Shown here in pieces: positions 1 through 64,000 of a DNA stretch of 64,000 nt (the stretch's first letter is position 1; each line of letters begins with the position of its first letter). Source of the stretch: Erythrobacter sp. JK5. Its GTDB lineage: Bacteria > Pseudomonadota > Alphaproteobacteria > Sphingomonadales > Sphingomonadaceae. The position numbers were made by a program, and so were the translations under genes. The notes beneath the pieces are model-generated. The model worked only from the letters and a program-made list of their open reading frames with translations. It was not told the origin of the DNA and did no database searches. The DNA lies in assembly GCF_018205975.1 (NCBI RefSeq), contig NZ_CP073577.1, forward strand, positions 3,162,001 through 3,226,000, read 5' to 3'.

Positions 1-412
1 TGAGCCGTTCATCTCGTTCTGGATCAGGGATCTTTCCGCGCCCGATCCGTGGACGATCCTCAACCTGTTTGGCCTGCTGCCGTTCGAGGTGCCCGGGTTC
101 CTCGGCATCGGCGTGCTCGCGGTGCTGCTCGGGATCACGATGTGGCTGACCTTCAAGCTCAATCCGAGCGCGATGGACCCGGTTCAGCAGCAGATTTTCA
201 ACTTCATGCCGTGGATCCTGATGTTCGTCATGGCTCCGTTTGCCGCCGGGCTGCTGATCTACTGGGTGACCTCGAACCTGTTGACGCTCGCGCAGCAGAC
301 CTACCTGTATTCGAAGCACCCGCAATTGCGCGCGGCGGCGGAGAAGGAGAAGGCCGAGATGGCAAAGAAGAAGGCGCGCGAGGACGCGGACAAGGCGAAG
401 GGCGGGGCCTAG
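1..412 (+). CDS. yidC: YidC membrane protein insertase, C-terminal fragment (5' end outside window)
   Basis: YidC inserts and folds proteins in the inner membrane, alone or with SecYEG. The reading frame is open from base 2 and ends at TAG 410-412, so only about 136 C-terminal residues are present. They read [17 protein letters not shown], then a hydrophobic hairpin around [10 protein letters not shown] and [12 protein letters not shown], the conserved stretch [19 protein letters not shown], and a last membrane segment followed by [10 protein letters not shown]. The end is a lysine-rich cytosolic tail, as usual for YidC. The true start lies upstream. The engB gene follows after a 118-bp gap that contains a palindromic repeat. 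Confidence 0.95.
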
Positions 413-430
413 TTTCCCGATTCGAAAAAC

Positions 431-526
431 CCGTTCGTGCTGAGCCTGTCGAAGCACCGCTCTTCTTCTTCTTGAGCAACGGTCCAGATAGAAAGGGCGG
501 CCCTGCGACAGGCTCGGGGCGAACGG
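431..526. repeat. REP-like palindromic repeat, family 1 (yidC-engB gap)
   Basis: Two imperfect inverted arms flank about 44 bp. The left arm at 431-456 begins CCGTTCG and contains GAGCCTGTCG; the right arm at 501-526 carries the reverse complement of both blocks with a few substitutions. The sequence type (CGTTCG...GAGCCTGTCGAAGC) is familiar as a dispersed intergenic palindrome in sphingomonads. The right arm ends only 4 bp before the engB start codon, so the repeat forms the engB leader. Confidence 0.7.
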
Positions 527-530
527 TGGT

Positions 531-1202
531 TTGGTGGACGACGAGAAAGCACAACAGAAGCGCGAAGACGCCGCCTCCCGGCTTTTCTCCGGGCGGGTGG
601 AATTCCTGCTGTCCGCGCCGCAGCTGAAATTCCTGCCCGAACCGACCGTGCCCGAAATCGCGTTTTGCGGTCGCTCGAACGTGGGCAAATCCTCGCTGCT
701 CAACGCGCTCACCGGGCGCAAGGCGATCGCCCGCGCCTCGGTGACGCCGGGCCGCACGCAGGAATTGAACTTTTTCGAAGTCGGCGAGCCCACGAAATTC
801 CGGCTGGTCGACATGCCCGGCTACGGCTTTGCCAAGGCGCCGGTAAAGGTAGTCGAGCGCTGGAAGAATCTGGTGAAGAGCTACCTGCGCGGGCGGCCGG
901 TGCTGGCGCGCAATCTTGTCCTGATCGACAGCCGTCACGGCATCAAGGATGTCGACCGCGAGATGATGAAAATGCTCGACGAGGCGGCGGTCGGATACCG
1001 CATCGTCCTGACCAAGACCGACAAGATCAAGGCGAGCGAGCTCGAGAAGGTCGCGGCGAAGGTGGCCGAGGAAGCGAAGAAGCACGTCGCGGCCTATCCC
1101 GAACTGCACCTCACCAGCAGCGAGAAAGGCATGGGCATCGCGGCGCTAAGGGCGGCGGTGGTGGCGGATGCGCTGGGCGAGGAGTGGCTGCGCGAGGTCT
1201 GA
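531..1202 (+). CDS. engB: Ribosome biogenesis GTP-binding protein EngB (YsxC/YihA)
   Basis: A TrmE-Era-EngA-EngB family GTPase needed for 50S subunit assembly; about 223 residues, the usual size. Motifs are G1 GRSNVGKSS (residues 47-55), T72 in the G2 loop, G3 DMPG (94-97), G4 TKTD and a G5 TSSE near the end. The segment FLLSAPQLKFLP before G1 is typical of the family, so the protein must begin upstream of it. The only starts there are TTG at 531 and GTG at 534. Neither has a clear ribosome-binding site, because the leader is a REP-like repeat, so the exact start is uncertain. Confidence 0.93.
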   Translation: MVDDEKAQQKREDAASRLFSGRVEFLLSAPQLKFLPEPTVPEIAFCGRSNVGKSSLLNALTGRKAIARASVTPGRTQELNFFEVGEPTKFRLVDMPGYGFAKAPVKVVERWKNLVKSYLRGRPVLARNLVLIDSRHGIKDVDREMMKMLDEAAVGYRIVLTKTDKIKASELEKVAAKVAEEAKKHVAAYPELHLTSSEKGMGIAALRAAVVADALGEEWLREV

Positions 1203-1264
1203 CGGTGCCATCTCGCCGCTTCGTGCGTTGGAACAGGTGAAACCCCAAAACGGAGGAGAGCACC

Positions 1265-1471
1265 ATGTCCGACAATACCTACAAGATCATCGAAATCGTC
1301 GGCAGTTCGACCGAGTCGATCGAAGACGCCATCCGCGGCGCAGTGAAGAAGGCTGCGAAGACCGTCCACAATCTCGGCTGGTTCGAAGTGGTCGAGACGC
1401 GCGGCCACATCACCGACGGCGACGTCGCGCATTTCCAGGCGCATCTGCGGGTTGGCTTCACGCTCGATTGA
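1265..1471 (+). CDS. Dodecin family flavin-binding protein
   Basis: A 68-residue protein of the dodecin family. Dodecins form hollow 12-subunit shells that bind flavins or related cofactors as a store or scavenger. The sequence shows the family pattern: an N-terminal YKIIEIVGSS strand, a helix SIEDAIRGAVKKAAKTV, then LGWFEVVETRGHI with the conserved tryptophan that stacks on flavin, and a final strand FQAHLRVGFTLD. The length matches the family. A strong GGAGGAG ribosome-binding site lies at about 1252-1258. It sits 62 bp behind engB and may have its own promoter. Confidence 0.92.
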   Translation: MSDNTYKIIEIVGSSTESIEDAIRGAVKKAAKTVHNLGWFEVVETRGHITDGDVAHFQAHLRVGFTLD

Positions 1472-1492
1472 GGTGGCTGTCGGTCGTTCGCT

Positions 1493-1912
1493 CTACGTTG
1501 CAAACAGCAGCGCTACATCCGCGAACGCCTTGAACTCCAGGGCATTGCCCGCCGGGTCGCGCAGGAACATCGTCGCCTGTTCGCCGGGCTTGCCCTTGAA
1601 GCGCACCGTCGGCTCGATCACGAACTCGGTGCCCGCCGCGCGCAGCCGATCAGCCAGCGCTTCCCAGTCCGCCATGTCGAGCACCAGCCCGAAATGCGGG
1701 ACGGGGACGCCGTGGCCGTCCACATGGTTGCTGGCACGGTCCCCGGCTTTGCCCGGCGCGAGGTGCGCAACGATCTGGTGGCCGTGGAAATCGAAGTCGA
1801 TCCACTCCTCGGACGAGCGCCCCTCTGCGCAGCCCATCACGCCGCCATAGAAGGCGCGCGCCGCAGCGAGATCGTCGACCGGGAAGGCGAGGTGGAACGG
1901 CGGCATGCTCAT
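1493..1912 (-). CDS. VOC (glyoxalase/bleomycin resistance) family protein
   Basis: A small metalloenzyme-fold protein of the vicinal oxygen chelate superfamily, about 140 residues. It opens with [23 protein letters not shown], of which [17 protein letters not shown] is the classic first beta-alpha-beta unit, and the second unit contains HFGLVLD and [13 protein letters not shown]. Candidate metal ligands are His in FHLAF, His in PHFGL and Glu in ALEFK. I chose ATG at 1912; a TTG at 1948 would add 12 residues that the family lacks. Substrate unknown. It is convergent with the dodecin gene, 21 bp from its stop. Confidence 0.85.
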
Positions 1913-2090
1913 GGCCAGGCTGTCTATCTCCAATCGCGCGAACGCCAAACCGATTTCCTACACGGCGTCAATCGGACATACACGGGCCTGCCCGACCCGC
2001 CGAAAAAAGGAAAAGTGTCGGAGAAGTGTCAATTTCGATTTTTGGGCACTAGTTTCTGAAAACAAATGGAGAATTCCTGATTCCTCCGAT

Positions 2091-2103
2091 TGACACTGTG
2101 TCA
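2091..2103. promoter_or_regulatory. Perfect palindrome TGACACTGTGTCA upstream of the GST gene
   Basis: A 13-bp perfect inverted repeat with a single central T, about 93 bp before the glutathione S-transferase start. It lies in an AT-richer gap (1913-2195) that also has a spaced inverted pair AGTGTCAAT (2025-2033) and ATTGACACT (2089-2097). TTGACA at 2090-2095 could also serve as a -35 element. The form suits a dimeric repressor operator; the regulator is not identifiable from the window. Confidence 0.4.
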
Positions 2104-2195
2104 TGTGTGTCAACTTTGCCGTTCAGGCTCGACAGCGAAAGGCTGAATATCTAGGGATTCTCCCATCGCAGTCCCGCAAGGTGGAGCAGGCAGGC

Positions 2196-2858
2196 ATGAA
2201 ACTGATTGTCGGCAACAAGAACTATTCGAGCTGGTCGCTGCGCGGCTGGCTCGCGACCAAGCAATCGGGGCTGCATTTCGAGGAGATCACCGTCCCGATC
2301 CTGGGCGAGCACTGGGACCAGCAGAAGCAGGAAATGGGCGACGTCCAGCCTTCGAGCGGCAAGGTCCCGATCCTGTGGGATAACGAGATCGTCGTGTGGG
2401 ACAGCCTCGCGATCCTCGAATATCTGGCCGACAAGGTCGGGCGCGAGCGGTTCTGGCCCAAGGACGATGCCGCGCGCGCCATGGCCCGATCGATGGTCGC
2501 CGAAATGCACTCGGGCTACACCGCGCTGCGCAACGACCTGCCGATGAACGTGCGCCGCCGGGTTCAGCTCGAGGAGATTTCCGAACAGGCGAAGCACGAT
2601 ATCGTGCGGATCCTGGGCCTGTGGGCGGAGGCGCGCGCGCGCCACGGCAAGGCCGGGCCATATCTGTTCGGCACCTACGGCGCGGCGGATATTTTCTTCG
2701 CCCCGGTCGTTACGCGGTTCATTACTTACGGCATCGGTGTTCCCGGTTTCGCCCAAAGCTACATGCAGGCGATCTGGGAACATGACTGGATGCAGGAATG
2801 GATCGGCGCGGCAGAGGAAGAAGAATGGGTGATCGAGCAATACGAGACCATCGGCTGA
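2196..2858 (+). CDS. Glutathione S-transferase family protein
   Basis: A GST with an N-terminal thioredoxin-fold domain and an all-helical C-terminal domain, 220 residues. MKLIVGNKNYSSWSLRGWLA is the start of the thioredoxin fold with the SSWS catalytic-serine region; GKVPILWDNEIVVWDSLAI contains the cis-proline (VPIL) and the DS pair that binds the glutathione gamma-glutamyl group. I chose ATG 2196, preceded by GGTGGAG, rather than the longer in-frame GTG/ATG at 2103 whose extra 31 residues do not resemble the family. Its 3' end overlaps the following nuclease gene by 34 bp, implying translational coupling. The electrophile it handles is not known. Confidence 0.92.
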   Translation: MKLIVGNKNYSSWSLRGWLATKQSGLHFEEITVPILGEHWDQQKQEMGDVQPSSGKVPILWDNEIVVWDSLAILEYLADKVGRERFWPKDDAARAMARSMVAEMHSGYTALRNDLPMNVRRRVQLEEISEQAKHDIVRILGLWAEARARHGKAGPYLFGTYGAADIFFAPVVTRFITYGIGVPGFAQSYMQAIWEHDWMQEWIGAAEEEEWVIEQYETIG

Positions 2859-3733
2859 TCCGCCTGCTTGCCGCGCTGGCCGCGCTCGCGATTCTCGTTC
2901 CGGCACCGGCGCACGCGTGGGGGTTCTACGCGCACCGGAAGACCGCCGCGATCGCCGAAGCCAACGTCTCGCCCGAAACGCGCGCAAAGATCCGGCGGCT
3001 GATGCGGTCCGAGCGGCTGCTGGGTACGCCCGAATGCAAGCTGGCCACGATCGCGGATGCAAGCGTCTGGCCCGATTGCGTACGCCGCAGCTTCTGGCGC
3101 TGGGGCTACACCGCCGCATGGCATTATCGCACGACACCGATCTGCGAGGCCTACGATCCGCGCGCAAACTGCGCGGGCGGGAACTGCGTCACCGCGCAGA
3201 TCGAGCGCAACCATCGCATCCTTGCCGATGAGAGCCTGCCCGATCACATTCGGCTGGAGGCGCTGGCATTCATGGTCCACTTCGCCGGCGACATTCACAT
3301 GCCGCTTCATTCGGGCGACCGCGACGATCGCGGCGGCAACGATCGCGAGACCGACTACGGGATCGTGCCGAGCCTCAACCTCCACTGGATCTGGGACGGG
3401 CCGCTGGCCGAACGCGCCATCAGCGATCCGGCCGACCCGGTGGTGCGGCGTTATTCTTCCGCCGAGCGTGCCGATCTCGGCGGGGGCGTGGCCGCCGACT
3501 GGGGCCGCGAAAGTTGGGCGATCAGCCGCGATTTCGTCTACCCGACCGCCTTCGATACCGAGGATGTGTGCGGGCAGGACCTGCCAATGAAGACCGCCTT
3601 GTCGCAGGAGGACATCGTTCGCGGAGTGCCGATCGCCAGGCGCCGCGTGCAGCAAGCGGGGGTCCGGATCGCCGAATTGCTCGAAAGCGCCTTCGCGCCG
3701 GGGCCTTTGCCTGTGGCCGAGGACGAGCGCTAG
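2825..3733 (+). CDS. S1/P1-type zinc-dependent nuclease, secreted
   Basis: About 302 residues with a Sec signal peptide (RLIRLLAALAALAILVPAPAHA). Cleavage after AHA would make Trp the first mature residue (WGFYAHRK), which is the hallmark of S1/P1 nucleases, where the N-terminal Trp backbone binds a zinc ion. Further zinc-site residues are in IADASVWPD, MVHFAGDIHMPLHSGD and NLHWIWD. These enzymes cleave single-stranded nucleic acids and 3'-nucleotides in the periplasm or outside. ATG 2825 has GAGGAAG just upstream; the upstream ATG at 2798 would disrupt the signal peptide. The stop shares CTAG with the convergent cupin gene. Confidence 0.9.
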   Translation: MGDRAIRDHRLIRLLAALAALAILVPAPAHAWGFYAHRKTAAIAEANVSPETRAKIRRLMRSERLLGTPECKLATIADASVWPDCVRRSFWRWGYTAAWHYRTTPICEAYDPRANCAGGNCVTAQIERNHRILADESLPDHIRLEALAFMVHFAGDIHMPLHSGDRDDRGGNDRETDYGIVPSLNLHWIWDGPLAERAISDPADPVVRRYSSAERADLGGGVAADWGRESWAISRDFVYPTAFDTEDVCGQDLPMKTALSQEDIVRGVPIARRRVQQAGVRIAELLESAFAPGPLPVAEDER

Positions 3734-4197
3734 GGTATGCGTTCGGTATCGTACCGAGACCCGTCCTTGCGGGCATATCCTTCCGCGTCGAACACCATGT
3801 CGATATCGGGATATTCGCCGCTGTCTGCCTCGCGGTCGCCGCCGCTGATCGCCACGAACACGCACGGCGCATTGGAGCGATTGTGCAGCCGATGACCGTT
3901 CTCGACCCCCGCCGCCCAGGCGAGAATGTCACCGGGGCGCACGGTTGTTTCCCCGTCATCCTCGATCAACACCGCCTCGCCTTCGAGCATGACCACCAGT
4001 TCGTCCTGCCCGCGATGCCAATGCCGCTGCGACGAAGAGGCTCCCGGCTCCAGCACGACATGGCTGGCACCGAGGTTGGTCAGACCCGCCACCGGGGCGA
4101 GCCGCCGATACCACCGGCCCGCGACATCGGCATCGAACGGCGCGGGGTAACCCGTCGCATTGGATTGAAGAATCGCATCGAGATCGAGCTTGGGCAT
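3730..4197 (-). CDS. Cupin domain-containing protein
   Basis: A single-domain cupin of about 155 residues, function unassigned. It has the two cupin motifs: HWHRGQDELVVMLEGEAVL (metal-binding histidines plus Glu) and PGDILAWAAGVENGHRLHN. The C-terminal tail PDIDMVFD is seen in a subgroup of bacterial cupins. The start is ATG 4197, with AGGAG nine bases upstream; a TTG at 4203 would be only 3 bp from that site. It is divergent from dapE and ends in a 4-bp CTAG overlap with the nuclease gene. Confidence 0.85.
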   Translation of the reverse strand: MPKLDLDAILQSNATGYPAPFDADVAGRWYRRLAPVAGLTNLGASHVVLEPGASSSQRHWHRGQDELVVMLEGEAVLIEDDGETTVRPGDILAWAAGVENGHRLHNRSNAPCVFVAISGGDREADSGEYPDIDMVFDAEGYARKDGSRYDTERIP

Positions 4198-4223
4198 CGG
4201 CAAATACTCCTGCTAGACGGCAC

Positions 4224-5366
4224 ATGATGTCCGAGGTTCTCGATTTCGCCAAACAATTGATTGCCGCGCCCAGCGTCACCCCGGCCACCGGAGCGGTGTT
4301 CGATGCACTGGAGGCGATGCTCGTGCCGCTCGGTTTCGCCATCCACCGCTTCCGGCGCGGCGACGGACCGGAAGGCAGCGACGAGGCTCCGGTCGAAAAC
4401 CTGTTCGCAATCCGGCGCGGCCCGGAAGGATCGAAGCACTTCGCCTTCGCCGGGCATCTCGACGTGGTGCCTCCGGGGGAGGGCTGGGCGAGCGACCCGT
4501 TCGAGCCGACGACCCGCGGCGAATTGCTTCACGGTCGCGGCGCGGTCGACATGAAGAGCGCGATCGCGGCGATGGTGCGCGCGGTCGCCGATGTGCCGCA
4601 GGATGCCGGAACGATCAGCTTCATCATCACCGGCGACGAGGAAGGTCCCGCGCTGCACGGCACCCGCGCGCTGATCGACTACATGAACGCGGAGGGCATC
4701 CAGCCCGACCTGTGCCTCGTCGGCGAACCCACCAGCGTCAATCGGCTGGGCGACATGATGAAGATCGGGCGGCGCGGCTCGGTCAATATCTGGATCACGG
4801 TCGACGGCACGCAGGGCCACGTCGCCTATCCGCACCTCGCCGACAATCCGATCCCCAAGCTGGTGGCGATCCTTTCCGAGCTCGACGCGCTGATGCTCGA
4901 CACCGGGACCGAGTGGTTCCAGCCGAGCAATCTCGAAATCACCGATCTCGAAGTGGGCAACACAGCGCACAATGTCATCCCGGCGCAGGCCAAGGCGCGC
5001 ATCTCGATCCGTTTCAACGACCTCCACACCGGCAGCAGCCTGTCCGAACGGGTCTGCGCCATCGCCGAGCGACACGGCGGGCGCGCGCTGCCGATCATTT
5101 CGGGCGAGCCGTTCCTGACCGAGCCGGGCGCCTTCTCGAACATGCTGGCCGCCGCGATCGAGGCCGAAACCGGTATCAAGCCGGAGCAGTCGACCACTGG
5201 CGGGACCTCCGATGCGCGGTTCCTGCGCGCGGTCTGCCCGGTGATCGAATTCGGCCTGTGCAACGCGACCATGCACAAACGCGACGAGGCGGTGGCCATC
5301 GCCGACCTCGATACGCTAGCCCGGATCTACACCCGCGTGGCGTTGGCCGCGCTCGAAGGACACTGA
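4224..5366 (+). CDS. dapE: Succinyl-diaminopimelate desuccinylase
   Basis: DapE hydrolyses N-succinyl-LL-2,6-diaminopimelate to LL-diaminopimelate and succinate, a late step of lysine and peptidoglycan precursor synthesis. The 380-residue protein has the M20 metallopeptidase signature: FAGHLDVVPPG (zinc His and Asp), GRGAVDMKS, the general-base pair in TGDEEGPA, and LVGEPTS. The dimerisation lid lies between about residues 180 and 290 (RRGSVNIW...RISIRFND), and the C-terminal zinc His is in NATMHKRDE. ATG 4224 or 4227 may be the start; no good ribosome-binding site is visible. One base separates it from the symporter gene. dapB lies 3.3 kb away. Confidence 0.95.
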   Translation: MMSEVLDFAKQLIAAPSVTPATGAVFDALEAMLVPLGFAIHRFRRGDGPEGSDEAPVENLFAIRRGPEGSKHFAFAGHLDVVPPGEGWASDPFEPTTRGELLHGRGAVDMKSAIAAMVRAVADVPQDAGTISFIITGDEEGPALHGTRALIDYMNAEGIQPDLCLVGEPTSVNRLGDMMKIGRRGSVNIWITVDGTQGHVAYPHLADNPIPKLVAILSELDALMLDTGTEWFQPSNLEITDLEVGNTAHNVIPAQAKARISIRFNDLHTGSSLSERVCAIAERHGGRALPIISGEPFLTEPGAFSNMLAAAIEAETGIKPEQSTTGGTSDARFLRAVCPVIEFGLCNATMHKRDEAVAIADLDTLARIYTRVALAALEGH

Positions 5367-5367
5367 C

Positions 5368-6693
5368 ATGAGCGATACCGCACCGCCGACTTCGACCGCC
5401 GCCGACGGAACGGCCCACAAGCCGAAACGCGGCCTCTTTGGAAGCTGGTTCGCGATCTCCTTGTGGCAGCGGGTAATCGCTGCGCTGATCCTCGGCATCA
5501 TCGTCGGCTATGTCTGGGGGCCGGGCGCGGAGAGCATCAAGATCGTCGGCGACGTCTTCATCGCCTTCATCAAGATGCTCGTCGTCCCGCTGATCTTCTT
5601 CAGCCTCGTCGCCGGGGTCGCCTCTATCGGCGATCTCAAGAAGCTCGGCAGCGTCGGCTGGCGGGCGCTGCTGCTGTTCGTGGTCACGGGCCAGATGGCC
5701 GTGTGGCTGGGCCTTGCGCTTGGCACGTTGGTGCAGCCGGGTTCCGGCCTCGATGCGAGCGGGATGGACCTCGATGCGGCCGCGCTCGAACGCGCGCAGG
5801 AGCGGCAGGAAACCGGCGTCACGATCCAGCAGATGATCCTCGAAATGGTCCCGTCCAGCCCGGTGCAGGTGATGGCAGACGTCAACGTCCTGCCGCTGAT
5901 CATCTTCTCGCTGCTGATCGGGATCGGCATCCTGATGGCGAAGGAAGAGGGTGAGCCGGTCCTGAAGATCTTCGATAGCGGCAGCATCGTCATGCAGAAG
6001 GTGACGATGATCGTCATGGAACTCACCCCGTTCGGCGTCTTCGCGCTGATGGCGTGGGTCGCGGGCACGCTCGGGATCGAGGCGCTGCAGGCGCTCGGGA
6101 TCGTCGTGATCCTCAACTATGTCGGCTGCTTCCTGATCATCGGCCTGATCTATGCCGGGATGATCAAGTTCATCGCGCGCCTGCCGGTGATCGATTTCTT
6201 CCGCGGCATCGTCGATGCGATCGCGGTGAGCTATTCGACCGCGAGTTCGAATGCGACGCTGCCGGTGACGCTGCGCTGCGTGCGCCGCAACCTCGGCGTA
6301 TCGAATTCGGTGGCGAGTTTCGTGGTCAGCCTCGGCGCGACGATCAACATGAACGGCACCGCGATGTATCTCGGCCTTGCGACGCTGTTCGGCGCGCAGG
6401 TGTTCGGGGTCGACCTCAGCTGGGGCGACTACGTGATGATCTCGGTACTCGGCACGCTCGGCGCGATCGGCGCGGCGGGCATTCCGGGGGCGGGCCTGAT
6501 CATGATGGTGCTGGTGTTCGGCGCGGTCGGCGTACCGCTCGAAACGATCGCGCTGGTCGCGGGGATCGACCGGATCATGGACATGATGCGCACCACGACC
6601 AACGTCAGCGGCGACGCGGCGGTGGCAACGACGGTGGCAGCGCTGACGGGCGAGATCGACCGGGCCGAGATGATCTCGGCCGATGACGTCTAG
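5368..6693 (+). CDS. Dicarboxylate/amino acid:cation symporter (DAACS family)
   Basis: A 441-residue secondary transporter of the GltP/DctA family that carries C4-dicarboxylates or acidic amino acids with Na+ or H+. Eight membrane segments and two re-entrant loops are visible. The hairpin-1 serine-rich motif is AVSYSTASSNATLPVT, the TM7 motif is ATINMNGTAMY and hairpin 2 is GAAGIPGAGLIM; the TM8 segment contains GIDRIMDMMRTTTNVSGD. These are the substrate- and cation-binding elements of the family. It follows dapE by 1 bp and overlaps the next gene by one base, so all three are probably co-transcribed. Substrate preference cannot be read from sequence alone. Confidence 0.93.
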   Translation: MSDTAPPTSTAADGTAHKPKRGLFGSWFAISLWQRVIAALILGIIVGYVWGPGAESIKIVGDVFIAFIKMLVVPLIFFSLVAGVASIGDLKKLGSVGWRALLLFVVTGQMAVWLGLALGTLVQPGSGLDASGMDLDAAALERAQERQETGVTIQQMILEMVPSSPVQVMADVNVLPLIIFSLLIGIGILMAKEEGEPVLKIFDSGSIVMQKVTMIVMELTPFGVFALMAWVAGTLGIEALQALGIVVILNYVGCFLIIGLIYAGMIKFIARLPVIDFFRGIVDAIAVSYSTASSNATLPVTLRCVRRNLGVSNSVASFVVSLGATINMNGTAMYLGLATLFGAQVFGVDLSWGDYVMISVLGTLGAIGAAGIPGAGLIMMVLVFGAVGVPLETIALVAGIDRIMDMMRTTTNVSGDAAVATTVAALTGEIDRAEMISADDV

Positions 6694-6986
6694 TGGCTTG
6701 TCCAAATTGCGAGGCCTACGAGGAGCCGATCGAAATTCGGAGCCCCGAGCATCTGACCCGAGCGATTCGCCTTGCCAGAAGTGCTGTCGATGCGCGGCAT
6801 CTGGCTGAAGTCCCTCACAGCGGCAGGTGGGGCGCGCACTTTTGCGAGGTCAATCCAGAGGGCCCGTGGGACGATCTCATGTCGCACGATTTCAAATGCA
6901 CTGTCTGCGGCCAGCAATTCAGCCTGTCGGCCGAAACCTATCGCGGCAGGGGCGGGGGATGGGGAACCGCCACATCGCAGGGTTAG
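6693..6986 (+). CDS. Small zinc-ribbon-like protein, unknown function
   Basis: 97 residues with two CxxC knuckles, C3-x2-C6 (ACPNC) and C69-x2-C72 (CTVC), which could form one zinc ribbon. A fifth Cys is at 51. No known family is recognised with certainty. It begins with GTG at 6693 whose G is the last base of the symporter TAG, which suggests translational coupling. It is likely the last gene of the dapE-symporter operon. Confidence 0.65.
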   Translation: MACPNCEAYEEPIEIRSPEHLTRAIRLARSAVDARHLAEVPHSGRWGAHFCEVNPEGPWDDLMSHDFKCTVCGQQFSLSAETYRGRGGGWGTATSQG

Positions 6987-7033
6987 CGCCGTCGCCCGAC
7001 GACTCATCGCCCCGTACGGGACTGGAAGACGCC

Positions 7034-7441
7034 CTAATCGTCTTCGACTTCCACATACTCCACCGGCACGAACCGGCCCAGCCCGCAGCCGGGGCCGCGA
7101 CTGAGCTTGCCGCCGATCTCTTCGAGCACGTAGATGATCTCGGGCGTGCACAGCTGGTTGGTCGAGGTGGTGTAGGTGAACGCCTCTTCGAATCCGAGCC
7201 GCGGACAGGGGCTGCGCAGCACGTTGCGATAGGTCTTGCCGCCGAGCATTTCGAAATCGATCACCTGATCGCTGCGCACCAGCGTGTTGCGGATTTGCGA
7301 GCGGCTGATGCAGCTTTCGGCCTCGCCCACAACCTTGACGGCCGGCCCGGCGAGGGCGGGGTCGGCGCGGCTTGCGGGGTCGACCGGCGCGCAGGACATG
7401 GCGGCGGCAGCTGCGGTGAACAGGACAACAGTGCGGATCAT
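7034..7441 (-). CDS. Predicted exported lipoprotein, DUF6491-like
   Basis: 135 residues with a signal peptide ending in AAAAAMSCAP; Cys after AMS is a possible but imperfect lipobox. The mature part carries the pattern CISRSQIRNTLVRSDQVIDF and MLGGKTYRNVL, then SPCPRLGFEEAF and NQLCTPEII, with four conserved-looking cysteines. This resembles a family of small alphaproteobacterial exported proteins catalogued as DUF6491; that assignment is from memory. ATG 7441 is chosen because it starts the signal peptide; the upstream GTG at 7477 adds unrelated residues. Function unknown. Confidence 0.75.
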   Translation of the reverse strand: MIRTVVLFTAAAAAMSCAPVDPASRADPALAGPAVKVVGEAESCISRSQIRNTLVRSDQVIDFEMLGGKTYRNVLRSPCPRLGFEEAFTYTTSTNQLCTPEIIYVLEEIGGKLSRGPGCGLGRFVPVEYVEVEDD

Positions 7442-7505
7442 CGGGAATCTCCCTCTCAATGACCACCCCGCGCGCATCTAACGCCCACGCACCTGAACCT
7501 CCGGT

Positions 7506-8156
7506 TTAGCGCCCCTTCGGCTTCTCCAGCACCTTCTTTCTGAAACTGCACAGGTCGACTACCGGGCACCGCCAGCATTCGGGCGTGCGCGCCTTGCAGA
7601 CATAGCGACCATGCAGGATCAGCCAGTGGTGCGCGTGGAGGCGGAACGGCTCAGGGACGCGCTTCTCCAGCTTCGCCTCGACCTGCTCCGGGGTCTTGCC
7701 CTTGGCCAGCCCGGTGCGATTGCCGACCCGCAGGATATGCGTATCGACCGCGAAGGTCTCTTGCCGGAACCAGCAATTGAGCACGACATTGGCCGTCTTG
7801 CGCCCCACGCCGGGGAGCCGGACGAGGTCGTCGCGCGTGTCCGGCACCTCGCCGCCATAGTCGTCGATCAGTAGCTGCGAGAGCGCGATCACGTTCTTGG
7901 CCTTGGAGTTGAACAGCCCGATCGTCTTGATGTGTTCGATCAGGCCCTCAAGGCCCAGATCGAGCATCTCCTGCGGGGTCTCCACCTTGGCGAACAACGC
8001 GCGCGTCGCCTTGTTCACCCCGACATCGGTCGCCTGCGCCGACAGCGCGACCGCGACGACGAGCTGGTAGGCATTGCCATATTCCAGCTCGGTTTCGGGT
8101 TCGGGATTGTCTTCGGCAAGACGGCGGAAGAACTCGAAAATCTGATCTTTGGTCAT
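7506..8156 (-). CDS. nth: Endonuclease III
   Basis: A bifunctional DNA glycosylase/AP lyase that removes oxidised pyrimidines in base excision repair; 216 residues. The helix-hairpin-helix is LPGVGRKTANVVLN with catalytic Lys120, and the catalytic Asp138 is in AVDTHILRV. The C-terminal 4Fe-4S cluster loop has the canonical C-x6-C-x2-C-x5-C spacing (C187, C194, C197, C203). All active-site residues are present. It lies just downstream of the dapB pair on the same strand, 10 bp behind the HExxH gene. Confidence 0.97.
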   Translation of the reverse strand: MTKDQIFEFFRRLAEDNPEPETELEYGNAYQLVVAVALSAQATDVGVNKATRALFAKVETPQEMLDLGLEGLIEHIKTIGLFNSKAKNVIALSQLLIDDYGGEVPDTRDDLVRLPGVGRKTANVVLNCWFRQETFAVDTHILRVGNRTGLAKGKTPEQVEAKLEKRVPEPFRLHAHHWLILHGRYVCKARTPECWRCPVVDLCSFRKKVLEKPKGR

Positions 8157-8166
8157 CTCCTGCGTG

Positions 8167-8682
8167 TTAGCGCAGCCAGCGGATCATGGAAGGGTAAGGG
8201 TGTTTGCCCGCAATCCCGTGAGGGTCGGTCATGCCGAAATAGCCCAGCATAGGTGCGCCGATATAACCCTGGTCGGCAAAAGCGGTGCGCAAGGTTTCGC
8301 TCTCACCGCGATAGCCGCCATCGTGAAACAGCTGTTCGAGGCTGACGTCGCAAGCGCACGCGGCGGCATAGGACCACGCGATGGCGGCCATTTCGTCTCC
8401 GCCATCGGGCCCGATCGGTCCGAGCGATGATCGCTCTTCCGGCGCAGCGATCGCGATATGCCCCGCCTCGTGCAGCAGGTCACCGGGCCAGACCGCAATG
8501 GCGGGATCGATCAGCAACCGCCCGCCGACAATCGCAAGCCCATCGAGCAATTGCGCCTGCTCGTCGCCAATCGGTGCGCATTCGATCCCGATCCCGGTCA
8601 GAAAGTCGAGACAGCGCGCGGCGACCGCATCCCCGCCGCCATGCTCGCGCCAGCGGAACCGCGCCGCATCGATGGTGGTCAC
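8167..8682 (-). CDS. Small HExxH-motif protein, possible metallopeptidase-like
   Basis: 171 residues. The segment LLHEAGHIAIA contains HEAGH, the zinc-binding motif of many metallopeptidases, followed by EERSSLGP, where a Glu could be a third ligand. No signal peptide is seen. No family could be named. It begins with GTG at 8682, overlapping the dapB TGA by 4 bp (GTGA), so it is probably translated with dapB. The reading frame continues far upstream, but that part is out-of-frame dapB sequence. Peptidase activity is inference from a single motif. Confidence 0.7.
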   Translation of the reverse strand: MTTIDAARFRWREHGGGDAVAARCLDFLTGIGIECAPIGDEQAQLLDGLAIVGGRLLIDPAIAVWPGDLLHEAGHIAIAAPEERSSLGPIGPDGGDEMAAIAWSYAAACACDVSLEQLFHDGGYRGESETLRTAFADQGYIGAPMLGYFGMTDPHGIAGKHPYPSMIRWLR

Positions 8683-9419
8683 AACCCCAGCACGTCTTCC
8701 ATCCGGTACCGCCCCGGCTCCCGTCCGATCAGCCACGCCGCCCCGCGCACCGCACCGCGGGCGAAGATTGCGCGGTTCTCGGCCGAATGCGACAGCGTCA
8801 ACCGCTCCTCGACCCCGGCGAAGATCACGCTGTGTTCGCCCGCTACCGTGCCGCCGCGCAGCGTGGCAAAGCCGATCGCGCCCTCGCGGCGTGCACCGGT
8901 GTGGCCATGGCGGCCGCTTTCCATGTGGCTCGAAAGCTCGATCCCGCGCGCTTCGGCGGCCGCCTGGCCCAGCAACTTGGCGGTGCCCGACGGCGCATCG
9001 ACCTTCGCGCGATGGTGCATTTCCAGCACTTCGATATCCCAGTCCGGTCCCAGCTTTGCCGCCGCCTCGCGCACCAGATGCGCTAGCAGCGTCACGCCGA
9101 GCGAGGTATTGCCGGTTTGCAGGACCGGGATCGAGCGCGCCGCTTCGGCGAGCTGGACGAAGTGCGTTTCTTCGAGTCCGGTGGTGCCGACGAGGATTGG
9201 CACGCCCGCGACCTTGGCTGCATCGAGATTGGTCTTGAGCGCCTGCGGGACCGAGAAATCGACCAGCACATCGCATTGCGCGGCCAGCGGACCGGGATTG
9301 CCGCCTTCGTCGACGCCGACCTGCAGGACGTGCCCTGCTTCCTCGATCGCCTCGGCGATTGCCTGGCCCATCCGGCCCTTGTGCCCGATCACTCCGAACC
9401 GCTTGTCCGACTGCGACAT
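8679..9419 (-). CDS. dapB: 4-hydroxy-tetrahydrodipicolinate reductase
   Basis: DapB reduces 4-hydroxy-tetrahydrodipicolinate with NAD(P)H in the diaminopimelate/lysine pathway. The 246-residue protein opens with the Rossmann motif FGVIGHKGRMGQAI. The substrate-binding and catalytic region is EVLEMHHRAKVDAPSGTA (His-His general acid, Lys, and the SGTA that grips substrate), and the central loop is VGTTGLE. ATG 9419 lies 7 bp after GGAGG; an ATG at 9425 is too close to it. The gene is divergent from the sirtuin gene across 35 bp. Confidence 0.96.
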   Translation of the reverse strand: MSQSDKRFGVIGHKGRMGQAIAEAIEEAGHVLQVGVDEGGNPGPLAAQCDVLVDFSVPQALKTNLDAAKVAGVPILVGTTGLEETHFVQLAEAARSIPVLQTGNTSLGVTLLAHLVREAAAKLGPDWDIEVLEMHHRAKVDAPSGTAKLLGQAAAEARGIELSSHMESGRHGHTGARREGAIGFATLRGGTVAGEHSVIFAGVEERLTLSHSAENRAIFARGAVRGAAWLIGREPGRYRMEDVLGL

Positions 9420-9454
9420 TGCCATGCCTCCACCATCCGTGTTTCAACACGTTC

Positions 9455-10156
9455 ATGACAGGAATCAACCGCATCGTCATCCTTACCGGCGCCGGAATTT
9501 CGGCCGAGAGCGGGATCGATACCTTCCGCAGCGCGGGCGGGCTGTGGGAACAGCACCGCGTCGAGGATGTCGCGACGCCCGAAGGCTTCGCCCGCGATCC
9601 GGACCTGGTGCTGGGCTTCTACGATATACGGCGAGAGGCGCTGGCCAAGGTCGAGCCCAATCCGGCGCATCGCGCGCTGGCGCGGCTGGAGGCGGAGTTT
9701 GCGGGCGAATTGCTGCTGGTCACGCAGAACGTCGACGATCTGCACGAACGCGGCGGATCGAGCCGGGTGCTGCACATGCACGGTGAGCTCAAGAGCGCGC
9801 TGTGCCTCGCCTGCGACATGCGATCCGCATGGGATGCGCCCATGGCGCACCACCCGCCATGCCCGGTGTGCCGGTCGCCCAGCCTGCGCCCCGACGTCGT
9901 GTGGTTCGGCGAGATGCCGTACCAGATGGAGCGGATCTACACTGCGCTGACCGCGACCGACCTGTTCGTCAGCATCGGAACCAGCGGCGCGGTCTATCCG
10001 GCGGCGGGGTTCGTGCAGGAAGCGCGCATGGCGGGCGCACACACGCTCGAACTCAATCTCGAGCCGAGCGAAGGCAGCCACTTCTTCACCGAATCGCGCC
10101 ACGGCCCGGCGGGGCGATTGGTGCCCGAGTGGGTGGATGAGCTTTTGGGCGGCTAG
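9455..10156 (+). CDS. NAD-dependent protein deacylase, sirtuin class III (CobB-like)
   Basis: Removes acyl groups from lysine using NAD+. The 233-residue protein has the NAD site GAGISAESGIDTFR (12-25), TQNVDDLHERGG (90-101) and the catalytic His in LHMHGEL (His109). Structural zinc ligands are C117, C120, C136 and C139. The Y-x-x-R motif (Tyr56, Arg59 in FYDIRR) marks class III sirtuins, which prefer succinyl or malonyl lysine. ATG 9455 begins directly before the Rossmann strand; the ORF extends upstream but without family similarity. Confidence 0.93.
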   Translation: MTGINRIVILTGAGISAESGIDTFRSAGGLWEQHRVEDVATPEGFARDPDLVLGFYDIRREALAKVEPNPAHRALARLEAEFAGELLLVTQNVDDLHERGGSSRVLHMHGELKSALCLACDMRSAWDAPMAHHPPCPVCRSPSLRPDVVWFGEMPYQMERIYTALTATDLFVSIGTSGAVYPAAGFVQEARMAGAHTLELNLEPSEGSHFFTESRHGPAGRLVPEWVDELLGG

Positions 10157-10186
10157 CGACCCCGGCGCGTGTGCTATCGTTGCGGG

Positions 10187-10834
10187 GTGACTACGGCGAT
10201 GGAGCAGCTGCGCGAACGCATGGTGGATCGCCAGATCCGCGCCCGCGGGATCGACGATCCGCGCATCCTCGCGGCGTTTCGCGAAGTCCCGCGCGAGACC
10301 TTCGTGCCGGAGGAGCTGCGCGAACCGGCCTATCATGATGGCGCGCTGCCGATCGGCGCGGGGCAGACGATCTCGCAGCCCTATGTGGTCGCCGCGATGA
10401 TCGCGGCAGCGGCGATCAGGCCGGGCGACAGCGTGCTCGAAGTCGGTGCCGGATCGGGCTACGCTGCGGCGGTGATCGCGCGACTGGCCCGCAGGGTCCA
10501 CGCGATCGAGCGGCACGAAACGCTTGCCAGAGCGGCCGCAGAACGGATCGCGGCGCTGGGCTGTTCCAATTGCACAGTCATGGCGGGCGACGGGATGAAA
10601 GGTCTGCCCGAACACGCGCCGTTCGATGCAATTCTCGTGCCCGCTTCGAGCGACCACGTACCCGAAGCGCTCAAGCGGCAGCTAGCGCTCGGTGGCCGGC
10701 TGGTCATCCCGCTCGGCAACGATACGATGCAGGAACTCACCTGCATCACCCGCACGGGCGAGGACAGCTGGGAACGTCGCACATCCGGCCCGGTGCGATT
10801 CGTCCCGCTCTTGCCCGGGATCGTGAGCGGCTAG
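10187..10834 (+). CDS. pcm: Protein-L-isoaspartate O-methyltransferase
   Basis: Pcm methylates L-isoaspartyl residues in damaged proteins with S-adenosylmethionine. The sequence shows RMVDRQIRARGI, PRETFVPEELREPAYHD, the family-specific TISQPYVVAAM, and SAM motif I VLEVGAGSGYAAA; LLPGIVSG ends the protein. About 215 residues, the usual size. GTG 10187 is used; ATG 10199, ten bases after a GGGGTG, is a good alternative. The stop overlaps the convergent MoeB-like gene on CTAG. Confidence 0.92.
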   Translation: MTTAMEQLRERMVDRQIRARGIDDPRILAAFREVPRETFVPEELREPAYHDGALPIGAGQTISQPYVVAAMIAAAAIRPGDSVLEVGAGSGYAAAVIARLARRVHAIERHETLARAAAERIAALGCSNCTVMAGDGMKGLPEHAPFDAILVPASSDHVPEALKRQLALGGRLVIPLGNDTMQELTCITRTGEDSWERRTSGPVRFVPLLPGIVSG

Positions 10835-11598
10835 GAGCCGCACGCCTTGCAGCCCGGATCCTTGGCGATGCGGAGCGTGCGCAAGCCGGGTTTCAGTCCG
10901 TCGAGCAGGTGCAATTCGCCCCATTGCGGTTTGCCGAACGTGCTGACCCCGGCCAGCAGCACCCGCACCGCCTGCATCGCCGCGAAGCTGCCGGTCCAGC
11001 CCGCCATCGCGCCCAGCATGCCGTCCTCTGCGCAGGTGTCGCAATCTTCGGCATCGAACGCGTCGCCGACGAAGCAGCGGTAGCAGGGCTCACCCACCAG
11101 ATGCCCCGCAAATGCGCCGACCTGACCCTGGAACCGGCCCACGGCGGCCGACAGCAGCGGAGTGCGTTCGGCGACGCAGGCGTCCGATACGGCGAGGCGC
11201 GTGGCGAAATTGTCGGTCCCGTCGAGCACCAGGTCGGCCCCGGCGATCAGCTCCCCGATATTGTCCGGGCTCACGCGTTTGTCGCTGATCGCAACCTCGA
11301 GCGCGTCGTCGAAATTGGCGAGCCACCGCCGCGCGCTGGTGGCCTTGCCGTGGCCGATATCGCGCGCCGTGAAGATCGTCTGGCGCTGGAGGTTGCTGGC
11401 ATCGACCGCATCGTCGTCGACCAGCGTAAAACGTCCGATCCCGGCCCCCGCCAGGTATTGCAACGCGGGGCTTCCGATTCCGCCGAGGCCGATCACCGCG
11501 ACATGCTTGCCCGCCAGCGCAACCTGGCCTGCGCCGCCGATCTCGGGCAACACGATATGGCGCGCGAAGCGATCGAGCCGGGCCGGGGAAAGGCTCAT
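10831..11598 (-). CDS. HesA/MoeB/ThiF family adenylyltransferase
   Basis: An E1-like enzyme that adenylates the C-terminal Gly of a ubiquitin-fold sulfur carrier (MoaD or ThiS). It has 255 residues with RHIVLPEIGGAGQ, nucleotide-binding VIGLGGIGSPA (34-44), DDDAVDASNLQRQ and the catalytic Asp in VLDGTDNF (about 124-131). Zinc ligands are C172-x2-C175 and C250-x2-C253. The cysteine-rich insert DCDTCAEDG is typical of MoeB/ThiF. No rhodanese domain is fused. ATG 11598 overlaps the DUF983 stop by ATGA. Which carrier it serves is not shown here. Confidence 0.88.
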   Translation of the reverse strand: MSLSPARLDRFARHIVLPEIGGAGQVALAGKHVAVIGLGGIGSPALQYLAGAGIGRFTLVDDDAVDASNLQRQTIFTARDIGHGKATSARRWLANFDDALEVAISDKRVSPDNIGELIAGADLVLDGTDNFATRLAVSDACVAERTPLLSAAVGRFQGQVGAFAGHLVGEPCYRCFVGDAFDAEDCDTCAEDGMLGAMAGWTGSFAAMQAVRVLLAGVSTFGKPQWGELHLLDGLKPGLRTLRIAKDPGCKACGS

Positions 11599-12020
11599 GA
11601 TTCCTGCGTCGGCGCGGCGCGCCGTTCCTGTACGAAGGCTCCGATCCCGTGCCACCACAGAAACGCGATGACGCCGCCCTTGGTCGGTTGCAGCATCGCC
11701 ATCAGCAGCACTACCGCGACCGGCAGGATGATCGCCAGCGTCAGCCACGCGGACAGCCCGAATGCGCCGATCATCGCGATCACCACCGGCGCGAGCAGGT
11801 GCCCGACCACGAAAATGCCGATGTAGGCGGGAAAATCGTCGGCCTGCTGCACCGACCAGTCGTGATCGCAATGCGCGCAGCGTTCGACCGGCTTCAGCCA
11901 CTTCCGGAACAACGGCGCCGCGCCGCAGCGCGGGCAGCGCGCGCGCAGGCCGCGAAGCAGCGCTGCACGCAGCGAGCCCGGCAAGTCGGCGGCGGCGGGA
12001 AAGAGCTGTTCAGAACCCAT
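11595..12020 (-). CDS. DUF983 membrane protein with zinc knuckles
   Basis: 141 residues. Two zinc-knuckle pairs lie in the N-terminal half (CPRC and CAHC, separated by about 17 residues), followed by two long hydrophobic segments, IGIFVVGHLLAPVVIAMIGAF and LTLAIILPVAVVLLMAML. This is the pattern of the DUF983 family, common in alphaproteobacteria and of unknown function. ATG 12020 fits the family; the ORF opens further upstream in the dnaA-DUF983 hairpin. It is coupled to the MoeB-like gene by an ATGA overlap. Confidence 0.85.
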   Translation of the reverse strand: MGSEQLFPAAADLPGSLRAALLRGLRARCPRCGAAPLFRKWLKPVERCAHCDHDWSVQQADDFPAYIGIFVVGHLLAPVVIAMIGAFGLSAWLTLAIILPVAVVLLMAMLQPTKGGVIAFLWWHGIGAFVQERRAAPTQES

Positions 12021-12050
12021 GGAAAGGGTGTTTACAGCCTGTGCACCCGC

Positions 12051-12082
12051 TGTCGACAAGCCTGTGGGCAGGCTTGTCGACA
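12051..12082. terminator. Perfect 14-bp inverted repeat between dnaA and DUF983
   Basis: Arms 12051-12064 and 12069-12082 are perfect reverse complements around a TGGG loop; each contains GTCGACAAGCCTG. It lies 62 bp after the dnaA stop. A hairpin of this strength could end dnaA transcription, but no U-run follows on either strand. It could equally be a protein-binding site. Confidence 0.5.
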
Positions 12083-12143
12083 AACGGTGCAGTCACTGTG
12101 ATGTCCCTGGGGACGCGATCCGAAGGTGCTGCGGGTTATCCCA

Positions 12144-13604
12144 TCAACTTTCGAGCTGTCTCAACAGGCTGCGCACATCGCCATCCATGTCGGCATCGCG
12201 CTGGCGCAGATCCTCTATCAGCCGCACCGCGTGGATCACGGTCGAATGATCGCGCCCCCCGAACTTGCGCCCGATTTCCGGATAGCTGCGCGGCGTGAGC
12301 ACCTTGCTGAGATACATCGCGACCTGCCGCGGGCGAACCACGGCGCGGGCCCGGCGCTTCGACGACATCTCGCTGCGGTCGATGCGGTAGAACTGGCAGA
12401 CGGTGCGCTGGATCTCGTCGATCGTGATGCGGCGGCGGTTGGCCGAGAGGATGTCGGTCAGCTGCTCTTCGGCGAGCTGCAGCGACACTTCCTGCCCGGT
12501 CAGCTGGGCGTAGGCGATCAGCTTGTTGAGCCCGCCGACCAGCTCGCGCACGTTGCGCGTGATCGTGCGCGCGAGGAAATCGATCACGTCGTCGGGCACG
12601 GAGAGCGGGGCAAAGCGCTGGAGCTTCGATTCGAGGATCTTCTTGCGCAGTTCGATATCGGCGGCCTGGATATCGGCGACGAGACCCATCGAGAGGCGGC
12701 TGAGCAGGCGCGGTTCGACCCCGTCGAGCGCCTGCGGCGCGCGGTCGGCGGCGAACACGAGCCGCTTGCCTTCGGCCAGCAGCGCATCGATCGTGTAGAG
12801 CAGCTCTTCCTGAGCCGACGCCTTGCCGATGATGAACTGGATATCGTCGACCAGCAGCAGGTCGAAGCTGCGCAGGCGCGCCTTGAATTCGATCATCTGG
12901 TTGGCTTTGAGCGCCTGGACGAATTCGACCATGAATCGTTCGGCGGAACAGTAGAAGATTCGCGCGCGGGGATGCGCCTGCAGGAAGGCATGGCCGATTG
13001 CGTGGAGCAGGTGCGTCTTGCCCTGGCCGGTCGCGGCCTTGAGGTAGAGCGGCGAGAATTGCGGCTGCTCGGTCGCGGCCATGCGCTGCGCCGCGTTGCA
13101 GGCGAGCACGTTGGCCTCGCCAGTGATGAAGGCAGCGAAGGTCAGCGACGGATCGAGACCGACCGAGCTGGTAAAGCCGGCATCGCCGATCGTGCCGGCA
13201 GCGACCGCGATGGCGCTGGCACCGTCGTTGGCCGGGCGGCGACCGTCGTCAAGCCGGAGTTCGGGCAATTGGCGACGTCCCGGGTGCACCTGGATGCGAA
13301 CCTTGCGCACCTCGCTGCGGGCGATCTTCCATGCGAGCTGAAGGCGATCGTGAAAGCGGTCCTTGACCCAGTTGGCCGAAAACTCGGTCGGCAGGAACAG
13401 GTCGAGCGTTCCGGTGTCTTCATCGATGCTGCCGACCTGGATCGGCTTGATCCACTGGCTGTGCAGCTGGTGCCCCAGATCCTTGCGGAGACCCTGACTG
13501 ATATCGGCCCAGTCGGCGGCGAGGTTTACGGCTTCGGCATCTTCCATCAAGTCGTCGTCCGAGTGGCGGCGCGTGGACCGCGCCTTGTCGATTTTGTGCA
13601 CCAT
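12144..13604 (-). CDS. dnaA: Chromosomal replication initiator protein DnaA
   Basis: DnaA binds DnaA boxes at oriC and opens the origin with ATP. The 486-residue protein shows domain I (about 30-100, W-x-D-I-x-x-x-L pattern), a poorly conserved linker, the AAA+ domain with Walker A ATGQGKTHLL (190-200) and Walker B LLLVDDIQFI (249-258), sensor region LSRL, and domain IV with the DnaA-box reading helix GGRDHSTVIHA. The first Walker A position is Ala rather than Gly, a small departure from consensus. ATG 13604 is the first start in frame with domain I. No other replication genes lie nearby. Confidence 0.96.
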   Translation of the reverse strand: MVHKIDKARSTRRHSDDDLMEDAEAVNLAADWADISQGLRKDLGHQLHSQWIKPIQVGSIDEDTGTLDLFLPTEFSANWVKDRFHDRLQLAWKIARSEVRKVRIQVHPGRRQLPELRLDDGRRPANDGASAIAVAAGTIGDAGFTSSVGLDPSLTFAAFITGEANVLACNAAQRMAATEQPQFSPLYLKAATGQGKTHLLHAIGHAFLQAHPRARIFYCSAERFMVEFVQALKANQMIEFKARLRSFDLLLVDDIQFIIGKASAQEELLYTIDALLAEGKRLVFAADRAPQALDGVEPRLLSRLSMGLVADIQAADIELRKKILESKLQRFAPLSVPDDVIDFLARTITRNVRELVGGLNKLIAYAQLTGQEVSLQLAEEQLTDILSANRRRITIDEIQRTVCQFYRIDRSEMSSKRRARAVVRPRQVAMYLSKVLTPRSYPEIGRKFGGRDHSTVIHAVRLIEDLRQRDADMDGDVRSLLRQLES

Positions 13605-13956
13605 TGAATCCCCAATTCCCTCTTGTCCCCGGAGCCGCGATCCGGAGGGCATATTTACCATTCGACAGACAAATCTTCCCCGTCCCGCGAAACCGCTGTT
13701 TCGCAGGCGCCCCCTGTCGACCAGACTGTAAGAACCCGGGCTGTCCCGCCCCGAGTGAGACGCAAATAAACGATGCATCGGGGCCAAGCGCAAGCACGGA
13801 ATTTTAAAAAAAGTGAAATATTCCTGTTGACTCGGCTGCAACCCGCAGGCGTGCGTTCAAGCGACTGATTCAGCGTTAAATTTGCATAAATGGCCACGCG
13901 AATCGCGGGGAATCCTAGCGTTTGCGGATTTCGCCGGAGTTACATTTGCCACCAAC
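13605..13956. other. dnaA upstream region, no gene seen
   Basis: About 350 bp without a convincing gene, AT-richer than its surroundings, with tracts such as TTTTAAAAAAAG at about 13803 and AAATATTCCTGTTGACT just after. It should hold the dnaA promoter on the minus strand. I looked for DnaA boxes (TTATNCACA) on both strands and saw none, so I do not call an origin. Confidence 0.5.
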
Positions 13957-13984
13957 GAAAAGAGCCGCACCTTCGCGGCGCGGC
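13957..13984 (-). terminator. Intrinsic terminator of rpsT
   Basis: Read on the minus strand, GCCGCGCC pairs with GGTGCGGC (one G-U) around a GCGAA loop and is followed by TCTTTTCG. It lies 57 bp after the rpsT stop. Confidence 0.75.
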
Positions 13985-14040
13985 CCCTGATCCCGTCGTT
14001 CGTCGGAAATGCGAGCGAACGGGAAGCGAATCGGTGCGAA

Positions 14041-14301
14041 TCAGAGCGCGGCGACGCGCTTCGACAGGCGCGACATTTTCCGCGCGACCGTGTTCTTATG
14101 CATCACCCCGCGCGCAACCCCGCGCGCCATTTCCGGCTGGGCTGCCTTGAGCGCGGCGATCGCAGCGTCCTTGTCGCCAGCTTCGCATGCGGCTTCGACC
14201 TTCTTGACGAAACCGCGAATGCGGCTGACGCGCGCGCCATTGATTTCGGCACGACGGTTGTTGCGACGGATGCGCTTGCGGGCTTGCAGCGTGTTGGCCA
14301 T
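14041..14301 (-). CDS. rpsT: 30S ribosomal protein S20
   Basis: S20 binds 16S rRNA and helps assemble the 30S body. The 86-residue protein has the typical [14 protein letters not shown] opening, a helical basic core ([14 protein letters not shown]) and the C-terminal [19 protein letters not shown]. It is monocistronic here, between mutM and dnaA on the same strand, with its own downstream terminator. Confidence 0.98.
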
Positions 14302-14449
14302 GTGTGTCTCTGTCTCGCGTTCTGTGTGGCCGCGCGTGGGCGGGCCGGAATATGTCTAGGCTTGCTCGAAAACGACAGCCGGCGTCATTCGCCGAGCCAT
14401 CGGAAAGCGGGGCACATAGTTGGCTGGAGCCGAAAGGTCAACGATTCCC

Positions 14450-15265
14450 TCACTTCTGGCACTTCGCGCAATACCAGGTGCTGCGCCCACCCTGCGCGAT
14501 CCGGCGGATCAAACCGCCATCCGCGCGGCGACACGGTTCGCCGGTGCGATCGTAGACGTCGAAGCGGGTGGCGAAATAGCCGAGCTCGCCGGTCGGCGCG
14601 GCATAGTCGCGCAGGGTCGAGCCGCCATCGCGGATCGAGGTTTCGAGCACGTCGCGGATCGCCGGGATCAGCCGTTCGAGCTGCGGCCCGGTCACCTTTC
14701 CCGCAGCCTTGGTCGGGCGGATGCCTGCGCGCCACAGCGCTTCGCAAACATAGATGTTGCCGAGCCCGGCAATGATCCGCTGATCGAGCAGGCACAGCTT
14801 GATCGACTGGGTCTTGCCCCTGAGAGCCGCCTTGAGATGCCCCGCTGTCAGCCCGTCTCCCAACGGCTCCGGCCCGAGCGCGGCAAATTGCGGCCAGGCA
14901 TCCAGCGTGTCGGTCGCGACGAGGTCGACCGATCCGAACCGGCGCGGATCGCAGAGCGCAAATCGGTGGCCCGCAGTCTCCATCACCAGATGATCGTGGA
15001 TATGCGCAACTTCCGGATCGATCCGCCAGCGCCCGCTCATTCCGAGGTGGAAGACCATCGAGCAGCCGCGGTCGAGATGGATCAATCCATATTTGGCCCG
15101 GCGGGAAAGCCCCGTAACCTGAGCGCCCGTCATCACCTGGACCAGTTCGGGCGGGAACGGGCGTCGCAGATCCGGGCGGTTCAGAACCACGCGGGTGATG
15201 CGCTCGCCATCGAGGAACCGCGCAAGGCCGCGGACCGTTGTTTCTACTTCCGGTAATTCTGGCAT
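14450..15265 (-). CDS. mutM: Formamidopyrimidine-DNA glycosylase
   Basis: MutM (Fpg) removes 8-oxoguanine and ring-opened purines in base excision repair. The 271-residue protein begins PELPEVETTVRGL, with Pro as the Schiff-base N-terminus, Glu2 and the lysine in RRAKYGL; the helix-two-turn-helix is GLGNIYVCEALWRAGI. The C-terminal zinc finger reads GEPCRRADGG ... STWYCAKCQK. The usual first pair CxxC is C-R-R-A, so one of four zinc ligands is replaced by alanine (codon GCG). ATG 15265 is unambiguous because Pro must follow Met. Divergent from ubiE. Confidence 0.96.
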   Translation of the reverse strand: MPELPEVETTVRGLARFLDGERITRVVLNRPDLRRPFPPELVQVMTGAQVTGLSRRAKYGLIHLDRGCSMVFHLGMSGRWRIDPEVAHIHDHLVMETAGHRFALCDPRRFGSVDLVATDTLDAWPQFAALGPEPLGDGLTAGHLKAALRGKTQSIKLCLLDQRIIAGLGNIYVCEALWRAGIRPTKAAGKVTGPQLERLIPAIRDVLETSIRDGGSTLRDYAAPTGELGYFATRFDVYDRTGEPCRRADGGLIRRIAQGGRSTWYCAKCQK

Positions 15266-15320
15266 TTGCCGCGCTCTAACACTCTAGGCGCACGGTGCAA
15301 TTGTCTCTAGGGCACCCGCC

Positions 15321-16076
15321 ATGACAGAAACTGCAGACGACACCGTTTCCTTCGGCTACGAAAATGTCAGCCCCGAGGAAAAGACCCGCCGTGTCGGCGA
15401 GGTCTTCACCAGCGTCGCGCGCAAATACGACATCATGAACGATGCAATGTCGCTCGGCATGCATCGCGGGTGGAAGGATCGCTTCGTCAAGCGCGTGAAG
15501 CCGCAGCCGGGCGAGCAGATCCTCGACATGGCGGGCGGCACCGGCGACATCGCCTTTCGCATGGCCGATCGCGGCGCGAACGTCACCGTTGCCGACATCA
15601 ATCAGGACATGCTCGATGTCGGCGCCGAACGCGCGATGGAGCGCCGCGAGACCGACGAGACCGGCAGTCTCGTCTTCACCCGGCAGAATGCCGAGGCCGT
15701 CACCTTCGCATCGAACACCTTCGATGCCTACACGATCGTGTTCGGCATCCGCAATGTCACCTTCAAGGACAAGGCGCTGGCCGAAGCCTACCGTGTGCTG
15801 CGTCCCGGTGGCCGGTTCTACTGCATGGAATTTTCGACCACCGAATGGTCGGGCTTCCGCGAGATCTACGATGTCTATTCCGAGAAACTGCTGCCGCGCA
15901 TGGGTCAGGCGATCGCCGGCGATGCGGACTCCTATCGCTATCTGGTCGAATCGATCCGCAAGTTTCCGACCATGCCCGAATTCGAACGCATGATCCGCGA
16001 AGCAGGGTTTGTGAATACCAAATACGAATCGATCCTGGGCGGCGCTGTCGCCATTCACTCGGGGTGGAAAGTCTAG
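15321..16076 (+). CDS. ubiE: Demethylmenaquinone/ubiquinone C-methyltransferase UbiE
   Basis: UbiE C-methylates 2-polyprenyl-6-methoxy-benzoquinol in ubiquinone synthesis, and demethylmenaquinol where that is made. The 251-residue protein has VASVARKYDIMNDAMSLGMHR-like family text (FTSVARKYDIMNDAMSLGMH), SAM motif I ILDMAGGTGDIA, and the signature IVFGIRNVTFKDKAL and YRYLVESIRKFP. ATG 15321 has AGGG eleven bases upstream. ubiB follows after 4 bp, the standard alphaproteobacterial ubiE-ubiB pair. Confidence 0.97.
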   Translation: MTETADDTVSFGYENVSPEEKTRRVGEVFTSVARKYDIMNDAMSLGMHRGWKDRFVKRVKPQPGEQILDMAGGTGDIAFRMADRGANVTVADINQDMLDVGAERAMERRETDETGSLVFTRQNAEAVTFASNTFDAYTIVFGIRNVTFKDKALAEAYRVLRPGGRFYCMEFSTTEWSGFREIYDVYSEKLLPRMGQAIAGDADSYRYLVESIRKFPTMPEFERMIREAGFVNTKYESILGGAVAIHSGWKV

Positions 16077-16080
16077 ACGC

Positions 16081-17643
16081 GTGACTTCACCTGTAGTGCA
16101 TCTGTCTCGCCTCGCACGATGGGGCACGACGCTGGCGCGCCGCCGCGCGTTGGTGGGGATCGAGAACGATCCCAACGCGCCGACCCCGGTCAGGCGGCTG
16201 GTCAAGCTGGCGCGCTGGGCGACCTTTACCGGCAAGCGGGGCACGCGCGATTATTCCGGCGCGTTCCAGGCGATCGGCCCGGCGGCGATCAAGCTCGGCC
16301 AGTCGCTGGCGACCCGGCCCGATCTCGTCGGCGAGGAAGCGGCGAGCAACCTGCTGAGCCTGCAGGACAGCCTGCCGCCGGTGCCTTTCAAGGAGATCGA
16401 GGCGTCGATGGCGTCGAGTTTTGCGCAGCCGCTCGACACGCTGTTCTCCGAAATCGACCCCGAACCGGTCGGCGCGGCCTCGATCGCGCAGGTCCACCGC
16501 GCGGTGACCTCGGACGGACGACAGGTTGCGGTGAAGGTCCTGCGGCCGGGCATCCGCGAGAAGTTCGCGCGCGATATCCAGACCTACGAATGGGCGGCCG
16601 CGCATGTCGAGGCGATGGGCGGCGAAGCGACCCGGCTGCGCCCGCGCCTGACGATCGCCAATTTCAAGCGCTGGACCAATTCCGAACTCGACCTGCGGCG
16701 CGAGGCGGCTTCGGCCTCCGAACTGGCCGAGCAGATGTCGGGCGTCGGCGGCTATCGCATCCCGGCGATCGACTGGGATCGGACCAATGGCCGGGTCCTG
16801 ACGGTGGAATGGGTCGACGGGATCAAGATCTCGAAGCGCGACGAGCTGGTCGCCAAGGGGCACGATCTCGAGGAAATCGCCGAACGGCTGGTGATATCGT
16901 TCCTGACGCAGGCGATCAGCGCCGGGTTTTTCCACGCCGACATGCACCAGGGCAACCTGTTCGTCGAGGACGACGGCACGATCGTTGCGATCGATTTCGG
17001 GATCATGGGCCGGATCGACCGGCGCGCGCGGCAGTGGCTGGCGGAAATCCTCTACGGTCTGACCACCGGCGACTACCAGCGCGTCGCCGAAATCCATTTC
17101 GAGGCGCAATACGTCCCAAGCTATCATTCGGTCGGCGAATTCGCGACCGCCCTGCGCGCCGTTGGCGAGCCGATGCGCGGCAAGCCGGTCAGCGAGCTTT
17201 CGGTCGGACAAATGCTCGACGGGCTGTTCGCGATCACCCGCGATTTCGACATGCAGACCCAGCCGCACCTGCTGCTGCTGCAAAAGACCATGGTGATGGT
17301 CGAAGGGATCGCGACCCAGCTCAATCCCGATATCAACATGTGGGATACCGCTGCGCCCTATGTGCGCAGCTGGATCCGCGACGAGCTCGGCCCCGAGGCG
17401 GCGCTGGCCGACCGGCTCAAGGAAGATACCGAGACGCTGCTGCGCCTGCCCGGCCTGATCCGGCGGCTGGAGGAGAAATTCCCGCCCAAGGGCGGCGCGC
17501 CCGAACCGCCGCCGCTGCCCGAAATCAGGCTGATGACCGATCGCAGCGGGGGGACAGGCGGCGGATGGCTTCGCTACCTGGTCGCAGGGCTGGCAGGCGC
17601 GGGCACGCTCTGGGCGCTGATGACGCTCGGTTGGCTGGGCTAG
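16081..17643 (+). CDS. ubiB: UbiB (ABC1/ADCK/COQ8 family) ubiquinone biosynthesis protein
   Basis: An atypical kinase-like ATPase that supports ubiquinone synthesis, probably by acting on lipid-embedded intermediates. The 520-residue protein contains the family-specific KxGQ motif (AIKLGQSLATRPDLV), the Ala-rich loop PVGAASIAQVHRA, the catalytic Lys in VAVKVLRPG, HADMHQGNLF and metal-binding IDFGIMG. A C-terminal membrane span (YLVAGLAGAGTLWALMTLGW) anchors it. It starts with GTG 16081, 4 bp after ubiE. The stop overlaps the convergent DUF4345 gene on CTAG. Confidence 0.96.
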   Translation: MTSPVVHLSRLARWGTTLARRRALVGIENDPNAPTPVRRLVKLARWATFTGKRGTRDYSGAFQAIGPAAIKLGQSLATRPDLVGEEAASNLLSLQDSLPPVPFKEIEASMASSFAQPLDTLFSEIDPEPVGAASIAQVHRAVTSDGRQVAVKVLRPGIREKFARDIQTYEWAAAHVEAMGGEATRLRPRLTIANFKRWTNSELDLRREAASASELAEQMSGVGGYRIPAIDWDRTNGRVLTVEWVDGIKISKRDELVAKGHDLEEIAERLVISFLTQAISAGFFHADMHQGNLFVEDDGTIVAIDFGIMGRIDRRARQWLAEILYGLTTGDYQRVAEIHFEAQYVPSYHSVGEFATALRAVGEPMRGKPVSELSVGQMLDGLFAITRDFDMQTQPHLLLLQKTMVMVEGIATQLNPDINMWDTAAPYVRSWIRDELGPEAALADRLKEDTETLLRLPGLIRRLEEKFPPKGGAPEPPPLPEIRLMTDRSGGTGGGWLRYLVAGLAGAGTLWALMTLGWLG

Positions 17644-18047
17644 AGCGTTTCGGCCGCGTCGGGCACGAGCGCCGAGTGCGGCAGCACGCGGCTGCCGAAC
17701 AGCGCCACGATCACTGTGAACGCCTCGACCGCCATCGGCATCGTCCAACCTTCGTAGAACCCGTCGAGCGCCAGGCTCAGCCCGCGCACGGCGAGCGTAA
17801 TGCCCATCAGCGCCGCCGCCACCAGCAACAGATCCCCGTTGCGCTTCCACGCACCGATCACGAGCGTACCGCCCGCGACCCAGAAATAGGCGGTGAAATC
17901 GGCGCGGATCGTCGACAGCCCCTGCGCGCCCTTGGCGACCAGGCCGAAATCGCCGCCTTGGATCGCCGGGTCGATCAGGAACGATGTGCCGATCAGAATG
18001 AACACAAGGCCCACCAACGTCAGCACTGCACGCATCACCAGGATCAT
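17640..18047 (-). CDS. DUF4345-like integral membrane protein
   Basis: 135 residues with four predicted membrane segments: LTLVGLVFILIGTSFLIDP, AYFWVAGGTLVIGAW, LLLVAAALMGITLAVRGL and AVEAFTVIVALFGS. The FRADFTAYFW-like block (STIRADFTAYFWVAGG) is characteristic of the DUF4345 family. Function unknown. ATG 18047 follows GGGAGGGAAAACGCC, a good ribosome-binding site. Confidence 0.8.
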   Translation of the reverse strand: MILVMRAVLTLVGLVFILIGTSFLIDPAIQGGDFGLVAKGAQGLSTIRADFTAYFWVAGGTLVIGAWKRNGDLLLVAAALMGITLAVRGLSLALDGFYEGWTMPMAVEAFTVIVALFGSRVLPHSALVPDAAETL

Positions 18048-18315
18048 GGCGTTTTCCCTCCCCACCTTCGAGCTTTCGTCCCTATGCCCTGCATGGCCCG
18101 GTCGGCTCAACCGAATTCGGCGGGCGGCGAACCGTGCGATTTAAGCGCGATGTTAACCAAGCAGGCGCATGAGTTGCGGCTTGGACTTGGCGCGAGCGCG
18201 CGGGGCAGCTAGGTTCCGCGCGTCGTATCCCGCTGTATTGGTGCTGCATGGGAGTTGAGGAAAGCATGAGCCGCCGGATTGTCCTGCGCGCCGGTCCCGC
18301 ATGGGGGAACGCACG

Positions 18316-20028
18316 GTGAGCAAGTCGGGACCGAAGATCCTGTTGGTCGTGGGCGGCGGTATCGCGGCCTACAAGTCGTGCGAACTCGTCCGGCTGATCC
18401 GCAAGGGCGGCGGCGATGTGACTTGCGTCGTGACCAGGGGCGGGCAGCAATTCGTCACTCCGATGTCGCTCGCCGCGCTCAGCGAGAACCAGGTCTATAC
18501 CAGCCTGTTCGATCTCAAGAACGAGGTCGAAATGGGCCACATCCAGCTTTCGCGCGAGGCCGACCTGATCGTCGTCTGCCCGGCCACCGCCGACCTGATG
18601 GCGAAAATGGCGGAAGGGATTGCAGACGATCTCGCCACCACGCTGATCCTTGCGACCGACAAGCCGGTGATGGCAGTCCCGGCGATGAACGTGCGGATGT
18701 GGGAGCACGCATCGACCCAGCGCAATGTTGCCAAACTGGTCGAGGCGGGGGTCGCCGTGCTCGATCCCGACGAGGGACCGATGGCGTGCGGCGAGTTCGG
18801 CTATGGCCGGCTGCCCGAGCCCGAGGCGATCTGGGCCGAGATCGCCAGACACTTCGGGATCGAAGTAGAGGATCCCGCCCCGGTCGTCGCCGCAAACGAC
18901 GAGGCCGATCTGGCCGACGAGCCCGAACACGCGGTCGCGGACGATGCTGCTGCGGGCGAACCCGAAGAGCCCGAAGCCAAGGCCGGCGGGCTCGGCGGGC
19001 TGTTGTCGATGATCATCCCGCGTTCGACGCCCAAGCGCAGTCACGAGGATATCGAGGCCGAATTGCTCGAGCCCGAAGAGGCCGCCGAACCGGCCGAAGC
19101 AGCGGACTGCGAGGGCGGCGAGGACATCGCGGAAGACGAGACGCAGGGCGAAGAGGAAGAGATCGAGTTCAATCCCGATCTGGACGGCTCGCCGCTCGCA
19201 TCCAAGGGTGCGGCAAGCGCGGCACCGCCGCTCGACCCCGCGGCGATCAACCACGAGGTCGACGAGCGCAAGCCTGCTCCCGAGACCGTGGCAAAGCGCG
19301 ACGATGCCGGAATCGAGACCGTCGAGGAAGACGCGCTCGGCGGCGCGGGTTTCGGCATTGCCGCGGATTACCGGCCGCTCAAGGGGCGGCATGTGCTGGT
19401 TACCGCCGGGCCGACCTGGGAAGCGATCGACCCGGTGCGCTACATCGCCAATCGTTCGAGCGGAAAGCAAGGGTTCGCGATCGCCGCCGCTGCGGCCGCG
19501 CTGGGGGCCGAAGTGACGCTGGTCGCCGGCCCGGTCGCGCTCAAGACCCCCGCCGGGGTCAAGCGCATCGATGTCGAATCCGCCGAACAGATGAGCAAGG
19601 CGGTCAAGCAGGCGCTGCCGGTCGATGCGGCGGTGATGGTTGCCGCGGTCGCCGACTGGCGGCCCAAGACGTATGAGGACGAGAAGATCAAGAAGCGCGG
19701 TTCCGCTCCGCCGGCGCTGATGCTGACCGAGAACCCCGATATCCTCACCAACATCGCCGCCGGTTCGAACCGGCCCGAGCTGGTGGTGGGATTCGCTGCC
19801 GAAACCGAAGATGTGATCAAGAACGCCACCGCCAAGCGCAAGCGCAAGGCAGCCGACTGGATCGTGGCCAACGACGTATCCGGAGACGTAATGGGCGGCG
19901 ACCAGAACACCGTCCACATCGTCACCGCCGAAGGTGTCGAAAGCCTCGAACGGATGCCCAAACGCGTGGTCGCGCTCGCGCTGGTCGAGCGGATCGCTGC
20001 CAGCCTCAAGGCCGAGGCCGCCGAGTGA
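18316..20028 (+). CDS. coaBC: Bifunctional phosphopantothenoylcysteine decarboxylase/synthetase CoaBC, with acidic insert
   Basis: Makes 4'-phosphopantetheine for coenzyme A. The N-terminal CoaC flavoprotein domain (about 6-185) has [14 protein letters not shown], the catalytic His in [20 protein letters not shown] and [13 protein letters not shown]. The C-terminal CoaB domain (about 355-570) has [30 protein letters not shown] and ADWIVANDV. Between them lies about 165 residues very rich in Glu, Asp, Ala and Pro, absent from ordinary 400-residue CoaBC proteins. GTG 18316, preceded by GGGGAA, is preferred; ATG 18301 has no ribosome-binding site. It overlaps dut by GTGA. Confidence 0.94.
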
Positions 20029-20483
20029 GCTCAACAGTCAACGTGGAAGTGAAGCGCCTGCCGCATGGCGACGGACTGCCGCTGCCCGCCTATGCGACGG
20101 ACGGCGCAGCGGGAATGGACGTGGTGTCCGCCGAGGACGTGACGCTCGATCCCGGCGCGCGCCATCCGGTCGCGACCGGGCTGTCGCTCGCAATTCCGCA
20201 GGGTTACGAAATCCAGGTGCGCCCGCGCTCGGGCCTTGCGCTGAAGCACGGCATCACCGTGCCCAACACGCCGGGCACGATCGACAGCGATTATCGCGGC
20301 GAGCTCAAGATCATCATGATCAACCTCGGCAGCGAACCCTTCGCGATTGCGCGTGGCGACCGGGTGGCGCAACTGGTGCTGGCCCCGGTGGTGCAGGCCG
20401 CGTGGTCGGAAGTGGCAGAGCTGGGCGCGACCGCCCGCGGTGCCGGCGGGTTCGGGTCAACCGGCGGTCACGAGAAGCTGTAA
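20025..20483 (+). CDS. dut: dUTP diphosphatase
   Basis: Dut hydrolyses dUTP to dUMP and pyrophosphate, keeping uracil out of DNA and feeding thymidylate synthesis. All five trimeric dUTPase motifs are present: AAGMDVVSA (1), [12 protein letters not shown] (2), [13 protein letters not shown] (3), [12 protein letters not shown] (4) and [10 protein letters not shown] (5). 152 residues, the usual size. GTG 20025 overlaps the coaBC stop. The coaBC-dut pairing is common in alphaproteobacteria. Confidence 0.97.
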
Positions 20484-20518
20484 CAGATCGGGATGGCGCT
20501 GCGCCCGGTGCTGGATAC

Positions 20519-20553
20519 AAAAAGGCGGCACCGATCCCATGGCGCCGCCCTTT
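20519..20553. terminator. Bidirectional terminator between dut and the DUF4136 gene
   Basis: GGCGGCACC pairs with GGCGCCGCC (one mismatch) around an 8-base loop. AAAAA precedes and CTTT follows, so both convergent transcripts would end in a hairpin with a U-tract. Confidence 0.75.
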
Positions 20554-20589
20554 CGTCCCATCCAAGGGTGAGTGCTATCTCACGCGACC

Positions 20590-21261
20590 CTAGTCCGTGC
20601 GCCTGACTACCTTTTCATCCGGATTGATCGTGATGCGCAGGGTCTCTCCGGAATTGCCCGGAAAATCGGTGAACATTGCATCGACGAGGTTCGGCACCAG
20701 CTGCTGCAGCCGATTGGTGCGCGACACGGCCTGCGCCTTGCCTTCGAACAGCCGCTCTCCGCTGGTGGCGGAATCGATCTTCACATCGATGCCGCTGGTG
20801 TAGACGGTGTAGCTGGTCACATCCGGCCCGGCGAGCCACGGGTCGTACAACCCGAAGGCGTAGCCGCGGCGGAAGCCGTAGCCGCGAAAGCCGCCCCACG
20901 GCCCGAAATACGGATCGTAGAAGCCTCGTCCGCTGCTGCGCACCCGCTCGCGGCCGTTGTCCACCCCGTAATCGAAGCGGACCAGCAGGGTCGCGTTTTC
21001 GGGCGCCGCTTCGGTGTAGCCGAGCCGTTCCATCTCGGCCTCGACCATGTCGGCATAGAGCGCGAATTCGAGTCCGCCGGCAAGCTTGGGGTCCTCTGCA
21101 ACGACCGCAAAGGTTTGTCCCGAAGGGGCCGGAAGCTGGCTCTGGAAGCGTGAAACGTCCGCTTTGAAGGACGGGGCACAGGCGGCGAGGCCGGTAGCCA
21201 GCGCCAGCGAGAGTGCAATGCGTCCGAGGTTCCTGCGTGCATTCATCTGAGGAATAGTCAT
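20590..21261 (-). CDS. DUF4136 family outer-membrane lipoprotein
   Basis: 223 residues. The signal peptide ends with the lipobox ATGLAAC, so Cys28 would be lipidated. The mature part has the DUF4136 layout: an early FAVVAEDP strand, AEMERLGYTEAAPENATLLVRFDYGV (of which RLGYTEAAPENATLLVRFDY is the core), a Gly/Tyr/Phe-rich middle (FYDPYFGPWGGF) and a C-terminal LRITINPDEK. Function unknown. ATG 21261 is preceded by AAAGGG at seven bases. Confidence 0.85.
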   Translation of the reverse strand: MTIPQMNARRNLGRIALSLALATGLAACAPSFKADVSRFQSQLPAPSGQTFAVVAEDPKLAGGLEFALYADMVEAEMERLGYTEAAPENATLLVRFDYGVDNGRERVRSSGRGFYDPYFGPWGGFRGYGFRRGYAFGLYDPWLAGPDVTSYTVYTSGIDVKIDSATSGERLFEGKAQAVSRTNRLQQLVPNLVDAMFTDFPGNSGETLRITINPDEKVVRRTD

Positions 21262-21447
21262 GGCATACCCTTTGTCAGTTCACCAGTGACTTCGTGCGTT
21301 CCCCTCGCGTGAATGCCGCGATCCGCAAGGTACGGCCGCCTGTCGAGCGACGCGGATCGGACAATCTGACCATCACGTCATCTCGTCACCAGAGCGGCTC
21401 ATATGCAAAACCAGGCATGAACCGGCTTTGAACGCAGTTTGAACCGG

Positions 21448-22482
21448 TTAACCCCGCACCAGGCCGAGCGCCTTGTAGGCGGCATCGAGTGTGGGCACGC
21501 CGCGTTCGCGGGCGCGGGCGGCACCGCGCGCGAGAATCGCGTCGAGCGCTTCGCGGTCCTGCTTCAGTTCGAGGAACCGCGCCGAAATGGGCGCGAGGGT
21601 CTCGATCAGCAGCTCGCCCAGCGCCGGCTTGAACGTACCGAAACCCTGCCCGCCATATTCGCTCAGCACCTTTGCCACGTCGCATTGCGCGAGCGCGGCA
21701 TAGATGGCGACGAGGTTGGCCGCTTCGGCGCGACCTTCGAGCCCCGCGTCCTCGCTCGGCAGCGGTTCGGGATCGGTCTTGGCCTTCTTGATCTTTTTCA
21801 TGATCGTATCGGCATCGTCGACCAGGTTGATCCTGCTCATTTCCGACGGGTCGGACTTGCTCATCTTGGCCGTGCCGTCGCGCAGCGACATGATCCGCGC
21901 GGCGGCGGGCGGAATATAGGGTTCGGGCAAGGTGAAAAGGGGCGCGTCTTCGGGGCAGAAATCGTTGTTGAATTTCTGCGCGATGTCGCGCGCGAGTTCG
22001 AGATGCTGCTTCTGGTCCTCGCCCACCGGCACATGCGTCGCCTGGTACAGCAGCACGTCGGCTGCCTGCAGGACCGGATAGGTGAACAGCGCGATCGACT
22101 GACCTTCGCGGTTTTTCCCGGCCTTGTCCTTCCACTGCGTCATGCGGTTGAGCCAGCCCATCCGCGCGGTGCCGTTGAGCAGCCATTGCAGTTCGGCATG
22201 GGCGGGGACCTGCGCCTGGTTGAACAGCACCGTCTTGCCCGGATCGACCCCGCAGGCGACCAGCGTCGCCACCATCTCGCGGGTCGCGGCGGTCAGTTCT
22301 GCCGGGATGTGCGGCATCGACAGCGCGTGGAGATCGGCGAGGAAAATGAAGCACTCTCCACCCGAAGCGTGCGCTTCGTCCTGCAGCTTCACGTAATTGA
22401 CGATCGCGCCGAGATAATTGCCGAGATGGGGCGTGCCGGTCGGCTGGATGCCGGAGACGACTCTCATGGAATCGGGGCGCAT
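21448..22482 (-). CDS. trpS: Tryptophanyl-tRNA synthetase
   Basis: A class I aminoacyl-tRNA synthetase charging tRNA-Trp; 344 residues. The HIGH motif appears as TGTPHLGNYLGA and the KMSKS motif as TAKMSKSDPSEMS. The tryptophan-pocket segment is YPVLQAADVLLY, and PVGEDQKQHLELARDIA is conserved in bacterial TrpS. ATG 22482 and ATG 22467 are both possible; neither has a strong ribosome-binding site. It is the last gene of a secB-murJ-trpS run, 20 bp after murJ. Confidence 0.97.
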   Translation of the reverse strand: MRPDSMRVVSGIQPTGTPHLGNYLGAIVNYVKLQDEAHASGGECFIFLADLHALSMPHIPAELTAATREMVATLVACGVDPGKTVLFNQAQVPAHAELQWLLNGTARMGWLNRMTQWKDKAGKNREGQSIALFTYPVLQAADVLLYQATHVPVGEDQKQHLELARDIAQKFNNDFCPEDAPLFTLPEPYIPPAAARIMSLRDGTAKMSKSDPSEMSRINLVDDADTIMKKIKKAKTDPEPLPSEDAGLEGRAEAANLVAIYAALAQCDVAKVLSEYGGQGFGTFKPALGELLIETLAPISARFLELKQDREALDAILARGAARARERGVPTLDAAYKALGLVRG

Positions 22483-22502
22483 GTCGTAACTGTCTCTCTG
22501 TT

Positions 22503-24068
22503 TCAGGCGGTTTTTCGGGTGAGCCTGGCAATGCGTTCGCGATCGACCGCACCAAGCAGGAAGGCTGCGGCGAAATAGACGATCATCGCCGCGCCGACCA
22601 GTGCGATCAGCGCGAACAGCCGTTCGAACAGCCCGGCCGAGTAGAATTCGGTCAGCAGCCCGCGCGTGTAATAGAGCGCCGCGCCCATCGCGGCAGCCGC
22701 GACGAGCTGGCGCGCGATCCGGCCGAACAGCGGCAGGGGCATGCGGTAATAGTCGCGACTGACAAGCACGACGTAGAGGTAGCCGACATTGAGCCACGCC
22801 CCGATGACGCTGGCCATTGCGACCCCGACAACCCCGAGCTGCGCGACGAACACGATGTTGAAGATCACGAACACCGTCAGGGAGGTGAACGCGGCATAGA
22901 CCGGCGTTTTCGTATCCGCCCTCGCGTAGAAATTGGGCACCAGCACCTTCACCATCACATAGGCGGGAAGGCCCATCACCAGCGCCGCCAGCACGGCGCC
23001 GGTCATGGCCGCATCGGCGAGATCGAAGCGTCCGCCCTGGAAGATCATGATCACGAACGGTTCGGCGCAGATCGCCAGCGCTACGGCGGCGGGCAGCGTC
23101 AGCAGCATCGACAGCTCGATCGCGTCAGACTGGATCTGCTCCGCCCCTTCGCGATTGTCGCTGCCGACGAACTTGCTCAGCGTCGGCAGGATCGCGGTCG
23201 ACAGCGCGATCCCGATGATCCCCAGCGGCAACTGGTTCAGACGGTCGGCGTAATTCATGTAGCTGACCGATCCGCTTTCGAGCTGGTTGAGGAAGTAGAG
23301 CTGGACCAGGGTGTTGATCTGGTACGCCCCGCCGCCGATTGCCGCAGGCAGGGCGATGATGCTCAGCCGCTTCACTTCGGGGGTGATTCGCGGCCAGCGC
23401 ATCCGGACCTCGAACCCTTCGACCCGGACCCAGTAATACAGCCACGCGAGCTGCATCACCCCCGCGCCGGTCACCGTCCAGGCGATGCCGTAGGCCACCT
23501 GTTCGAGGCTCGCGCCGGTCGCCATCCAGCGCTCCCCGATCAGCAGCACCGCGATCAGGATGACGTTGAGGATGATTGGAAAACTCGCTCCCGGCGCAAA
23601 CCGAGAGACCGAATTGAGCATGCCGGTGAACAGCGTGACAAGGCTGACCAGCAGGATGTAGGGGAACATGATCCGCGCGAAATCGACCGCCAGCGGAAAG
23701 GTCTCGGGATCGACCGGCTTTTCCGCGAGCAGCCAGATCACGCCGGGCATGATCAGCTCGAACAGCGCGACCAGCGCGATCAGTACCGGCAGGAACACGC
23801 TGAGAACGTCGGCGCTGAACGAGCGCGCCTCCTCGATCCCGCCTTCGCCGTGCAGCCGCTTCGAGAACATCGGCACGAACGCCGCCGAGAATGCCCCCTC
23901 GGCGAACAGCCGACGAAAGACGTTGGGGATGATGAACGCCTGGAACCACGCATCGGTGACCGCATTGGCACCGAGCACGCGCGAAAAGATCATCTCGCGC
24001 GCCATCCCGGCGATGCGGCTCACCAGCGTGAGCGAACCGATCGTGCCGACGCTCTTTAGCAGGCTCAT
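22503..24068 (-). CDS. murJ: Lipid II flippase MurJ
   Basis: MurJ flips lipid II across the inner membrane for peptidoglycan synthesis. A MATE-like/MOP superfamily protein of 521 residues with 14 predicted membrane segments. Family signatures include SRIAGMAREMIFSRVLGA, FIIPNVFRRLFAEGAFSAAFVP (core PNVFRRLFAEGAFSAAFVP), and NQLPLGIIGIALSTAILP; the charged residues in the central cavity (Arg in MAREM, Arg in RFDL) are present. It follows secB by 25 bp. Confidence 0.97.
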   Translation of the reverse strand: MSLLKSVGTIGSLTLVSRIAGMAREMIFSRVLGANAVTDAWFQAFIIPNVFRRLFAEGAFSAAFVPMFSKRLHGEGGIEEARSFSADVLSVFLPVLIALVALFELIMPGVIWLLAEKPVDPETFPLAVDFARIMFPYILLVSLVTLFTGMLNSVSRFAPGASFPIILNVILIAVLLIGERWMATGASLEQVAYGIAWTVTGAGVMQLAWLYYWVRVEGFEVRMRWPRITPEVKRLSIIALPAAIGGGAYQINTLVQLYFLNQLESGSVSYMNYADRLNQLPLGIIGIALSTAILPTLSKFVGSDNREGAEQIQSDAIELSMLLTLPAAVALAICAEPFVIMIFQGGRFDLADAAMTGAVLAALVMGLPAYVMVKVLVPNFYARADTKTPVYAAFTSLTVFVIFNIVFVAQLGVVGVAMASVIGAWLNVGYLYVVLVSRDYYRMPLPLFGRIARQLVAAAAMGAALYYTRGLLTEFYSAGLFERLFALIALVGAAMIVYFAAAFLLGAVDRERIARLTRKTA

Positions 24069-24093
24069 GGCTCAGGCCCGTCTGGCGCGCTGG

Positions 24094-24630
24094 TTACGCG
24101 TCGCCTTCGGCGGGCGGGGTCGCGCCCGGAGCGGCGGTGCCCTGCTGGCGGCTGGCCTGCAGCTGCTGGACGTAGAGGCCGTTGAAATCGACCGGATCGA
24201 CCATCAGCGGCGGGAAGCCCGCATCGCGCACCGCATCGGCCACCACGCGGCGGGCGAACGGGAAGAGAATCCGCGGCGCTTCGGCGAACAGGTAGGCGTG
24301 CGCCTGGTCTTCTGGAATGTTGCGGATGCCCACCAGCCCGCAATAATCGAGCTCGACGATGTAGACCGTGCCCTTGTCGGTGCTGGCGGTGATGTTGATC
24401 TTCAGCGTGACCTCGGTCACTTCCGCGTTCATCGGCTCGGCACCGATGTTGAACTGCACGTCGATCTTGGGCTGGTCCTGCCATTGATAGACATCGGGCG
24501 CGTTGGGATTTTCGACCGACAGATCCTTCACGTACTGGGTGATGATCCCGGCGGTCGGCTGGGTGTCCGCGCCGTTGCCGGCGCCGGGCTGGGAGTTGAG
24601 ATCGGTGAGAACGTCGCCTTCTTCGGCCAT
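24094..24630 (-). CDS. secB: Protein-export chaperone SecB
   Basis: SecB is a tetrameric chaperone that keeps preproteins unfolded and passes them to SecA. The 178-residue protein has ITQYVKDLSVENPNAP near the start, IDVQFNIGAEPM, YIVELDYCGLVGI and LFPFARRVVADAVRDAGFPPL, all typical. It is longer than the E. coli protein mainly at both flexible ends. ATG 24630 starts the conserved part. First gene of the secB-murJ-trpS run, divergent from timA. Confidence 0.96.
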   Translation of the reverse strand: MAEEGDVLTDLNSQPGAGNGADTQPTAGIITQYVKDLSVENPNAPDVYQWQDQPKIDVQFNIGAEPMNAEVTEVTLKINITASTDKGTVYIVELDYCGLVGIRNIPEDQAHAYLFAEAPRILFPFARRVVADAVRDAGFPPLMVDPVDFNGLYVQQLQASRQQGTAAPGATPPAEGDA

Positions 24631-24868
24631 GGTCTGTGTCTTTCGAATTTGGGTAGCGGAAATCGCGCGCCGCGCACGACGCACTGTCGGCGGCGCGCCT
24701 AGCAGGCGCAAAGCGTGCTCGCAACCAGACGAAACACGCGCAAAATCCTCCGAAGTGCCCTCGCATGGTCGTTGTCGAATTGTATTTAGCGCCTATTTAG
24801 GGCACGGAGGAATGCTGGAACCTTGCGATGCAATGCGCGTAGGCTCCGATGACAACCGGGTAGATATC

Positions 24869-25528
24869 GTGATTCTAGAAATCGTCATTCTCGCCATGAT
24901 CGCCGCGTTCCTCGGACTGCGGCTCTATTCGGTGCTGGGCCGCCGGGCCGAGCACGAAGAGGAATCGGTGCCGCAGCGCTTCGATCCGGGCGAGAAGCAG
25001 CCCCCGCAATCCGAAGCGCCGCAGCAGGCAGCGCCGCTGCCGACTCCGCGCGTCACCCGCATCGAAGGGGTGATGCCAGCAGTCGAGCGCGGCATTCGAG
25101 AGATTGCCCAGGCCGACAGCCGCTTCGATCTCCATGCCTTTCTCGATGGCGCGAAGGGTGCCTACGAAATGGTGCTCGAAGCCTTCTGGGACGGCGATCG
25201 CGAAACGCTTCGCGAGCTGTGCGACGACGATGTCTATGCCGGGTTCGACGCGGCGATCACCGCGCGCGAGGATGCCGGGCACACGCTCGACAACACGTTG
25301 GTGCGGATCGAGGAAACGCGGATTCATTCGGCCTCGCTCGACGGCAAGTTCGCACGGATCGCGGTGCTGTTCGTGTCCGACATCGCGGCGGTGACCCGCG
25401 ACGAAGACGGCAACGTCGTCGCCGGTTCGCTCGACGATGCGTTGGAAAGCCGCGACGTCTGGACGTTTTCGCGCAACGTTGCATCGCGCGACCCCAACTG
25501 GCTGCTCGACGAAACCGACGAAGGCTAG
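24869..25528 (+). CDS. Tim44/TimA family protein
   Basis: A membrane-anchored protein with a Tim44-like C-terminal domain, about 219 residues. An N-terminal membrane segment (IVILAMIAAFLGLRLYSVLG) is followed by an acidic, proline-rich linker and the Tim44 domain from about residue 70 (FDLHAFLDGAKGAYEMVLEAF ... RDPNWLLDET). Mitochondrial Tim44 is its relative; the bacterial role is not settled. The start is uncertain: GTG 24869 fits the usual short N-terminus, while ATG 24812, right after GGAGG, would add 19 residues. Followed by mltA and smr as one operon. Confidence 0.88.
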   Translation: MILEIVILAMIAAFLGLRLYSVLGRRAEHEEESVPQRFDPGEKQPPQSEAPQQAAPLPTPRVTRIEGVMPAVERGIREIAQADSRFDLHAFLDGAKGAYEMVLEAFWDGDRETLRELCDDDVYAGFDAAITAREDAGHTLDNTLVRIEETRIHSASLDGKFARIAVLFVSDIAAVTRDEDGNVVAGSLDDALESRDVWTFSRNVASRDPNWLLDETDEG

Positions 25529-25532
25529 GCCG

Positions 25533-26807
25533 GTGCGTTCCGGGGCAGGCCGTTTGCCAGATGTGATCCGGCTCGGCCCGGTCGCGCGCGCTACCCGCCG
25601 CCCCCAATCATCCCGCTTTCGCTCCGGACTGGCGCTGTCGGCCCTGCTGATGCTGGCCGGATGCACGATCATTCCCAAATCCACTGCGCCCGGCCCGCCC
25701 GTCGCCACGCCGCCAACGATGCCGTCCGCCACCACCGCCGCTTTCGCCGGGGTCGCGCGCGGCCCTAGCGTGGGTGCGCTTTCGGTGTCGGCGGGCGATG
25801 CCGCATCCGCGCTGGCAAGTTTCGTCGAATCCTGCCCGCAATTGCTGCGGCGCGACGATGCCAGCGGATTGACCGTTGCCGCCGACTGGCGGCCCGCCTG
25901 CGCGGCGGCGCGCGGCTGGGACGCGGCCCGCGCCCGCGCGTTTTTCGCGACCCATTTCGAAGCCGTGCGGATCGGCGACGGCCGGGCCTTTGCCACCGGC
26001 TATTTCGAACCGGAAATCGCCGGAAGCCGCACCCGAAAGCCGGGCTATGCGCCGGTTTACGCGATGCCGCCCGATCTCGAGCGCGGCTGGCCCGATGACG
26101 TGCCGCAGGCCGAGCGCAGTGGCCGCGCTCCGCTGTCGCGCCGTCTGCCCGATGGATCGTATGTTCCCTATTTCGAGCGCGCCGAGATCGAGGACGGCGC
26201 GCTGGAAGGACGCGCTCCGGTGATCGCCTGGGCAGCCGACCCGGTCGAACTGTTCTTCCTCCAGATTCAAGGATCGGGCCGCATCCGCACCGAGACGGGC
26301 GAGGTGATCCGCATCGGTTATGCCGGGCAGAACGGACGCGGTTACACCGGCGTCGGCGGCGTCATGCGCGAGCGCGGGCTGCTGGGCGACGGCCCTGGGC
26401 AGTACCCCGGATCGATGCAGGGCATCATGGCCTATATCCGCGAAAACCCGGAGGAAGGGCTTGCACTGATGCGGCTCAACAAGAGCTGGGTGTTCTTCCG
26501 CGAGCTGACCGGAGACGGGCCGCTGGGCGCGCTCGGGGTGCCGGTCCGCCGCGAAAGCTCGGTCGCGGCCGATCCCAATTTCGTCCCGCTCGGAGCGCCC
26601 GTGTGGCTCGAACTTGACCGGCGCGAAGCCAACGGGCTGTGGATCGCGCAGGACACCGGCGGCGCGATCAAGGGGGCGAACCGGTTCGACACGTTCTGGG
26701 GCGCGGGGGCCGATGCGCGCGCGATCGCGGGTGGGATGAGCGGGCGCGGCACTGCACTGGTATTGCTGCCCAAGGGCGCGGTCGAACGGCTCACCTCCGT
26801 ACGATGA
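25533..26807 (+). CDS. mltA: Membrane-bound lytic murein transglycosylase A
   Basis: MltA cleaves the MurNAc-GlcNAc bond of peptidoglycan and forms 1,6-anhydromuropeptides. The 424-residue protein has an unusually long basic N-terminus before the signal peptide ALSALLMLAGC, whose Cys is the lipid attachment site. The MltA domain shows ATGYFEPEIAGS, FFLQIQGSGRI, and the 3D domain near the C-terminus with IAQDTGGAIKG and FDTFWG, including the catalytic Asp in AQDTGG. GTG 25533 follows timA by 4 bp and has GAAGG upstream; GTG 25563 would shorten the basic leader. Confidence 0.92.
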   Translation: MRSGAGRLPDVIRLGPVARATRRPQSSRFRSGLALSALLMLAGCTIIPKSTAPGPPVATPPTMPSATTAAFAGVARGPSVGALSVSAGDAASALASFVESCPQLLRRDDASGLTVAADWRPACAAARGWDAARARAFFATHFEAVRIGDGRAFATGYFEPEIAGSRTRKPGYAPVYAMPPDLERGWPDDVPQAERSGRAPLSRRLPDGSYVPYFERAEIEDGALEGRAPVIAWAADPVELFFLQIQGSGRIRTETGEVIRIGYAGQNGRGYTGVGGVMRERGLLGDGPGQYPGSMQGIMAYIRENPEEGLALMRLNKSWVFFRELTGDGPLGALGVPVRRESSVAADPNFVPLGAPVWLELDRREANGLWIAQDTGGAIKGANRFDTFWGAGADARAIAGGMSGRGTALVLLPKGAVERLTSVR

Positions 26808-27349
26808 GTGTACCGCGCGGTCTCACCGCAGGGGAACAGGCGGCGTGGGCACGGCTCGCGGAAAGCGTCACCCCGCTCGAGGGGCGGCGCGCTCCAACGG
26901 TCGCCGCGGACCCGATCACTTCGTCGCCCGAACCCACCCGGACGCGCCCGCGCCAGACCGCACCGATCGCTCCCGCGCCGCCGGCGAGACCCGCTGCACG
27001 AACCGGCGGCCTCGATTCGCACTGGGACCGCAAGCTCAAGGCCGGGCAGGTCAGCCCCGACTACACGCTCGACCTGCACGGCCACACGCTCGACCGTGCG
27101 TACGACCGGATCACCACCGGTCTGGATCAGGCGCGGGCGATGGACGCACGGCTGGTGCTGGTGGTCGCGGGGCGCGAGCGGCCGGTCGATCCCGCCGACC
27201 GCGCGAGCCGACGCGGAGCGATCCGCGCCAAGCTGCTCGACTGGCTCGCCGCGAGCCATCACGCCGACAGCATCGCGGCCGTGCGCCGCGCCCACCAGCG
27301 GCACGGCGGAGACGGCGCGCTGTACCTGGTGCTGAAGCGGCGACGCTGA
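26804..27349 (+). CDS. Smr domain protein
   Basis: 181 residues with a disordered Pro/Ala/Arg-rich N-terminal half and a C-terminal Smr (small MutS-related) domain. The domain signature is LDLHGHTLDRAYDRI, followed by LVLVVAGRERP and HQRHGGDGALYLVLKR, where the family normally has TGxG and HGGxGAxxVxL. Smr domains act as endonucleases on branched DNA or RNA; the role of this short form is unknown. It overlaps mltA by ATGA and so ends the timA-mltA-smr operon. Confidence 0.9.
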   Translation: MSVPRGLTAGEQAAWARLAESVTPLEGRRAPTVAADPITSSPEPTRTRPRQTAPIAPAPPARPAARTGGLDSHWDRKLKAGQVSPDYTLDLHGHTLDRAYDRITTGLDQARAMDARLVLVVAGRERPVDPADRASRRGAIRAKLLDWLAASHHADSIAAVRRAHQRHGGDGALYLVLKRRR

Positions 27350-27397
27350 CCCGCAGGCCCGCGCCGCCGCCCTTGCGGTGAGGGTTGTCGCATCCGC

Positions 27398-27937
27398 TCA
27401 CCAGAACAGCCAGACATTCATCAACCGCCCGGGAATCGCAAAGGCGACAATGCCGGGGATTGTCAGCGCGCCGAGATAGAAGCCGAGGATTTCCTTTCTG
27501 TGACCATCAAGATCGCGTGCGCGGGCGGTCTGAATCGTCTTCCATGATGTCCAGAACGTCAACGGAACGAACAGATGTATCCAGCTGAAATCGCGACCGA
27601 TGAAGATTGCGCAGGTAGCCGTCACGAGCATCAAGCCGATCCAGACCTTGCCGAGCGACTTGTGGCGCGGCCCGCCCTTGCGCGCGAGCAGAAGATAGCC
27701 GCCGAGGGGAATGGCAGGCAGCACGGTCGCGACATGAAGCACGATCGCAAGCTCGCGGATGTTGGCGTGGGCCGGTGCGATCCCGGCCAGCCCGCGAATG
27801 ATCGCAACAAATGAGATCGTGGTCATTATGATCGCGACGAGTGCCACCAGTGCGCGGGTTTTCGGCCCGATATCGAAACCGCGCGCGCCAGCAGCGTGCC
27901 GGACGGGCTGAAATGGGATTGCTGTGTGACTGGCCAT
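27398..27937 (-). CDS. DUF2306-like four-helix membrane protein
   Basis: 179 residues with four membrane segments: LVALVAIIMTTISFVAIIRG, LAIVLHVATVLPAIPLGGYLLL, WIGLMLVTATCAIFIG and ILGFYLGALTIPGIVAFAIPG. The block RKGGPRHKSLGKVWI with basic residues before a helix, and HIHLFVPLT-type text (SWIHLFVPLTFW), match the DUF2306 family of predicted haem- or metal-linked membrane proteins. ATG 27937 has GGAG at six bases. It is divergent from a membrane LytTR regulator, which may control it. Confidence 0.8.
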   Translation of the reverse strand: MASHTAIPFQPVRHAAGARGFDIGPKTRALVALVAIIMTTISFVAIIRGLAGIAPAHANIRELAIVLHVATVLPAIPLGGYLLLARKGGPRHKSLGKVWIGLMLVTATCAIFIGRDFSWIHLFVPLTFWTSWKTIQTARARDLDGHRKEILGFYLGALTIPGIVAFAIPGRLMNVWLFW

Positions 27938-28027
27938 GCAAAGCTCCGGGTTGTTGATCGGGGCTGAGCCTGGCACCTGCCGATTCGCAGGCAATGCGAG
28001 CTTCGTATTCCGGCAACTTCTTGCGTG

Positions 28028-28051
28028 AAACCCGCCGTTTTTTGCGGGTTT
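28028..28051. promoter_or_regulatory. Inverted repeat AAACCCGC-N8-GCGGGTTT in a divergent promoter region
   Basis: Perfect 8-bp arms around CGTTTTTT, 43 bp before the LytTR gene and 91 bp before the DUF2306-like gene. Placement between divergent genes makes a regulator site plausible. The same sequence would form a hairpin in the minus-strand transcript leader. Confidence 0.45.
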
Positions 28052-28093
28052 GCCACTTTACGAAGCGCGAACGGGCGCTAGGCTCGGCGGCTC

Positions 28094-28894
28094 ATGAGCG
28101 AGCTGCCATCTGAATCGACGACCCTCCGGCTGCGCCAGCTGGTGGTCGATCTCGCGATCATGGCGATAATCGGATTTGGCCTCGCACTGCTCGGGCCGTT
28201 CGGCAGTTACATGCAGCCGCTCGAGATTCGGTTCCTGTACTGGGTTGTGCTGAGCTTCGCAGGATACCTGTGCTATGTGCCGGTGGCGGGTTTGGTGTTG
28301 AGCTTCGGGCGCAGGCTCGCCTTGCCCGATTGGACATTGTGGGTCGCCGCGGTCCTGATCGGGACCGTCCCGATGACGGCCATCGTCATTCTGGTGAACC
28401 AGCTGCCCGGGCCGTTCGTCGTCCCGCGCTACGGCGCGATTTCACAGACATACGCGCATGTGCTGGTGATAGGCGCGGTGGTGGTGATCATCTTCCAGCT
28501 TCTGGAGAAGCGGTCGCCGCCCAAAGCGACTACGCTAGGCTTCGTCGCCGCATCGCCGGTAGCCGCCGGTCCTGAGCCGGTACGCACTCCCCTTCTTGAT
28601 CGCCTGCCAGCCGACTTGGGAACCGACGTGATCGCGCTCGAGATGGAAGACCATTATGTCCGGGTGCACACCGCGCTCGGTTCGGAACTGGTGCTGCTGC
28701 GGCTGCGCGATGCGATCGCCGAGCTGGACGGGATCGAAGGGCGGCAGGTCCACCGCAGCTGGTGGGTTGCGCGCGGCGCGGTAGAGGAGGTGGTGCGCGA
28801 GGGGCGCAATGTCCGGTTGAAGCTGCCGCGCGGGATCGAGGCTCCGGTCGCCCGCGCGCAGGTCGGCGATTTGCGCGACAGCGGCTGGATCTAG
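28094..28894 (+). CDS. Membrane-anchored LytTR family transcriptional regulator
   Basis: 266 residues. Four membrane segments occupy about 15-140 (LVVDLAIMAIIGFGLALLG, FLYWVVLSFAGYLCYVPVAG, LWVAAVLIGTVPMTAIVILV, AHVLVIGAVVVIIFQLL). A linker leads to a C-terminal LytTR DNA-binding domain from about 170: DVIALEMEDHYVRVHTALG, LLRLRDAIAELDGIEGRQVHRSWWV (core ELDGIEGRQVHRSWWV) and VREGRNVRLKLPRGI. Such membrane-bound LytTR proteins have no receiver domain and may sense a membrane signal directly, perhaps together with a partner membrane protein. The divergent DUF2306-like gene is the obvious candidate. The stop shares CTAG with the next gene. Confidence 0.88.
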   Translation: MSELPSESTTLRLRQLVVDLAIMAIIGFGLALLGPFGSYMQPLEIRFLYWVVLSFAGYLCYVPVAGLVLSFGRRLALPDWTLWVAAVLIGTVPMTAIVILVNQLPGPFVVPRYGAISQTYAHVLVIGAVVVIIFQLLEKRSPPKATTLGFVAASPVAAGPEPVRTPLLDRLPADLGTDVIALEMEDHYVRVHTALGSELVLLRLRDAIAELDGIEGRQVHRSWWVARGAVEEVVREGRNVRLKLPRGIEAPVARAQVGDLRDSGWI

Positions 28895-29487
28895 GGCGCG
28901 GCGGCGGGTGCGTCCGGTTCGCGCTCCGGCACGGGGATCCGCGCCTCGCGATCCAGCACCGCGGTCAGCTGCGTTCCTTTGGGGATCACCGCGCTCTTGC
29001 CGGTCACGAACATGAACATCCCCAGCGAGGCTGTGGCTACCAGTGTGGCGAGCTCGGTCTGGTCCTCTCCCGCCTGCACCAGCGGACCGGTGATCCGCAC
29101 CGGTCCGCTCGGCAGGTCGAAATAGAGCGTGCGCGCCGATAGTTTGCCGCCTTCTCCCATAAAGCCCTTTTTCTGCGCGAAGGTGATCTCGCCCAGGGCC
29201 GATGTCCCGGCGGGAACCAGGACGTCGCCTTCGAACAAGAGATCGTCCCGCAGCGCCAGTTTGATGAGATCGCCCTTGCGGGCGCGGCGGCTCGAAATCT
29301 CTTCGCTGGTCACGAACACGAGACGGGACTTGACCGGCAGTATCACCGCGTCGCCGCGCATGATAGCACCCGTCGGGCTGGTTGCGACAGGTTGCGAAGG
29401 ACCCAAGTCCTGCGCCGCCTGCTGCGCCGCGAGCGGTGCGCCGATCAGCACCATCGGCGCGAGGATGGCCAGCCTACGAACCGGCAT
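28891..29487 (-). CDS. Exported protein of unknown function, tandem paralogue A
   Basis: 198 residues with a signal peptide (LAILAPMVLIGAPLAAQ). The mature part is mostly beta-strand, with VPAGTSALGEITFAQKKG, GGKLSARTLYFDL and a hydrophobic stretch LATLVATASLGMFMFVTG. It aligns with the gene immediately upstream over GT-A-GE---A-K, GKLSAR and a terminal 'V-KG--L' block, so the two arose by duplication. No family name is recognised. It overlaps its neighbour by 14 bp. Stop is in a CTAG overlap with the LytTR gene. Confidence 0.75.
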   Translation of the reverse strand: MPVRRLAILAPMVLIGAPLAAQQAAQDLGPSQPVATSPTGAIMRGDAVILPVKSRLVFVTSEEISSRRARKGDLIKLALRDDLLFEGDVLVPAGTSALGEITFAQKKGFMGEGGKLSARTLYFDLPSGPVRITGPLVQAGEDQTELATLVATASLGMFMFVTGKSAVIPKGTQLTAVLDREARIPVPEREPDAPAAAP

Positions 29488-30100
29488 CGGACGGATTGTC
29501 CAGCATCACGTCGTCGGCGACAAACGCGGTCATCTTTTCGCCGGCCTTCAGCTTGGCATTGTTGCCCTTGGCGAACAGGCCGAGGACTCCGAGGCCGATC
29601 ACGCCCATGATCGTTTCGCCCTTGCCCGATTTGCCATCGGCGCTGGCTTCGCCGTCGATAGGGATTTCCCGTCCGTCGAGGTCGATGTGGAGCAGGCGGG
29701 CTGAAAGCTTGCCGCTCCTGCCGACATTGCCGCTCTTCTCGGCTGTCAGCAACTCGCCCCAGGCGATCGTGCCGACCGGGATCACTTCCTCGCCATCGAC
29801 CAGGACCGGCGCATCGACGCGCAGCTTGAACTTGTGCCCGGGTTCGTGATCCTTGGTCGAGACTTCGTTGAGCACCATCAACCGCACCGGCGTATCGCGG
29901 GGGATATCGGGCACGGGTGCCGGCTGGATTATCGGCCCGGAGGGCGCTTCGGCCTCCGCGGCTGCCGGATTCGCGCCGGTGTTGAGCGTGGCTGGATCGC
30001 CGTCCCCGGCGGCTTCCGCAGCAGGATCAACCGCGAAATCGGGTTCGGGCGGGACATCCGCCGCTTGCAGCGCCAGTCCCAGAACTACACCTGAAATCAT
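29474..30100 (-). CDS. Exported protein of unknown function, tandem paralogue B
   Basis: 208 residues with a weak N-terminal hydrophobic segment (ISGVVLGLALQAADVP), then an Ala/Pro/Glu-rich linker (about 20-65) and a domain similar to paralogue A: VRLMVLNEVSTKDHEPG, VIPVGTIAWGELLTAEKSG, SGKLSARLLHIDLDG, a Gly-rich hydrophobic segment (IMGVIGLGVLGLFAKG) and LKAGEKMTAFVADD. The layout suggests a beta-barrel-like domain interrupted by one hydrophobic loop. First gene of the pair; divergent from the YbjQ-like gene. Confidence 0.75.
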   Translation of the reverse strand: MISGVVLGLALQAADVPPEPDFAVDPAAEAAGDGDPATLNTGANPAAAEAEAPSGPIIQPAPVPDIPRDTPVRLMVLNEVSTKDHEPGHKFKLRVDAPVLVDGEEVIPVGTIAWGELLTAEKSGNVGRSGKLSARLLHIDLDGREIPIDGEASADGKSGKGETIMGVIGLGVLGLFAKGNNAKLKAGEKMTAFVADDVMLDNPSDAGS

Positions 30101-30223
30101 GCGACCCCCATTGCCGTCTCTGCGCGGAGTGGAAATTTCCTTGCGCCTTGGCAGAACGAATTGACACTAGCGGGGAACCGTTCGATTGTTCAAACGGCAT
30201 TTTCGCCAACCATGGGGGTCGTA

Positions 30224-30691
30224 ATGAAATTCAGATTGTGTGCCGCCGCGCTGGTCGCGGTTTCGTTGACTGTTCCCGCGCTGCCGGTGCTCGCCGACGA
30301 CCACGAGGAATTCGTGGTCGTGAACGAGGAAGTCGGCGTGCCGGTGTTCCCGTACGATATCACCGACAAGCCGTACAAGATCGTCGGCCCGGTTTCCGCC
30401 GGCGTCCGCAAGGCGACGATTTTCAGCAAGGAACCTTCGCAGGACAAGATCTACAACGAGGTGTGGGAACGCGGCGAGAAGATGGGCGCCGATGCAGTTG
30501 TCAACGTCACCTACGGCGAGAGCAAGGTCAGCCTCGACAGCTGGGGCAAGACGCGCGCGCTAGGCATTGCGATCCGTTTCCTGACAGAAGAGGAGATCGC
30601 TGCCGGGGTCGAGGGTGAAACCGCGCCCGCACCCGAGACGTTCGACAAGGACATGTTCAAGGACGCGAACAAGAAGCCGCAGGACGACTGA
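30224..30691 (+). CDS. Exported YbjQ/UPF0145-like protein
   Basis: 155 residues with a signal peptide (CAAALVAVSLTVPALPVLADD). The mature part contains YDITDKPYKIVGPVSAG, AREKMGADAVVNVTYG-like text (GEKMGADAVVNVTYG) and ALGIAIRFL, which match the fold of YbjQ-type putative metal-binding proteins, where the first block reads TTxxxxGyxi and the second GAdAVvgv. The C-terminus is acidic with a DDN-KKP tail. ATG 30224 follows GGGGG at five bases. A strong terminator lies 43 bp downstream. Metal binding is inference from the family. Confidence 0.75.
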   Translation: MKFRLCAAALVAVSLTVPALPVLADDHEEFVVVNEEVGVPVFPYDITDKPYKIVGPVSAGVRKATIFSKEPSQDKIYNEVWERGEKMGADAVVNVTYGESKVSLDSWGKTRALGIAIRFLTEEEIAAGVEGETAPAPETFDKDMFKDANKKPQDD

Positions 30692-30734
30692 GGCGCGTCC
30701 CCGGACGCAATGGGTCCGGGTAGTGCGACACAGG

Positions 30735-30764
30735 GGGCCGCGGCGCAGCGCCGCGGCCCTTTTT
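30735..30764 (+). terminator. Strong intrinsic terminator after the YbjQ-like gene
   Basis: GGGCCGCGGCGC and GCGCCGCGGCCC are perfect arms around a single A, so about ten base pairs can close, followed by TTTTT. Confidence 0.9.
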
Positions 30765-30776
30765 CGTGCCTGCGAT

Positions 30777-30810
30777 AAGAAAGGCCCCGGCAGTGCATGC
30801 CGAGGGCCTT
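30777..30810 (-). terminator. Intrinsic terminator of katG
   Basis: On the minus strand AAGGCCC-CGGCA pairs with TGCCG-GGGCCTT with a one-base bulge and a TGCAC loop, followed by TCTT. It lies 53 bp after the katG stop. Confidence 0.8.
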
Positions 30811-30863
30811 GTGCGATCCGGCCTTGAGGGGGCGCTGGCCGGATCGGCGTCGATGCGCCCGCG

Positions 30864-33185
<2,322 letters not shown>

Positions 33186-33230
33186 TCACGGACCTTCGTC
33201 GATCGAGCCGCTCGCGCTATCGCTTTGGTC

Positions 33231-33869
33231 CTACTCGAAATCGATCGAGAGCAGCGTGAAGCGTGCATCGCCGGTTGCGGCGACACCGTGGCTGCGCAGC
33301 AGCGGTGTGCCGAAGGCGAACCCGAACCGCGCGGTGTCGCCGAGCGCGGCGTCGTATTCGCGCGGATACTCGGTGTTGGGTCGGTGCGCGACATTGGTCC
33401 AGCGATCGTCGAGCCGGATCGAGATCGTGTGCACGCCTGGCGTGATCGGCATCAGCTTATGCGCGGGCGCATACCAGCGATACGAGGCGTATTTGCCCCG
33501 CGCCGTCCAGTTGTCGCGGGCGCGCTGGAAGTAGAGCGAGATGGTGGGTGCGGTTTCGGGGTCATCGACCGCGACGAAGCGCGTGCCGGGCGCGGCATCG
33601 ATGCGATAGCGCACGGTAACGCGCTCGAACCGTTCGAGCGGATATATTCCGGTGGTGAGCGCATCCCATTCGCCGCGACCAGCGCGGGGGAAATCGACCA
33701 CGAGGCTGCCGTCTGCGCCTTCGCTCGGAGAGGCTGGCATACCGACCGAATAGTTCTTGCCGCGCGCCCACGGGCCGATTTCCCAATCGCTGGCGGGAGG
33801 CATTGCAATGGCCGCGCTGGAGAGAACAGCGGCGGCACCAAGCGTGATTGCGACGAATTTCCTGACCAT
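33231..33869 (-). CDS. Exported protein of unknown function
   Basis: 212 residues with a signal peptide (FVAITLGAAAVLSSAAIAM). The mature part is beta-rich with several Trp and Tyr: SDWEIGPWARGKNYSVGMP, FERVTVRYRIDA, TISLYFQRARDNWTARG and HTISIRLDDRWTNV. This pattern resembles a jelly-roll or carbohydrate-binding fold, but I cannot name a family. No ribosome-binding site is evident at ATG 33869. It sits alone between ahpF and katG. Confidence 0.75.
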   Translation of the reverse strand: MVRKFVAITLGAAAVLSSAAIAMPPASDWEIGPWARGKNYSVGMPASPSEGADGSLVVDFPRAGRGEWDALTTGIYPLERFERVTVRYRIDAAPGTRFVAVDDPETAPTISLYFQRARDNWTARGKYASYRWYAPAHKLMPITPGVHTISIRLDDRWTNVAHRPNTEYPREYDAALGDTARFGFAFGTPLLRSHGVAATGDARFTLLSIDFE

Positions 33870-34010
33870 GACGTCTTATCTAGCAGAACAGGGCTTCCGC
33901 CTGGTTGAACGCACGTTTCAGCCAAGAGAAAGCTTCAAACCGATGCGCAGCATCCGCAAGCGCGACTGCGCGTCCGCAGCGATGCGATCCTTGATCGCGT
34001 GAGCGAGGAT

Positions 34011-34034
34011 GCCGGGATGCGGATGCATCCCGGC
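34011..34034 (-). terminator. Hairpin after ahpF
   Basis: GCCGGGATGC and GCATCCCGGC pair perfectly around GGAT, 11 bp beyond the ahpF stop. No U-run follows on the minus strand, so termination is uncertain. Confidence 0.5.
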
Positions 34035-34044
34035 TCGCAAAAAG

Positions 34045-35634
34045 CTACGCTGCCTTCGCTACATCCTCGACGGGCTCGTTGCGGATGAGGTAGTCGAACG
34101 CGCCAAGCGCAGCCTTCGAGCCTTCGCCCATCGCCACCACGATCTGCTTGTGCGGCACGGTGGTCGCGTCGCCCGCGGCATAGATACCGGGCAGGTTGGT
34201 TGCGCCTTCCTCGTCGGTGACGATCTCGCCGTATTGCGACAGGTCGAGACCGGTGCCCTCGAGCCACTCGGTGTTCGGCACGAGCCCGATCTGTACGAAC
34301 ACGCCTTCGAGTTCGATCCGGCGTTCATCGCCCGATTTACGGTCCTTCAGAACGAGGCCGTTCACGCGCGAAACGTCGCCGGTCACTTCGGTGGTCTGGC
34401 CGCTGGTGACGATCTCGACATTGGGCAGCGAGCGCAGCTTGCGCTGGAGCACCTCGTCGGCGCGGAGCTTGTCGTCATATTCGATCAGGGTCACGTGACC
34501 GACAATCTTGGCAAGGTCGATTGCCGCTTCGACGCCCGAATTGCCGCCGCCGATCACCGCGATGCGTTTGCCCTTGAACAGCGGGCCGTCGCAATGCGGA
34601 CAATAGGCCACGCCCTTGTTGCGATACTCGGCTTCGCCCGGCACACCGAGATTGCGCCAGCGAGCGCCGGTGGCGAGGATCAGGGCGCGCGTCTTGAGCA
34701 CCGCGCCGTTGGCGAACGTCACTTCGTGCATTCCGCCCGCTTCGCTCGCGGGCTTGAGCTGTGTGGCGCGGGCCAGGTCGATCAGGTCGATTTCGTTGTC
34801 GGCGACCTGCTTCTTCAGGTCGTCGGACAGCTTCGGTCCTTCGGTGTAGCCGGTGCCGGGCAGGTTCTCGATCCCGAGCGTATCCTGCAACTGCCCGCCG
34901 AAGCGTTCGGCAGCGATGCCGGTGCGGAAGCCCTTGCGCGCAGTGTAGACGCCTGCCGCAGCGCCTGCGGGTCCGCCGCCGACGATCAGCACCTCGAACG
35001 GATCCTTGGCGGACATCTTCTCCGCCGCCTTGTCGTCGGCCCCGCTGTCGAGCTTCGACAGGATCTCTGTGAGTTCCATCTTGCCGTTGTAGAAGCTTGT
35101 CCCGTTGAGAAACGTCGCCGGAACCGCGAGCACGCCGCGCTCCTCGACCTCATCCTGGAACGTCCCGCCTTCGATCAGGGTCGCAGTGATGTGCGTATTC
35201 TCGAGCGCCATCAGCGTCAGCGCCTGCACCACGTCCGGGCAGTTATGGCAGCTTAGCGAGAAATACATCTCGAATTCGTAATCGCCTTCGAGCGCGCGGA
35301 CCTGTTCGATTAGATCGGCATCGACCTTCGGCGGATGGCCGCCGGCCCACAGCAGCGCGAGCACCAGCGAGGTGAACTCGTGCCCCATCGGAAGGCCGGC
35401 AAACCGCACCCACTTGTTCGCATCCGAAGCGCGGCGGATGATGAAGCTGGGCTTGCGCGCATCGGTGCCGTCGAAGCTCGCGCTGACATGCTCGTGCAAT
35501 GCGGCGATCTCGCTCAGCAGCTCGCGCGTCTGTGCTGATTTCTCGCTTTCGTCCAGGGATGCGACGAGCTCGATCGGCTCGCGCAAATTGGCGAGATATT
35601 GCTTGAGCTGGGTCTGCATGGTCTGGTCGAGCAT
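34045..35634 (-). CDS. ahpF: Alkyl hydroperoxide reductase subunit F
   Basis: AhpF is an FAD/NADH disulfide reductase that recycles AhpC. The 529-residue protein has an N-terminal double-thioredoxin domain with redox centre C129-HN-C132 (LSCHNCPD) and a thioredoxin-reductase-like part: FAD site [15 protein letters not shown] (217-230), redox centre C345-PH-C348 (AYCPHCDGP), NADH site [12 protein letters not shown] and [15 protein letters not shown]. All four catalytic cysteines are present. It follows ahpC on the same strand across a terminator-like hairpin, so it may be made at a lower level. Confidence 0.97.
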
Positions 35635-35676
35635 GACGGTGCCTTTCCTGAAAGCGTGAAAATGACGGATTTGCGC

Positions 35677-35744
35677 AAAAAGCCCGGGGCGTCGGGAGGG
35701 GGGGAGGACGGCCCGGGCTTTCCAGCGACCCGAGGAACTCGGGC
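35677..35744 (-). terminator. Two hairpins between ahpC and ahpF (likely attenuating terminator)
   Basis: On the minus strand the first hairpin is CCCGAG-TTC-CTCGGG (35729-35743). The second pairs AAAGCCCGGG with CCCGGGCTTT (35679-35721) and is followed by TTGCGC after a short T-run. The second has the form of an intrinsic terminator, so ahpF probably depends on read-through or its own promoter. Confidence 0.65.
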
Positions 35745-35759
35745 TCTTAGGGGATCAAC

Positions 35760-36326
35760 TCAGATCTTGCCGACAAGATCCAGCGAAGGGGCGAGCGTGT
35801 CGCTGCCTTCTTCCCACGCCGCCGGGCAGACCTGGCCTGGATTGGCGCGGACATACTGTGCGGCCTTGATCTTGCGGGTAAGTTCGTTGGCGTTGCGGCC
35901 GACGCCCTCGCAGGTGATTTCCATGATCTGGATCACGCCGTCGGGGTCGACAACGAAGGTTGCCCGGTCGGCCAGGCCAACGCCCTCGCGCAGCACGCCG
36001 AACTGGTTGGCGAGGACGTGGTTCTGATCGCCCAGGAACGGGAACTTGAGCTTGCCGATCTTTTCCGAGCTGTCGTGCCAGGCCTTGTGGCTGAAATGCG
36101 TGTCGGTGCTGACGGCGTAGACTTCCACACCCATGCTCTGCAGCATGTCGTACTTTTCGCCCATGTCCTCGAGCTCGGTCGGGCAGACGAAGGTGAAGTC
36201 GGCCGGATAGAAGAAGAACACAGCCCACTTGCCATTCAGATCTTCGTCAGTGACGTCGAAGAAGTCTTTGCCGGCCTGGAATGCGGTCGCCTTGAACGGC
36301 TGGATGGTCGAACCGATGATACCCAT
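35760..36326 (-). CDS. ahpC: Alkyl hydroperoxide reductase subunit C (peroxiredoxin)
   Basis: A typical 2-Cys peroxiredoxin that reduces H2O2, organic hydroperoxides and peroxynitrite. The 188-residue protein has peroxidatic Cys48 in PADFTFVCPTELEDMG and resolving Cys167 in PGQVCPAAWEEG; the C-terminal helix is present. ATG 36326 has AGGA nine bases upstream; the frame continues upstream through the promoter region without family similarity. Reduced by AhpF, encoded next. Confidence 0.97.
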   Translation of the reverse strand: MGIIGSTIQPFKATAFQAGKDFFDVTDEDLNGKWAVFFFYPADFTFVCPTELEDMGEKYDMLQSMGVEVYAVSTDTHFSHKAWHDSSEKIGKLKFPFLGDQNHVLANQFGVLREGVGLADRATFVVDPDGVIQIMEITCEGVGRNANELTRKIKAAQYVRANPGQVCPAAWEEGSDTLAPSLDLVGKI

Positions 36327-36410
36327 TGTGTTGTTATCCTTTGAATTGGATGTGTTGAACTGATGCAGCGCAGATAGTGCCTGCTGCAGCGCAAAAAAGA
36401 CGATTTGTGC

Positions 36411-36436
36411 GATTGCGAAAATCGGAATTTTCAATC
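36411..36436 (-). promoter_or_regulatory. Dyad GATTG...CAATC upstream of ahpC, possible peroxide-regulator site
   Basis: GATTG at 36411-36415 and CAATC at 36432-36436 enclose GAAAAT and ATTTTC, giving an interrupted dyad centred about 97 bp upstream of the ahpC start. LysR-type regulators such as OxyR bind AT-rich dyads of this size. The assignment to OxyR is inference. Confidence 0.4.
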
Positions 36437-36496
36437 GAAATAACGGGAACGTTTTGAATTGGTTCCCCGCGGTGCAGGATGTGTTGCAGTTGCGCT

Positions 36497-37900
36497 CTAA
36501 TGCAGCTTCAGCTTCGGCCGCACGATCCGGTTCACCCGGCCGATCAGCATCAGTCCCAGGCCCTTGAGCCAGCCGTGGATGCCGATCAGGTGCATGCGAT
36601 AGAGCGAGGTGTAGATGAAGCGCGCCATCCGCCCTTCGACCGCCATCGCCCCGCCGACGAGATTGCCCATCAGGCTGCCGACGGTCGAAAACCGGCTGAG
36701 CGACACAAGCGAACCCTGGTCGCGATAGGTGAAGCTCCTGAGCGGCTTGCCTTTCATGATCCGGCAGATGTTGTCGAACACCGTGTCGGCCATCTGGTGC
36801 GCGGCCTGTGCGCGGGGTGGGACCGGGCGGGTTTCACCGGCGGGGGTGTAGGAAGCGCAATCGCCGAGCGCGAAGATGTTCGGATCGGTGACGGACTGCA
36901 TCGTCTCGGTAACTATCACCTGGTTGTTGCGATTGGTTTCGAGACCCAGCCCGCTCAGGAAATCGGCACCCTTCACACCCGCTGCCCAGACCATCAGGTC
37001 GGCCTCGATATCGTTGCCATCGGCAGTGATGAGGCCCCACTTCTTCGCTTCGACCACCTGCGTCTCGGTCCAGACCTCTACGCCCAGCGTCTGCAATTCA
37101 TGGGTCGCCGCATTGGAAAGCCGCTCGGGCAGAGCAGGCAGGATGCGTTCGCCGGCCTCCAGCAAGGTGACCTCGAGCCGGCTCTCGTCGAACACTTCGA
37201 GGCCGTAGTGCCGCAGTGCCGCCGCCGCGTTGTAAAGTTCGGCCGCCAGTTCCACCCCGGTCGCCCCGCCGCCGACAATCGCCACGCTCACCTTCTCGTC
37301 CGCCTCCGGATCGGCCATCATCGCGCGGCTGACGCGCAGGCAGTGGTTGAGCAGCCTGGTGCGGAACTTGTCCGCCTGTTTGCGGGAGTCGAGATAGAGG
37401 CAGTGTTCGGTCACGCCCGGCACGCCGAAATCGTTCGATACCGAACCGACCGCGAGCACGAGGTAATCGTACCGCATCGTGTGGCTGCCGACCATTTCGT
37501 CACCCTGATCGTCGAGCACCGGGGCGAGCCGGATCGTCTTCGCTTCGCGGTCGATCGCCTCAAGACTGCCTTGGAAGAAGCGATAGCCCCAGCGGTGGCA
37601 GTGCCCGCGATAGCCGACCTCGTCGAGATTGGCGTCGAGCGATCCTGCCGCGACCTCATGCAACAACGGCTTCCAGATATGCGAGAGGTTCTTGTCGACC
37701 AGGATGATGTCGTGCTTCTTGCGCCCGAACTTCGCGCCCAGCTTGCGCACCAGCTCCAGCCCGCCCGCCCCGCCGCCGACCACCACGATCTGCGTCTTGC
37801 GCTTATCCGGATTTACCGGCGCGTTGGGCAACACATCGGAAGCGCGCACGCGCTGCTTGTAGAGCGCGGCCGAGGCTTCGAGGCGGGGGTGAACGGTCAT
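36497..37900 (-). CDS. ndh: Type II NADH:quinone oxidoreductase
   Basis: A single-subunit, non-proton-pumping flavoprotein that passes electrons from NADH to quinone at the inner membrane. The 467-residue protein has two Rossmann sites, VVVGGGAGGLELVRKLG (FAD, about 38-54) and VAIVGGGATGVELAAEL (NADH), plus FALGDCASY and the quinone-site region VPPRAQAAHQMA. Basic amphipathic segments at the C-terminus (SLYRMHLIGIHGWLKGLGL) would hold it on the membrane. Divergent spacing to ahpC is 170 bp on the same strand. Confidence 0.94.
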   Translation of the reverse strand: MTVHPRLEASAALYKQRVRASDVLPNAPVNPDKRKTQIVVVGGGAGGLELVRKLGAKFGRKKHDIILVDKNLSHIWKPLLHEVAAGSLDANLDEVGYRGHCHRWGYRFFQGSLEAIDREAKTIRLAPVLDDQGDEMVGSHTMRYDYLVLAVGSVSNDFGVPGVTEHCLYLDSRKQADKFRTRLLNHCLRVSRAMMADPEADEKVSVAIVGGGATGVELAAELYNAAAALRHYGLEVFDESRLEVTLLEAGERILPALPERLSNAATHELQTLGVEVWTETQVVEAKKWGLITADGNDIEADLMVWAAGVKGADFLSGLGLETNRNNQVIVTETMQSVTDPNIFALGDCASYTPAGETRPVPPRAQAAHQMADTVFDNICRIMKGKPLRSFTYRDQGSLVSLSRFSTVGSLMGNLVGGAMAVEGRMARFIYTSLYRMHLIGIHGWLKGLGLMLIGRVNRIVRPKLKLH

Positions 37901-37941
37901 GGTTTTGGATACTGCTCCTCGTCAGGTACCCAACAACTCAA

Positions 37942-39024
37942 TCACGAATTGGTTGCGCCACACTGAGCCCGGTGCAGCAGCTTGTGGTCCGCCAGCACCA
38001 GCGCCATCATCGCTTCGACCACCGGTGTGCCGCGGATGCCGACGCAGGGATCGTGGCGGCCCTTGGTGCGGACTTTGGTCGCTTCGCCGTCGGCGGTGAT
38101 CGACGCGACCGGTGTGAGGATCGAGGAAGTCGGCTTGAACGCCACCCGGCACACGACCGGCTGCCCGGTCGAGATACCCCCCGCCGTGCCGCCCGCATTG
38201 TTCGAGGCATAGACCGGCTTGCCATCTTCGCCCGGCGCCATCGCGTCGGCGTTCTGCTCGCCGGTCAGCCGCGCGGCTTCGAAGCCTGCGCCGATCTCGA
38301 CGCCCTTCGTGGCGTTGATCGTCATCATCGCGGCGGCAAGGTCGCTGTCGAGCTTGGCATAAACTGGTGCGCCCCATCCGGCGGGCACGCCCTCCGCGAC
38401 GCATTCGACCACCGCGCCCAATGACGAACCGTCTTTGCGTGCCTGATCGACTTTCTCCTCCCAGCGCTTCGCCGCCCAGCTGTCGGGGCAGAAGAACGGG
38501 TTCTGGTCGATCTGGTCGAAGTCGATTGCCTCGCGGTCGATCTTGTCCCCGCCGAGTTCGCAGACATAGGCGGTGATTGTGACTTCGGGGATAATCAGCC
38601 GCGCGACCGCGCCCGCTGCCACCCGCGCCGCCGTTTCGCGCGCGCTCGATCGCCCGCCGCCGCGATAGTCGCGGATGCCGTACTTGGCGTCATAGGTGTA
38701 GTCGGCGTGTCCGGGGCGATAGGACCGGGCGATCTCCGAATAGTCCTTCGATCGCTGGTCGGTGTTCTCGATCATCAGGTGGATCGGCGTGCCGGTGGTC
38801 GTATCCTCGAACACGCCCGACAGGATCTTGACCAGATCGGCTTCCTTGCGCTGGGTGGTGTACTTGCTCTGCCCCGGCTTGCGCGCATCCATGAACGGCT
38901 GGATATGCTTTTCGGTCACCGGCAGGCCCGGCGGGCACCCATCGAGCACCGCGCCAAGGCCCGGCCCGTGGCTCTCCCCCCAGGTGGTGTAGCGCAGCAC
39001 GCGTCCGAATGTGTTCCAGCTCAT
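37942..39024 (-). CDS. aroC: Chorismate synthase
   Basis: Makes chorismate from 5-enolpyruvylshikimate-3-phosphate, last step of the shikimate pathway, with reduced FMN as cofactor. The 360-residue protein has the three signatures: [47 protein letters not shown] (core [13 protein letters not shown]) and [21 protein letters not shown] 39024 begins [18 protein letters not shown], the family start; the longer ORF upstream is not conserved. ndh follows after 41 bp. Confidence 0.97.
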
Positions 39025-39090
39025 TCGCGCTGCAATAGCGAAAAGCGCAGGCCTGTCGAGATTCCAGCGCGTTCGCCGCATCGCCATCCT

Positions 39091-39168
39091 TCGTCATTGC
39101 GAGCAACCGAAGGTTGCGCGGCAATCCGGCTACGGAACTGGATTGCTGCACTTCGCTCGCAATGACGA
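39091..39168. repeat. REP-like palindromic repeat, family 2 (aroC-ruvA gap)
   Basis: Outer arms TCGTCATTGCGAG (39091-39103) and CTCGCAATGACGA (39156-39168) are perfect complements. Inner arms GCAATCC (39121-39127) and GGATTGC (39140-39146) form a second hairpin. This CGTCATTGCGAGC...GCAATCC type is a widespread dispersed palindrome in Sphingomonadales and some other bacteria. It lies in the divergent aroC-ruvA gap. Confidence 0.8.
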
Positions 39169-39220
39169 TAAATCAGGGGGCGCTCTGGCAATTGTGTCCG
39201 GTTTGTTCCAACACTGGCAC

Positions 39221-39829
39221 ATGATTGCAAAGCTATCCGGCCGCCTCGACGAAACCGGCGAGGACTGGGCGATCGTCGACGTGCAGGGCGTCGGTTACCT
39301 CGTCCATTGTTCGACCAAGACGCTCGCGGCCTTGGGCGAAGTGGGCGAGGGCTGCACCGTCCACACCGATTTGCAGGTGAGCGAGAACGACATGCGCCTG
39401 CTCGGCTTTGCCGAAAGCGCCGAGCGCGACTGGTTCCGGATGCTGACACAGGTGCAGGGGGTGGGCAGCAAGGTCGGCCTCGCGATCCTCTCGGCGCTGT
39501 CGACCGGCGAACTGCGCGATGCCTGCGCTTCCGGAGACGCGGCGAGCGTGGCGCGCGCGAACGGGGTCGGGCCGAAGCTCGCCGGGCGGATCGTCAACGA
39601 GCTGAAGGACAAGGCCGGGGCGCTGCCGGGCGGTGGAGCTGCGGGGATGCCGGTTGGTGCGGTATCGGCAGCGGGCGGTGCGAGCGCCGACGCGGTGAGT
39701 GCGCTCGAAAACCTTGGTTTCAAGCCAGCCGTAGCAGCGCAGGCGGTGGCCCGCGCACGGGCTGAACTGGGCGAAGATTCGGGCGAGAGCGACCTGATCC
39801 GCGTGGCGCTGAAGAGGGCTGCGGGGTGA
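39221..39829 (+). CDS. ruvA: Holliday junction branch migration protein RuvA
   Basis: RuvA binds four-way junctions as a tetramer and loads RuvB. The 202-residue protein has the N-terminal OB-fold (MIAKLSGRLDE ... VHCSTKTL), helix-hairpin-helix motifs around LTQVQGVGSKVGLAIL and ANGVGPKLAGRIVNEL, a Gly/Ala-rich linker and the C-terminal RuvB-binding domain (DAVSALENLGF). ATG 39221 starts the family N-terminus. It is separated from ruvB by three unrelated genes, which is unusual. Confidence 0.96.
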   Translation: MIAKLSGRLDETGEDWAIVDVQGVGYLVHCSTKTLAALGEVGEGCTVHTDLQVSENDMRLLGFAESAERDWFRMLTQVQGVGSKVGLAILSALSTGELRDACASGDAASVARANGVGPKLAGRIVNELKDKAGALPGGGAAGMPVGAVSAAGGASADAVSALENLGFKPAVAAQAVARARAELGEDSGESDLIRVALKRAAG

Positions 39830-39893
39830 AGAGTGATCTGCCTAAATACCCGCCAAGCTAATTGGATGGATATATACGCTCGCGGTATTTCTC

Positions 39894-40211
39894 TTGGCTA
39901 TTCGCAGTTTGTTTTCCGAAGAACCAGTTACTTGGATATTTGGCTCATTGATGGTTATTTGGATGGCGGCTCCAATAGCCGCTGGAGCGGGGATGGGTCG
40001 CAGGTTCGGCACAGAATGGGTGTCCGTGATACACTACTCTATAGTGCTCGTAATCGCCGTGGTTGGGTTCTACTGGCAATGGCACGACATGTTTCTGCTC
40101 CCACCCGACGCACTTAGCGCAATCGCTTTGATTGTTGTGCCCTGCATCCAGTGGGTAGCTGTGTTTGTAGCTCTCGCGATTGGTCACTTGTTGGAAAGCC
40201 ATGCGGGCTGA
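39894..40211 (+). CDS. Small membrane protein, unknown function (ruvA-ruvB insert)
   Basis: 105 residues with about three membrane segments (WIFGSLMVIWMAAPIAAGA, VIHYSIVLVIAVVGFYW, AIALIVVPCIQWVAVFVALAIG). The only start is TTG 39894, with no clear ribosome-binding site, so the call is uncertain. Codon use differs from its neighbours: many A/T-ending codons and lower G+C. No family recognised. Confidence 0.5.
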   Translation: MAIRSLFSEEPVTWIFGSLMVIWMAAPIAAGAGMGRRFGTEWVSVIHYSIVLVIAVVGFYWQWHDMFLLPPDALSAIALIVVPCIQWVAVFVALAIGHLLESHAG

Positions 40212-40248
40212 TCCCCTCCAAAATCAGCATGACGAGAAAAGGAAAGAA

Positions 40249-40794
40249 ATGCAGCGCCTAGCAGTCCTAACCACCGCGCTTCTCCTCGCCGCGCCCGCTA
40301 CTGCGCAGGACCTGTCGGCGTTCAACACCGGCCCGGTGTTCGAGGAGTTCGGCCCGCACGCACCGATCGAGGGTCAGGACTTTGCGATCCCCGATGGCAT
40401 GGACCTCTTCGTCGCCTTCGACACCGCGACGCCCGCCGAGGGGGGGCGCATCAACCGCACCATTGAAAGCGCCGCGCGGTTCGTGAACATGCATGCCGCC
40501 GCCGGGGTCGAGCCTGCCCGCGTGCGCGCCGCCGTTGTGGTGCATGGCGGGGCCGCGGTCGACTTGCTGACCGCCAAAGCCTGGACAGCGAAGGGCAAGG
40601 AAGGCTCCAACCGCACTGCCGGGGCCATCCCCGCGCTGCTGGACAACGGCGTGCGGATCATCCTGTGCGGGCAGAGCGCGGCTGCGCAAGGCATCACGAA
40701 AGACGATCTCGTACCCGGCGTGGAACTGGCGCTCTCCGCGATGACCGCTCACGCGGTGCTCCAGCGGCAGGGCTACACGGTGAACCCGTTTTGA
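40249..40794 (+). CDS. Exported DsrE/DsrF-like sulfur-relay family protein
   Basis: 181 residues with a signal peptide (LAVLTTALLLAAPATAQ). The mature domain has the DsrE fold pattern: MDLFVAFDTATPAE, RVRAAVVVHGGAAVDLLTAKAW (core AAVVVHGGAAVDLLTA), and IILCGQSAAAQGI with the conserved Cys, ending VELALSAMTAHAVLQRQGY. Periplasmic relatives of DsrE are common in Proteobacteria and little studied. ATG 40249 is preceded by AAGGAAAG. G+C is normal here, unlike the genes on both sides. Confidence 0.85.
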   Translation: MQRLAVLTTALLLAAPATAQDLSAFNTGPVFEEFGPHAPIEGQDFAIPDGMDLFVAFDTATPAEGGRINRTIESAARFVNMHAAAGVEPARVRAAVVVHGGAAVDLLTAKAWTAKGKEGSNRTAGAIPALLDNGVRIILCGQSAAAQGITKDDLVPGVELALSAMTAHAVLQRQGYTVNPF

Positions 40795-41159
40795 TGAGTG
40801 AGAACAAGAACATGCGATACCTTGCTGAAACAAATGCACTCGCTAATTGGATTGTGCGTTGGTTTGAAGCGGTCGCTATTTGTGCCCTTCTAGGTGTGGC
40901 GGAGGCGAGGACAGGTAGCTGGCTAGTCGGAATACTCTTCGTCGTTTCGTTGCTACCGCCGCTACTCATTTCCTTCACAGGAATAGCGAGATTGATTGAG
41001 CTGGTCGCCGAGAAGATTGGCATAGATGATGAGACCGAATTCAGTGGGCGTGCAGTTGGGTGGATAGAAATCGGCGTGAAGACTGTCGCAATGGCCATCA
41101 CTTTCCTTGTGCTATTCACCGTTCGTGACCTGATTGTAGCCGATCTGCCAAATGACTGA
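40794..41159 (+). CDS. Small membrane protein, unknown function (ruvA-ruvB insert)
   Basis: 121 residues with three membrane segments ([56 protein letters not shown]). The ATG overlaps the DsrE TGA by one base. Codon use is AT-richer than the flanking genes. Its stop overlaps the ruvB start by 8 bp, so it is probably transcribed into ruvB. No family recognised. Confidence 0.65.
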
Positions 41160-42204
41160 CCCCGTCCCCCTCCACACGCCTGACCGTCAGCCCGACGATC
41201 CCGATGTCGCGCTGCGGCCCAAGTCGCTGGCCGAGTTCATCGGGCAGGAGGCGGCGCGCGACAATCTCGGGGTGTTCATCGAGAGCGCGCGGTCGCGCGG
41301 GGAGGCGATGGACCACACGCTGTTCTTCGGTCCGCCGGGGCTGGGCAAGACCACGCTCGCGCAGATCGTCGCCGCCGAACTCGGCGTGGGCTTTCGCGCG
41401 ACCTCCGGCCCGGTGATCGCCAAGGCGGGCGACCTCGCGGCGCTGCTGACCAATCTCGAGCCGCACGACGTGCTGTTCATCGACGAGATCCACCGCCTCA
41501 ATCCGGTGGTCGAGGAAGTGCTCTATCCCGCGATGGAGGACCGCGCGCTCGATATCATCATCGGCGAAGGGCCATCGGCCCGCAGCGTGCGGATCGACCT
41601 GCCGCCTTTCACGCTGATCGGGGCAACCACGCGTCAGGGGCTGCTGACGACGCCCTTGCGCGATCGGTTCGGGATTCCGGTGCGGCTCAACTTCTACTCG
41701 CACGACGAGCTCGACCTGGTCGTCTCGCGCGGCGCGCGTCTGCTGGGACTCGATATCGACAAGGACGGCGCGCGCGAGATCGCCCGCCGCTCGCGCGGGA
41801 CGCCGCGCGTGGCCGGGAGGCTGCTGCGCCGCGTGCGCGACTTCGCCCACGTCGGTGGCGAAGGCCGGGTAACCCGCGCCATTGCCGACCGCGCGCTGAC
41901 CCGGCTCGAGATCGACCGGCTCGGGCTCGACGCGATGGACCGCAAGTATCTCGCGATGATCGCCACCACCTACAAGGGCGGGCCGGTCGGCGTCGAAACG
42001 CTCGCGGCGGGCCTCGCCGAGCCGCGCGACACGGTCGAGGACGTGATCGAGCCCTATCTCATCCAGCTCGGGCTGCTGGCGCGCACCGCGCGCGGGCGCG
42101 TGCTCAACGATGCCGGATGGGAACATCTTGAGCTCGCTCCTCCGGCTGGAAACGTCACCGGGCAGTCGAGCCTGTTCGATGGCGACGGCGACGCAGCCGG
42201 TTAA
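41152..42204 (+). CDS. ruvB: Holliday junction branch migration helicase RuvB
   Basis: RuvB is the AAA+ motor of the RuvAB complex. The 350-residue protein has Walker [15 protein letters not shown] (58-71), Walker [11 protein letters not shown], sensor 1 [11 protein letters not shown], the arginine finger in PLRDRFGI, sensor 2 [14 protein letters not shown], and the C-terminal winged helix [17 protein letters not shown]. Start ATG 41152 overlaps the preceding membrane-protein gene by 8 bp. Confidence 0.97.
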
Positions 42205-42263
42205 CGGCAGAGCTAACCCCGGCCTCTTTTTCGGTGTCAAAACGGGACAGCCGCCCCGAAAAA

Positions 42264-42278
42264 CCACGAAATTCGTGG
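42264..42278. terminator. Small hairpin after ruvB
   Basis: CCACGAA and TTCGTGG are perfect arms around one A, flanked by AAAAA and GGTTT. It could end ruvB transcription or mark a regulator site before the serine-rich gene. Confidence 0.4.
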
Positions 42279-42415
42279 GGTTTGAGCGACTCGAGCCGTC
42301 AGAAGATGGTTAATCGCATTGCCGAGCGGCCCCTTACGCAAGCATGACAACCTTGGATTAGGCGAAGGTGCGGGTGGGCCGCATCGAGCCGCCACAGGCA
42401 ACCAAGGTTCGATCT

Positions 42416-44011
42416 ATGTCGCTGAAAATGGCAATCGCAAAGCTTTCCGCCGCCGCTGCCGGCGTCGCGCTCATGCAGGGCGGGGCGGTGCGCGTGGCCG
42501 AGCCGATGAACACGGACGAGCCGCAATACACCACCGATGCGAACGGCAAGCTGGTCGAAATCGATCCGCTGCCGGTGCCGCAGCAGACCAAGTACATCAA
42601 GACGCGCCAGCGCGAACTGCCGCAGCCCGAAGACCGGCGCCGGCGAATCGTCGAGCGGACGATCGAATGCCAGCCGCTTCCCGGCGGGTACGGCCCGGCC
42701 GGAACCGACGCAATCGCCGCCGCACCGCTGCCCACCGGTGCGACTGCGGCGTATTACGATCCGGCCGAATGTCCGCCGATCGCGCAGGTCGCCTATGCCC
42801 CGGCTCCGCTGCCCCCGCTTCCGCCCATCCAGGGTGGCGGCGGCGCGGGACCGGTCATAATCGGTGGCGGACTCGGCGGTTTCGGTGGCGGGTTTGGCGG
42901 CGGCTTCTTCGGCGGCTTTTTCGGCGGCGGCGGTTCGTCGTCGGGCGATGTGTCCGTCGTCAGCACTACCACGACCGGCGGCGGCGAACCGACTTCGTCC
43001 GGCGGTCCGATCGACATCGATATCGACATCGACAACTCGACCTCGACAACCTCGTCTTCGGGCCAGATCAGCTCGTCGACCGGTCAGGTCTCGACCTCGA
43101 CATCGACCGGACAGGTTTCGACCAGCACCGGCGCGATCTCCAGCACGAGCTCGACCACGTCGGGCAATGTATCGAGCTCAACCGGCGCCGTCTCTTCGAG
43201 CACCGGCGCGGTTTCGACGTCGTCGGGTAACGTTTCGACGTCGTCAGGCAACGTTTCGAGCTCTTCGGGCAACGTCTCGAGCAGCAGCTCGTCCTCGTCC
43301 TCGTCATCTTCGAGCTCGTCGAGCTCTTCTTCGAGCAGCAGCTCGTCAAGCGGTGGCGGATCAAGCGGCAAGCCCGGCAAGCCCGGCAAGCCCGGCAAGC
43401 CGGGCGGTGGTTCCTCGGGCGGTTCCGGCTCGTCGAGTTCGGGATCCTCGTCCAGCAGTTCGGGGTCTTCGTCTTCGGGCGGTTCGAGCGGTGGCATGAC
43501 CAGCACGGGCGGTTCTTCGGGCGGCTCGTCGTCTTCCAGTTCGTCGGGATCGTCGAGCGGCAGCTCCAGCTCGTCGGGCGGATCGAGCGGCGGCATGACC
43601 AGCACCGGCGGTTCGTCGGGCAGTTCGGGTTCGTCGTCCTCCTCCAGCGGTTCATCCTCGAGCGGTTCTTCGTCTGGTGGTGCCACCAGCGGGGGCAGCA
43701 CCTCGGGCGACATGACCAGCAGCACCAGCTCGTCGTCGAGCAGCTCGTCGAGCTCCTCGTCGTCGTCCTCGTCCTCCGGCTCGACCGGTTCGTCGGGCTC
43801 GTCGGGAAGCAGCGGCTCGTCCTCGAGCTCGGGCTCTTCCTCGAGCTCCAGCAGTTCCTCGTCCTCATCCTCGTCAAGCGGCAGCTCTTCGAGCACGGGC
43901 GGGACCAGCTCGGGCACCGAGGTTCCCGCTCCGCCGATGGTCGCGCTGTTCGGCCTCGCCGCAGCGGCGATCCTGCGGAGGCGCAAGATCAAACCGAAGC
44001 CGGGCGCCTAA
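42416..44011 (+). CDS. Large serine-rich repetitive surface protein with PEP-CTERM-like tail
   Basis: 531 residues. An N-terminal part (1-170) holds a hydrophobic start (LSAAAAGVALMQGGAV), a charged segment with CQPLPGG and CPPIAQ, and a Pro/Tyr stretch. A Gly/Phe tract (GGFGGGFGGGFFGGFF) and an alternating IDIDIDID run follow. From about 195 to 500 it is almost only Ser, Gly and Thr, with repeats SSGNV(S/F), SSTGAV and GGMTSTGGSSG, and a KPG run repeated four times. It ends EVPAPPMVALFGLAAAAILRRRK, of which VPAPP plus helix plus RRRK matches PEP-CTERM sorting tails. I infer export, exosortase processing and possibly glycosylation. AAGG lies eight bases before ATG 42416. Confidence 0.85.
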   Translation: MSLKMAIAKLSAAAAGVALMQGGAVRVAEPMNTDEPQYTTDANGKLVEIDPLPVPQQTKYIKTRQRELPQPEDRRRRIVERTIECQPLPGGYGPAGTDAIAAAPLPTGATAAYYDPAECPPIAQVAYAPAPLPPLPPIQGGGGAGPVIIGGGLGGFGGGFGGGFFGGFFGGGGSSSGDVSVVSTTTTGGGEPTSSGGPIDIDIDIDNSTSTTSSSGQISSSTGQVSTSTSTGQVSTSTGAISSTSSTTSGNVSSSTGAVSSSTGAVSTSSGNVSTSSGNVSSSSGNVSSSSSSSSSSSSSSSSSSSSSSSSSGGGSSGKPGKPGKPGKPGGGSSGGSGSSSSGSSSSSSGSSSSGGSSGGMTSTGGSSGGSSSSSSSGSSSGSSSSSGGSSGGMTSTGGSSGSSGSSSSSSGSSSSGSSSGGATSGGSTSGDMTSSTSSSSSSSSSSSSSSSSSGSTGSSGSSGSSGSSSSSGSSSSSSSSSSSSSSSGSSSSTGGTSSGTEVPAPPMVALFGLAAAAILRRRKIKPKPGA

Positions 44012-44040
44012 GCCCACTCCAAGACGTTTCGGTACCCGGG

Positions 44041-44077
44041 AAGCGGCTCCGTCCTATTGGGCGAGAGCCGCTTTCTC
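44041..44077 (+). terminator. Hairpin at the end of the serine-rich gene
   Basis: AAGCGGCTC (44041-44049) pairs with GAGCCGCTT (44065-44073), followed by TCTCG. It overlaps the last codons of the convergent rhodanese gene. Confidence 0.5.
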
Positions 44078-44608
44078 GTTGCTGGTGGCGGCCAGCTGTT
44101 CGGTGAGCGGACTGACCCAGCCCACGTCGGCGATCGCAACCGTGTCGCCCAGTTCCCACACATTGGTGTAGCCGTAGCCGACGAGGTTGATGAAAGTCGG
44201 GATATTGAGGGCAAGCGGTGCCTTCTTGAGCGCCACCGGGACGACGTCGTCGCTGAAATTGTTGTTGCAATAGATCAGGATCGTGCGGCCCTTGTCCTCG
44301 CCAATCACCTCGCGCAAGGTCTCTTCGGTGAAGTCGGAAAAGGGCAGGTTCACCGCGCCTTCGAGGTGGCCCAGCTGAAAGGCTTGGGCGGAGCGGGTGT
44401 CGAGAATCAGCGAACCGCTTTCGGCTGCCCTGGCGAAGAACGCCTCGGCCCCGAGCAGCCGTGCGGCGCGGATCTCGGCAACCTCGTCGGTCAACTCGGC
44501 AAATCCGCGATAGTCGATTTCGACGGCCTCTCGCGGGACATCCTGTGCGGCAGCGGGGATTGCGAGCGCGAGCGGCGCAGCGGCAACCATGGCGACAATC
44601 AACTTCAT
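44054..44608 (-). CDS. Exported rhodanese-like protein with atypical active-site loop
   Basis: 184 residues with a signal peptide (LIVAMVAAAPLALAIPAAAQ). The rhodanese domain has LILDTRSAQAFQLGHLEGAVNLP (core DTRSAQAFQLGHLEGAVNLP) and the catalytic Cys in LIYCNNNFSDD. The loop CNNNFSD differs from the usual CxxGxRS, so the donor may not be thiosulfate. The tail VGYGYTNVWELGD follows the rhodanese pattern. ATG 44608 follows GGGAGG. Paired with a second rhodanese and acnA upstream. Confidence 0.85.
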   Translation of the reverse strand: MKLIVAMVAAAPLALAIPAAAQDVPREAVEIDYRGFAELTDEVAEIRAARLLGAEAFFARAAESGSLILDTRSAQAFQLGHLEGAVNLPFSDFTEETLREVIGEDKGRTILIYCNNNFSDDVVPVALKKAPLALNIPTFINLVGYGYTNVWELGDTVAIADVGWVSPLTEQLAATSNEKAALAQ

Positions 44609-44659
44609 GGCAATTCCTCCCGTGAAGGAGATCATGCGCGCCCGTCGCTTTCGCGGGGG

Positions 44660-45133
44660 TTAATGTCCGGTTGTGGCCTGTTGTGTTGCGCCGCCGGCTT
44701 CCTTCCAGGCGATGATTCCGCCCGCAAGGTGTGCGGCCGGTTTGCCGGTGTAGGCTGCCAGCCTCTCGCCAACGATGCCCGAACGACGGCCCGAGCGGCA
44801 GTACAGCACCACGTCGCGGCCACCCGAATCCCCAAGCGCGGCGGGATCGAAATCGTCCATGGCGATGTGCTCGGCTCCGGGAATCACCCCCTCGGCCACT
44901 TCTTCCGCCGTGCGCACATCGATCAGGCGGACATTGCCGGCCGCCAGCATCTGCCGAAGCTGGTCCACCGTAAGATCGACCACCTTTGCCGCGTTCGGAG
45001 CAGCCGCGGCCTTGGCCGCGGCGAGCTCGTAGCCGGGGATGGGGCCGTGCGGGACGCTGTCCTTGCCTTCGCCCTCCGGCGCGCAGGCGGTCAGCCCGAG
45101 CGCCAGAAGCGAAAAGAGAAGCGCGGCCCGCAT
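44660..45133 (-). CDS. Rhodanese-domain lipoprotein
   Basis: 157 residues. Lipobox LGLTACAPE marks a lipoprotein. The rhodanese domain reads VRLIDVRTAEEVAEGVIPGAEHI and carries the standard active-site loop VLYCRSGRRSGI, then HLAGGIIAWKEAGG. Its loop is canonical, unlike that of its neighbour. It starts 7 bp after the acnA stop, so it is probably co-transcribed with acnA. Sulfur-transfer partner unknown. Confidence 0.9.
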   Translation of the reverse strand: MRAALLFSLLALGLTACAPEGEGKDSVPHGPIPGYELAAAKAAAAPNAAKVVDLTVDQLRQMLAAGNVRLIDVRTAEEVAEGVIPGAEHIAMDDFDPAALGDSGGRDVVLYCRSGRRSGIVGERLAAYTGKPAAHLAGGIIAWKEAGGATQQATTGH

Positions 45134-45140
45134 AGTGCGA

Positions 45141-47813
<2,673 letters not shown>

Positions 47814-47974
47814 CGGGGTGTCCCATCCTTTTTGGCTGTTCCCCCGGCCAAGCCGTTACTCGGGAGGGGGAGGGTCCGGGTCCTCGGAACCCGGGTGAAA
47901 TTCACGTTGTCGCACCTGCTAGACCTTGGGGCCGAGGTCAAGGAAAACACGGCCCGTCGAGGGCGGAATTCGGC

Positions 47975-48880
47975 CTATTGGCGCGAGGGTTTGTCCACGC
48001 TCGCCGGCGGCTTGCGCGTGGCGATCCAGCACCCGGTTACGATCAGCGCGGTCCCGGCGATCGTCGGTGCCGTAACGGCTTCGCGGAAGAACAGCCAGCC
48101 GAACAGGCTGGCCCACAGGAATGCGGAATACTCGATCGGGACCAGTGCCTGCGCTTCCTCGCGCGCATAGGCCCAGGCCAGCGCCATCGCCGCTGTGACC
48201 GTCAGGCCGGCGCCGATCGTGATCGACCCGAGCGGCTCGAGCGCGGGTGTAACCCAGAAGAACGGAGCGAACAGCAACAGCACCAGCCCGCCGATGCCGC
48301 TGTGAAAGGTCGCCACCTCGAGCGGCCCGGCGACCTGCGACTGGCGCCGGATAACCACGAAATTGTAGGCGTAGAGCAGCGCTGAAAAGATCAGTGAGGC
48401 GAGCCCCAGCAGCACGTCCGGCGACAGATCGCTGCGCCCCAGACGGCCGCCGACGATCACCAGCGTTCCGGCAAGGCCCAGCACGCTGGCGAACACCGCC
48501 TGCCGCCGGATTTGCTCGCCGAGCAGGACCCGCGCGAAGTAGAGCGCGATCAGCGGCGCGATGAAGCTGATCGCGATCGCTTCGGCAATCGGCAGCCTGG
48601 TCAGCGCAAAGAAGAAGCTCAGCGCCATGAAGGCCGAAATGATCCCGCGCTCGATATGCAGCTTGAGCGCCGGTGGTGACGGCCAGCGCCATCCACGAGC
48701 CAGCCAGAACGGCGCGATCATCGCGGCGCCGATCAGGCTGCGCAACAGCGTCGCGGTGTAGACGCCCGCAACCAGCGCCGCGCTTTTCATCACCGCATCC
48801 ATCAACGACAGCGCCGCCACCGCTGCGAAAGTCGCCGCGAAGGGTATCAGGCGATGAGAGACGGCAGCGGGCGATGACAT
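47975..48880 (-). CDS. EamA/DMT superfamily transporter
   Basis: 301 residues with ten membrane segments in two EamA repeats; the first opens PFAATFAAVAALSLMDAVMK and the second begins near LLGLASLIFSALLYAYNFVV. Substrate unknown; relatives export amino acids, metabolites or nucleotide precursors. GTG 48889 and ATG 48880 are both possible; the ATG is used. The last gene of its strand before acnA. Confidence 0.88.
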   Translation of the reverse strand: MSSPAAVSHRLIPFAATFAAVAALSLMDAVMKSAALVAGVYTATLLRSLIGAAMIAPFWLARGWRWPSPPALKLHIERGIISAFMALSFFFALTRLPIAEAIAISFIAPLIALYFARVLLGEQIRRQAVFASVLGLAGTLVIVGGRLGRSDLSPDVLLGLASLIFSALLYAYNFVVIRRQSQVAGPLEVATFHSGIGGLVLLLFAPFFWVTPALEPLGSITIGAGLTVTAAMALAWAYAREEAQALVPIEYSAFLWASLFGWLFFREAVTAPTIAGTALIVTGCWIATRKPPASVDKPSRQ

Positions 48881-49054
48881 GGCAAGCACGCCCTAGTTGC
48901 GCGCGCCGGCCCGGTCACCTGTTTCCCGATACGCACCTGTGGGGATTCATCGCCGCGAAAGCACATTCGGTTGATAGATATCGCGATTGCGGGGTATGCT
49001 CACCGCGACAGGCATGCGCTCCGGGCGCACAAGATAGGGTTGTTTGAGGCAGAT

Positions 49055-50419
49055 ATGCGTAGCTGGTTGAGTATTTTGGTTGGTGGCACGGCAATGGCGG
49101 CGATTGCGACGGGAGGAGCACTCGCGCAGGACGAATCGCCATCGCAACCGGCGCAGAGCGAGGATTCGTCTTCGTTCGATGAAGCATTTCCGGAAATGGT
49201 TTCTGGCGAAGTGGTACAGGGCGATCTCGCCCCTCCCGGGCCGCTGGTGCAACCGTGGTCGATCGCCAGCGCGACCGCGTTGATCGCCGTCATCGAAAAG
49301 ATCGATGCCGAAGGCCTCGACCCCAAGGATTACGACTTGCAGGCGCTCAAGGTGGCGCTCGCCTCGGGCCCGTCGGAGGAGCTCGACAAGCTTGCTTCGA
49401 AGAATTTCGTGTGGCTGGTCGAGGATCTGCGCGACGGGCGCACCCCGATGGATGCGCGCGAGCAGTGGTTCGTGGTCGATCCCGACCGCGACCGGTTTCG
49501 CACCGCCGATCTGCTTGCGCAAGCGCTTGAAAGCGGGGATGTCGCGGGTACCCTGGCGACGCTCAACCCCACCCATCCGGATTATGCGCGGCTCAAGCGG
49601 GAGCTTGCCAAGACGCCGGCTGGCCAGACGGCGAAGCGCAAGCTGATCCGCGCCAACATGGATCGCTGGCGCTGGCTCGCGCGCGATCTCGGCACACAAT
49701 ACCTGATCACCAATGTTCCCGAATACCAGCTGCGGCTGACCGTCGGCGACAAGATCATCAGCACCTATCGCACGATCGTCGGCAAGCCGGGGCGCACCGC
49801 GACCCCGCAGCTGGCTGAAAAGATCGAAGGCGTGGTGTTCAACCCGACCTGGACAGTGCCGCAATCGATCGTGAAGGGCGAAGGGCTCGGCGCGAAAGTG
49901 CTCGGCAACCCCGCCTGGGCGAAGCGCAACGGCTATGTCGCGACACGCGGCGCGAACGGCTGGATCACGGTGGTACAGCAGCCCGGCCCCGGCAACTCGC
50001 TGGGCCGGATGAAGCTGGAAATGCCCAATGCGCACGCGATCTTCTTCCACGACACGCCATCGCGCCACCTGTTCGCAAATGACGACCGCGCGCTGAGCCA
50101 CGGCTGCATCCGCACCGAGCGGGCGCTCGAACTGGCGATCACCATGGCGATCCTGGGTCGCGGCGCGACCAAAGACGAAGCTGTCGAAATCGCCACCTCG
50201 GGCAAGTACACCAAGGTGCCGATCGAGAAGGAAATGCCCGCCTACATCACCTATTTCACCATGGCGTCTGACATCAACGGCGAGATGCAGACCTTCAAGG
50301 ACATCTACGGTCGCGACGCGCCGGTGCTGGCGAGCCTCGACAAGCCGCGCGTCCAGAACCGCAGCAACGTGATCGACGACGAGGTAATCGTGATCGAGGA
50401 CGATTTGCAGGACAGCTGA
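49055..50419 (+). CDS. L,D-transpeptidase, YcbB-like
   Basis: Cross-links peptidoglycan 3-3 bonds or links lipoproteins, using a catalytic Cys. The 454-residue protein has a signal peptide (ILVGGTAMAAIATGGALAQ), an N-terminal scaffold rich in SGEVVQ and LVQPW, and a YkuD catalytic domain from about 245. The active site is ALSHGCIRTERALELA with Cys in SHGCIR; the upstream His is in IFFHDTPSRHLF. It is longer than simple YkuD enzymes and shares the RxNMDRWRWLARDLG region (RANMDRWRWLARDLG) with YcbB. ATG 49055 follows GAGG. Confidence 0.93.
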   Translation: MRSWLSILVGGTAMAAIATGGALAQDESPSQPAQSEDSSSFDEAFPEMVSGEVVQGDLAPPGPLVQPWSIASATALIAVIEKIDAEGLDPKDYDLQALKVALASGPSEELDKLASKNFVWLVEDLRDGRTPMDAREQWFVVDPDRDRFRTADLLAQALESGDVAGTLATLNPTHPDYARLKRELAKTPAGQTAKRKLIRANMDRWRWLARDLGTQYLITNVPEYQLRLTVGDKIISTYRTIVGKPGRTATPQLAEKIEGVVFNPTWTVPQSIVKGEGLGAKVLGNPAWAKRNGYVATRGANGWITVVQQPGPGNSLGRMKLEMPNAHAIFFHDTPSRHLFANDDRALSHGCIRTERALELAITMAILGRGATKDEAVEIATSGKYTKVPIEKEMPAYITYFTMASDINGEMQTFKDIYGRDAPVLASLDKPRVQNRSNVIDDEVIVIEDDLQDS

Positions 50420-50425
50420 CGAGAG

Positions 50426-50923
50426 CTAGTCGCGGCGGCTGAGTTCACGGGCGACCACGACCGAGCGGCGGTAGAGGAGCCCGGCGGGGATCGCATAGGC
50501 GAGCGTCGCGGCGATGCCGTACCAGCTTTCGATCTGGCCGAGATCGAACCCGCTGCCCGTCAGAATCGCAGCGGCGAGACCCCCGGCAAGGAGCGCGGCA
50601 ACCAACGCGATTGCCAGCCCGACCGGTCGCTCGATCCGCTCACCGAGCAGCATCGCCAGCGGCGCGCCGATCACTGCAATGTAGAACGCGCAGAATACCG
50701 TACCGATCAGCGTTCCGAGAAACATGACCAGAAAGACGAACATGATCCCGCCCGCTGCCGCCATCACGGTTGGTTCAAACAGCTCGATCGCGAAAACGAC
50801 CGCCAGATAGGCAAGGATGAGCAGCGACCCGACGACCGCCGCCTGAAAACTGGCAGGCAGGATCGCGCGAAGGGGCGATCCGATGCTGAATTCGAACCCG
50901 GCAGCGGATGCCCGGTACCGCAC
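50426..50923 (-). CDS. Four-helix membrane protein, unknown function
   Basis: 165 residues with four membrane segments, including VVGSLLILAYLAVVFAIEL, GGIMFVFLVMFLGTLIGTVF, LAIALVAALLAGGLAAAIL and a short final one. No family recognised. It starts with GTG 50923, 3 bp after the stop of the second L,D-transpeptidase gene, so the two are probably co-transcribed. Confidence 0.7.
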   Translation of the reverse strand: MRYRASAAGFEFSIGSPLRAILPASFQAAVVGSLLILAYLAVVFAIELFEPTVMAAAGGIMFVFLVMFLGTLIGTVFCAFYIAVIGAPLAMLLGERIERPVGLAIALVAALLAGGLAAAILTGSGFDLGQIESWYGIAATLAYAIPAGLLYRRSVVVARELSRRD

Positions 50924-50926
50924 GCT

Positions 50927-51625
50927 TTAGAACGATCCCGGCGCGTAACGTTGCAGGTCGCTTGGTTGCTCCGGCTGGAGCGGCTCGAGATTCATCGGCT
51001 GCAGCGAGCCGTCGTCCTGAAGGCCGAGACTGTCGGCGAACAGCAGGCGTCCGCCCGACAGGTTGAGCAGCGCGATGCGGAATTGCTCTTCGCCTAGCGC
51101 AAAACACCCATTGGAACGCCCAAGCCGGCCCCAGCGCTCGATATGCGAGGGTTCGGCATAGTTGGCGCGGTGCATGACAATGTAGCGGCGCAGCGCAGCC
51201 TCGTTGGTGGGATCGAGTCCGCCCAATCGCACCGAGGTGCCGTAGCGACCCTGATACCATTCCCACGTGACATAGGCACCCCGGCTGGTCGCGTTGGAGC
51301 CTTCGACGTTGGAATAGCGATTGAGCCAGCCGTCATGCTCCGGGTCCGAGCCGGTGCCGTGACTGACGTGGTAGCTCTGCACTTCCTCGCGATCGAGATT
51401 GACGAAGTGGAACCGGCGGGTGGCCGAATGGACGCCGAAATCGGCAATCCCCACAATGTCCTTTTTCCAGATCACGTTCCCGGCGCGGTCGAGCTCGCGC
51501 TTGGCGATATCGAACAGCGCGCGATCGCGCGGCGTGCCCTTGCGAGGGGAAGCCGCGACGCCAGCGGGCAGCGACAATGCTGCTCCTGCCGCAAGGCTGC
51601 CTTTCAAGAGATCGCGCCGGTTCAT
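50927..51625 (-). CDS. Murein L,D-transpeptidase catalytic domain protein (YkuD_2 type)
   Basis: 232 residues. The N-terminus MNRRDLLKGSLAAGAALSLP has a twin-Arg-like start and hydrophobic segment, so export may be by Tat. The catalytic domain shows FHFVNLDREEVQSYHVSHGTG (core VNLDREEVQSYHVSHGTG), YIVMHRANYAE and the active-site GRSNGCFALGEE with Cys in SNGC. This is the YkuD_2 subgroup, distinct from the YcbB-type enzyme 0.5 kb away. Substrate not known. Confidence 0.9.
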   Translation of the reverse strand: MNRRDLLKGSLAAGAALSLPAGVAASPRKGTPRDRALFDIAKRELDRAGNVIWKKDIVGIADFGVHSATRRFHFVNLDREEVQSYHVSHGTGSDPEHDGWLNRYSNVEGSNATSRGAYVTWEWYQGRYGTSVRLGGLDPTNEAALRRYIVMHRANYAEPSHIERWGRLGRSNGCFALGEEQFRIALLNLSGGRLLFADSLGLQDDGSLQPMNLEPLQPEQPSDLQRYAPGSF

Positions 51626-51720
51626 ATCGCTAAGACTAATATAGGGTTCGTAACGTTCCAGTGAACGGAAATTTGCCAGAATTCCCGGAATGACGCAACG
51701 TCGGGGCGGTTCGTCGCAGA

Positions 51721-53172
51721 CTAGGCCGCGCCTTCGTGGATCGCTTTCGCCTTCATGCCGAGCCTGATCACGCCGGGCATGTTCGCGCGGATCGTTTCGC
51801 CGATCTGGGCGAGACCGGCGAGCCGCGGATCGCCTTCGCGCATCATCTTGGCGATTGCCGGTCCGGTCGGGTGGAGACGGCTTCGAGCATTGAATTCATT
51901 GGTTTTCGGGTTGTTCGACAGGATGCCGGTGCTCATCAGGTTGGCCATCACCGCGTAAGGATATGTGTCGGTCGAATCCGTCAGCGGCGCAGGCGGGCAC
52001 AGCGCGTTCTTTTCCGCGTCGGTCTCGAAATTCGCTTCGAGAAACGCCGCGAGCGCGGCGCTGTAGGGGACGAAGGGCGTCTGCGCGAGCTGGGGCGTGA
52101 TCCGGTCTCCGTCGAAGAACGGGCGCTGGTTCTGGCGCGCCTCGAACGGCACCGCGGTCGCGGTGCAATCGATGAACAGGGTGTTTTGAGGCACTTCGAC
52201 CGCTTCGTTGCGGAAATGGATCGTGCCGGGCTCGATCCGGACGACATGGCCCTGGCGATGAACGGCAGCGATCGAACGCAGCATGGCCACTTCCGCTTCG
52301 GAAATAACCGCGAAATGGAACATCTTGGGCGTGACCTGCTCGTCGATCCGCAGCATGACGCCGCGCTCGCCCAATTTCGCCATCATTTCGTCGCCGGTTT
52401 CCGATTCATTGGCGGCTTCGACCAGTGCGGTCTGGAATTCCATCAGCCCCTCGATCCGAGCATGCGCGGGCTGCAGCAGCGTGCGGTTGAACATCCATGA
52501 ATCGCGCGGGCGGACCCAGCCGATCTTGTCCGCCGGAACGCCCGATTCGAGCAGCCACACCGCACTGTCCATCGCGGTCTTGCCGCCGCCGATCACCACA
52601 TAGTGGTCGGGCAAATCCGCGCCGTGCTTCCACAGGCCGGGCAGGTCGCCGGGGATCGCGAACCGCGTGCCCTCGGCGATGTCGAAAGCGGGCTTGTGCG
52701 TCGCGGGGACCGAAGTCTGGAACCAGGTGCCGTCCACCAGCTTGCGCCGGACCTTCACGCTGTGCTCTTCGCCCGACAGGATGCCCCTGAAGCGATGTTC
52801 CCCATTCTCCCTGCCAAGATATTCGCTGAGCGGATGGTAGTCGACGCGGTCGGTCTGCAGCAGCCGTTCGTTCATCAGCTTGCCGTAATAGGCAAGGATC
52901 TCGGCATGCTTTGCGAGCGGATACATGCCCTTGTTGTGACCGATCGTGTCGACGGTATCCGGGCAGAGCTCGATAGAATTGACCCCGTAGGTCGCGCTCG
53001 GCTGGTGCAGGGTCACGAAGGAGTAGGCGTCGTTCCAGTGCCCGCCGGGCTTGGCATGCTTGTCGACAATGGTGATGCTGCAATCGGGGTCCTCGTCGAT
53101 CAGCGTATCCGCGAAAGCGAGACCGACAGCTCCCGCACCGATGATCAGGTAGTCGGTTTCGTGCTCGGACAT
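51721..53172 (-). CDS. FAD/NAD(P)-binding flavoprotein, monooxygenase-like
   Basis: 483 residues. The N-terminal FAD site is YLIIGAGAVGLAFADTLI, followed by KPGGHWNDAYSFVTLHQPSA, which is typical of flavin monooxygenases that keep the substrate near the isoalloxazine. A second nucleotide site is YVVIGGGKTAMDSAVWLLESG. The C-terminal part contains IDCTATAVPF. Probably an NAD(P)H-dependent flavoprotein; reaction and substrate are unknown. It is divergent from a small exported protein. Confidence 0.88.
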   Translation of the reverse strand: MSEHETDYLIIGAGAVGLAFADTLIDEDPDCSITIVDKHAKPGGHWNDAYSFVTLHQPSATYGVNSIELCPDTVDTIGHNKGMYPLAKHAEILAYYGKLMNERLLQTDRVDYHPLSEYLGRENGEHRFRGILSGEEHSVKVRRKLVDGTWFQTSVPATHKPAFDIAEGTRFAIPGDLPGLWKHGADLPDHYVVIGGGKTAMDSAVWLLESGVPADKIGWVRPRDSWMFNRTLLQPAHARIEGLMEFQTALVEAANESETGDEMMAKLGERGVMLRIDEQVTPKMFHFAVISEAEVAMLRSIAAVHRQGHVVRIEPGTIHFRNEAVEVPQNTLFIDCTATAVPFEARQNQRPFFDGDRITPQLAQTPFVPYSAALAAFLEANFETDAEKNALCPPAPLTDSTDTYPYAVMANLMSTGILSNNPKTNEFNARSRLHPTGPAIAKMMREGDPRLAGLAQIGETIRANMPGVIRLGMKAKAIHEGAA

Positions 53173-53243
53173 GGATGCGCTATTCCTTTTTGCTCGCGGG
53201 ATCGATGAACGCCCGCGCGGATCGAATCGGAGGTAAGAAGGTC

Positions 53244-53729
53244 ATGGACCTATCACGCAAGCGGGCAATTTTCGCCAGCGTTTGTGGCGGGCTGCTGGCG
53301 ATTGCGGCCTCACCCGCGATCGGCGAGGATGCGTCATCGCCGACCACGGTGACGAGCGAACGCGATGCCGAGCGGCTGCGCACCGCGCAAGGGCTAACGC
53401 TGCAATGGATCGGTTGGGATCGACGCGGCAACGTGCACGTGGCGCGAGATCCGGACGGCGTCTGGCGGATCAACGGGACGCAGCGCGGCGACGGTGGCAG
53501 GCTCGCCGTCGATGGCACGATCACCGAAATCGGCGAGGATTATTTCCTGCTGGACGGTCGGATCGTTATTTCAGGCACACCCGATCGCGATCGGCTATGC
53601 GTCGAGGACAAGGTCTGGCGCTTCGCGGTCACGCAAGAGCGCGGCTATTATCGGCTGCGCGAATTCGAATGGTGCGATGGCCTTACCGATTATGTCGATA
53701 TCTACTTTGCGCCGCGCCTGAAGGGATGA
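53244..53729 (+). CDS. Exported protein of unknown function
   Basis: 161 residues with a signal peptide (RAIFASVCGGLLAIAASPAIG). The mature part is beta-rich with LQWIGWDRRGNVHVARDPDGVWRINGTQR-type text (core WDRRGNVHVARDPDGVW) and two Cys (DRLCVED, EWCDGL). No family recognised. ATG 53244 has AAGAAGG at three to nine bases. It lies 10 bp from the convergent protease gene. Confidence 0.75.
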   Translation: MDLSRKRAIFASVCGGLLAIAASPAIGEDASSPTTVTSERDAERLRTAQGLTLQWIGWDRRGNVHVARDPDGVWRINGTQRGDGGRLAVDGTITEIGEDYFLLDGRIVISGTPDRDRLCVEDKVWRFAVTQERGYYRLREFEWCDGLTDYVDIYFAPRLKG

Positions 53730-53739
53730 CTTTCGTGGC

Positions 53740-54261
53740 CTAGCGGCTGCTCATGATCATCCGGTCGTCGGCGATCTCTACCGCGCCGATCTGCGACAGG
53801 TAGGACTGGCCGAGCAGCGATACCCCGAGACCTTCGGGTATGATCACCGCCGAAACGTCGCGGCGAGTCATGCCGCCGATCTCGACCTCGTCGAGCCGGG
53901 TCGGAACGCCGAACACCGCGCCGTTGGCGCCCTGGCCGATATGGGTGACGTCGTCGTCGTCCCAGTACAGCCCGATTGCGGAAGCATCGCTGCCGGTCAG
54001 CGCAATCACGCTCGCTCCGGTATCGACCATCATCCGCACCGGCACTCCGTCGATCGTAGCCGAAGCGTAGAAATGCCCGTCGGACTGGCGCCGCAGCGTG
54101 TGGTCGCCAGCGAACCAGTCCGCGCTGGCGCTGGCACCCGAGGCCCCGGCTTGGGTCAAACCATCGCCCGCCGCGTCGTCCGCTTCCTCGTCGGACATCG
54201 GAACGACCAGCGCGACGAAGCCGAATACGGCAGCGGCAAAGATGAGCGTACGCCCGAGCAT
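53740..54261 (-). CDS. Retropepsin-like aspartic protease, clan AA
   Basis: 173 residues. An N-terminal membrane or signal segment (LIFAAAVFGFVALVVP) precedes a retroviral-type aspartic protease domain with catalytic MMVDTGASVIAL (DTGAS) and the flap region ATIDGVPVR; a C-terminal LLGQSYL helix corresponds to the TIGR02281 family. It is expected to act as a dimer in the periplasm. Substrate unknown. Confidence 0.9.
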   Translation of the reverse strand: MLGRTLIFAAAVFGFVALVVPMSDEEADDAAGDGLTQAGASGASASADWFAGDHTLRRQSDGHFYASATIDGVPVRMMVDTGASVIALTGSDASAIGLYWDDDDVTHIGQGANGAVFGVPTRLDEVEIGGMTRRDVSAVIIPEGLGVSLLGQSYLSQIGAVEIADDRMIMSSR

Positions 54262-54294
54262 GCCCGGTGCCTATACCTTCAACCTTAAGGCTCC

Positions 54295-55218
54295 CTAAAG
54301 GGCGGGTGAAATCGCCGAGAGGCGGGCGTTTTCTTCCGCCATCGCCAGCATCGAGCGCGCGTGACGCTGGGCGACTTCGCGCTGGTCATCGCCGTATCCG
54401 CCGCCGAGCGCAGAGGCGATCGGAAGGCCCCGCTTGCGGGCCTGCGCAACGACGAAGCGGTCGCGCGCGGCAAGGCCTTCATCGGTCAGCGCGAGCCGCC
54501 CCAGCTTGTCGTTGACATGCGGATCGACGCCGGCCTGATAGAGGACGAGGTCGGGCGCAAATCGCTCGACCACGCCGGGCAGGTGGCGGTCGAGCATCTC
54601 CATGAAGCCATCGTCGTCCAGCCCGTCCGGCAGATCGACATCGAGGCTGGAGCGCGCCTTGCGCACGGGGAAGTTCTTCTCCGCGTGGAGAGACAGGGTG
54701 AAGATGTCCTCGCGCCCGGCGGTGAGGCTGGCGGTGCCGTCGCCCTGGTGGACGTCGCAATCGACGATCAGGATGCGCCTGGCGTCGCCTTCGGCGATCA
54801 GGCGGTTCGAGGCGACCGCGAGATCGTTGAACACGCAATAGCCCGCGCCGGTATCGTGCAGCGCGTGGTGGCTCCCGGCGGCGGAGTTGGCAGCGTAGCC
54901 GTGGCGTTTCGCGAGCTGGGCCGCGAGCCACGTCCCGCCATTGGTGTGGCGCACACGGTCGCGGATACGCTCGGTCACCGGGAAGCCGATCCGCCGCTCC
55001 TTGTCGCGTGGGACGTCGGCGCGGAACACCTCGTCGACATAGTTCGGGCAATGCACCGCCTCGAGCCATTCGCGCGGCATCGGCTCGGGCGCATGCTCGG
55101 TGATGGGAGAGCCGCTCTCGCGCAGCGCCTCCATGACGAGGTAGTACTTGTCGAACTTGAAGGTCCCGCGCTCGGGGCGGGGAGCCATGTAATCGGCGTG
55201 ATGGACGACGTGAAGCAG
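54295..55218 (-). CDS. Histone deacetylase family protein (bacterial class IV-like)
   Basis: A zinc-dependent amidohydrolase that removes acetyl groups from polyamines, proteins or small molecules; 307 residues. Catalytic residues are in [21 protein letters not shown] (core [16 protein letters not shown]), [13 protein letters not shown] and [12 protein letters not shown], with zinc ligands D, H and D. The N-terminal strand [12 protein letters not shown] aligns with family starts, but no ATG, GTG or TTG precedes it; CTG 55218 fits the position and lies 9 bases after AAGG. A conservative alternative is ATG 55188, which would lose this strand. It follows the thioredoxin-like gene by 2 bp. Confidence 0.88.
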
Positions 55219-55220
55219 GG

Positions 55221-55733
55221 TCAGACCGCCTTGTCCGACAGCATTGCAAGCTCGTCGTAAATCGCATCCTCCTCGCGGCTGGCCGCATCGCGCCATGTCG
55301 TGGCGGTTTCGGCGTTCACCAGCTTGCCATCGCCCGTCAGCACCAGAAGGTTGGGTGTGCCGGGCAGCTCCTTCAGCCCAAATCGCTGTGCGATGCCGAG
55401 ATTGTGCCCGTCGCCCCGCTGCGGCATGCCGATATTGACGAAGACCAGTTCGTATTCGCGCTCGATCAGCGCCGTGAACCGCTCGGTGCTCAACCAACCG
55501 GCAAGCGCCCGGCTGTCGTGGCACCAGTTGGCGCCCATCACCAGCAGCACGCGTTTGCCGTTCTCCGAAGCGCGGGCAAGCGCGGCGTCGACATCGGCTT
55601 CGGCGTCGTCCGACACGAGATAGGATTCTGCTTCCGGGTAATCGTGCGCGCCGCCTGCGACCTTTCCCGCTACGGTCGCACAGCCCGCAAGCAAGAGTGC
55701 CGCGAATACGCCAGACAACAGCGCCTTGATCAC
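55221..55733 (-). CDS. Thioredoxin-like lipoprotein with single-Cys active site
   Basis: 170 residues. The lipobox LLAGC marks a lipoprotein. The thioredoxin-fold part shows [16 protein letters not shown], where the usual CxxC is C-H-D-S, and the cis-proline in [10 protein letters not shown]. With only one active-site Cys it cannot act as a standard dithiol oxidoreductase. Role unknown. It starts with GTG 55733, overlapping the next gene by GTGA. Confidence 0.85.
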
Positions 55734-56023
55734 TCGGCGATGGTCCCTTCGTCGATTTCCAGCCTGCCGACGCGAAGGCGGTCGATCCGGGCCTCGCGAA
55801 TGCGCAGCCTGCCGATCGTCAGGCGACCGATAGCCAGCGCGCCGATTGCGAGCGCGCCCAGTGCCAGCGCCCCGACAGCCAAGGCTCCGACTGCTGCCGC
55901 GCCACTCGAAACGGCACCTGTCGAGACACGTTTCAGCACCGGTCGATCGCTCTGCACCAGCAGCGCTTCATCGCCGTTCTCCGGCTTGGTCGCAATCACT
56001 GGCGAAGCGGTGTCGGTGATCAT
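55730..56023 (-). CDS. Small protein with pentapeptide-like periodic repeats
   Basis: 97 residues. From about residue 35 the sequence follows a five-residue rhythm without gaps, alternating small residues and Ile/Leu/Val ([45 protein letters not shown]). This is the periodicity of right-handed quadrilateral beta-helices (pentapeptide-repeat fold), but with Gly instead of the usual Asp/Asn; I cannot name a family. It starts 1 bp after the ispG stop and overlaps the thioredoxin gene, so it is part of that operon. Confidence 0.7.
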
Positions 56024-56024
56024 G

Positions 56025-57179
56025 CTACTCTGCCGCCTCCGCGGCCCGCGCATGCGGATCGAATGCCACGGCCTCGCCCGCCTCGATCGCTGCGGCCTTC
56101 TCCTCGACCAGCTTGACGATGTGGTCGAGCATGTCCTCGTCCTCGATCGCGTGCGCCTTCAGGCCCGAGAGGTAGACCATGTGCTTGCCATTGCCGCCGC
56201 CGGTAAGGCCGATATCGGTCTCGCGCGCTTCGCCCGGCCCGTTGACCACGCAGCCGAGCACCGAAAGGCTCATCGGCGTCTTGATGTGCTCGAGCCGTTT
56301 CTCAAGCGTTTCGACTGTGCGGATCACGTCGAAGCCCTGTCGCGAGCAGCTGGGGCAGGACACCACGCGGACCCCGCGCGTGCGCAGGCCCAGTGCCTTG
56401 AGCATCTCATAGCCTACCTTGACCTCTTCCTCCGGCTCGGCGGAGAGCGAGACGCGGATCGTGTCGCCGATCCCGGCCCACAGCAGGCTGCCCATGCCGA
56501 TCGAGGACTTGACCGTCCCGCCGATCAGCCCGCCTGCCTCGGTGATGCCGAGATGCAGCGGGCAATCGACCGCGTCGGCCAGCCCGTGATAGGCGGCAAC
56601 CGCGAGGAATACGTCCGAGGCTTTCACCGCGACCTTGAATTCGTGAAAGTCGTGATCCTGCAGCAGCTTGATATGGTCGAGCGCGCTTTCGATCAGCGCT
56701 TCGGGGCAGGGCTCGCCGTACTTCTCGAGCAGGTCCTTTTCGAGCGAACCGGCGTTGACCCCGATCCGGATCGCGCAGCCATTGGCCTTGGCCGCACGCA
56801 CCACTTCGGCCACGCGGTCCGAGGAGCCGATATTGCCCGGATTGATGCGCAGGCATGCCGCGCCGCCATCGGCGGCCTCGAGTGCGCGCTTGTAGTGGAA
56901 GTGGATGTCGGCAACGACCGGGATGTTCGACGCGCGCGTGATCAGCGGGAAGGCGGCGGTCGCTTCCTCAGTCGGGCAGGAGACCCGGATGATGTCGCAG
57001 CCGACTTCTTCGCAGCGGCGGATCTGGTCGATCGTCGCGGCGGCATCCTCGGTCGGGGTGTTGGTCATGGTCTGCACCGTGATCGGCGCATCGCCGCCCA
57101 CCGGCACATTGCCGACCATGATCTGGCGGCATTGCCGCCGTTCGATATCGCGCCAGGGTCTTACGGACATGTGCCGCAT
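56025..57179 (-). CDS. ispG: 4-hydroxy-3-methylbut-2-en-1-yl diphosphate synthase IspG
   Basis: A 4Fe-4S enzyme of the MEP isoprenoid pathway that makes HMBPP from MEcPP. The 384-residue protein shows the TIM barrel ([32 protein letters not shown]) and the cluster domain with cysteines in [12 protein letters not shown] and [15 protein letters not shown] 57179 and ATG 57170 are both possible; GGGG precedes the first. First gene of the ispG operon on this strand; divergent from zntB. Confidence 0.97.
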
Positions 57180-57239
57180 ATAGGCCCCGGCGCATCAAGG
57201 GGCAATGACACGGGCATCGGGTTGAGGCATGAAGCGCGG

Positions 57240-58244
57240 ATGGAACAGCTCGCAACCGATGCAACCGAGGGGATGGACCCGCTGATTTTCGGCCGGGTGC
57301 TGGATGGCAAGGGCGGGGGGCGTGCGATCGGACGGCACGAGGTCGACGACTGGAAACCGGCGGCTCCGGGAGAGGTCCTGTGGCTTCATCTGCGCCGCCA
57401 TGCGCCAGAAGTGCTGCCGTGGCTGGAGAACGACCTCGGCATACCGGAGCCGACCGCCGAATTGCTGGTGTCGAGTTCGACCCGGCCGCGCGCGCTGCGC
57501 GAAGGCGATTCGCTGGTTGCGACCCTGCGCGGCATCAACTTCAATCCCGATGCCCAGCCCGAAGACATGATCTCGCTGCAATTGTGGTCCGACGGCACGC
57601 GCCTGATTACCCTGCGCAAACTGCCGATGCAGACTCCGCGCGATGTTCTGGCGATGCTCGATCGCGGAAAGGGGCCGACCGATGCGGGCAGCGCAATCAC
57701 CGAAATCGTCGAGCAGCTGGTGGTGCGGATGAACGAGACGATCGTCGATATGAATACCAAGATCGACGAACTCGAGGAAATGGATGTCGAGGAGGATTAC
57801 GAGCAAATCCTGCCCAAGATCACCACGATCCGCCGCAATTGCCTCGCGCTCAAACGCCACATGTCGCCGCAGCACGAAGCGCTGGAGCGGATTGCGCGCG
57901 ACGCGCCTGACTGGTTCGAGGAACACGACCGGCGCGAGATTGCCGAATCGATCGACCGGCTGCGACGCTATCTCGACGATATCGATATCAGCAAGGAAAG
58001 CGCCTTGGTCCTTCAGGACGAGCTGCGCGCGCGCAGCCTCGCGTCGAACGAGCATGCGACCTACATGCTGACGATCGTCGCCGGGATCTTCCTGCCGCTC
58101 GGCTTTCTGACCGGTCTGATGGGGATCAATGTCGGGGGGATGCCGGGAGTGAACGACGGGCAGGCGTTCTGGGTGGTCGTCGCCATCTGCCTCAGCATCA
58201 TGGCCTTGCAGCTGTTCCTGTTCTGGCGCTGGAAATGGTTGTGA
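57240..58244 (+). CDS. Zinc transporter ZntB (CorA family)
   Basis: A CorA-superfamily metal-ion transporter, 334 residues. A large cytosolic N-terminal domain (VLWLHLRRHAPEVLPWL) leads to a coiled helix and two C-terminal membrane segments; the first ends in the pore motif GLMGINVGGMPG. The usual CorA motif GMN is GIN here, which is the ZntB pattern. ZntB moves zinc ions, but the direction varies. ATG 57240 is the first in-frame start; the ORF extends far upstream as a shadow of ispG. Confidence 0.9.
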   Translation: MEQLATDATEGMDPLIFGRVLDGKGGGRAIGRHEVDDWKPAAPGEVLWLHLRRHAPEVLPWLENDLGIPEPTAELLVSSSTRPRALREGDSLVATLRGINFNPDAQPEDMISLQLWSDGTRLITLRKLPMQTPRDVLAMLDRGKGPTDAGSAITEIVEQLVVRMNETIVDMNTKIDELEEMDVEEDYEQILPKITTIRRNCLALKRHMSPQHEALERIARDAPDWFEEHDRREIAESIDRLRRYLDDIDISKESALVLQDELRARSLASNEHATYMLTIVAGIFLPLGFLTGLMGINVGGMPGVNDGQAFWVVVAICLSIMALQLFLFWRWKWL

Positions 58245-58271
58245 GCCCGCGCGCAGGCGGGCTCGCTCTCT

Positions 58272-58931
58272 TTACCAGCGGATCAGCGGCGGGACCGCGA
58301 TACGGCCCAGGATCGCACCGATCGCGACCGGCGCGATATGGACGATGCCGACGTGGGTCACGGTATCGAGCGGGCAGGTGATACCGTAGGCGAGCGATCC
58401 GAGAGAACCAGCGGCGATACCCGTCAGCCACCCCGCACGCTCCAGTGAAACCGGCGCTCCGCGACGCAGGAAATGCACCGCAGCCCCGGCCACCAGCAGG
58501 CCCGCGACCAGGCCATAGGCCGAGCATTCCCAATACCACATGACGGGTCCGGCGCGCCTGCTCGTCACGGTCGACAGCAACGAGAGCAGACCCGCAACCG
58601 GCAAAACGCCGATCATCGCGGCAGCCCAGACGGTCGATTCCGCGCGCGAACCCACGCGCGGCAGAGCCGAAGCGACCAGCGCCGCCGTACTTGCCGCGCC
58701 CAATACGGTCAGCAGCCCGTTGGCGATCCAGAAGTATCCCGATGCTTCGCCCGAAACCATGCCGGTCCAGAACCCGAAATAGGCGATTGAAGCGACCCCC
58801 GCGATCAACGTCGCAAGGCCGACAAACGTCGCTCCCTGAACCGGTTTGACCCGTACGACGGGGGTCAGATCATCCGTCAGAGCGGCAATCAGGTCTTCCC
58901 TGCTTCCTGTACGGTATGCGTGCTTTTCCAT
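58272..58931 (-). CDS. NrsF-type anti-sigma factor (DUF1109)
   Basis: 219 residues with six predicted membrane segments, from FVGLATLIAGVASIAYFGF to LRWGAILGR-like text, and a short cytosolic N-terminus (SREDLIAALTDDL). This is the DUF1109/NrsF family, membrane anti-sigma factors that hold an ECF sigma factor and release it under stress. Cys136 (MWYWECSAYG) and Cys186 (GITCPLD) match the pair of cysteines thought to sense metals or oxidants in Caulobacter NrsF. It starts 1 bp after the sigma-factor stop. Confidence 0.9.
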   Translation of the reverse strand: MEKHAYRTGSREDLIAALTDDLTPVVRVKPVQGATFVGLATLIAGVASIAYFGFWTGMVSGEASGYFWIANGLLTVLGAASTAALVASALPRVGSRAESTVWAAAMIGVLPVAGLLSLLSTVTSRRAGPVMWYWECSAYGLVAGLLVAGAAVHFLRRGAPVSLERAGWLTGIAAGSLGSLAYGITCPLDTVTHVGIVHIAPVAIGAILGRIAVPPLIRW

Positions 58932-58932
58932 A

Positions 58933-59463
58933 TCAATCTGCTTTCTCGACCAGGGTGGCCAGTTTCTTGAGGCCACGATGGATATTTACTTTGACCAAGC
59001 TCTCGCTCTGGCCGGTCTTTTCTGCGGCTTCGCGGATCGACAGTCCCGCGATCTTGACCAGCTCGATTACTTCGGCCTGCTTTTCGGGTATGAGGCCAAA
59101 CAGGCGATCGAGACTCACGCGCGCCATGACGAGTTCTTCCTCGCTGTCTTCGACCGCATCGTCTTCCATCAGCTCCTTGCTGTCGTGCTTGTAGACCTTG
59201 CGCAGGTGATCGACCCAGCGATAGCGCGCGATGGCCGCAAGCCACGGCAGGAACGGGCGGGCCGGATCCCAGGTCGCGCGCTTGGTGTAGAACGCGGTCA
59301 GCACCTCCTGAACCAGATCGTCGATCTGGTGATGCGGGACCCGGCGGCTGAAATACCGTTCGAGCCACACCCCCACCTCGGTCAGCAGCACGTTGGCAGC
59401 GGCCTTGTCGCCACCTTGCGCTGCCACCATGAGGCGGGACAATGTGGGTTCGTCGGCGACCAT
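58933..59463 (-). CDS. ECF-family RNA polymerase sigma factor (SigF-like)
   Basis: 176 residues. Region 2 has HQIDDLVQEVLTAFY and WLAAIARYRWVDHLRK (core promoter recognition helix); region 4 has GLSIREAAEKTGQSESLVKVNIHRGLKKL (core REAAEKTGQSESLVKVNIHR), a helix-turn-helix for -35 recognition. ECF factors direct RNA polymerase to stress promoters. It lies between DoxX and the DUF1109 gene with no gaps, so all four genes from the peptide to the anti-sigma factor form one transcript. Two matching promoters lie upstream (see those entries). Confidence 0.93.
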   Translation of the reverse strand: MVADEPTLSRLMVAAQGGDKAAANVLLTEVGVWLERYFSRRVPHHQIDDLVQEVLTAFYTKRATWDPARPFLPWLAAIARYRWVDHLRKVYKHDSKELMEDDAVEDSEEELVMARVSLDRLFGLIPEKQAEVIELVKIAGLSIREAAEKTGQSESLVKVNIHRGLKKLATLVEKAD

Positions 59464-59937
59464 CTACGCGGCCTTCGGCCCCGCGAACCTGGCAACCAGC
59501 GCATCGAGCGAGAACATCCCGCCGCCGCGGCTGATCAGGATCGCGGCGAGCGCGATCACGGTGATGGCCCAGCCGAAGAAGTGTGCCGCATCGGGAAACA
59601 CGAACAGCTGAATGACGATCGCCATGATCATCAGGGCAAGCGCCGAGAACCGCGTGGCGAGACCTGCGACCAGCAGGATCGGAAACAGGAATTCCGCATA
59701 GGTCGCCATCGGCACCGCCAGATCGGTCGGGATGGGCAGCCCCGAAAATTCGTTCTCGAAGATAAAGTACTGGGTTTCATCGATCTGCAGCCACGTGCCC
59801 TCGATCACCTTGGTCTGGTACGAGCGCCAGAAGATTCCTGCCAGCGCAACGCGGGTGAAAAGCAATGCGATGCTCTCCGCAAGCCTGCCGGACAGAAACC
59901 CGGTCAGGCGCTCGTACATTGAAACGATACCGCTCAT
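59464..59937 (-). CDS. DoxX family membrane protein
   Basis: 157 residues with four membrane segments: LFTRVALAGIFWRSYQTKVI, MATYAEFLFPILLVAGLATRF, ALALMIMAIVIQLFVFP and WAITVIALAAILISRG. Conserved polar motifs include FWRSYQTK and AEFLFP. DoxX proteins are found in many operons and may act as membrane electron carriers; in bufferin loci one accompanies the peptide. It abuts the sigma-factor gene (stop and start touch) and follows the peptide gene by 31 bp. Confidence 0.88.
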   Translation of the reverse strand: MSGIVSMYERLTGFLSGRLAESIALLFTRVALAGIFWRSYQTKVIEGTWLQIDETQYFIFENEFSGLPIPTDLAVPMATYAEFLFPILLVAGLATRFSALALMIMAIVIQLFVFPDAAHFFGWAITVIALAAILISRGGGMFSLDALVARFAGPKAA

Positions 59938-59968
59938 AGTGTCCTCCTAATTTGCCTGAGTGCGCGTC

Positions 59969-60256
59969 CTAGCGCTCGATCGGCTTGAGCGATCCTTTGC
60001 CCTTGGGCGTTTCGATCGTCACGCAAGTGCCCTTGTCGACGTATTTCCACGCGTTGCCCTGATAGTCGCGGGTCGACGTGCCGGAGCAGCTGGTGCCCGG
60101 ACCTGCGGCGCAATCGTTCTTGCCGGCCTTGGCAACGCCGTAGCATTTTTCCTTGGCTGGCGCCTTCTGCGCGGCGGCGGGGCTGGTGGCGAGACCCGCG
60201 GCGATTCCCGCAGTAAGGGCAACGCCGGCGAGATTGGCGAAAGTCTTGGCATTCAT
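59969..60256 (-). CDS. Small exported four-cysteine peptide, DUF2282 (bufferin BufA type)
   Basis: 95 residues. A Sec signal peptide (about 1-30, cut near AAAQ) is followed by a short mature part rich in Gly and Lys with four cysteines: Cys38 ([13 protein letters not shown]), Cys49, Cys57 (TSCSGTS) and Cys78 (KGTCVTIET). This is the DUF2282 pattern. In Caulobacter such peptides (bufferins) are post-translationally modified on cysteine by an MNIO enzyme and bind copper; here the MNIO gene is divergent 0.4 kb away. ATG 60256 has GGAG at seven bases. First gene of a four-gene operon. The modification is inference. Confidence 0.88.
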
Positions 60257-60317
60257 GTCGTGTCTCCAGAAAACTCTGTTGGGTGTCGTCCGGTTCTTTG
60301 CCGGAACTGACCGGTGG

Positions 60318-60343
60318 TTCGCATGCGATGGCCACGTGGTTAC
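60318..60343 (-). promoter_or_regulatory. SigF-type ECF promoter of the bufA operon
   Basis: On the minus strand GTAACC (60343-60338) is followed by exactly 16 bases and CGAA (60321-60318). The pattern equals the known Caulobacter SigF promoter consensus GTAACC-N16-CGAA. The -10 box is 62 bp before the peptide ATG, giving a leader of about 55 nt. Confidence 0.8.
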
Positions 60344-60388
60344 AAACTTTCGCAATTTGTCGCCGCCGAACCGCCTCAACTCTCAACT

Positions 60389-60414
60389 GTAACCCGTCAT
60401 AAGGAAATGACGAA
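60389..60414 (+). promoter_or_regulatory. SigF-type ECF promoter upstream of the MNIO gene
   Basis: GTAACC at 60389-60394, 16 bases, then CGAA at 60411-60414, on the plus strand. It is divergent from the other site, 46 bp between their -35 elements. The -10 box is 215 bp before the MNIO start, so the leader would be about 205 nt long. Confidence 0.75.
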
Positions 60415-60508
60415 CCCGTCAGCGTGAGTTTGGACACCGGTTGGAGCGACCCCGTTCGGATCGGTCAACGCATATGGCGGCGCGCGAGATTCATGCTGCG
60501 CTCGTCAA

Positions 60509-60593
60509 GACAGTCCGGAAATGCCGATCGCGACGTGGTCACGATATCTGACCCCCTCCAGTGGACGCGGCACGAAAAGCATTCCGGACTGTC
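60509..60593 (+). repeat. Long inverted repeat in the leader of the MNIO gene
   Basis: GACAGTCCGGAAATGC (60509-60524) pairs with GCATTCCGGACTGTC (60579-60593), with one extra A, around a 54-base loop. It sits between the SigF-type promoter and the MNIO start, so it would fold in the transcript leader. It may be a regulatory RNA structure or remnant of an element. Confidence 0.55.
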
Positions 60594-60628
60594 AACCATT
60601 TCGCCCGACTTCTGCTATGGAGACCCCG

Positions 60629-61492
60629 ATGACGCAGCAGCATGATTCCATCGAGCCTTTCGGCGGTTTCGGTCTCGGCCTTCGGCGTACGCATTACGAG
60701 GATTTTCTCGAGCACGACGTAGCGGTCGATTTCGTCGAGGTGATCAGCGAAAACTACATGATCGAGGGCGGGCGGCAGCTGCGCATCCTCGAAGCCGTGC
60801 GCGCCCGGTTTCCCGTCATCATTCACGGCGTGTCGATGTCGATCGGATCTGCGGAAGGGCTCGATCCCGACTACCTCTCCAAGCTCAAGCGGCTGGAGCG
60901 GCGGATCGATCCGCTGTGGGTCTCCGACCACCTGTGCTGGACCCGCACCAGCGCGCACAACAGCCACGATCTGCTGCCGATGCCGCTGACCGAAGAAGCA
61001 CTCACGGCAGTGTGCTCCAATATCGACCAGGCTCAGGAAACGCTGGGCCGCGCGATGCTGTTCGAAAACCCTTCGAGCTACCTGACCTTCCCGGAAGACG
61101 AACTGACCGAGTGGGAATTCCTGACCGAGATGACCCGGCGCACGGGTTGCTACCTGCTGCTCGACGTCAACAATATCTATGTCAGCGCGGCCAATCACGG
61201 ATTTTCGTCGGAGAAATACCTCGCCGGATTGCCGCTCGACCGGGTGCGGCAGATTCACCTCGCCGGCCACGATCCGGCAACGCCCGAACGCGACATCATC
61301 ATCGACACGCATGACCGAGAAGTCGCCGACGATGTGTGGGCGCTGTATGCAAAGACGCTGGCGATGCTGGACGAGCCGGTCGCGACGATGATCGAGCGCG
61401 ACGCCCACATCCCGCCACTTGCCGAATTGCTGACCGAGCTTGACCGGGCGCGCGGCCTTGCCAGCGAAGCGCGCGAACCCGTCCCGGCATGA
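60629..61492 (+). CDS. MNIO family (DUF692) multinuclear non-haem iron enzyme, BufB type
   Basis: 287 residues, a single TIM barrel like MbnB and other DUF692 enzymes. These use two or three iron ions and O2 to modify cysteines of small peptides. Candidate metal ligands are His66 (IIHGVSM), Asp100 and His101 (VSDHLCW), Glu146 and Asn147 (FENPSSY), Asp179 and Asn181 (LLLDVNNIY), His210 and His214 (IHLAGHDP), His228 and Glu256 (IERDAHIPP). All expected positions are filled. ATG 60629 has GGAG at six bases. The next gene overlaps it by ATGA. Substrate is most likely the divergent four-Cys peptide; this is inference. Confidence 0.92.
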   Translation: MTQQHDSIEPFGGFGLGLRRTHYEDFLEHDVAVDFVEVISENYMIEGGRQLRILEAVRARFPVIIHGVSMSIGSAEGLDPDYLSKLKRLERRIDPLWVSDHLCWTRTSAHNSHDLLPMPLTEEALTAVCSNIDQAQETLGRAMLFENPSSYLTFPEDELTEWEFLTEMTRRTGCYLLLDVNNIYVSAANHGFSSEKYLAGLPLDRVRQIHLAGHDPATPERDIIIDTHDREVADDVWALYAKTLAMLDEPVATMIERDAHIPPLAELLTELDRARGLASEAREPVPA

Positions 61493-62280
61493 GCGCAACG
61501 ACGCTCGCAGAGCGACAGGCCGCATTCATGCGCGCGATCCTCGACGAGGGCGCACCGATGCCCGAGGGCTGGGGCAATTCGCAAGCCGCCGGGATGGGCG
61601 TCTATCGCGGCAATTATCGCAGCGCCCTGATGGATGCGCTCGCCAGCACCTTCGAACGCACCGCGCGCTATGTCGGCGAAAACGCATTCAAGCGGGCCAG
61701 CGCGCACCACGCGATCTCGCATCCCCCCTCGGGCTGGACGATCGACGAGGCAGGCGCGGGTTTCGATATGACCTGCGCCGAGCTTTTCGGGGAGAATCCC
61801 GAAGTGGCCGAGCTTGCCTGGCTTGAATGGACGATGCTGCAGGTTTCGACCGCGGGCGATGTCTCGCCGCTCGATCCGATCGGTTTTGGAACGCTCACGG
61901 CGGACTTCGGCGATGAGGACTGGATGGGCTTGAAGTTTGATTTCCAGCCTCGTGCGACGGCTACAGTGGTCGAATACGATCTCACCGGCCTGTGGAGCGC
62001 GCTGGAACACGACGGGCCGGATCTGCCACCGTTGCGCCTCCCGGCCCCGCGCGGATGCGTGGTTTCGCGAGAAGGCGAGCGCCCGGCCTTCATGTTGGTC
62101 GATCTCGACCGCGCCAACGCCTTCACCGCGATGCAGGCAGGGGCGAGTTACGGCGAGATAATCGCATTGCTGGCGGGCGATGACGCAGGCGAGGACGAGG
62201 TGCAGAGGGCCGCGATGCGTGCGGGCGAAATGCTGGGGGAATGGCTTCAAGAGAAATTGATCATAGGCCTGAAAGCTTGA
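61489..62280 (+). CDS. DUF2063 family partner protein, BufC type
   Basis: 263 residues. The N-terminal DUF2063 domain shows AAFMRAILDEG, MGVYRGNYRSALMDALASTFERTARYVG (core VYRGNYRSALMDALASTF), and AHHAISHPPSG; the second half has AGAGFDMTCAELF and AELAWLEWTMLQV. Such proteins (MbnC, BufC) bind the precursor peptide for their MNIO partner. ATG 61489 overlaps the MNIO stop by ATGA, so the two are translationally coupled. No DNA-binding motif is seen, although the family is sometimes annotated so. Confidence 0.9.
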   Translation: MSATTLAERQAAFMRAILDEGAPMPEGWGNSQAAGMGVYRGNYRSALMDALASTFERTARYVGENAFKRASAHHAISHPPSGWTIDEAGAGFDMTCAELFGENPEVAELAWLEWTMLQVSTAGDVSPLDPIGFGTLTADFGDEDWMGLKFDFQPRATATVVEYDLTGLWSALEHDGPDLPPLRLPAPRGCVVSREGERPAFMLVDLDRANAFTAMQAGASYGEIIALLAGDDAGEDEVQRAAMRAGEMLGEWLQEKLIIGLKA

Positions 62281-62323
62281 CTCCGCGCTTCGGTCCGGCA
62301 GGTCTTTCTGCAAGGAGAGAGCC

Positions 62324-63262
62324 ATGCTGACCGATACATCGATCGAATTGCGCACCACCCGGGCGAGCATGCTGTTGCGCGCCGTCGTCTGGCTGATGAG
62401 CAAGCGCAAGCCGGTCTTCCCGAAGCAGGCGAGCGAAGCGAAAACCTATCTCGAACTGCGCGACCCGCCGCGCGATGCCGCCATGCCGGAAAGCATGGAG
62501 CAGCGATTCACCGTGGAGCACTGGACGGCAGCAGAGCAGCAGGTCGTGACGATCCATCCGAAATCCGGCCCGGGCGAATGGCACATGCTGTACTTCCACG
62601 GCGGCGGCTTCGTATTGCCGATGTTCAAGGAACACTGGCCGCTCGCCGCAGCGCTGGTCGAGAAGTGCGGTATCAGCATCACCCTGCCGCTTTACAACGT
62701 CGTTCCCGAAAGCAGCTACGCCGATCAGGACGCGGTGGCCGATGCGGCATTCGCCAGACTGGCGGCAGAACACGACCCGGCCAGAATCGTCCTCAACGGC
62801 GACAGCGCGGGCGGGCACATGGCGTTGAGCCTGGCCTTGCGGCTCGCGCGCGCCGGAGGTCCGCAACCGGGCAAGCTCGCGCTGTTCGCGCCGTGGCTCG
62901 ACGTGACGATGCAGGACGAAGCGATGCGGGCGGTCGAACCGCACGATACCATGCTCAGGATCGACGCTTTGCGGGAGCTGGGGCGGGTCTGGGCCGGCGA
63001 TCGCGACCCGGCTTCGCCGGAATGCAGCCCGCTCTACACCCCACCCGAACAGTTGGCGCAGCTGCCGCCGACGCGTATCTGGACCGGACGGCACGATCTC
63101 TTCATCATCGATTCCCGTACCTTCACCGCAAGGCTGCGTGAAGCCGGGGTAGACGCCCGGCTTTATGAATACGCAGGCGCTCCGCATGTCTTCATGGCGG
63201 TTACTCCCACGCGCGAGGCAAAGGATGTGTTCGCGTTGCTGGAAGAATTCCTCGCCAGCTAG
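62324..63262 (+). CDS. Alpha/beta hydrolase, hormone-sensitive lipase-like
   Basis: 312 residues. Oxyanion-hole motif YFHGGGFVLP, nucleophile elbow NGDSAGGHMALSLA, catalytic Asp in TGRHDLFIID and His in GAPHVFMAV, all expected of the HSL (family IV) esterases. It probably hydrolyses short acyl esters; substrate unknown. It starts 44 bp after the DUF2063 gene, with GGAG nearby, and shares CTAG with the convergent SDR gene. Confidence 0.92.
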   Translation: MLTDTSIELRTTRASMLLRAVVWLMSKRKPVFPKQASEAKTYLELRDPPRDAAMPESMEQRFTVEHWTAAEQQVVTIHPKSGPGEWHMLYFHGGGFVLPMFKEHWPLAAALVEKCGISITLPLYNVVPESSYADQDAVADAAFARLAAEHDPARIVLNGDSAGGHMALSLALRLARAGGPQPGKLALFAPWLDVTMQDEAMRAVEPHDTMLRIDALRELGRVWAGDRDPASPECSPLYTPPEQLAQLPPTRIWTGRHDLFIIDSRTFTARLREAGVDARLYEYAGAPHVFMAVTPTREAKDVFALLEEFLAS

Positions 63263-64000
63263 GCCGCGAAGCTCTCGCCCGCCATCGCCTCGCTGATTGC
63301 CCACAGCCGGTCGGCCCTGGCCTGGTCGAGCGCGTAGCTGCGCACCCCGCCTTTGGTCGATTGATCGTCGACCGGCGCGACATGGCAATCCTCGCAATAG
63401 ACGCCGCCCTTTCCTTCCAGTTGTTCCGCCGTCGCAGCCCACACCGATGTGGCCGCGCCCTGCGGTATCGACTTCCATTGAAAGCTTGGATCGCTGGTGG
63501 TGACGCGTTCGACAAGCGCAGCGGCCTGTTCTTCGGAAAGATGCCGACCAAGGTTGGTGTCGATCCCGCCCGGATGCACCGCGTAGGCGTGGATGCCCTT
63601 GCTGCCAAATCGCTGCTCAAGCCCGACACTGAACAATACGTTCGCGGTTTTCGACTGGCCATAGCTGAGCCACGGATCGTACGGTGCATTCTCGAAATTG
63701 GGATCGTCGAGGTTGGCGGGCGCAATGTGGTGCCCGCGGCTCGACAGGTTGACGATCCGCTTGTCTTCCCCGGCTTCGATCAGCGGCATCAGCTGCTTCG
63801 TCAGCAGGAAGTGACCGATGTGGTTGGTGCCGAACTGCAGCTCGAATCCGTCGGCGGTATGGGATAAGGGGCAGGCCATCACACCGGCATTGTTGATGAG
63901 CATATCGATCTTGTCGAAGCGCTTGTTCGCCTCCGTGCCGCAGGCGCGCACGCTATCGAGCGACGAGAGATCGCACACGATCGTCTCGACATGGGCGTCG
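63259..64000 (-). CDS. Short-chain dehydrogenase/reductase, retinol dehydrogenase-like (5' end outside window)
   Basis: Only about 247 C-terminal residues are present. The frame is open to the window edge. NNAGVMA and FGTNHIGHFLL are Rossmann-domain motifs, and the catalytic triad is Ser in NLSSRGH with Tyr-x-x-x-Lys in LSYGQSKTAN, then VHPGGIDTNLGRHL. The TGxxxGxG cofactor motif lies outside. Substrate not known. Confidence 0.92.
   Translation of the reverse strand, partial: DAHVETIVCDLSSLDSVRACGTEANKRFDKIDMLINNAGVMACPLSHTADGFELQFGTNHIGHFLLTKQLMPLIEAGEDKRIVNLSSRGHHIAPANLDDPNFENAPYDPWLSYGQSKTANVLFSVGLEQRFGSKGIHAYAVHPGGIDTNLGRHLSEEQAAALVERVTTSDPSFQWKSIPQGAATSVWAATAEQLEGKGGVYCEDCHVAPVDDQSTKGGVRSYALDQARADRLWAISEAMAGESFAA

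Follow-up and report, generated by a model that had tools for sequence, protein, structure and literature searches.

A bufferin-type locus of Erythrobacter sp. JK5 with sigma-F-type promoter motifs, no detected BufA2 and an unlinked gene for a predicted lipoprotein precursor

Bufferin loci are RiPP loci of an already known kind, for which the gene order bufA–bufB–bufC has been described as strictly conserved (PMC12452194). In Caulobacter, Buf1 bears thiooxazoles derived from cysteine (PMC12452194), and in PMC3511200 sigF–nrsF and CC3254–3257 are transcribed separately, from a sigma-F promoter apiece, rather than as the single operon that an earlier sequence-only reading of the present DNA had assumed for that organism. 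The same paper names C131 and C181 in Caulobacter NrsF. According to PMC8224329, the Caulobacter SigF regulon is induced by copper and a sigF::Tn5 mutant is copper-sensitive, which makes the copper role that had been proposed for the present locus probable by analogy. Lipoprotein signals are found in roughly 16% of Buf2 bufferins (PMC12452194), and DybA and lipidated bufferins figure as RiPP-lipoproteins in PMC12636315. For precursors whose genes lie apart from any MNIO gene, PMC12452194 states that it is unknown if they are modified at all, and the basis on which an MNIO selects its precursor has just begun to emerge (PMC13097082).

Here we report the analysis of a bufferin-type locus at 58272..62280 of a 64-kb window (the whole stretch of DNA analysed) from Erythrobacter sp. 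JK5. Its peculiar features are a missing BufA2 precursor and an unlinked lipoprotein precursor. To the sequence-only reading, our analysis adds the sigma-F promoters, the absent BufA2 and the second precursor gene.

Architecture of the locus

All six genes that had been read from the sequence are confirmed by their open reading frames and Pfam matches. They form two divergent arms, bufA1–doxX–sigF–nrsF on the minus strand and bufB–bufC on the plus strand:

58272..58931, minus strand: nrsF, predicted membrane anti-sigma factor; Pfam NrsF, 106.6 bits (cut-off 26.8)
58933..59463, minus strand: sigF-like ECF sigma factor; Sigma70_r4_2, 46.4 bits (25.7), and Sigma70_r2, 39.3 bits (24)
59464..59937, minus strand: doxX/bufD, DoxX-family membrane protein; Pfam DoxX, 50.5 bits (cut-off 23.6)
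59969..60256, minus strand: bufA1, four-Cys DUF2282 (Buf1) precursor of 95 amino acids; DUF2282, 86.3 bits (cut-off 22.4)
60629..61492, plus strand: bufB, MNIO enzyme; MbnB_TglH_ChrH, 353.8 bits (cut-off 25)
61489..62280, plus strand: bufC, DUF2063 partner protein; DUF2063, 57.4 bits (cut-off 27.2)

The starts of nrsF (58931), bufA1 (60256) and bufB (60629) were chosen from the sequence and differ from those of the longest open reading frames. BufB matches the NCBIfam family MNIO_BufB (NF050167) at 373.4 bits (cut-off 310), upholding the proposal of a bufferin-like MNIO locus. A methanobactin locus is ruled out by the score against the MbnB equivalog (80.9 bits, cut-off 325), and an HvfB/oxazolin locus by that against the HvfB-type MNIO equivalog (250.4 bits, cut-off 360). 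The DoxX protein likewise stays under the cut-off of the HvfX equivalog (45.5 bits, cut-off 80), and the nrsF product under that of the Caulobacter-type equivalog AntiSigF_NrsF (39 bits, cut-off 300). NrsF has two cysteines, Cys136 and Cys186, spaced by 50. BufA1 has exactly four (38, 49, 57 and 78) and an N terminus that, judged by eye, resembles a signal peptide, in agreement with the four-Cys exported peptide described earlier. The locus carries these features of a Buf1 locus: a DUF2282 four-Cys precursor, a BufB-type MNIO, a DUF2063 partner and DoxX.

The order bufA–bufB–bufC is not kept, with bufA1 divergent from bufB–bufC. This layout had been set apart from a single-operon arrangement in Caulobacter, but it is common in the family: a survey there counted 73 MNIO-linked DUF2282 genes, of which 37 are divergent from the enzyme gene. 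Linkage of peptide and enzyme also holds among orthologues, the divergent bufA1/bufB pair being kept in 48 genus loci.

Sigma-F-type promoter motifs

Each arm is preceded by an exact match to the sigma-F-type promoter motif:

60318..60343, minus strand: GTAACC-N16-CGAA, motif of bufA1–doxX–sigF–nrsF
60389..60414, plus strand: GTAACC-N16-CGAA, motif of bufB–bufC

These are the only two matches to GTAACC-N15..18-CGAA in the 64 kb; both have the N16 spacing, and they lie on opposite strands of the bufA1/bufB intergenic region. By chance 0.11 matches are expected, and none of 100 shuffles gave two. An enrichment across the whole genome was rejected (19 matches against 24 for a backward control), so that position ahead of genes is what counts. 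Nine exact N16 motifs occur in the genome: four precede bufA1, bufB, a lipoprotein DUF2282 gene and a YHS-like lipoprotein gene, and three lie inside open reading frames. Two weak candidate targets have an exact N16 motif 77 bases ahead of a pyridine-nucleotide-disulphide oxidoreductase gene (L038) and 30 bases ahead of an exported-looking open reading frame with no Pfam match (L040). MsrP/YedY, a sigma-F target in Caulobacter, was rejected as a target here: the sole Oxidored_molyb gene has no site with up to two mismatches in the 300 bases upstream of its assumed start, and a one-mismatch site is found only more than 1 kb upstream.

Among the 47 genus loci scored, the motif of either arm deviates by no more than one base in most, in line with co-regulation of peptide and enzyme. 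In the 35 scored loci without BufA2, the bufA1-arm motif is exact in 32, and the bufB-arm motif is exact in 7 and has one mismatch in 26; 700 mononucleotide shuffles gave no exact and 6 one-mismatch matches. Of the 12 BufA2-bearing genus loci, just 5 have an exact bufA1-arm motif. By sequence, the ECF sigma factor, its NrsF (DUF1109) partner and the GTAACC-N16-CGAA promoters make up a predicted SigF/NrsF system, and the motifs support the sigma-factor control suggested earlier. They also support the autoregulated circuit suggested with it; Caulobacter sigF shows no strong self-induction under chromium or cadmium (PMC3511200).

Absence of BufA2

In divergent relatives the enzyme arm is headed by BufA2, a six-Cys precursor, which is missing at 36 of the 48 divergent genus loci, that of Erythrobacter sp. 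JK5 included. When ten proteins from relatives were scanned with a BufA2 profile, the seven with six Cys scored 99.5–107.6 bits (cut-off 60), and across the family 41 of 199 genomes have a BufA2 above the cut-off; a search of the whole JK5 genome returned none above it. The six-Cys BufA2 ahead of the MNIO, a feature of Buf2 loci, is thus absent here, its place being taken by a leader:

60415..60628, plus strand: leader of 214 bases at the place of bufA2 in relatives, from comparison with them

A bufA2 remnant in this leader was rejected, blastn giving no match of note among the compared loci. The BufA2 status of genus loci comes from the profile search because a pattern search misses several known BufA2 genes; the same search also left 1 of 48 genus and 13 of 34 family loci without an MNIO motif. 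For named and family loci the status rests on self-built profiles, not NCBIfam, with which no bufA2 was detected at L272 and L319.

In a tree built from 46 of the 48 genus loci together with 11 from elsewhere in the family and 4 from outside it, enzymes without BufA2 nest inside those with it, and by sequence BufB belongs to the BufA2-associated MNIO clade. Three changes on this tree suffice to explain where BufA2 occurs, and just one is required by well-supported branches. Of the 34 BufA2-less rows, 30 fall into a single group; G204, G241 and G239 form a separate BufA2-less clade.

Residue changes and selection in BufB

Two positions of BufB differ from most BufA2-bearing relatives:

60776..60778, plus strand: codon of Gln50 in bufB; Pro in 123 of 125 BufA2-bearing relatives
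61403..61405, plus strand: codon of Ala259 in bufB, adjoining Asp258, which is presumably catalytic; 114 of 125 BufA2-bearing relatives have Asp here

Of 34 BufA2-less enzymes, 33 have a residue other than Pro at position 50, Gln in 28 of them. In published modelling, the Asp at position 259 is set against the lysine of BufA2 (PMC13097082). It occurs in 12/12, 39/42 and 63/71 enzymes of the BufA2-bearing sets, or in 110 of 120 different sequences, since the 125 include 5 duplicates between sets. BufA2-less enzymes keep it in 16 cases, among them all three of the separate clade, and have lost it in 18, and none of 28 same-strand Buf1-type enzymes has it. The catalytic-Asp motif is ERD in BufB, compared with EWDT in 18 of these 28. 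Of 147 comparable columns, column 259 changes most often on the tree; by frequency alone it ranks only sixth among 136 conserved columns. The changed positions may touch the substrate.

dN/dS is 0.042–0.084 for nine BufA2-less pairs and 0.044–0.077 for five BufA2-bearing pairs, with dS saturated in several of the pairs (values up to 1.4 and 2.5), and BufA2-less enzymes keep 76 of 78 near-invariant columns. These values indicate that BufB is under purifying selection despite the loss of bufA2.

An unlinked lipoprotein precursor

The genome has one MNIO match and a second four-Cys DUF2282 gene, 848 kb from the locus, which encodes a predicted lipoprotein and carries an exact sigma-F motif. An unlinked DUF2282 gene occurs in 33 of 36 BufA2-less and 4 of 12 BufA2-bearing genus genomes; the BufA2-less genomes where none was detected (G250, G244 and G203) are 70, 72 and 90% complete. 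One further genome (G293, 88% complete) has the lipoprotein DUF2282 gene and no MNIO match. Lipoproteins, with lipoboxes called by pattern and by eye, are encoded at 37 of 44 unlinked genus loci. Of these genes, 32 have an exact sigma-F motif, against 0/36 on the other strand and 1/720 in shuffles, and three of the five that lack it belong to the G204/G241/G239 clade. The motif scan found nothing in L363 (G200) and L359 (G221) and gave two records for L325; L359 was read in later scans, two of which, the strand and shuffle control among them, left out L350. Lipoprotein DUF2282 genes are common beyond the genus, yet just 3 of the 18 scored there have the exact motif, which limits the regulon claim to the Erythrobacter lineage.

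For the YHS-like lipoprotein gene, the motif is exact in 20 and has one mismatch in 10 of the best 30 of 38 close matches. A full-text literature search found no paper on a YHS-like lipoprotein together with DUF2282.

A model for the regulon and its alternatives

The genes, the motifs and their conservation, the absence of BufA2, the co-occurrences, the residue changes and the purifying selection are read from sequence; building on them, we infer precursor modification, action in trans, copper binding and localization. We consider it probable (about two chances in three) that the locus forms the centre of a copper-buffering regulon of bufferin type that is controlled by sigma-F and has lost bufA2, and that BufB–BufC most likely modifies only Buf1 precursors. 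In resting cells, SigF would be kept membrane-bound by NrsF, whose two cysteines would sense metal stress, as extrapolated from Caulobacter; SigF, once released, would fire the two divergent promoters and others elsewhere in the genome. The minus arm would then supply BufA1, DoxX and more SigF and NrsF, and the plus arm BufB and BufC. In this Erythrobacter lineage, bufA2 would have been lost and BufB retained under purifying selection, with changes at positions that may contact the substrate. The enzyme pair would most likely modify four-Cys Buf1 precursors only: the adjacent BufA1 and, in trans, the distant lipoprotein Buf1, in either case in the cytoplasm and ahead of export. In the periplasm, the soluble product and the membrane-anchored one would both bind copper, the latter sitting in the outer membrane provided that the E. 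coli +2 rule applies. The YHS-like lipoprotein may take part.

A fuller version is tentative, and we would put it somewhat short of even: a BufB2-type MNIO was re-tuned at residues 50 and 259 to Buf1 precursors after BufA2 loss and modifies the lipoprotein bufferin in trans, in a dispersed two-compartment regulon in which a single enzyme pair serves alongside soluble BufA1 and the YHS-like lipoprotein. The lipoprotein could also be an unmodified four-Cys protein. A reading that differs from our preferred one only on whether BufB was re-tuned, and that we hold to be a serious possibility with odds a little below one half, is that the MNIO of a hybrid ancestor already accepted both BufA1 and BufA2, so that BufA2 loss left its job unchanged and the residue changes reflect relaxed constraint or drift. 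Both precursor types accompany a single MNIO, as counted within the stretch compared, in 56 of 80 named loci, with such loci also in Pseudomonas and Cupriavidus, and dN/dS is unchanged after the loss; the replacement of Pro50, so often by the same residue, looks more like replacement than drift, although much of it comes from one clade.

The few changes in BufA2 on the tree leave almost no independent replicates for a link between BufA2 loss and the lipoprotein (one to three pairs, at which number a sign test is uninformative), and with most BufA2-less rows in one large Erythrobacter clade, BufA2 loss, the lipoprotein bufferin and the YHS-like lipoprotein might co-occur by shared ancestry only. 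We regard this as unlikely, given that the sigma-F motif of the locus also stands at both lipoprotein genes, which are unlinked; the separate G204/G241/G239 group has both genes too, although the motif is missing from its three lipoprotein DUF2282 genes. That BufB acts on some other, unrecognized peptide, with BufA1 and the lipoprotein as plain thiol metal binders, seems improbable. Its place in the BufA2-associated clade would allow this, as would PMC12452194, which leaves open an unmodified state of MNIO-distant precursors; against it stand the lack of a BufA2 above the cut-off in the genome, the four of nine exact motifs that precede both precursor genes, bufB and the YHS-like gene, and the thiooxazoles of Caulobacter Buf1 (PMC12452194).

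The genus offers one-enzyme genomes in which a cognate precursor is lost and two candidates are left, beside close relatives retaining the lost one, and residues 50 and 259 are two candidate positions for MNIO precursor choice. It also provides a candidate four-unit sigma-F regulon that includes the YHS-like lipoprotein. If true, the fuller version would describe natural retargeting of a RiPP enzyme and two-compartment copper buffering around a single enzyme pair.

Comparison with known systems

Among the closest systems is that of Caulobacter, which shares the same six families, the promoter consensus GTAACC-N16-CGAA and an NrsF with two conserved cysteines 50 residues apart (PMC3511200, PMC8224329). 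There, precursor, MNIO, DUF2063 partner and DoxX form one unit and sigF–nrsF another, whereas in Erythrobacter sp. JK5 precursor, DoxX, sigma and anti-sigma factors share one arm, and enzyme and partner the other. Caulobacter also has a second sigma-F-controlled precursor–MNIO–DUF2063 operon, CC2907–2905 (PMC3511200), in contrast to the single MNIO match here. Buf2 cassettes (BufA2–BufB2–BufC2, with Cys-Lys MNIOs; PMC13097082) resemble the locus in that BufB nests in their clade and has ERD at the catalytic Asp, and differ in that Erythrobacter sp. JK5 has no BufA2 and Ala in place of the Lys-facing Asp. With RiPP-lipoproteins and lipidated Buf2 bufferins, the unlinked protein shares an MNIO-family precursor with a lipobox; unlike them, it is of Buf1 type (DUF2282), is not linked to an MNIO and has a sigma-F motif in common with the enzyme locus.

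Organization and predicted control of the locus

The locus (window 58272-62280) consists of two divergent arms, one headed by the four-Cys DUF2282 (Buf1) precursor gene bufA1 and the other by the MNIO gene bufB. The enzyme, whose closest named records are from uncultured Erythrobacter (identity up to 86%), is the only MNIO match in the genome, which is 3.34 Mb in one contig with a completeness of 99.99%.

Features of the locus (window coordinates) and of the wider genome (contig coordinates)
58272-58931, minus: nrsF, membrane anti-sigma factor gene
58933-59463, minus: ECF sigma factor gene (sigF)
59464-59937, minus: doxX
59969-60256, minus: bufA1
60318-60343, minus: exact sigma-F motif, bufA1 arm
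60389-60414, plus: exact sigma-F motif, enzyme arm
60509-60520 / 60582-60593: exact 12-base inverted repeat (GACAGTCCGGAA) within the bufB leader
60629-61492, plus: bufB (MNIO), passing the NCBIfam BufB equivalog at 373.4 bits (cut-off 310)
61489-62280, plus: bufC, DUF2063 protein gene
62324-63262, plus: alpha/beta-hydrolase (Abhydrolase_3) gene, same strand as bufC and 43 bases downstream
G000:C1:2374188-2374541, plus: second DUF2282 gene, 848 kb from the MNIO gene
G000:C1:1133632-1134183, minus: YHS-like lipoprotein gene (L037), exact sigma-F motif 44 bases ahead

The hydrolase gene shows no sign of membership in the bufferin system. The bufB leader folds somewhat better than its shuffles (z -2.1), and among 35 genus leaders scanned inverted repeats of at least 10 bases recur only in G287 (13 bases, different sequence) and G269 (10 bases); the repeat is perhaps a small mobile one.

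Both locus motifs match the Caulobacter sigma-F consensus GTAACC-N16-CGAA, as given in PMC3511200. They point outward in opposite directions, separated by 45 bases, and the 64-kb window holds no further match (expectation 0.11 for spacers of 15 to 18). Across 35 scored genus loci that lack the six-Cys precursor BufA2, the bufA1-arm motif is exact in 32 and has one mismatch in 3; the enzyme-arm motif is exact in 7 and has one mismatch in 26 (in every case at position six of GTAACC), two in 1 and three in 1. Mononucleotide shuffles of these regions gave 0 exact and 6 one-mismatch matches in 700, and this conservation on both arms makes control of both by the sigma factor of the locus very probable. 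In the 12 BufA2-bearing genus loci the motif is exact on the enzyme arm in 11 and on the bufA1 arm in 5. Once BufA2 had left, the promoter of the enzyme arm may in many cases have become weaker; that of the window is still exact.

Absence of BufA2 and conservation of the enzyme

In relatives with the divergent layout, a six-Cys gene stands first on the plus arm. Seven of these six-Cys proteins were scanned with the BufA2 model and reached 99.5-107.6 bits (cut-off 60). The cut-off is exceeded in 41 of 199 family genomes; nothing in the JK5 genome passes it, the best score (19.7 bits) falling at bufA1 itself. The same family survey found an MNIO match in 69 genomes and a DUF2282 gene in 66, with 73 DUF2282 genes lying no more than 6 kb from an MNIO gene (37 divergent, 36 on the same strand ahead of it) and 29 of 102 unlinked. 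A profile built for this analysis detected bufA2 in 71 of the 80 best named loci for the window enzyme, spanning Sphingomonadales as well as Pseudomonas, Cupriavidus, Massilia, Luteibacter and Dyella; seven of the nine loci without it are from Erythrobacter.

Within the genus, 60 of 100 genomes have an MNIO match. BufA2 is present in 12 and absent from 36 of the 48 divergent loci compared, the bufA1-MNIO distance being 661-736 bases with it and 299-567 without. On a quick MNIO tree of 61 rows its presence requires three changes, only one of which is forced by well-supported branches. The window sits in a BufA2-less group of 30 rows (SH-aLRT 93); G204, G241 and G239 form a second (SH-aLRT 95) amid BufA2-bearing rows, and G202 stands alone. 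Judged from its sequences, the enzyme is free of decay in the BufA2-less lineages: nine BufA2-less pairs have dN/dS values of 0.042-0.084 and five BufA2-bearing pairs values of 0.044-0.077 (dS saturated in several), and conservation holds at 76 of 78 near-invariant columns. Two genomes without an MNIO match, G253 (bufA1 and bufA2 on opposite strands, L325) and G200 (a DUF2282 match with an internal stop, L363), seem to have lost the system naturally.

A lipoprotein precursor encoded in trans

The second DUF2282 product has a lipobox (MNTTRIKGSIALAAAAGLAAAC) followed by a linker and a four-Cys core, and shares 62% identity with BufA1 across 87 residues; an exact sigma-F motif ends 63 bases ahead of its ATG. 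Of 44 genus DUF2282 genes with no MNIO match within 3 kb, 37 encode lipoproteins, and 32 of these have the exact motif 55-84 bases ahead of the ATG (controls on 36 scored genes: 0 exact on the other strand, 1 in 720 shuffles). All 36 parsed products have four cysteines beyond the lipobox, whose Cys is followed by Ser in 34 and Gly in 2; under the E. coli rule, either residue would favour sorting to the outer membrane.

An unlinked DUF2282 gene occurs in 33 of 36 BufA2-less versus 4 of 12 BufA2-bearing genus genomes (Fisher's p 1.6e-4, kinship ignored, with only 1-3 independent pairs). Three of the latter four encode lipoproteins, and such genomes with both genes suggest that the lipoprotein gene is older than the BufA2 loss. 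In three loci of other genera (L153, L154, L155) the same-strand Buf1 operon has a lipoprotein DUF2282 gene immediately before soluble bufA1, so the combination of an anchored with a soluble Buf1 is a recurring one.

The genome holds nine exact N16 motifs. The YHS-like lipoprotein matches the YHS domain weakly (26.7 bits, under the cut-off of 30.3); 38 of the 100 genus genomes have a match to its gene with an identity of at least 64%, and 51 have a match of any kind. Among the best 30 of the 38 loci, the motif is exact in 20 and has one mismatch in 10 (other strand: 0 exact, one with one mismatch; 600 shuffles: 1 exact, 9 with one mismatch). These 38 genomes and the 37 with the lipoprotein bufferin overlap in 35, a co-occurrence that may be partly due to shared ancestry. 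Two other exact motifs precede a pyridine-nucleotide-disulphide oxidoreductase gene (L038, distance 77 bases) and an ORF that looks exported and matches no Pfam family (L040, distance 30 bases).

Substrate-linked enzyme residues

According to PMC13097082, the residue beside the catalytic Asp is Phe in Lys-Cys MNIOs and Asp, modelled against the substrate lysine, in Cys-Lys (BufA2) MNIOs, and lacks conservation in DUF2282 MNIOs. This position, a lead that predates the analysis, corresponds to residue 259 of the window enzyme; in the alignment 3bww, a relative of solved structure, has Phe there. BufA2-bearing enzymes have Asp259 in 12/12 genus, 39/42 family and 63/71 named cases (110 of 120 different sequences), versus 16 of 34 BufA2-less enzymes, where Glu (12), Gly (4) and Ala (2, including the window) also occur (Fisher's test, kinship ignored, 8.6e-8); same-strand Buf1-type enzymes have none (0/28). 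Residue 259 changes seven times among BufA2-less tree rows, the most of the 147 columns compared (those changing at most twice among BufA2-bearing rows), and ranks sixth of 136 conserved columns by frequency alone. Pro50, found after the fact, is kept in 123 of 125 BufA2-bearing versus 1 of 34 BufA2-less enzymes (Gln 28, Met 2, Ala 2, Ser 1), the exception being G263, an assembly with 7% contamination. It is replaced also in the small separate group of G204, G241 and G239.

Interpretation and comparison with known systems

Conservation of the enzyme in the absence of BufA2 means that it must still have a substrate, and the two DUF2282 peptides preceded by the same sigma-F motif are the obvious candidates. 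We judge it about two-thirds probable that the locus is a copper-stress regulon in which one MNIO pair now acts on two Buf1 precursors; this probability is slightly reduced by the fact that the well-supported branches require no more than one loss of BufA2. The MNIO may either have been re-tuned after that loss or have had dual specificity all along.

The copper role is proposed by analogy with Caulobacter, where the regulon is copper-induced and a sigF mutant copper-sensitive (PMC8224329), and swapping out NrsF cysteines increases sigma-F-dependent expression (PMC3511200). Lipidation alone is not new, since RiPP-lipoproteins, some bufferins among them, are already known (PMC12636315). A literature search (Erythrobacter bufferin/DUF692; YHS with DUF2282; MNIO with BufA2 and two precursors), with subscription papers largely outside its reach, found nothing on such an arrangement. 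PMC12452194 gives the bufABC order as strict, with tandem precursors occurring, and places sigma and NrsF genes in Buf1 loci and not in Buf2 loci; the portion of its text covered here does not describe loci uniting sigF, nrsF, BufA1, BufA2 and one MNIO. Same-strand bufA1-doxX-bufA2-MNIO-bufC loci with one MNIO occur in Dyella, Pseudomonas and Cupriavidus (L266, L268, L269, L282, L285 and others), and only one of 17 such hybrids (L314) has a nearby sigF match. Both precursor types accompany one MNIO in 56 of the 80 best named loci, and 37 of these 56 unite them with sigF and nrsF.
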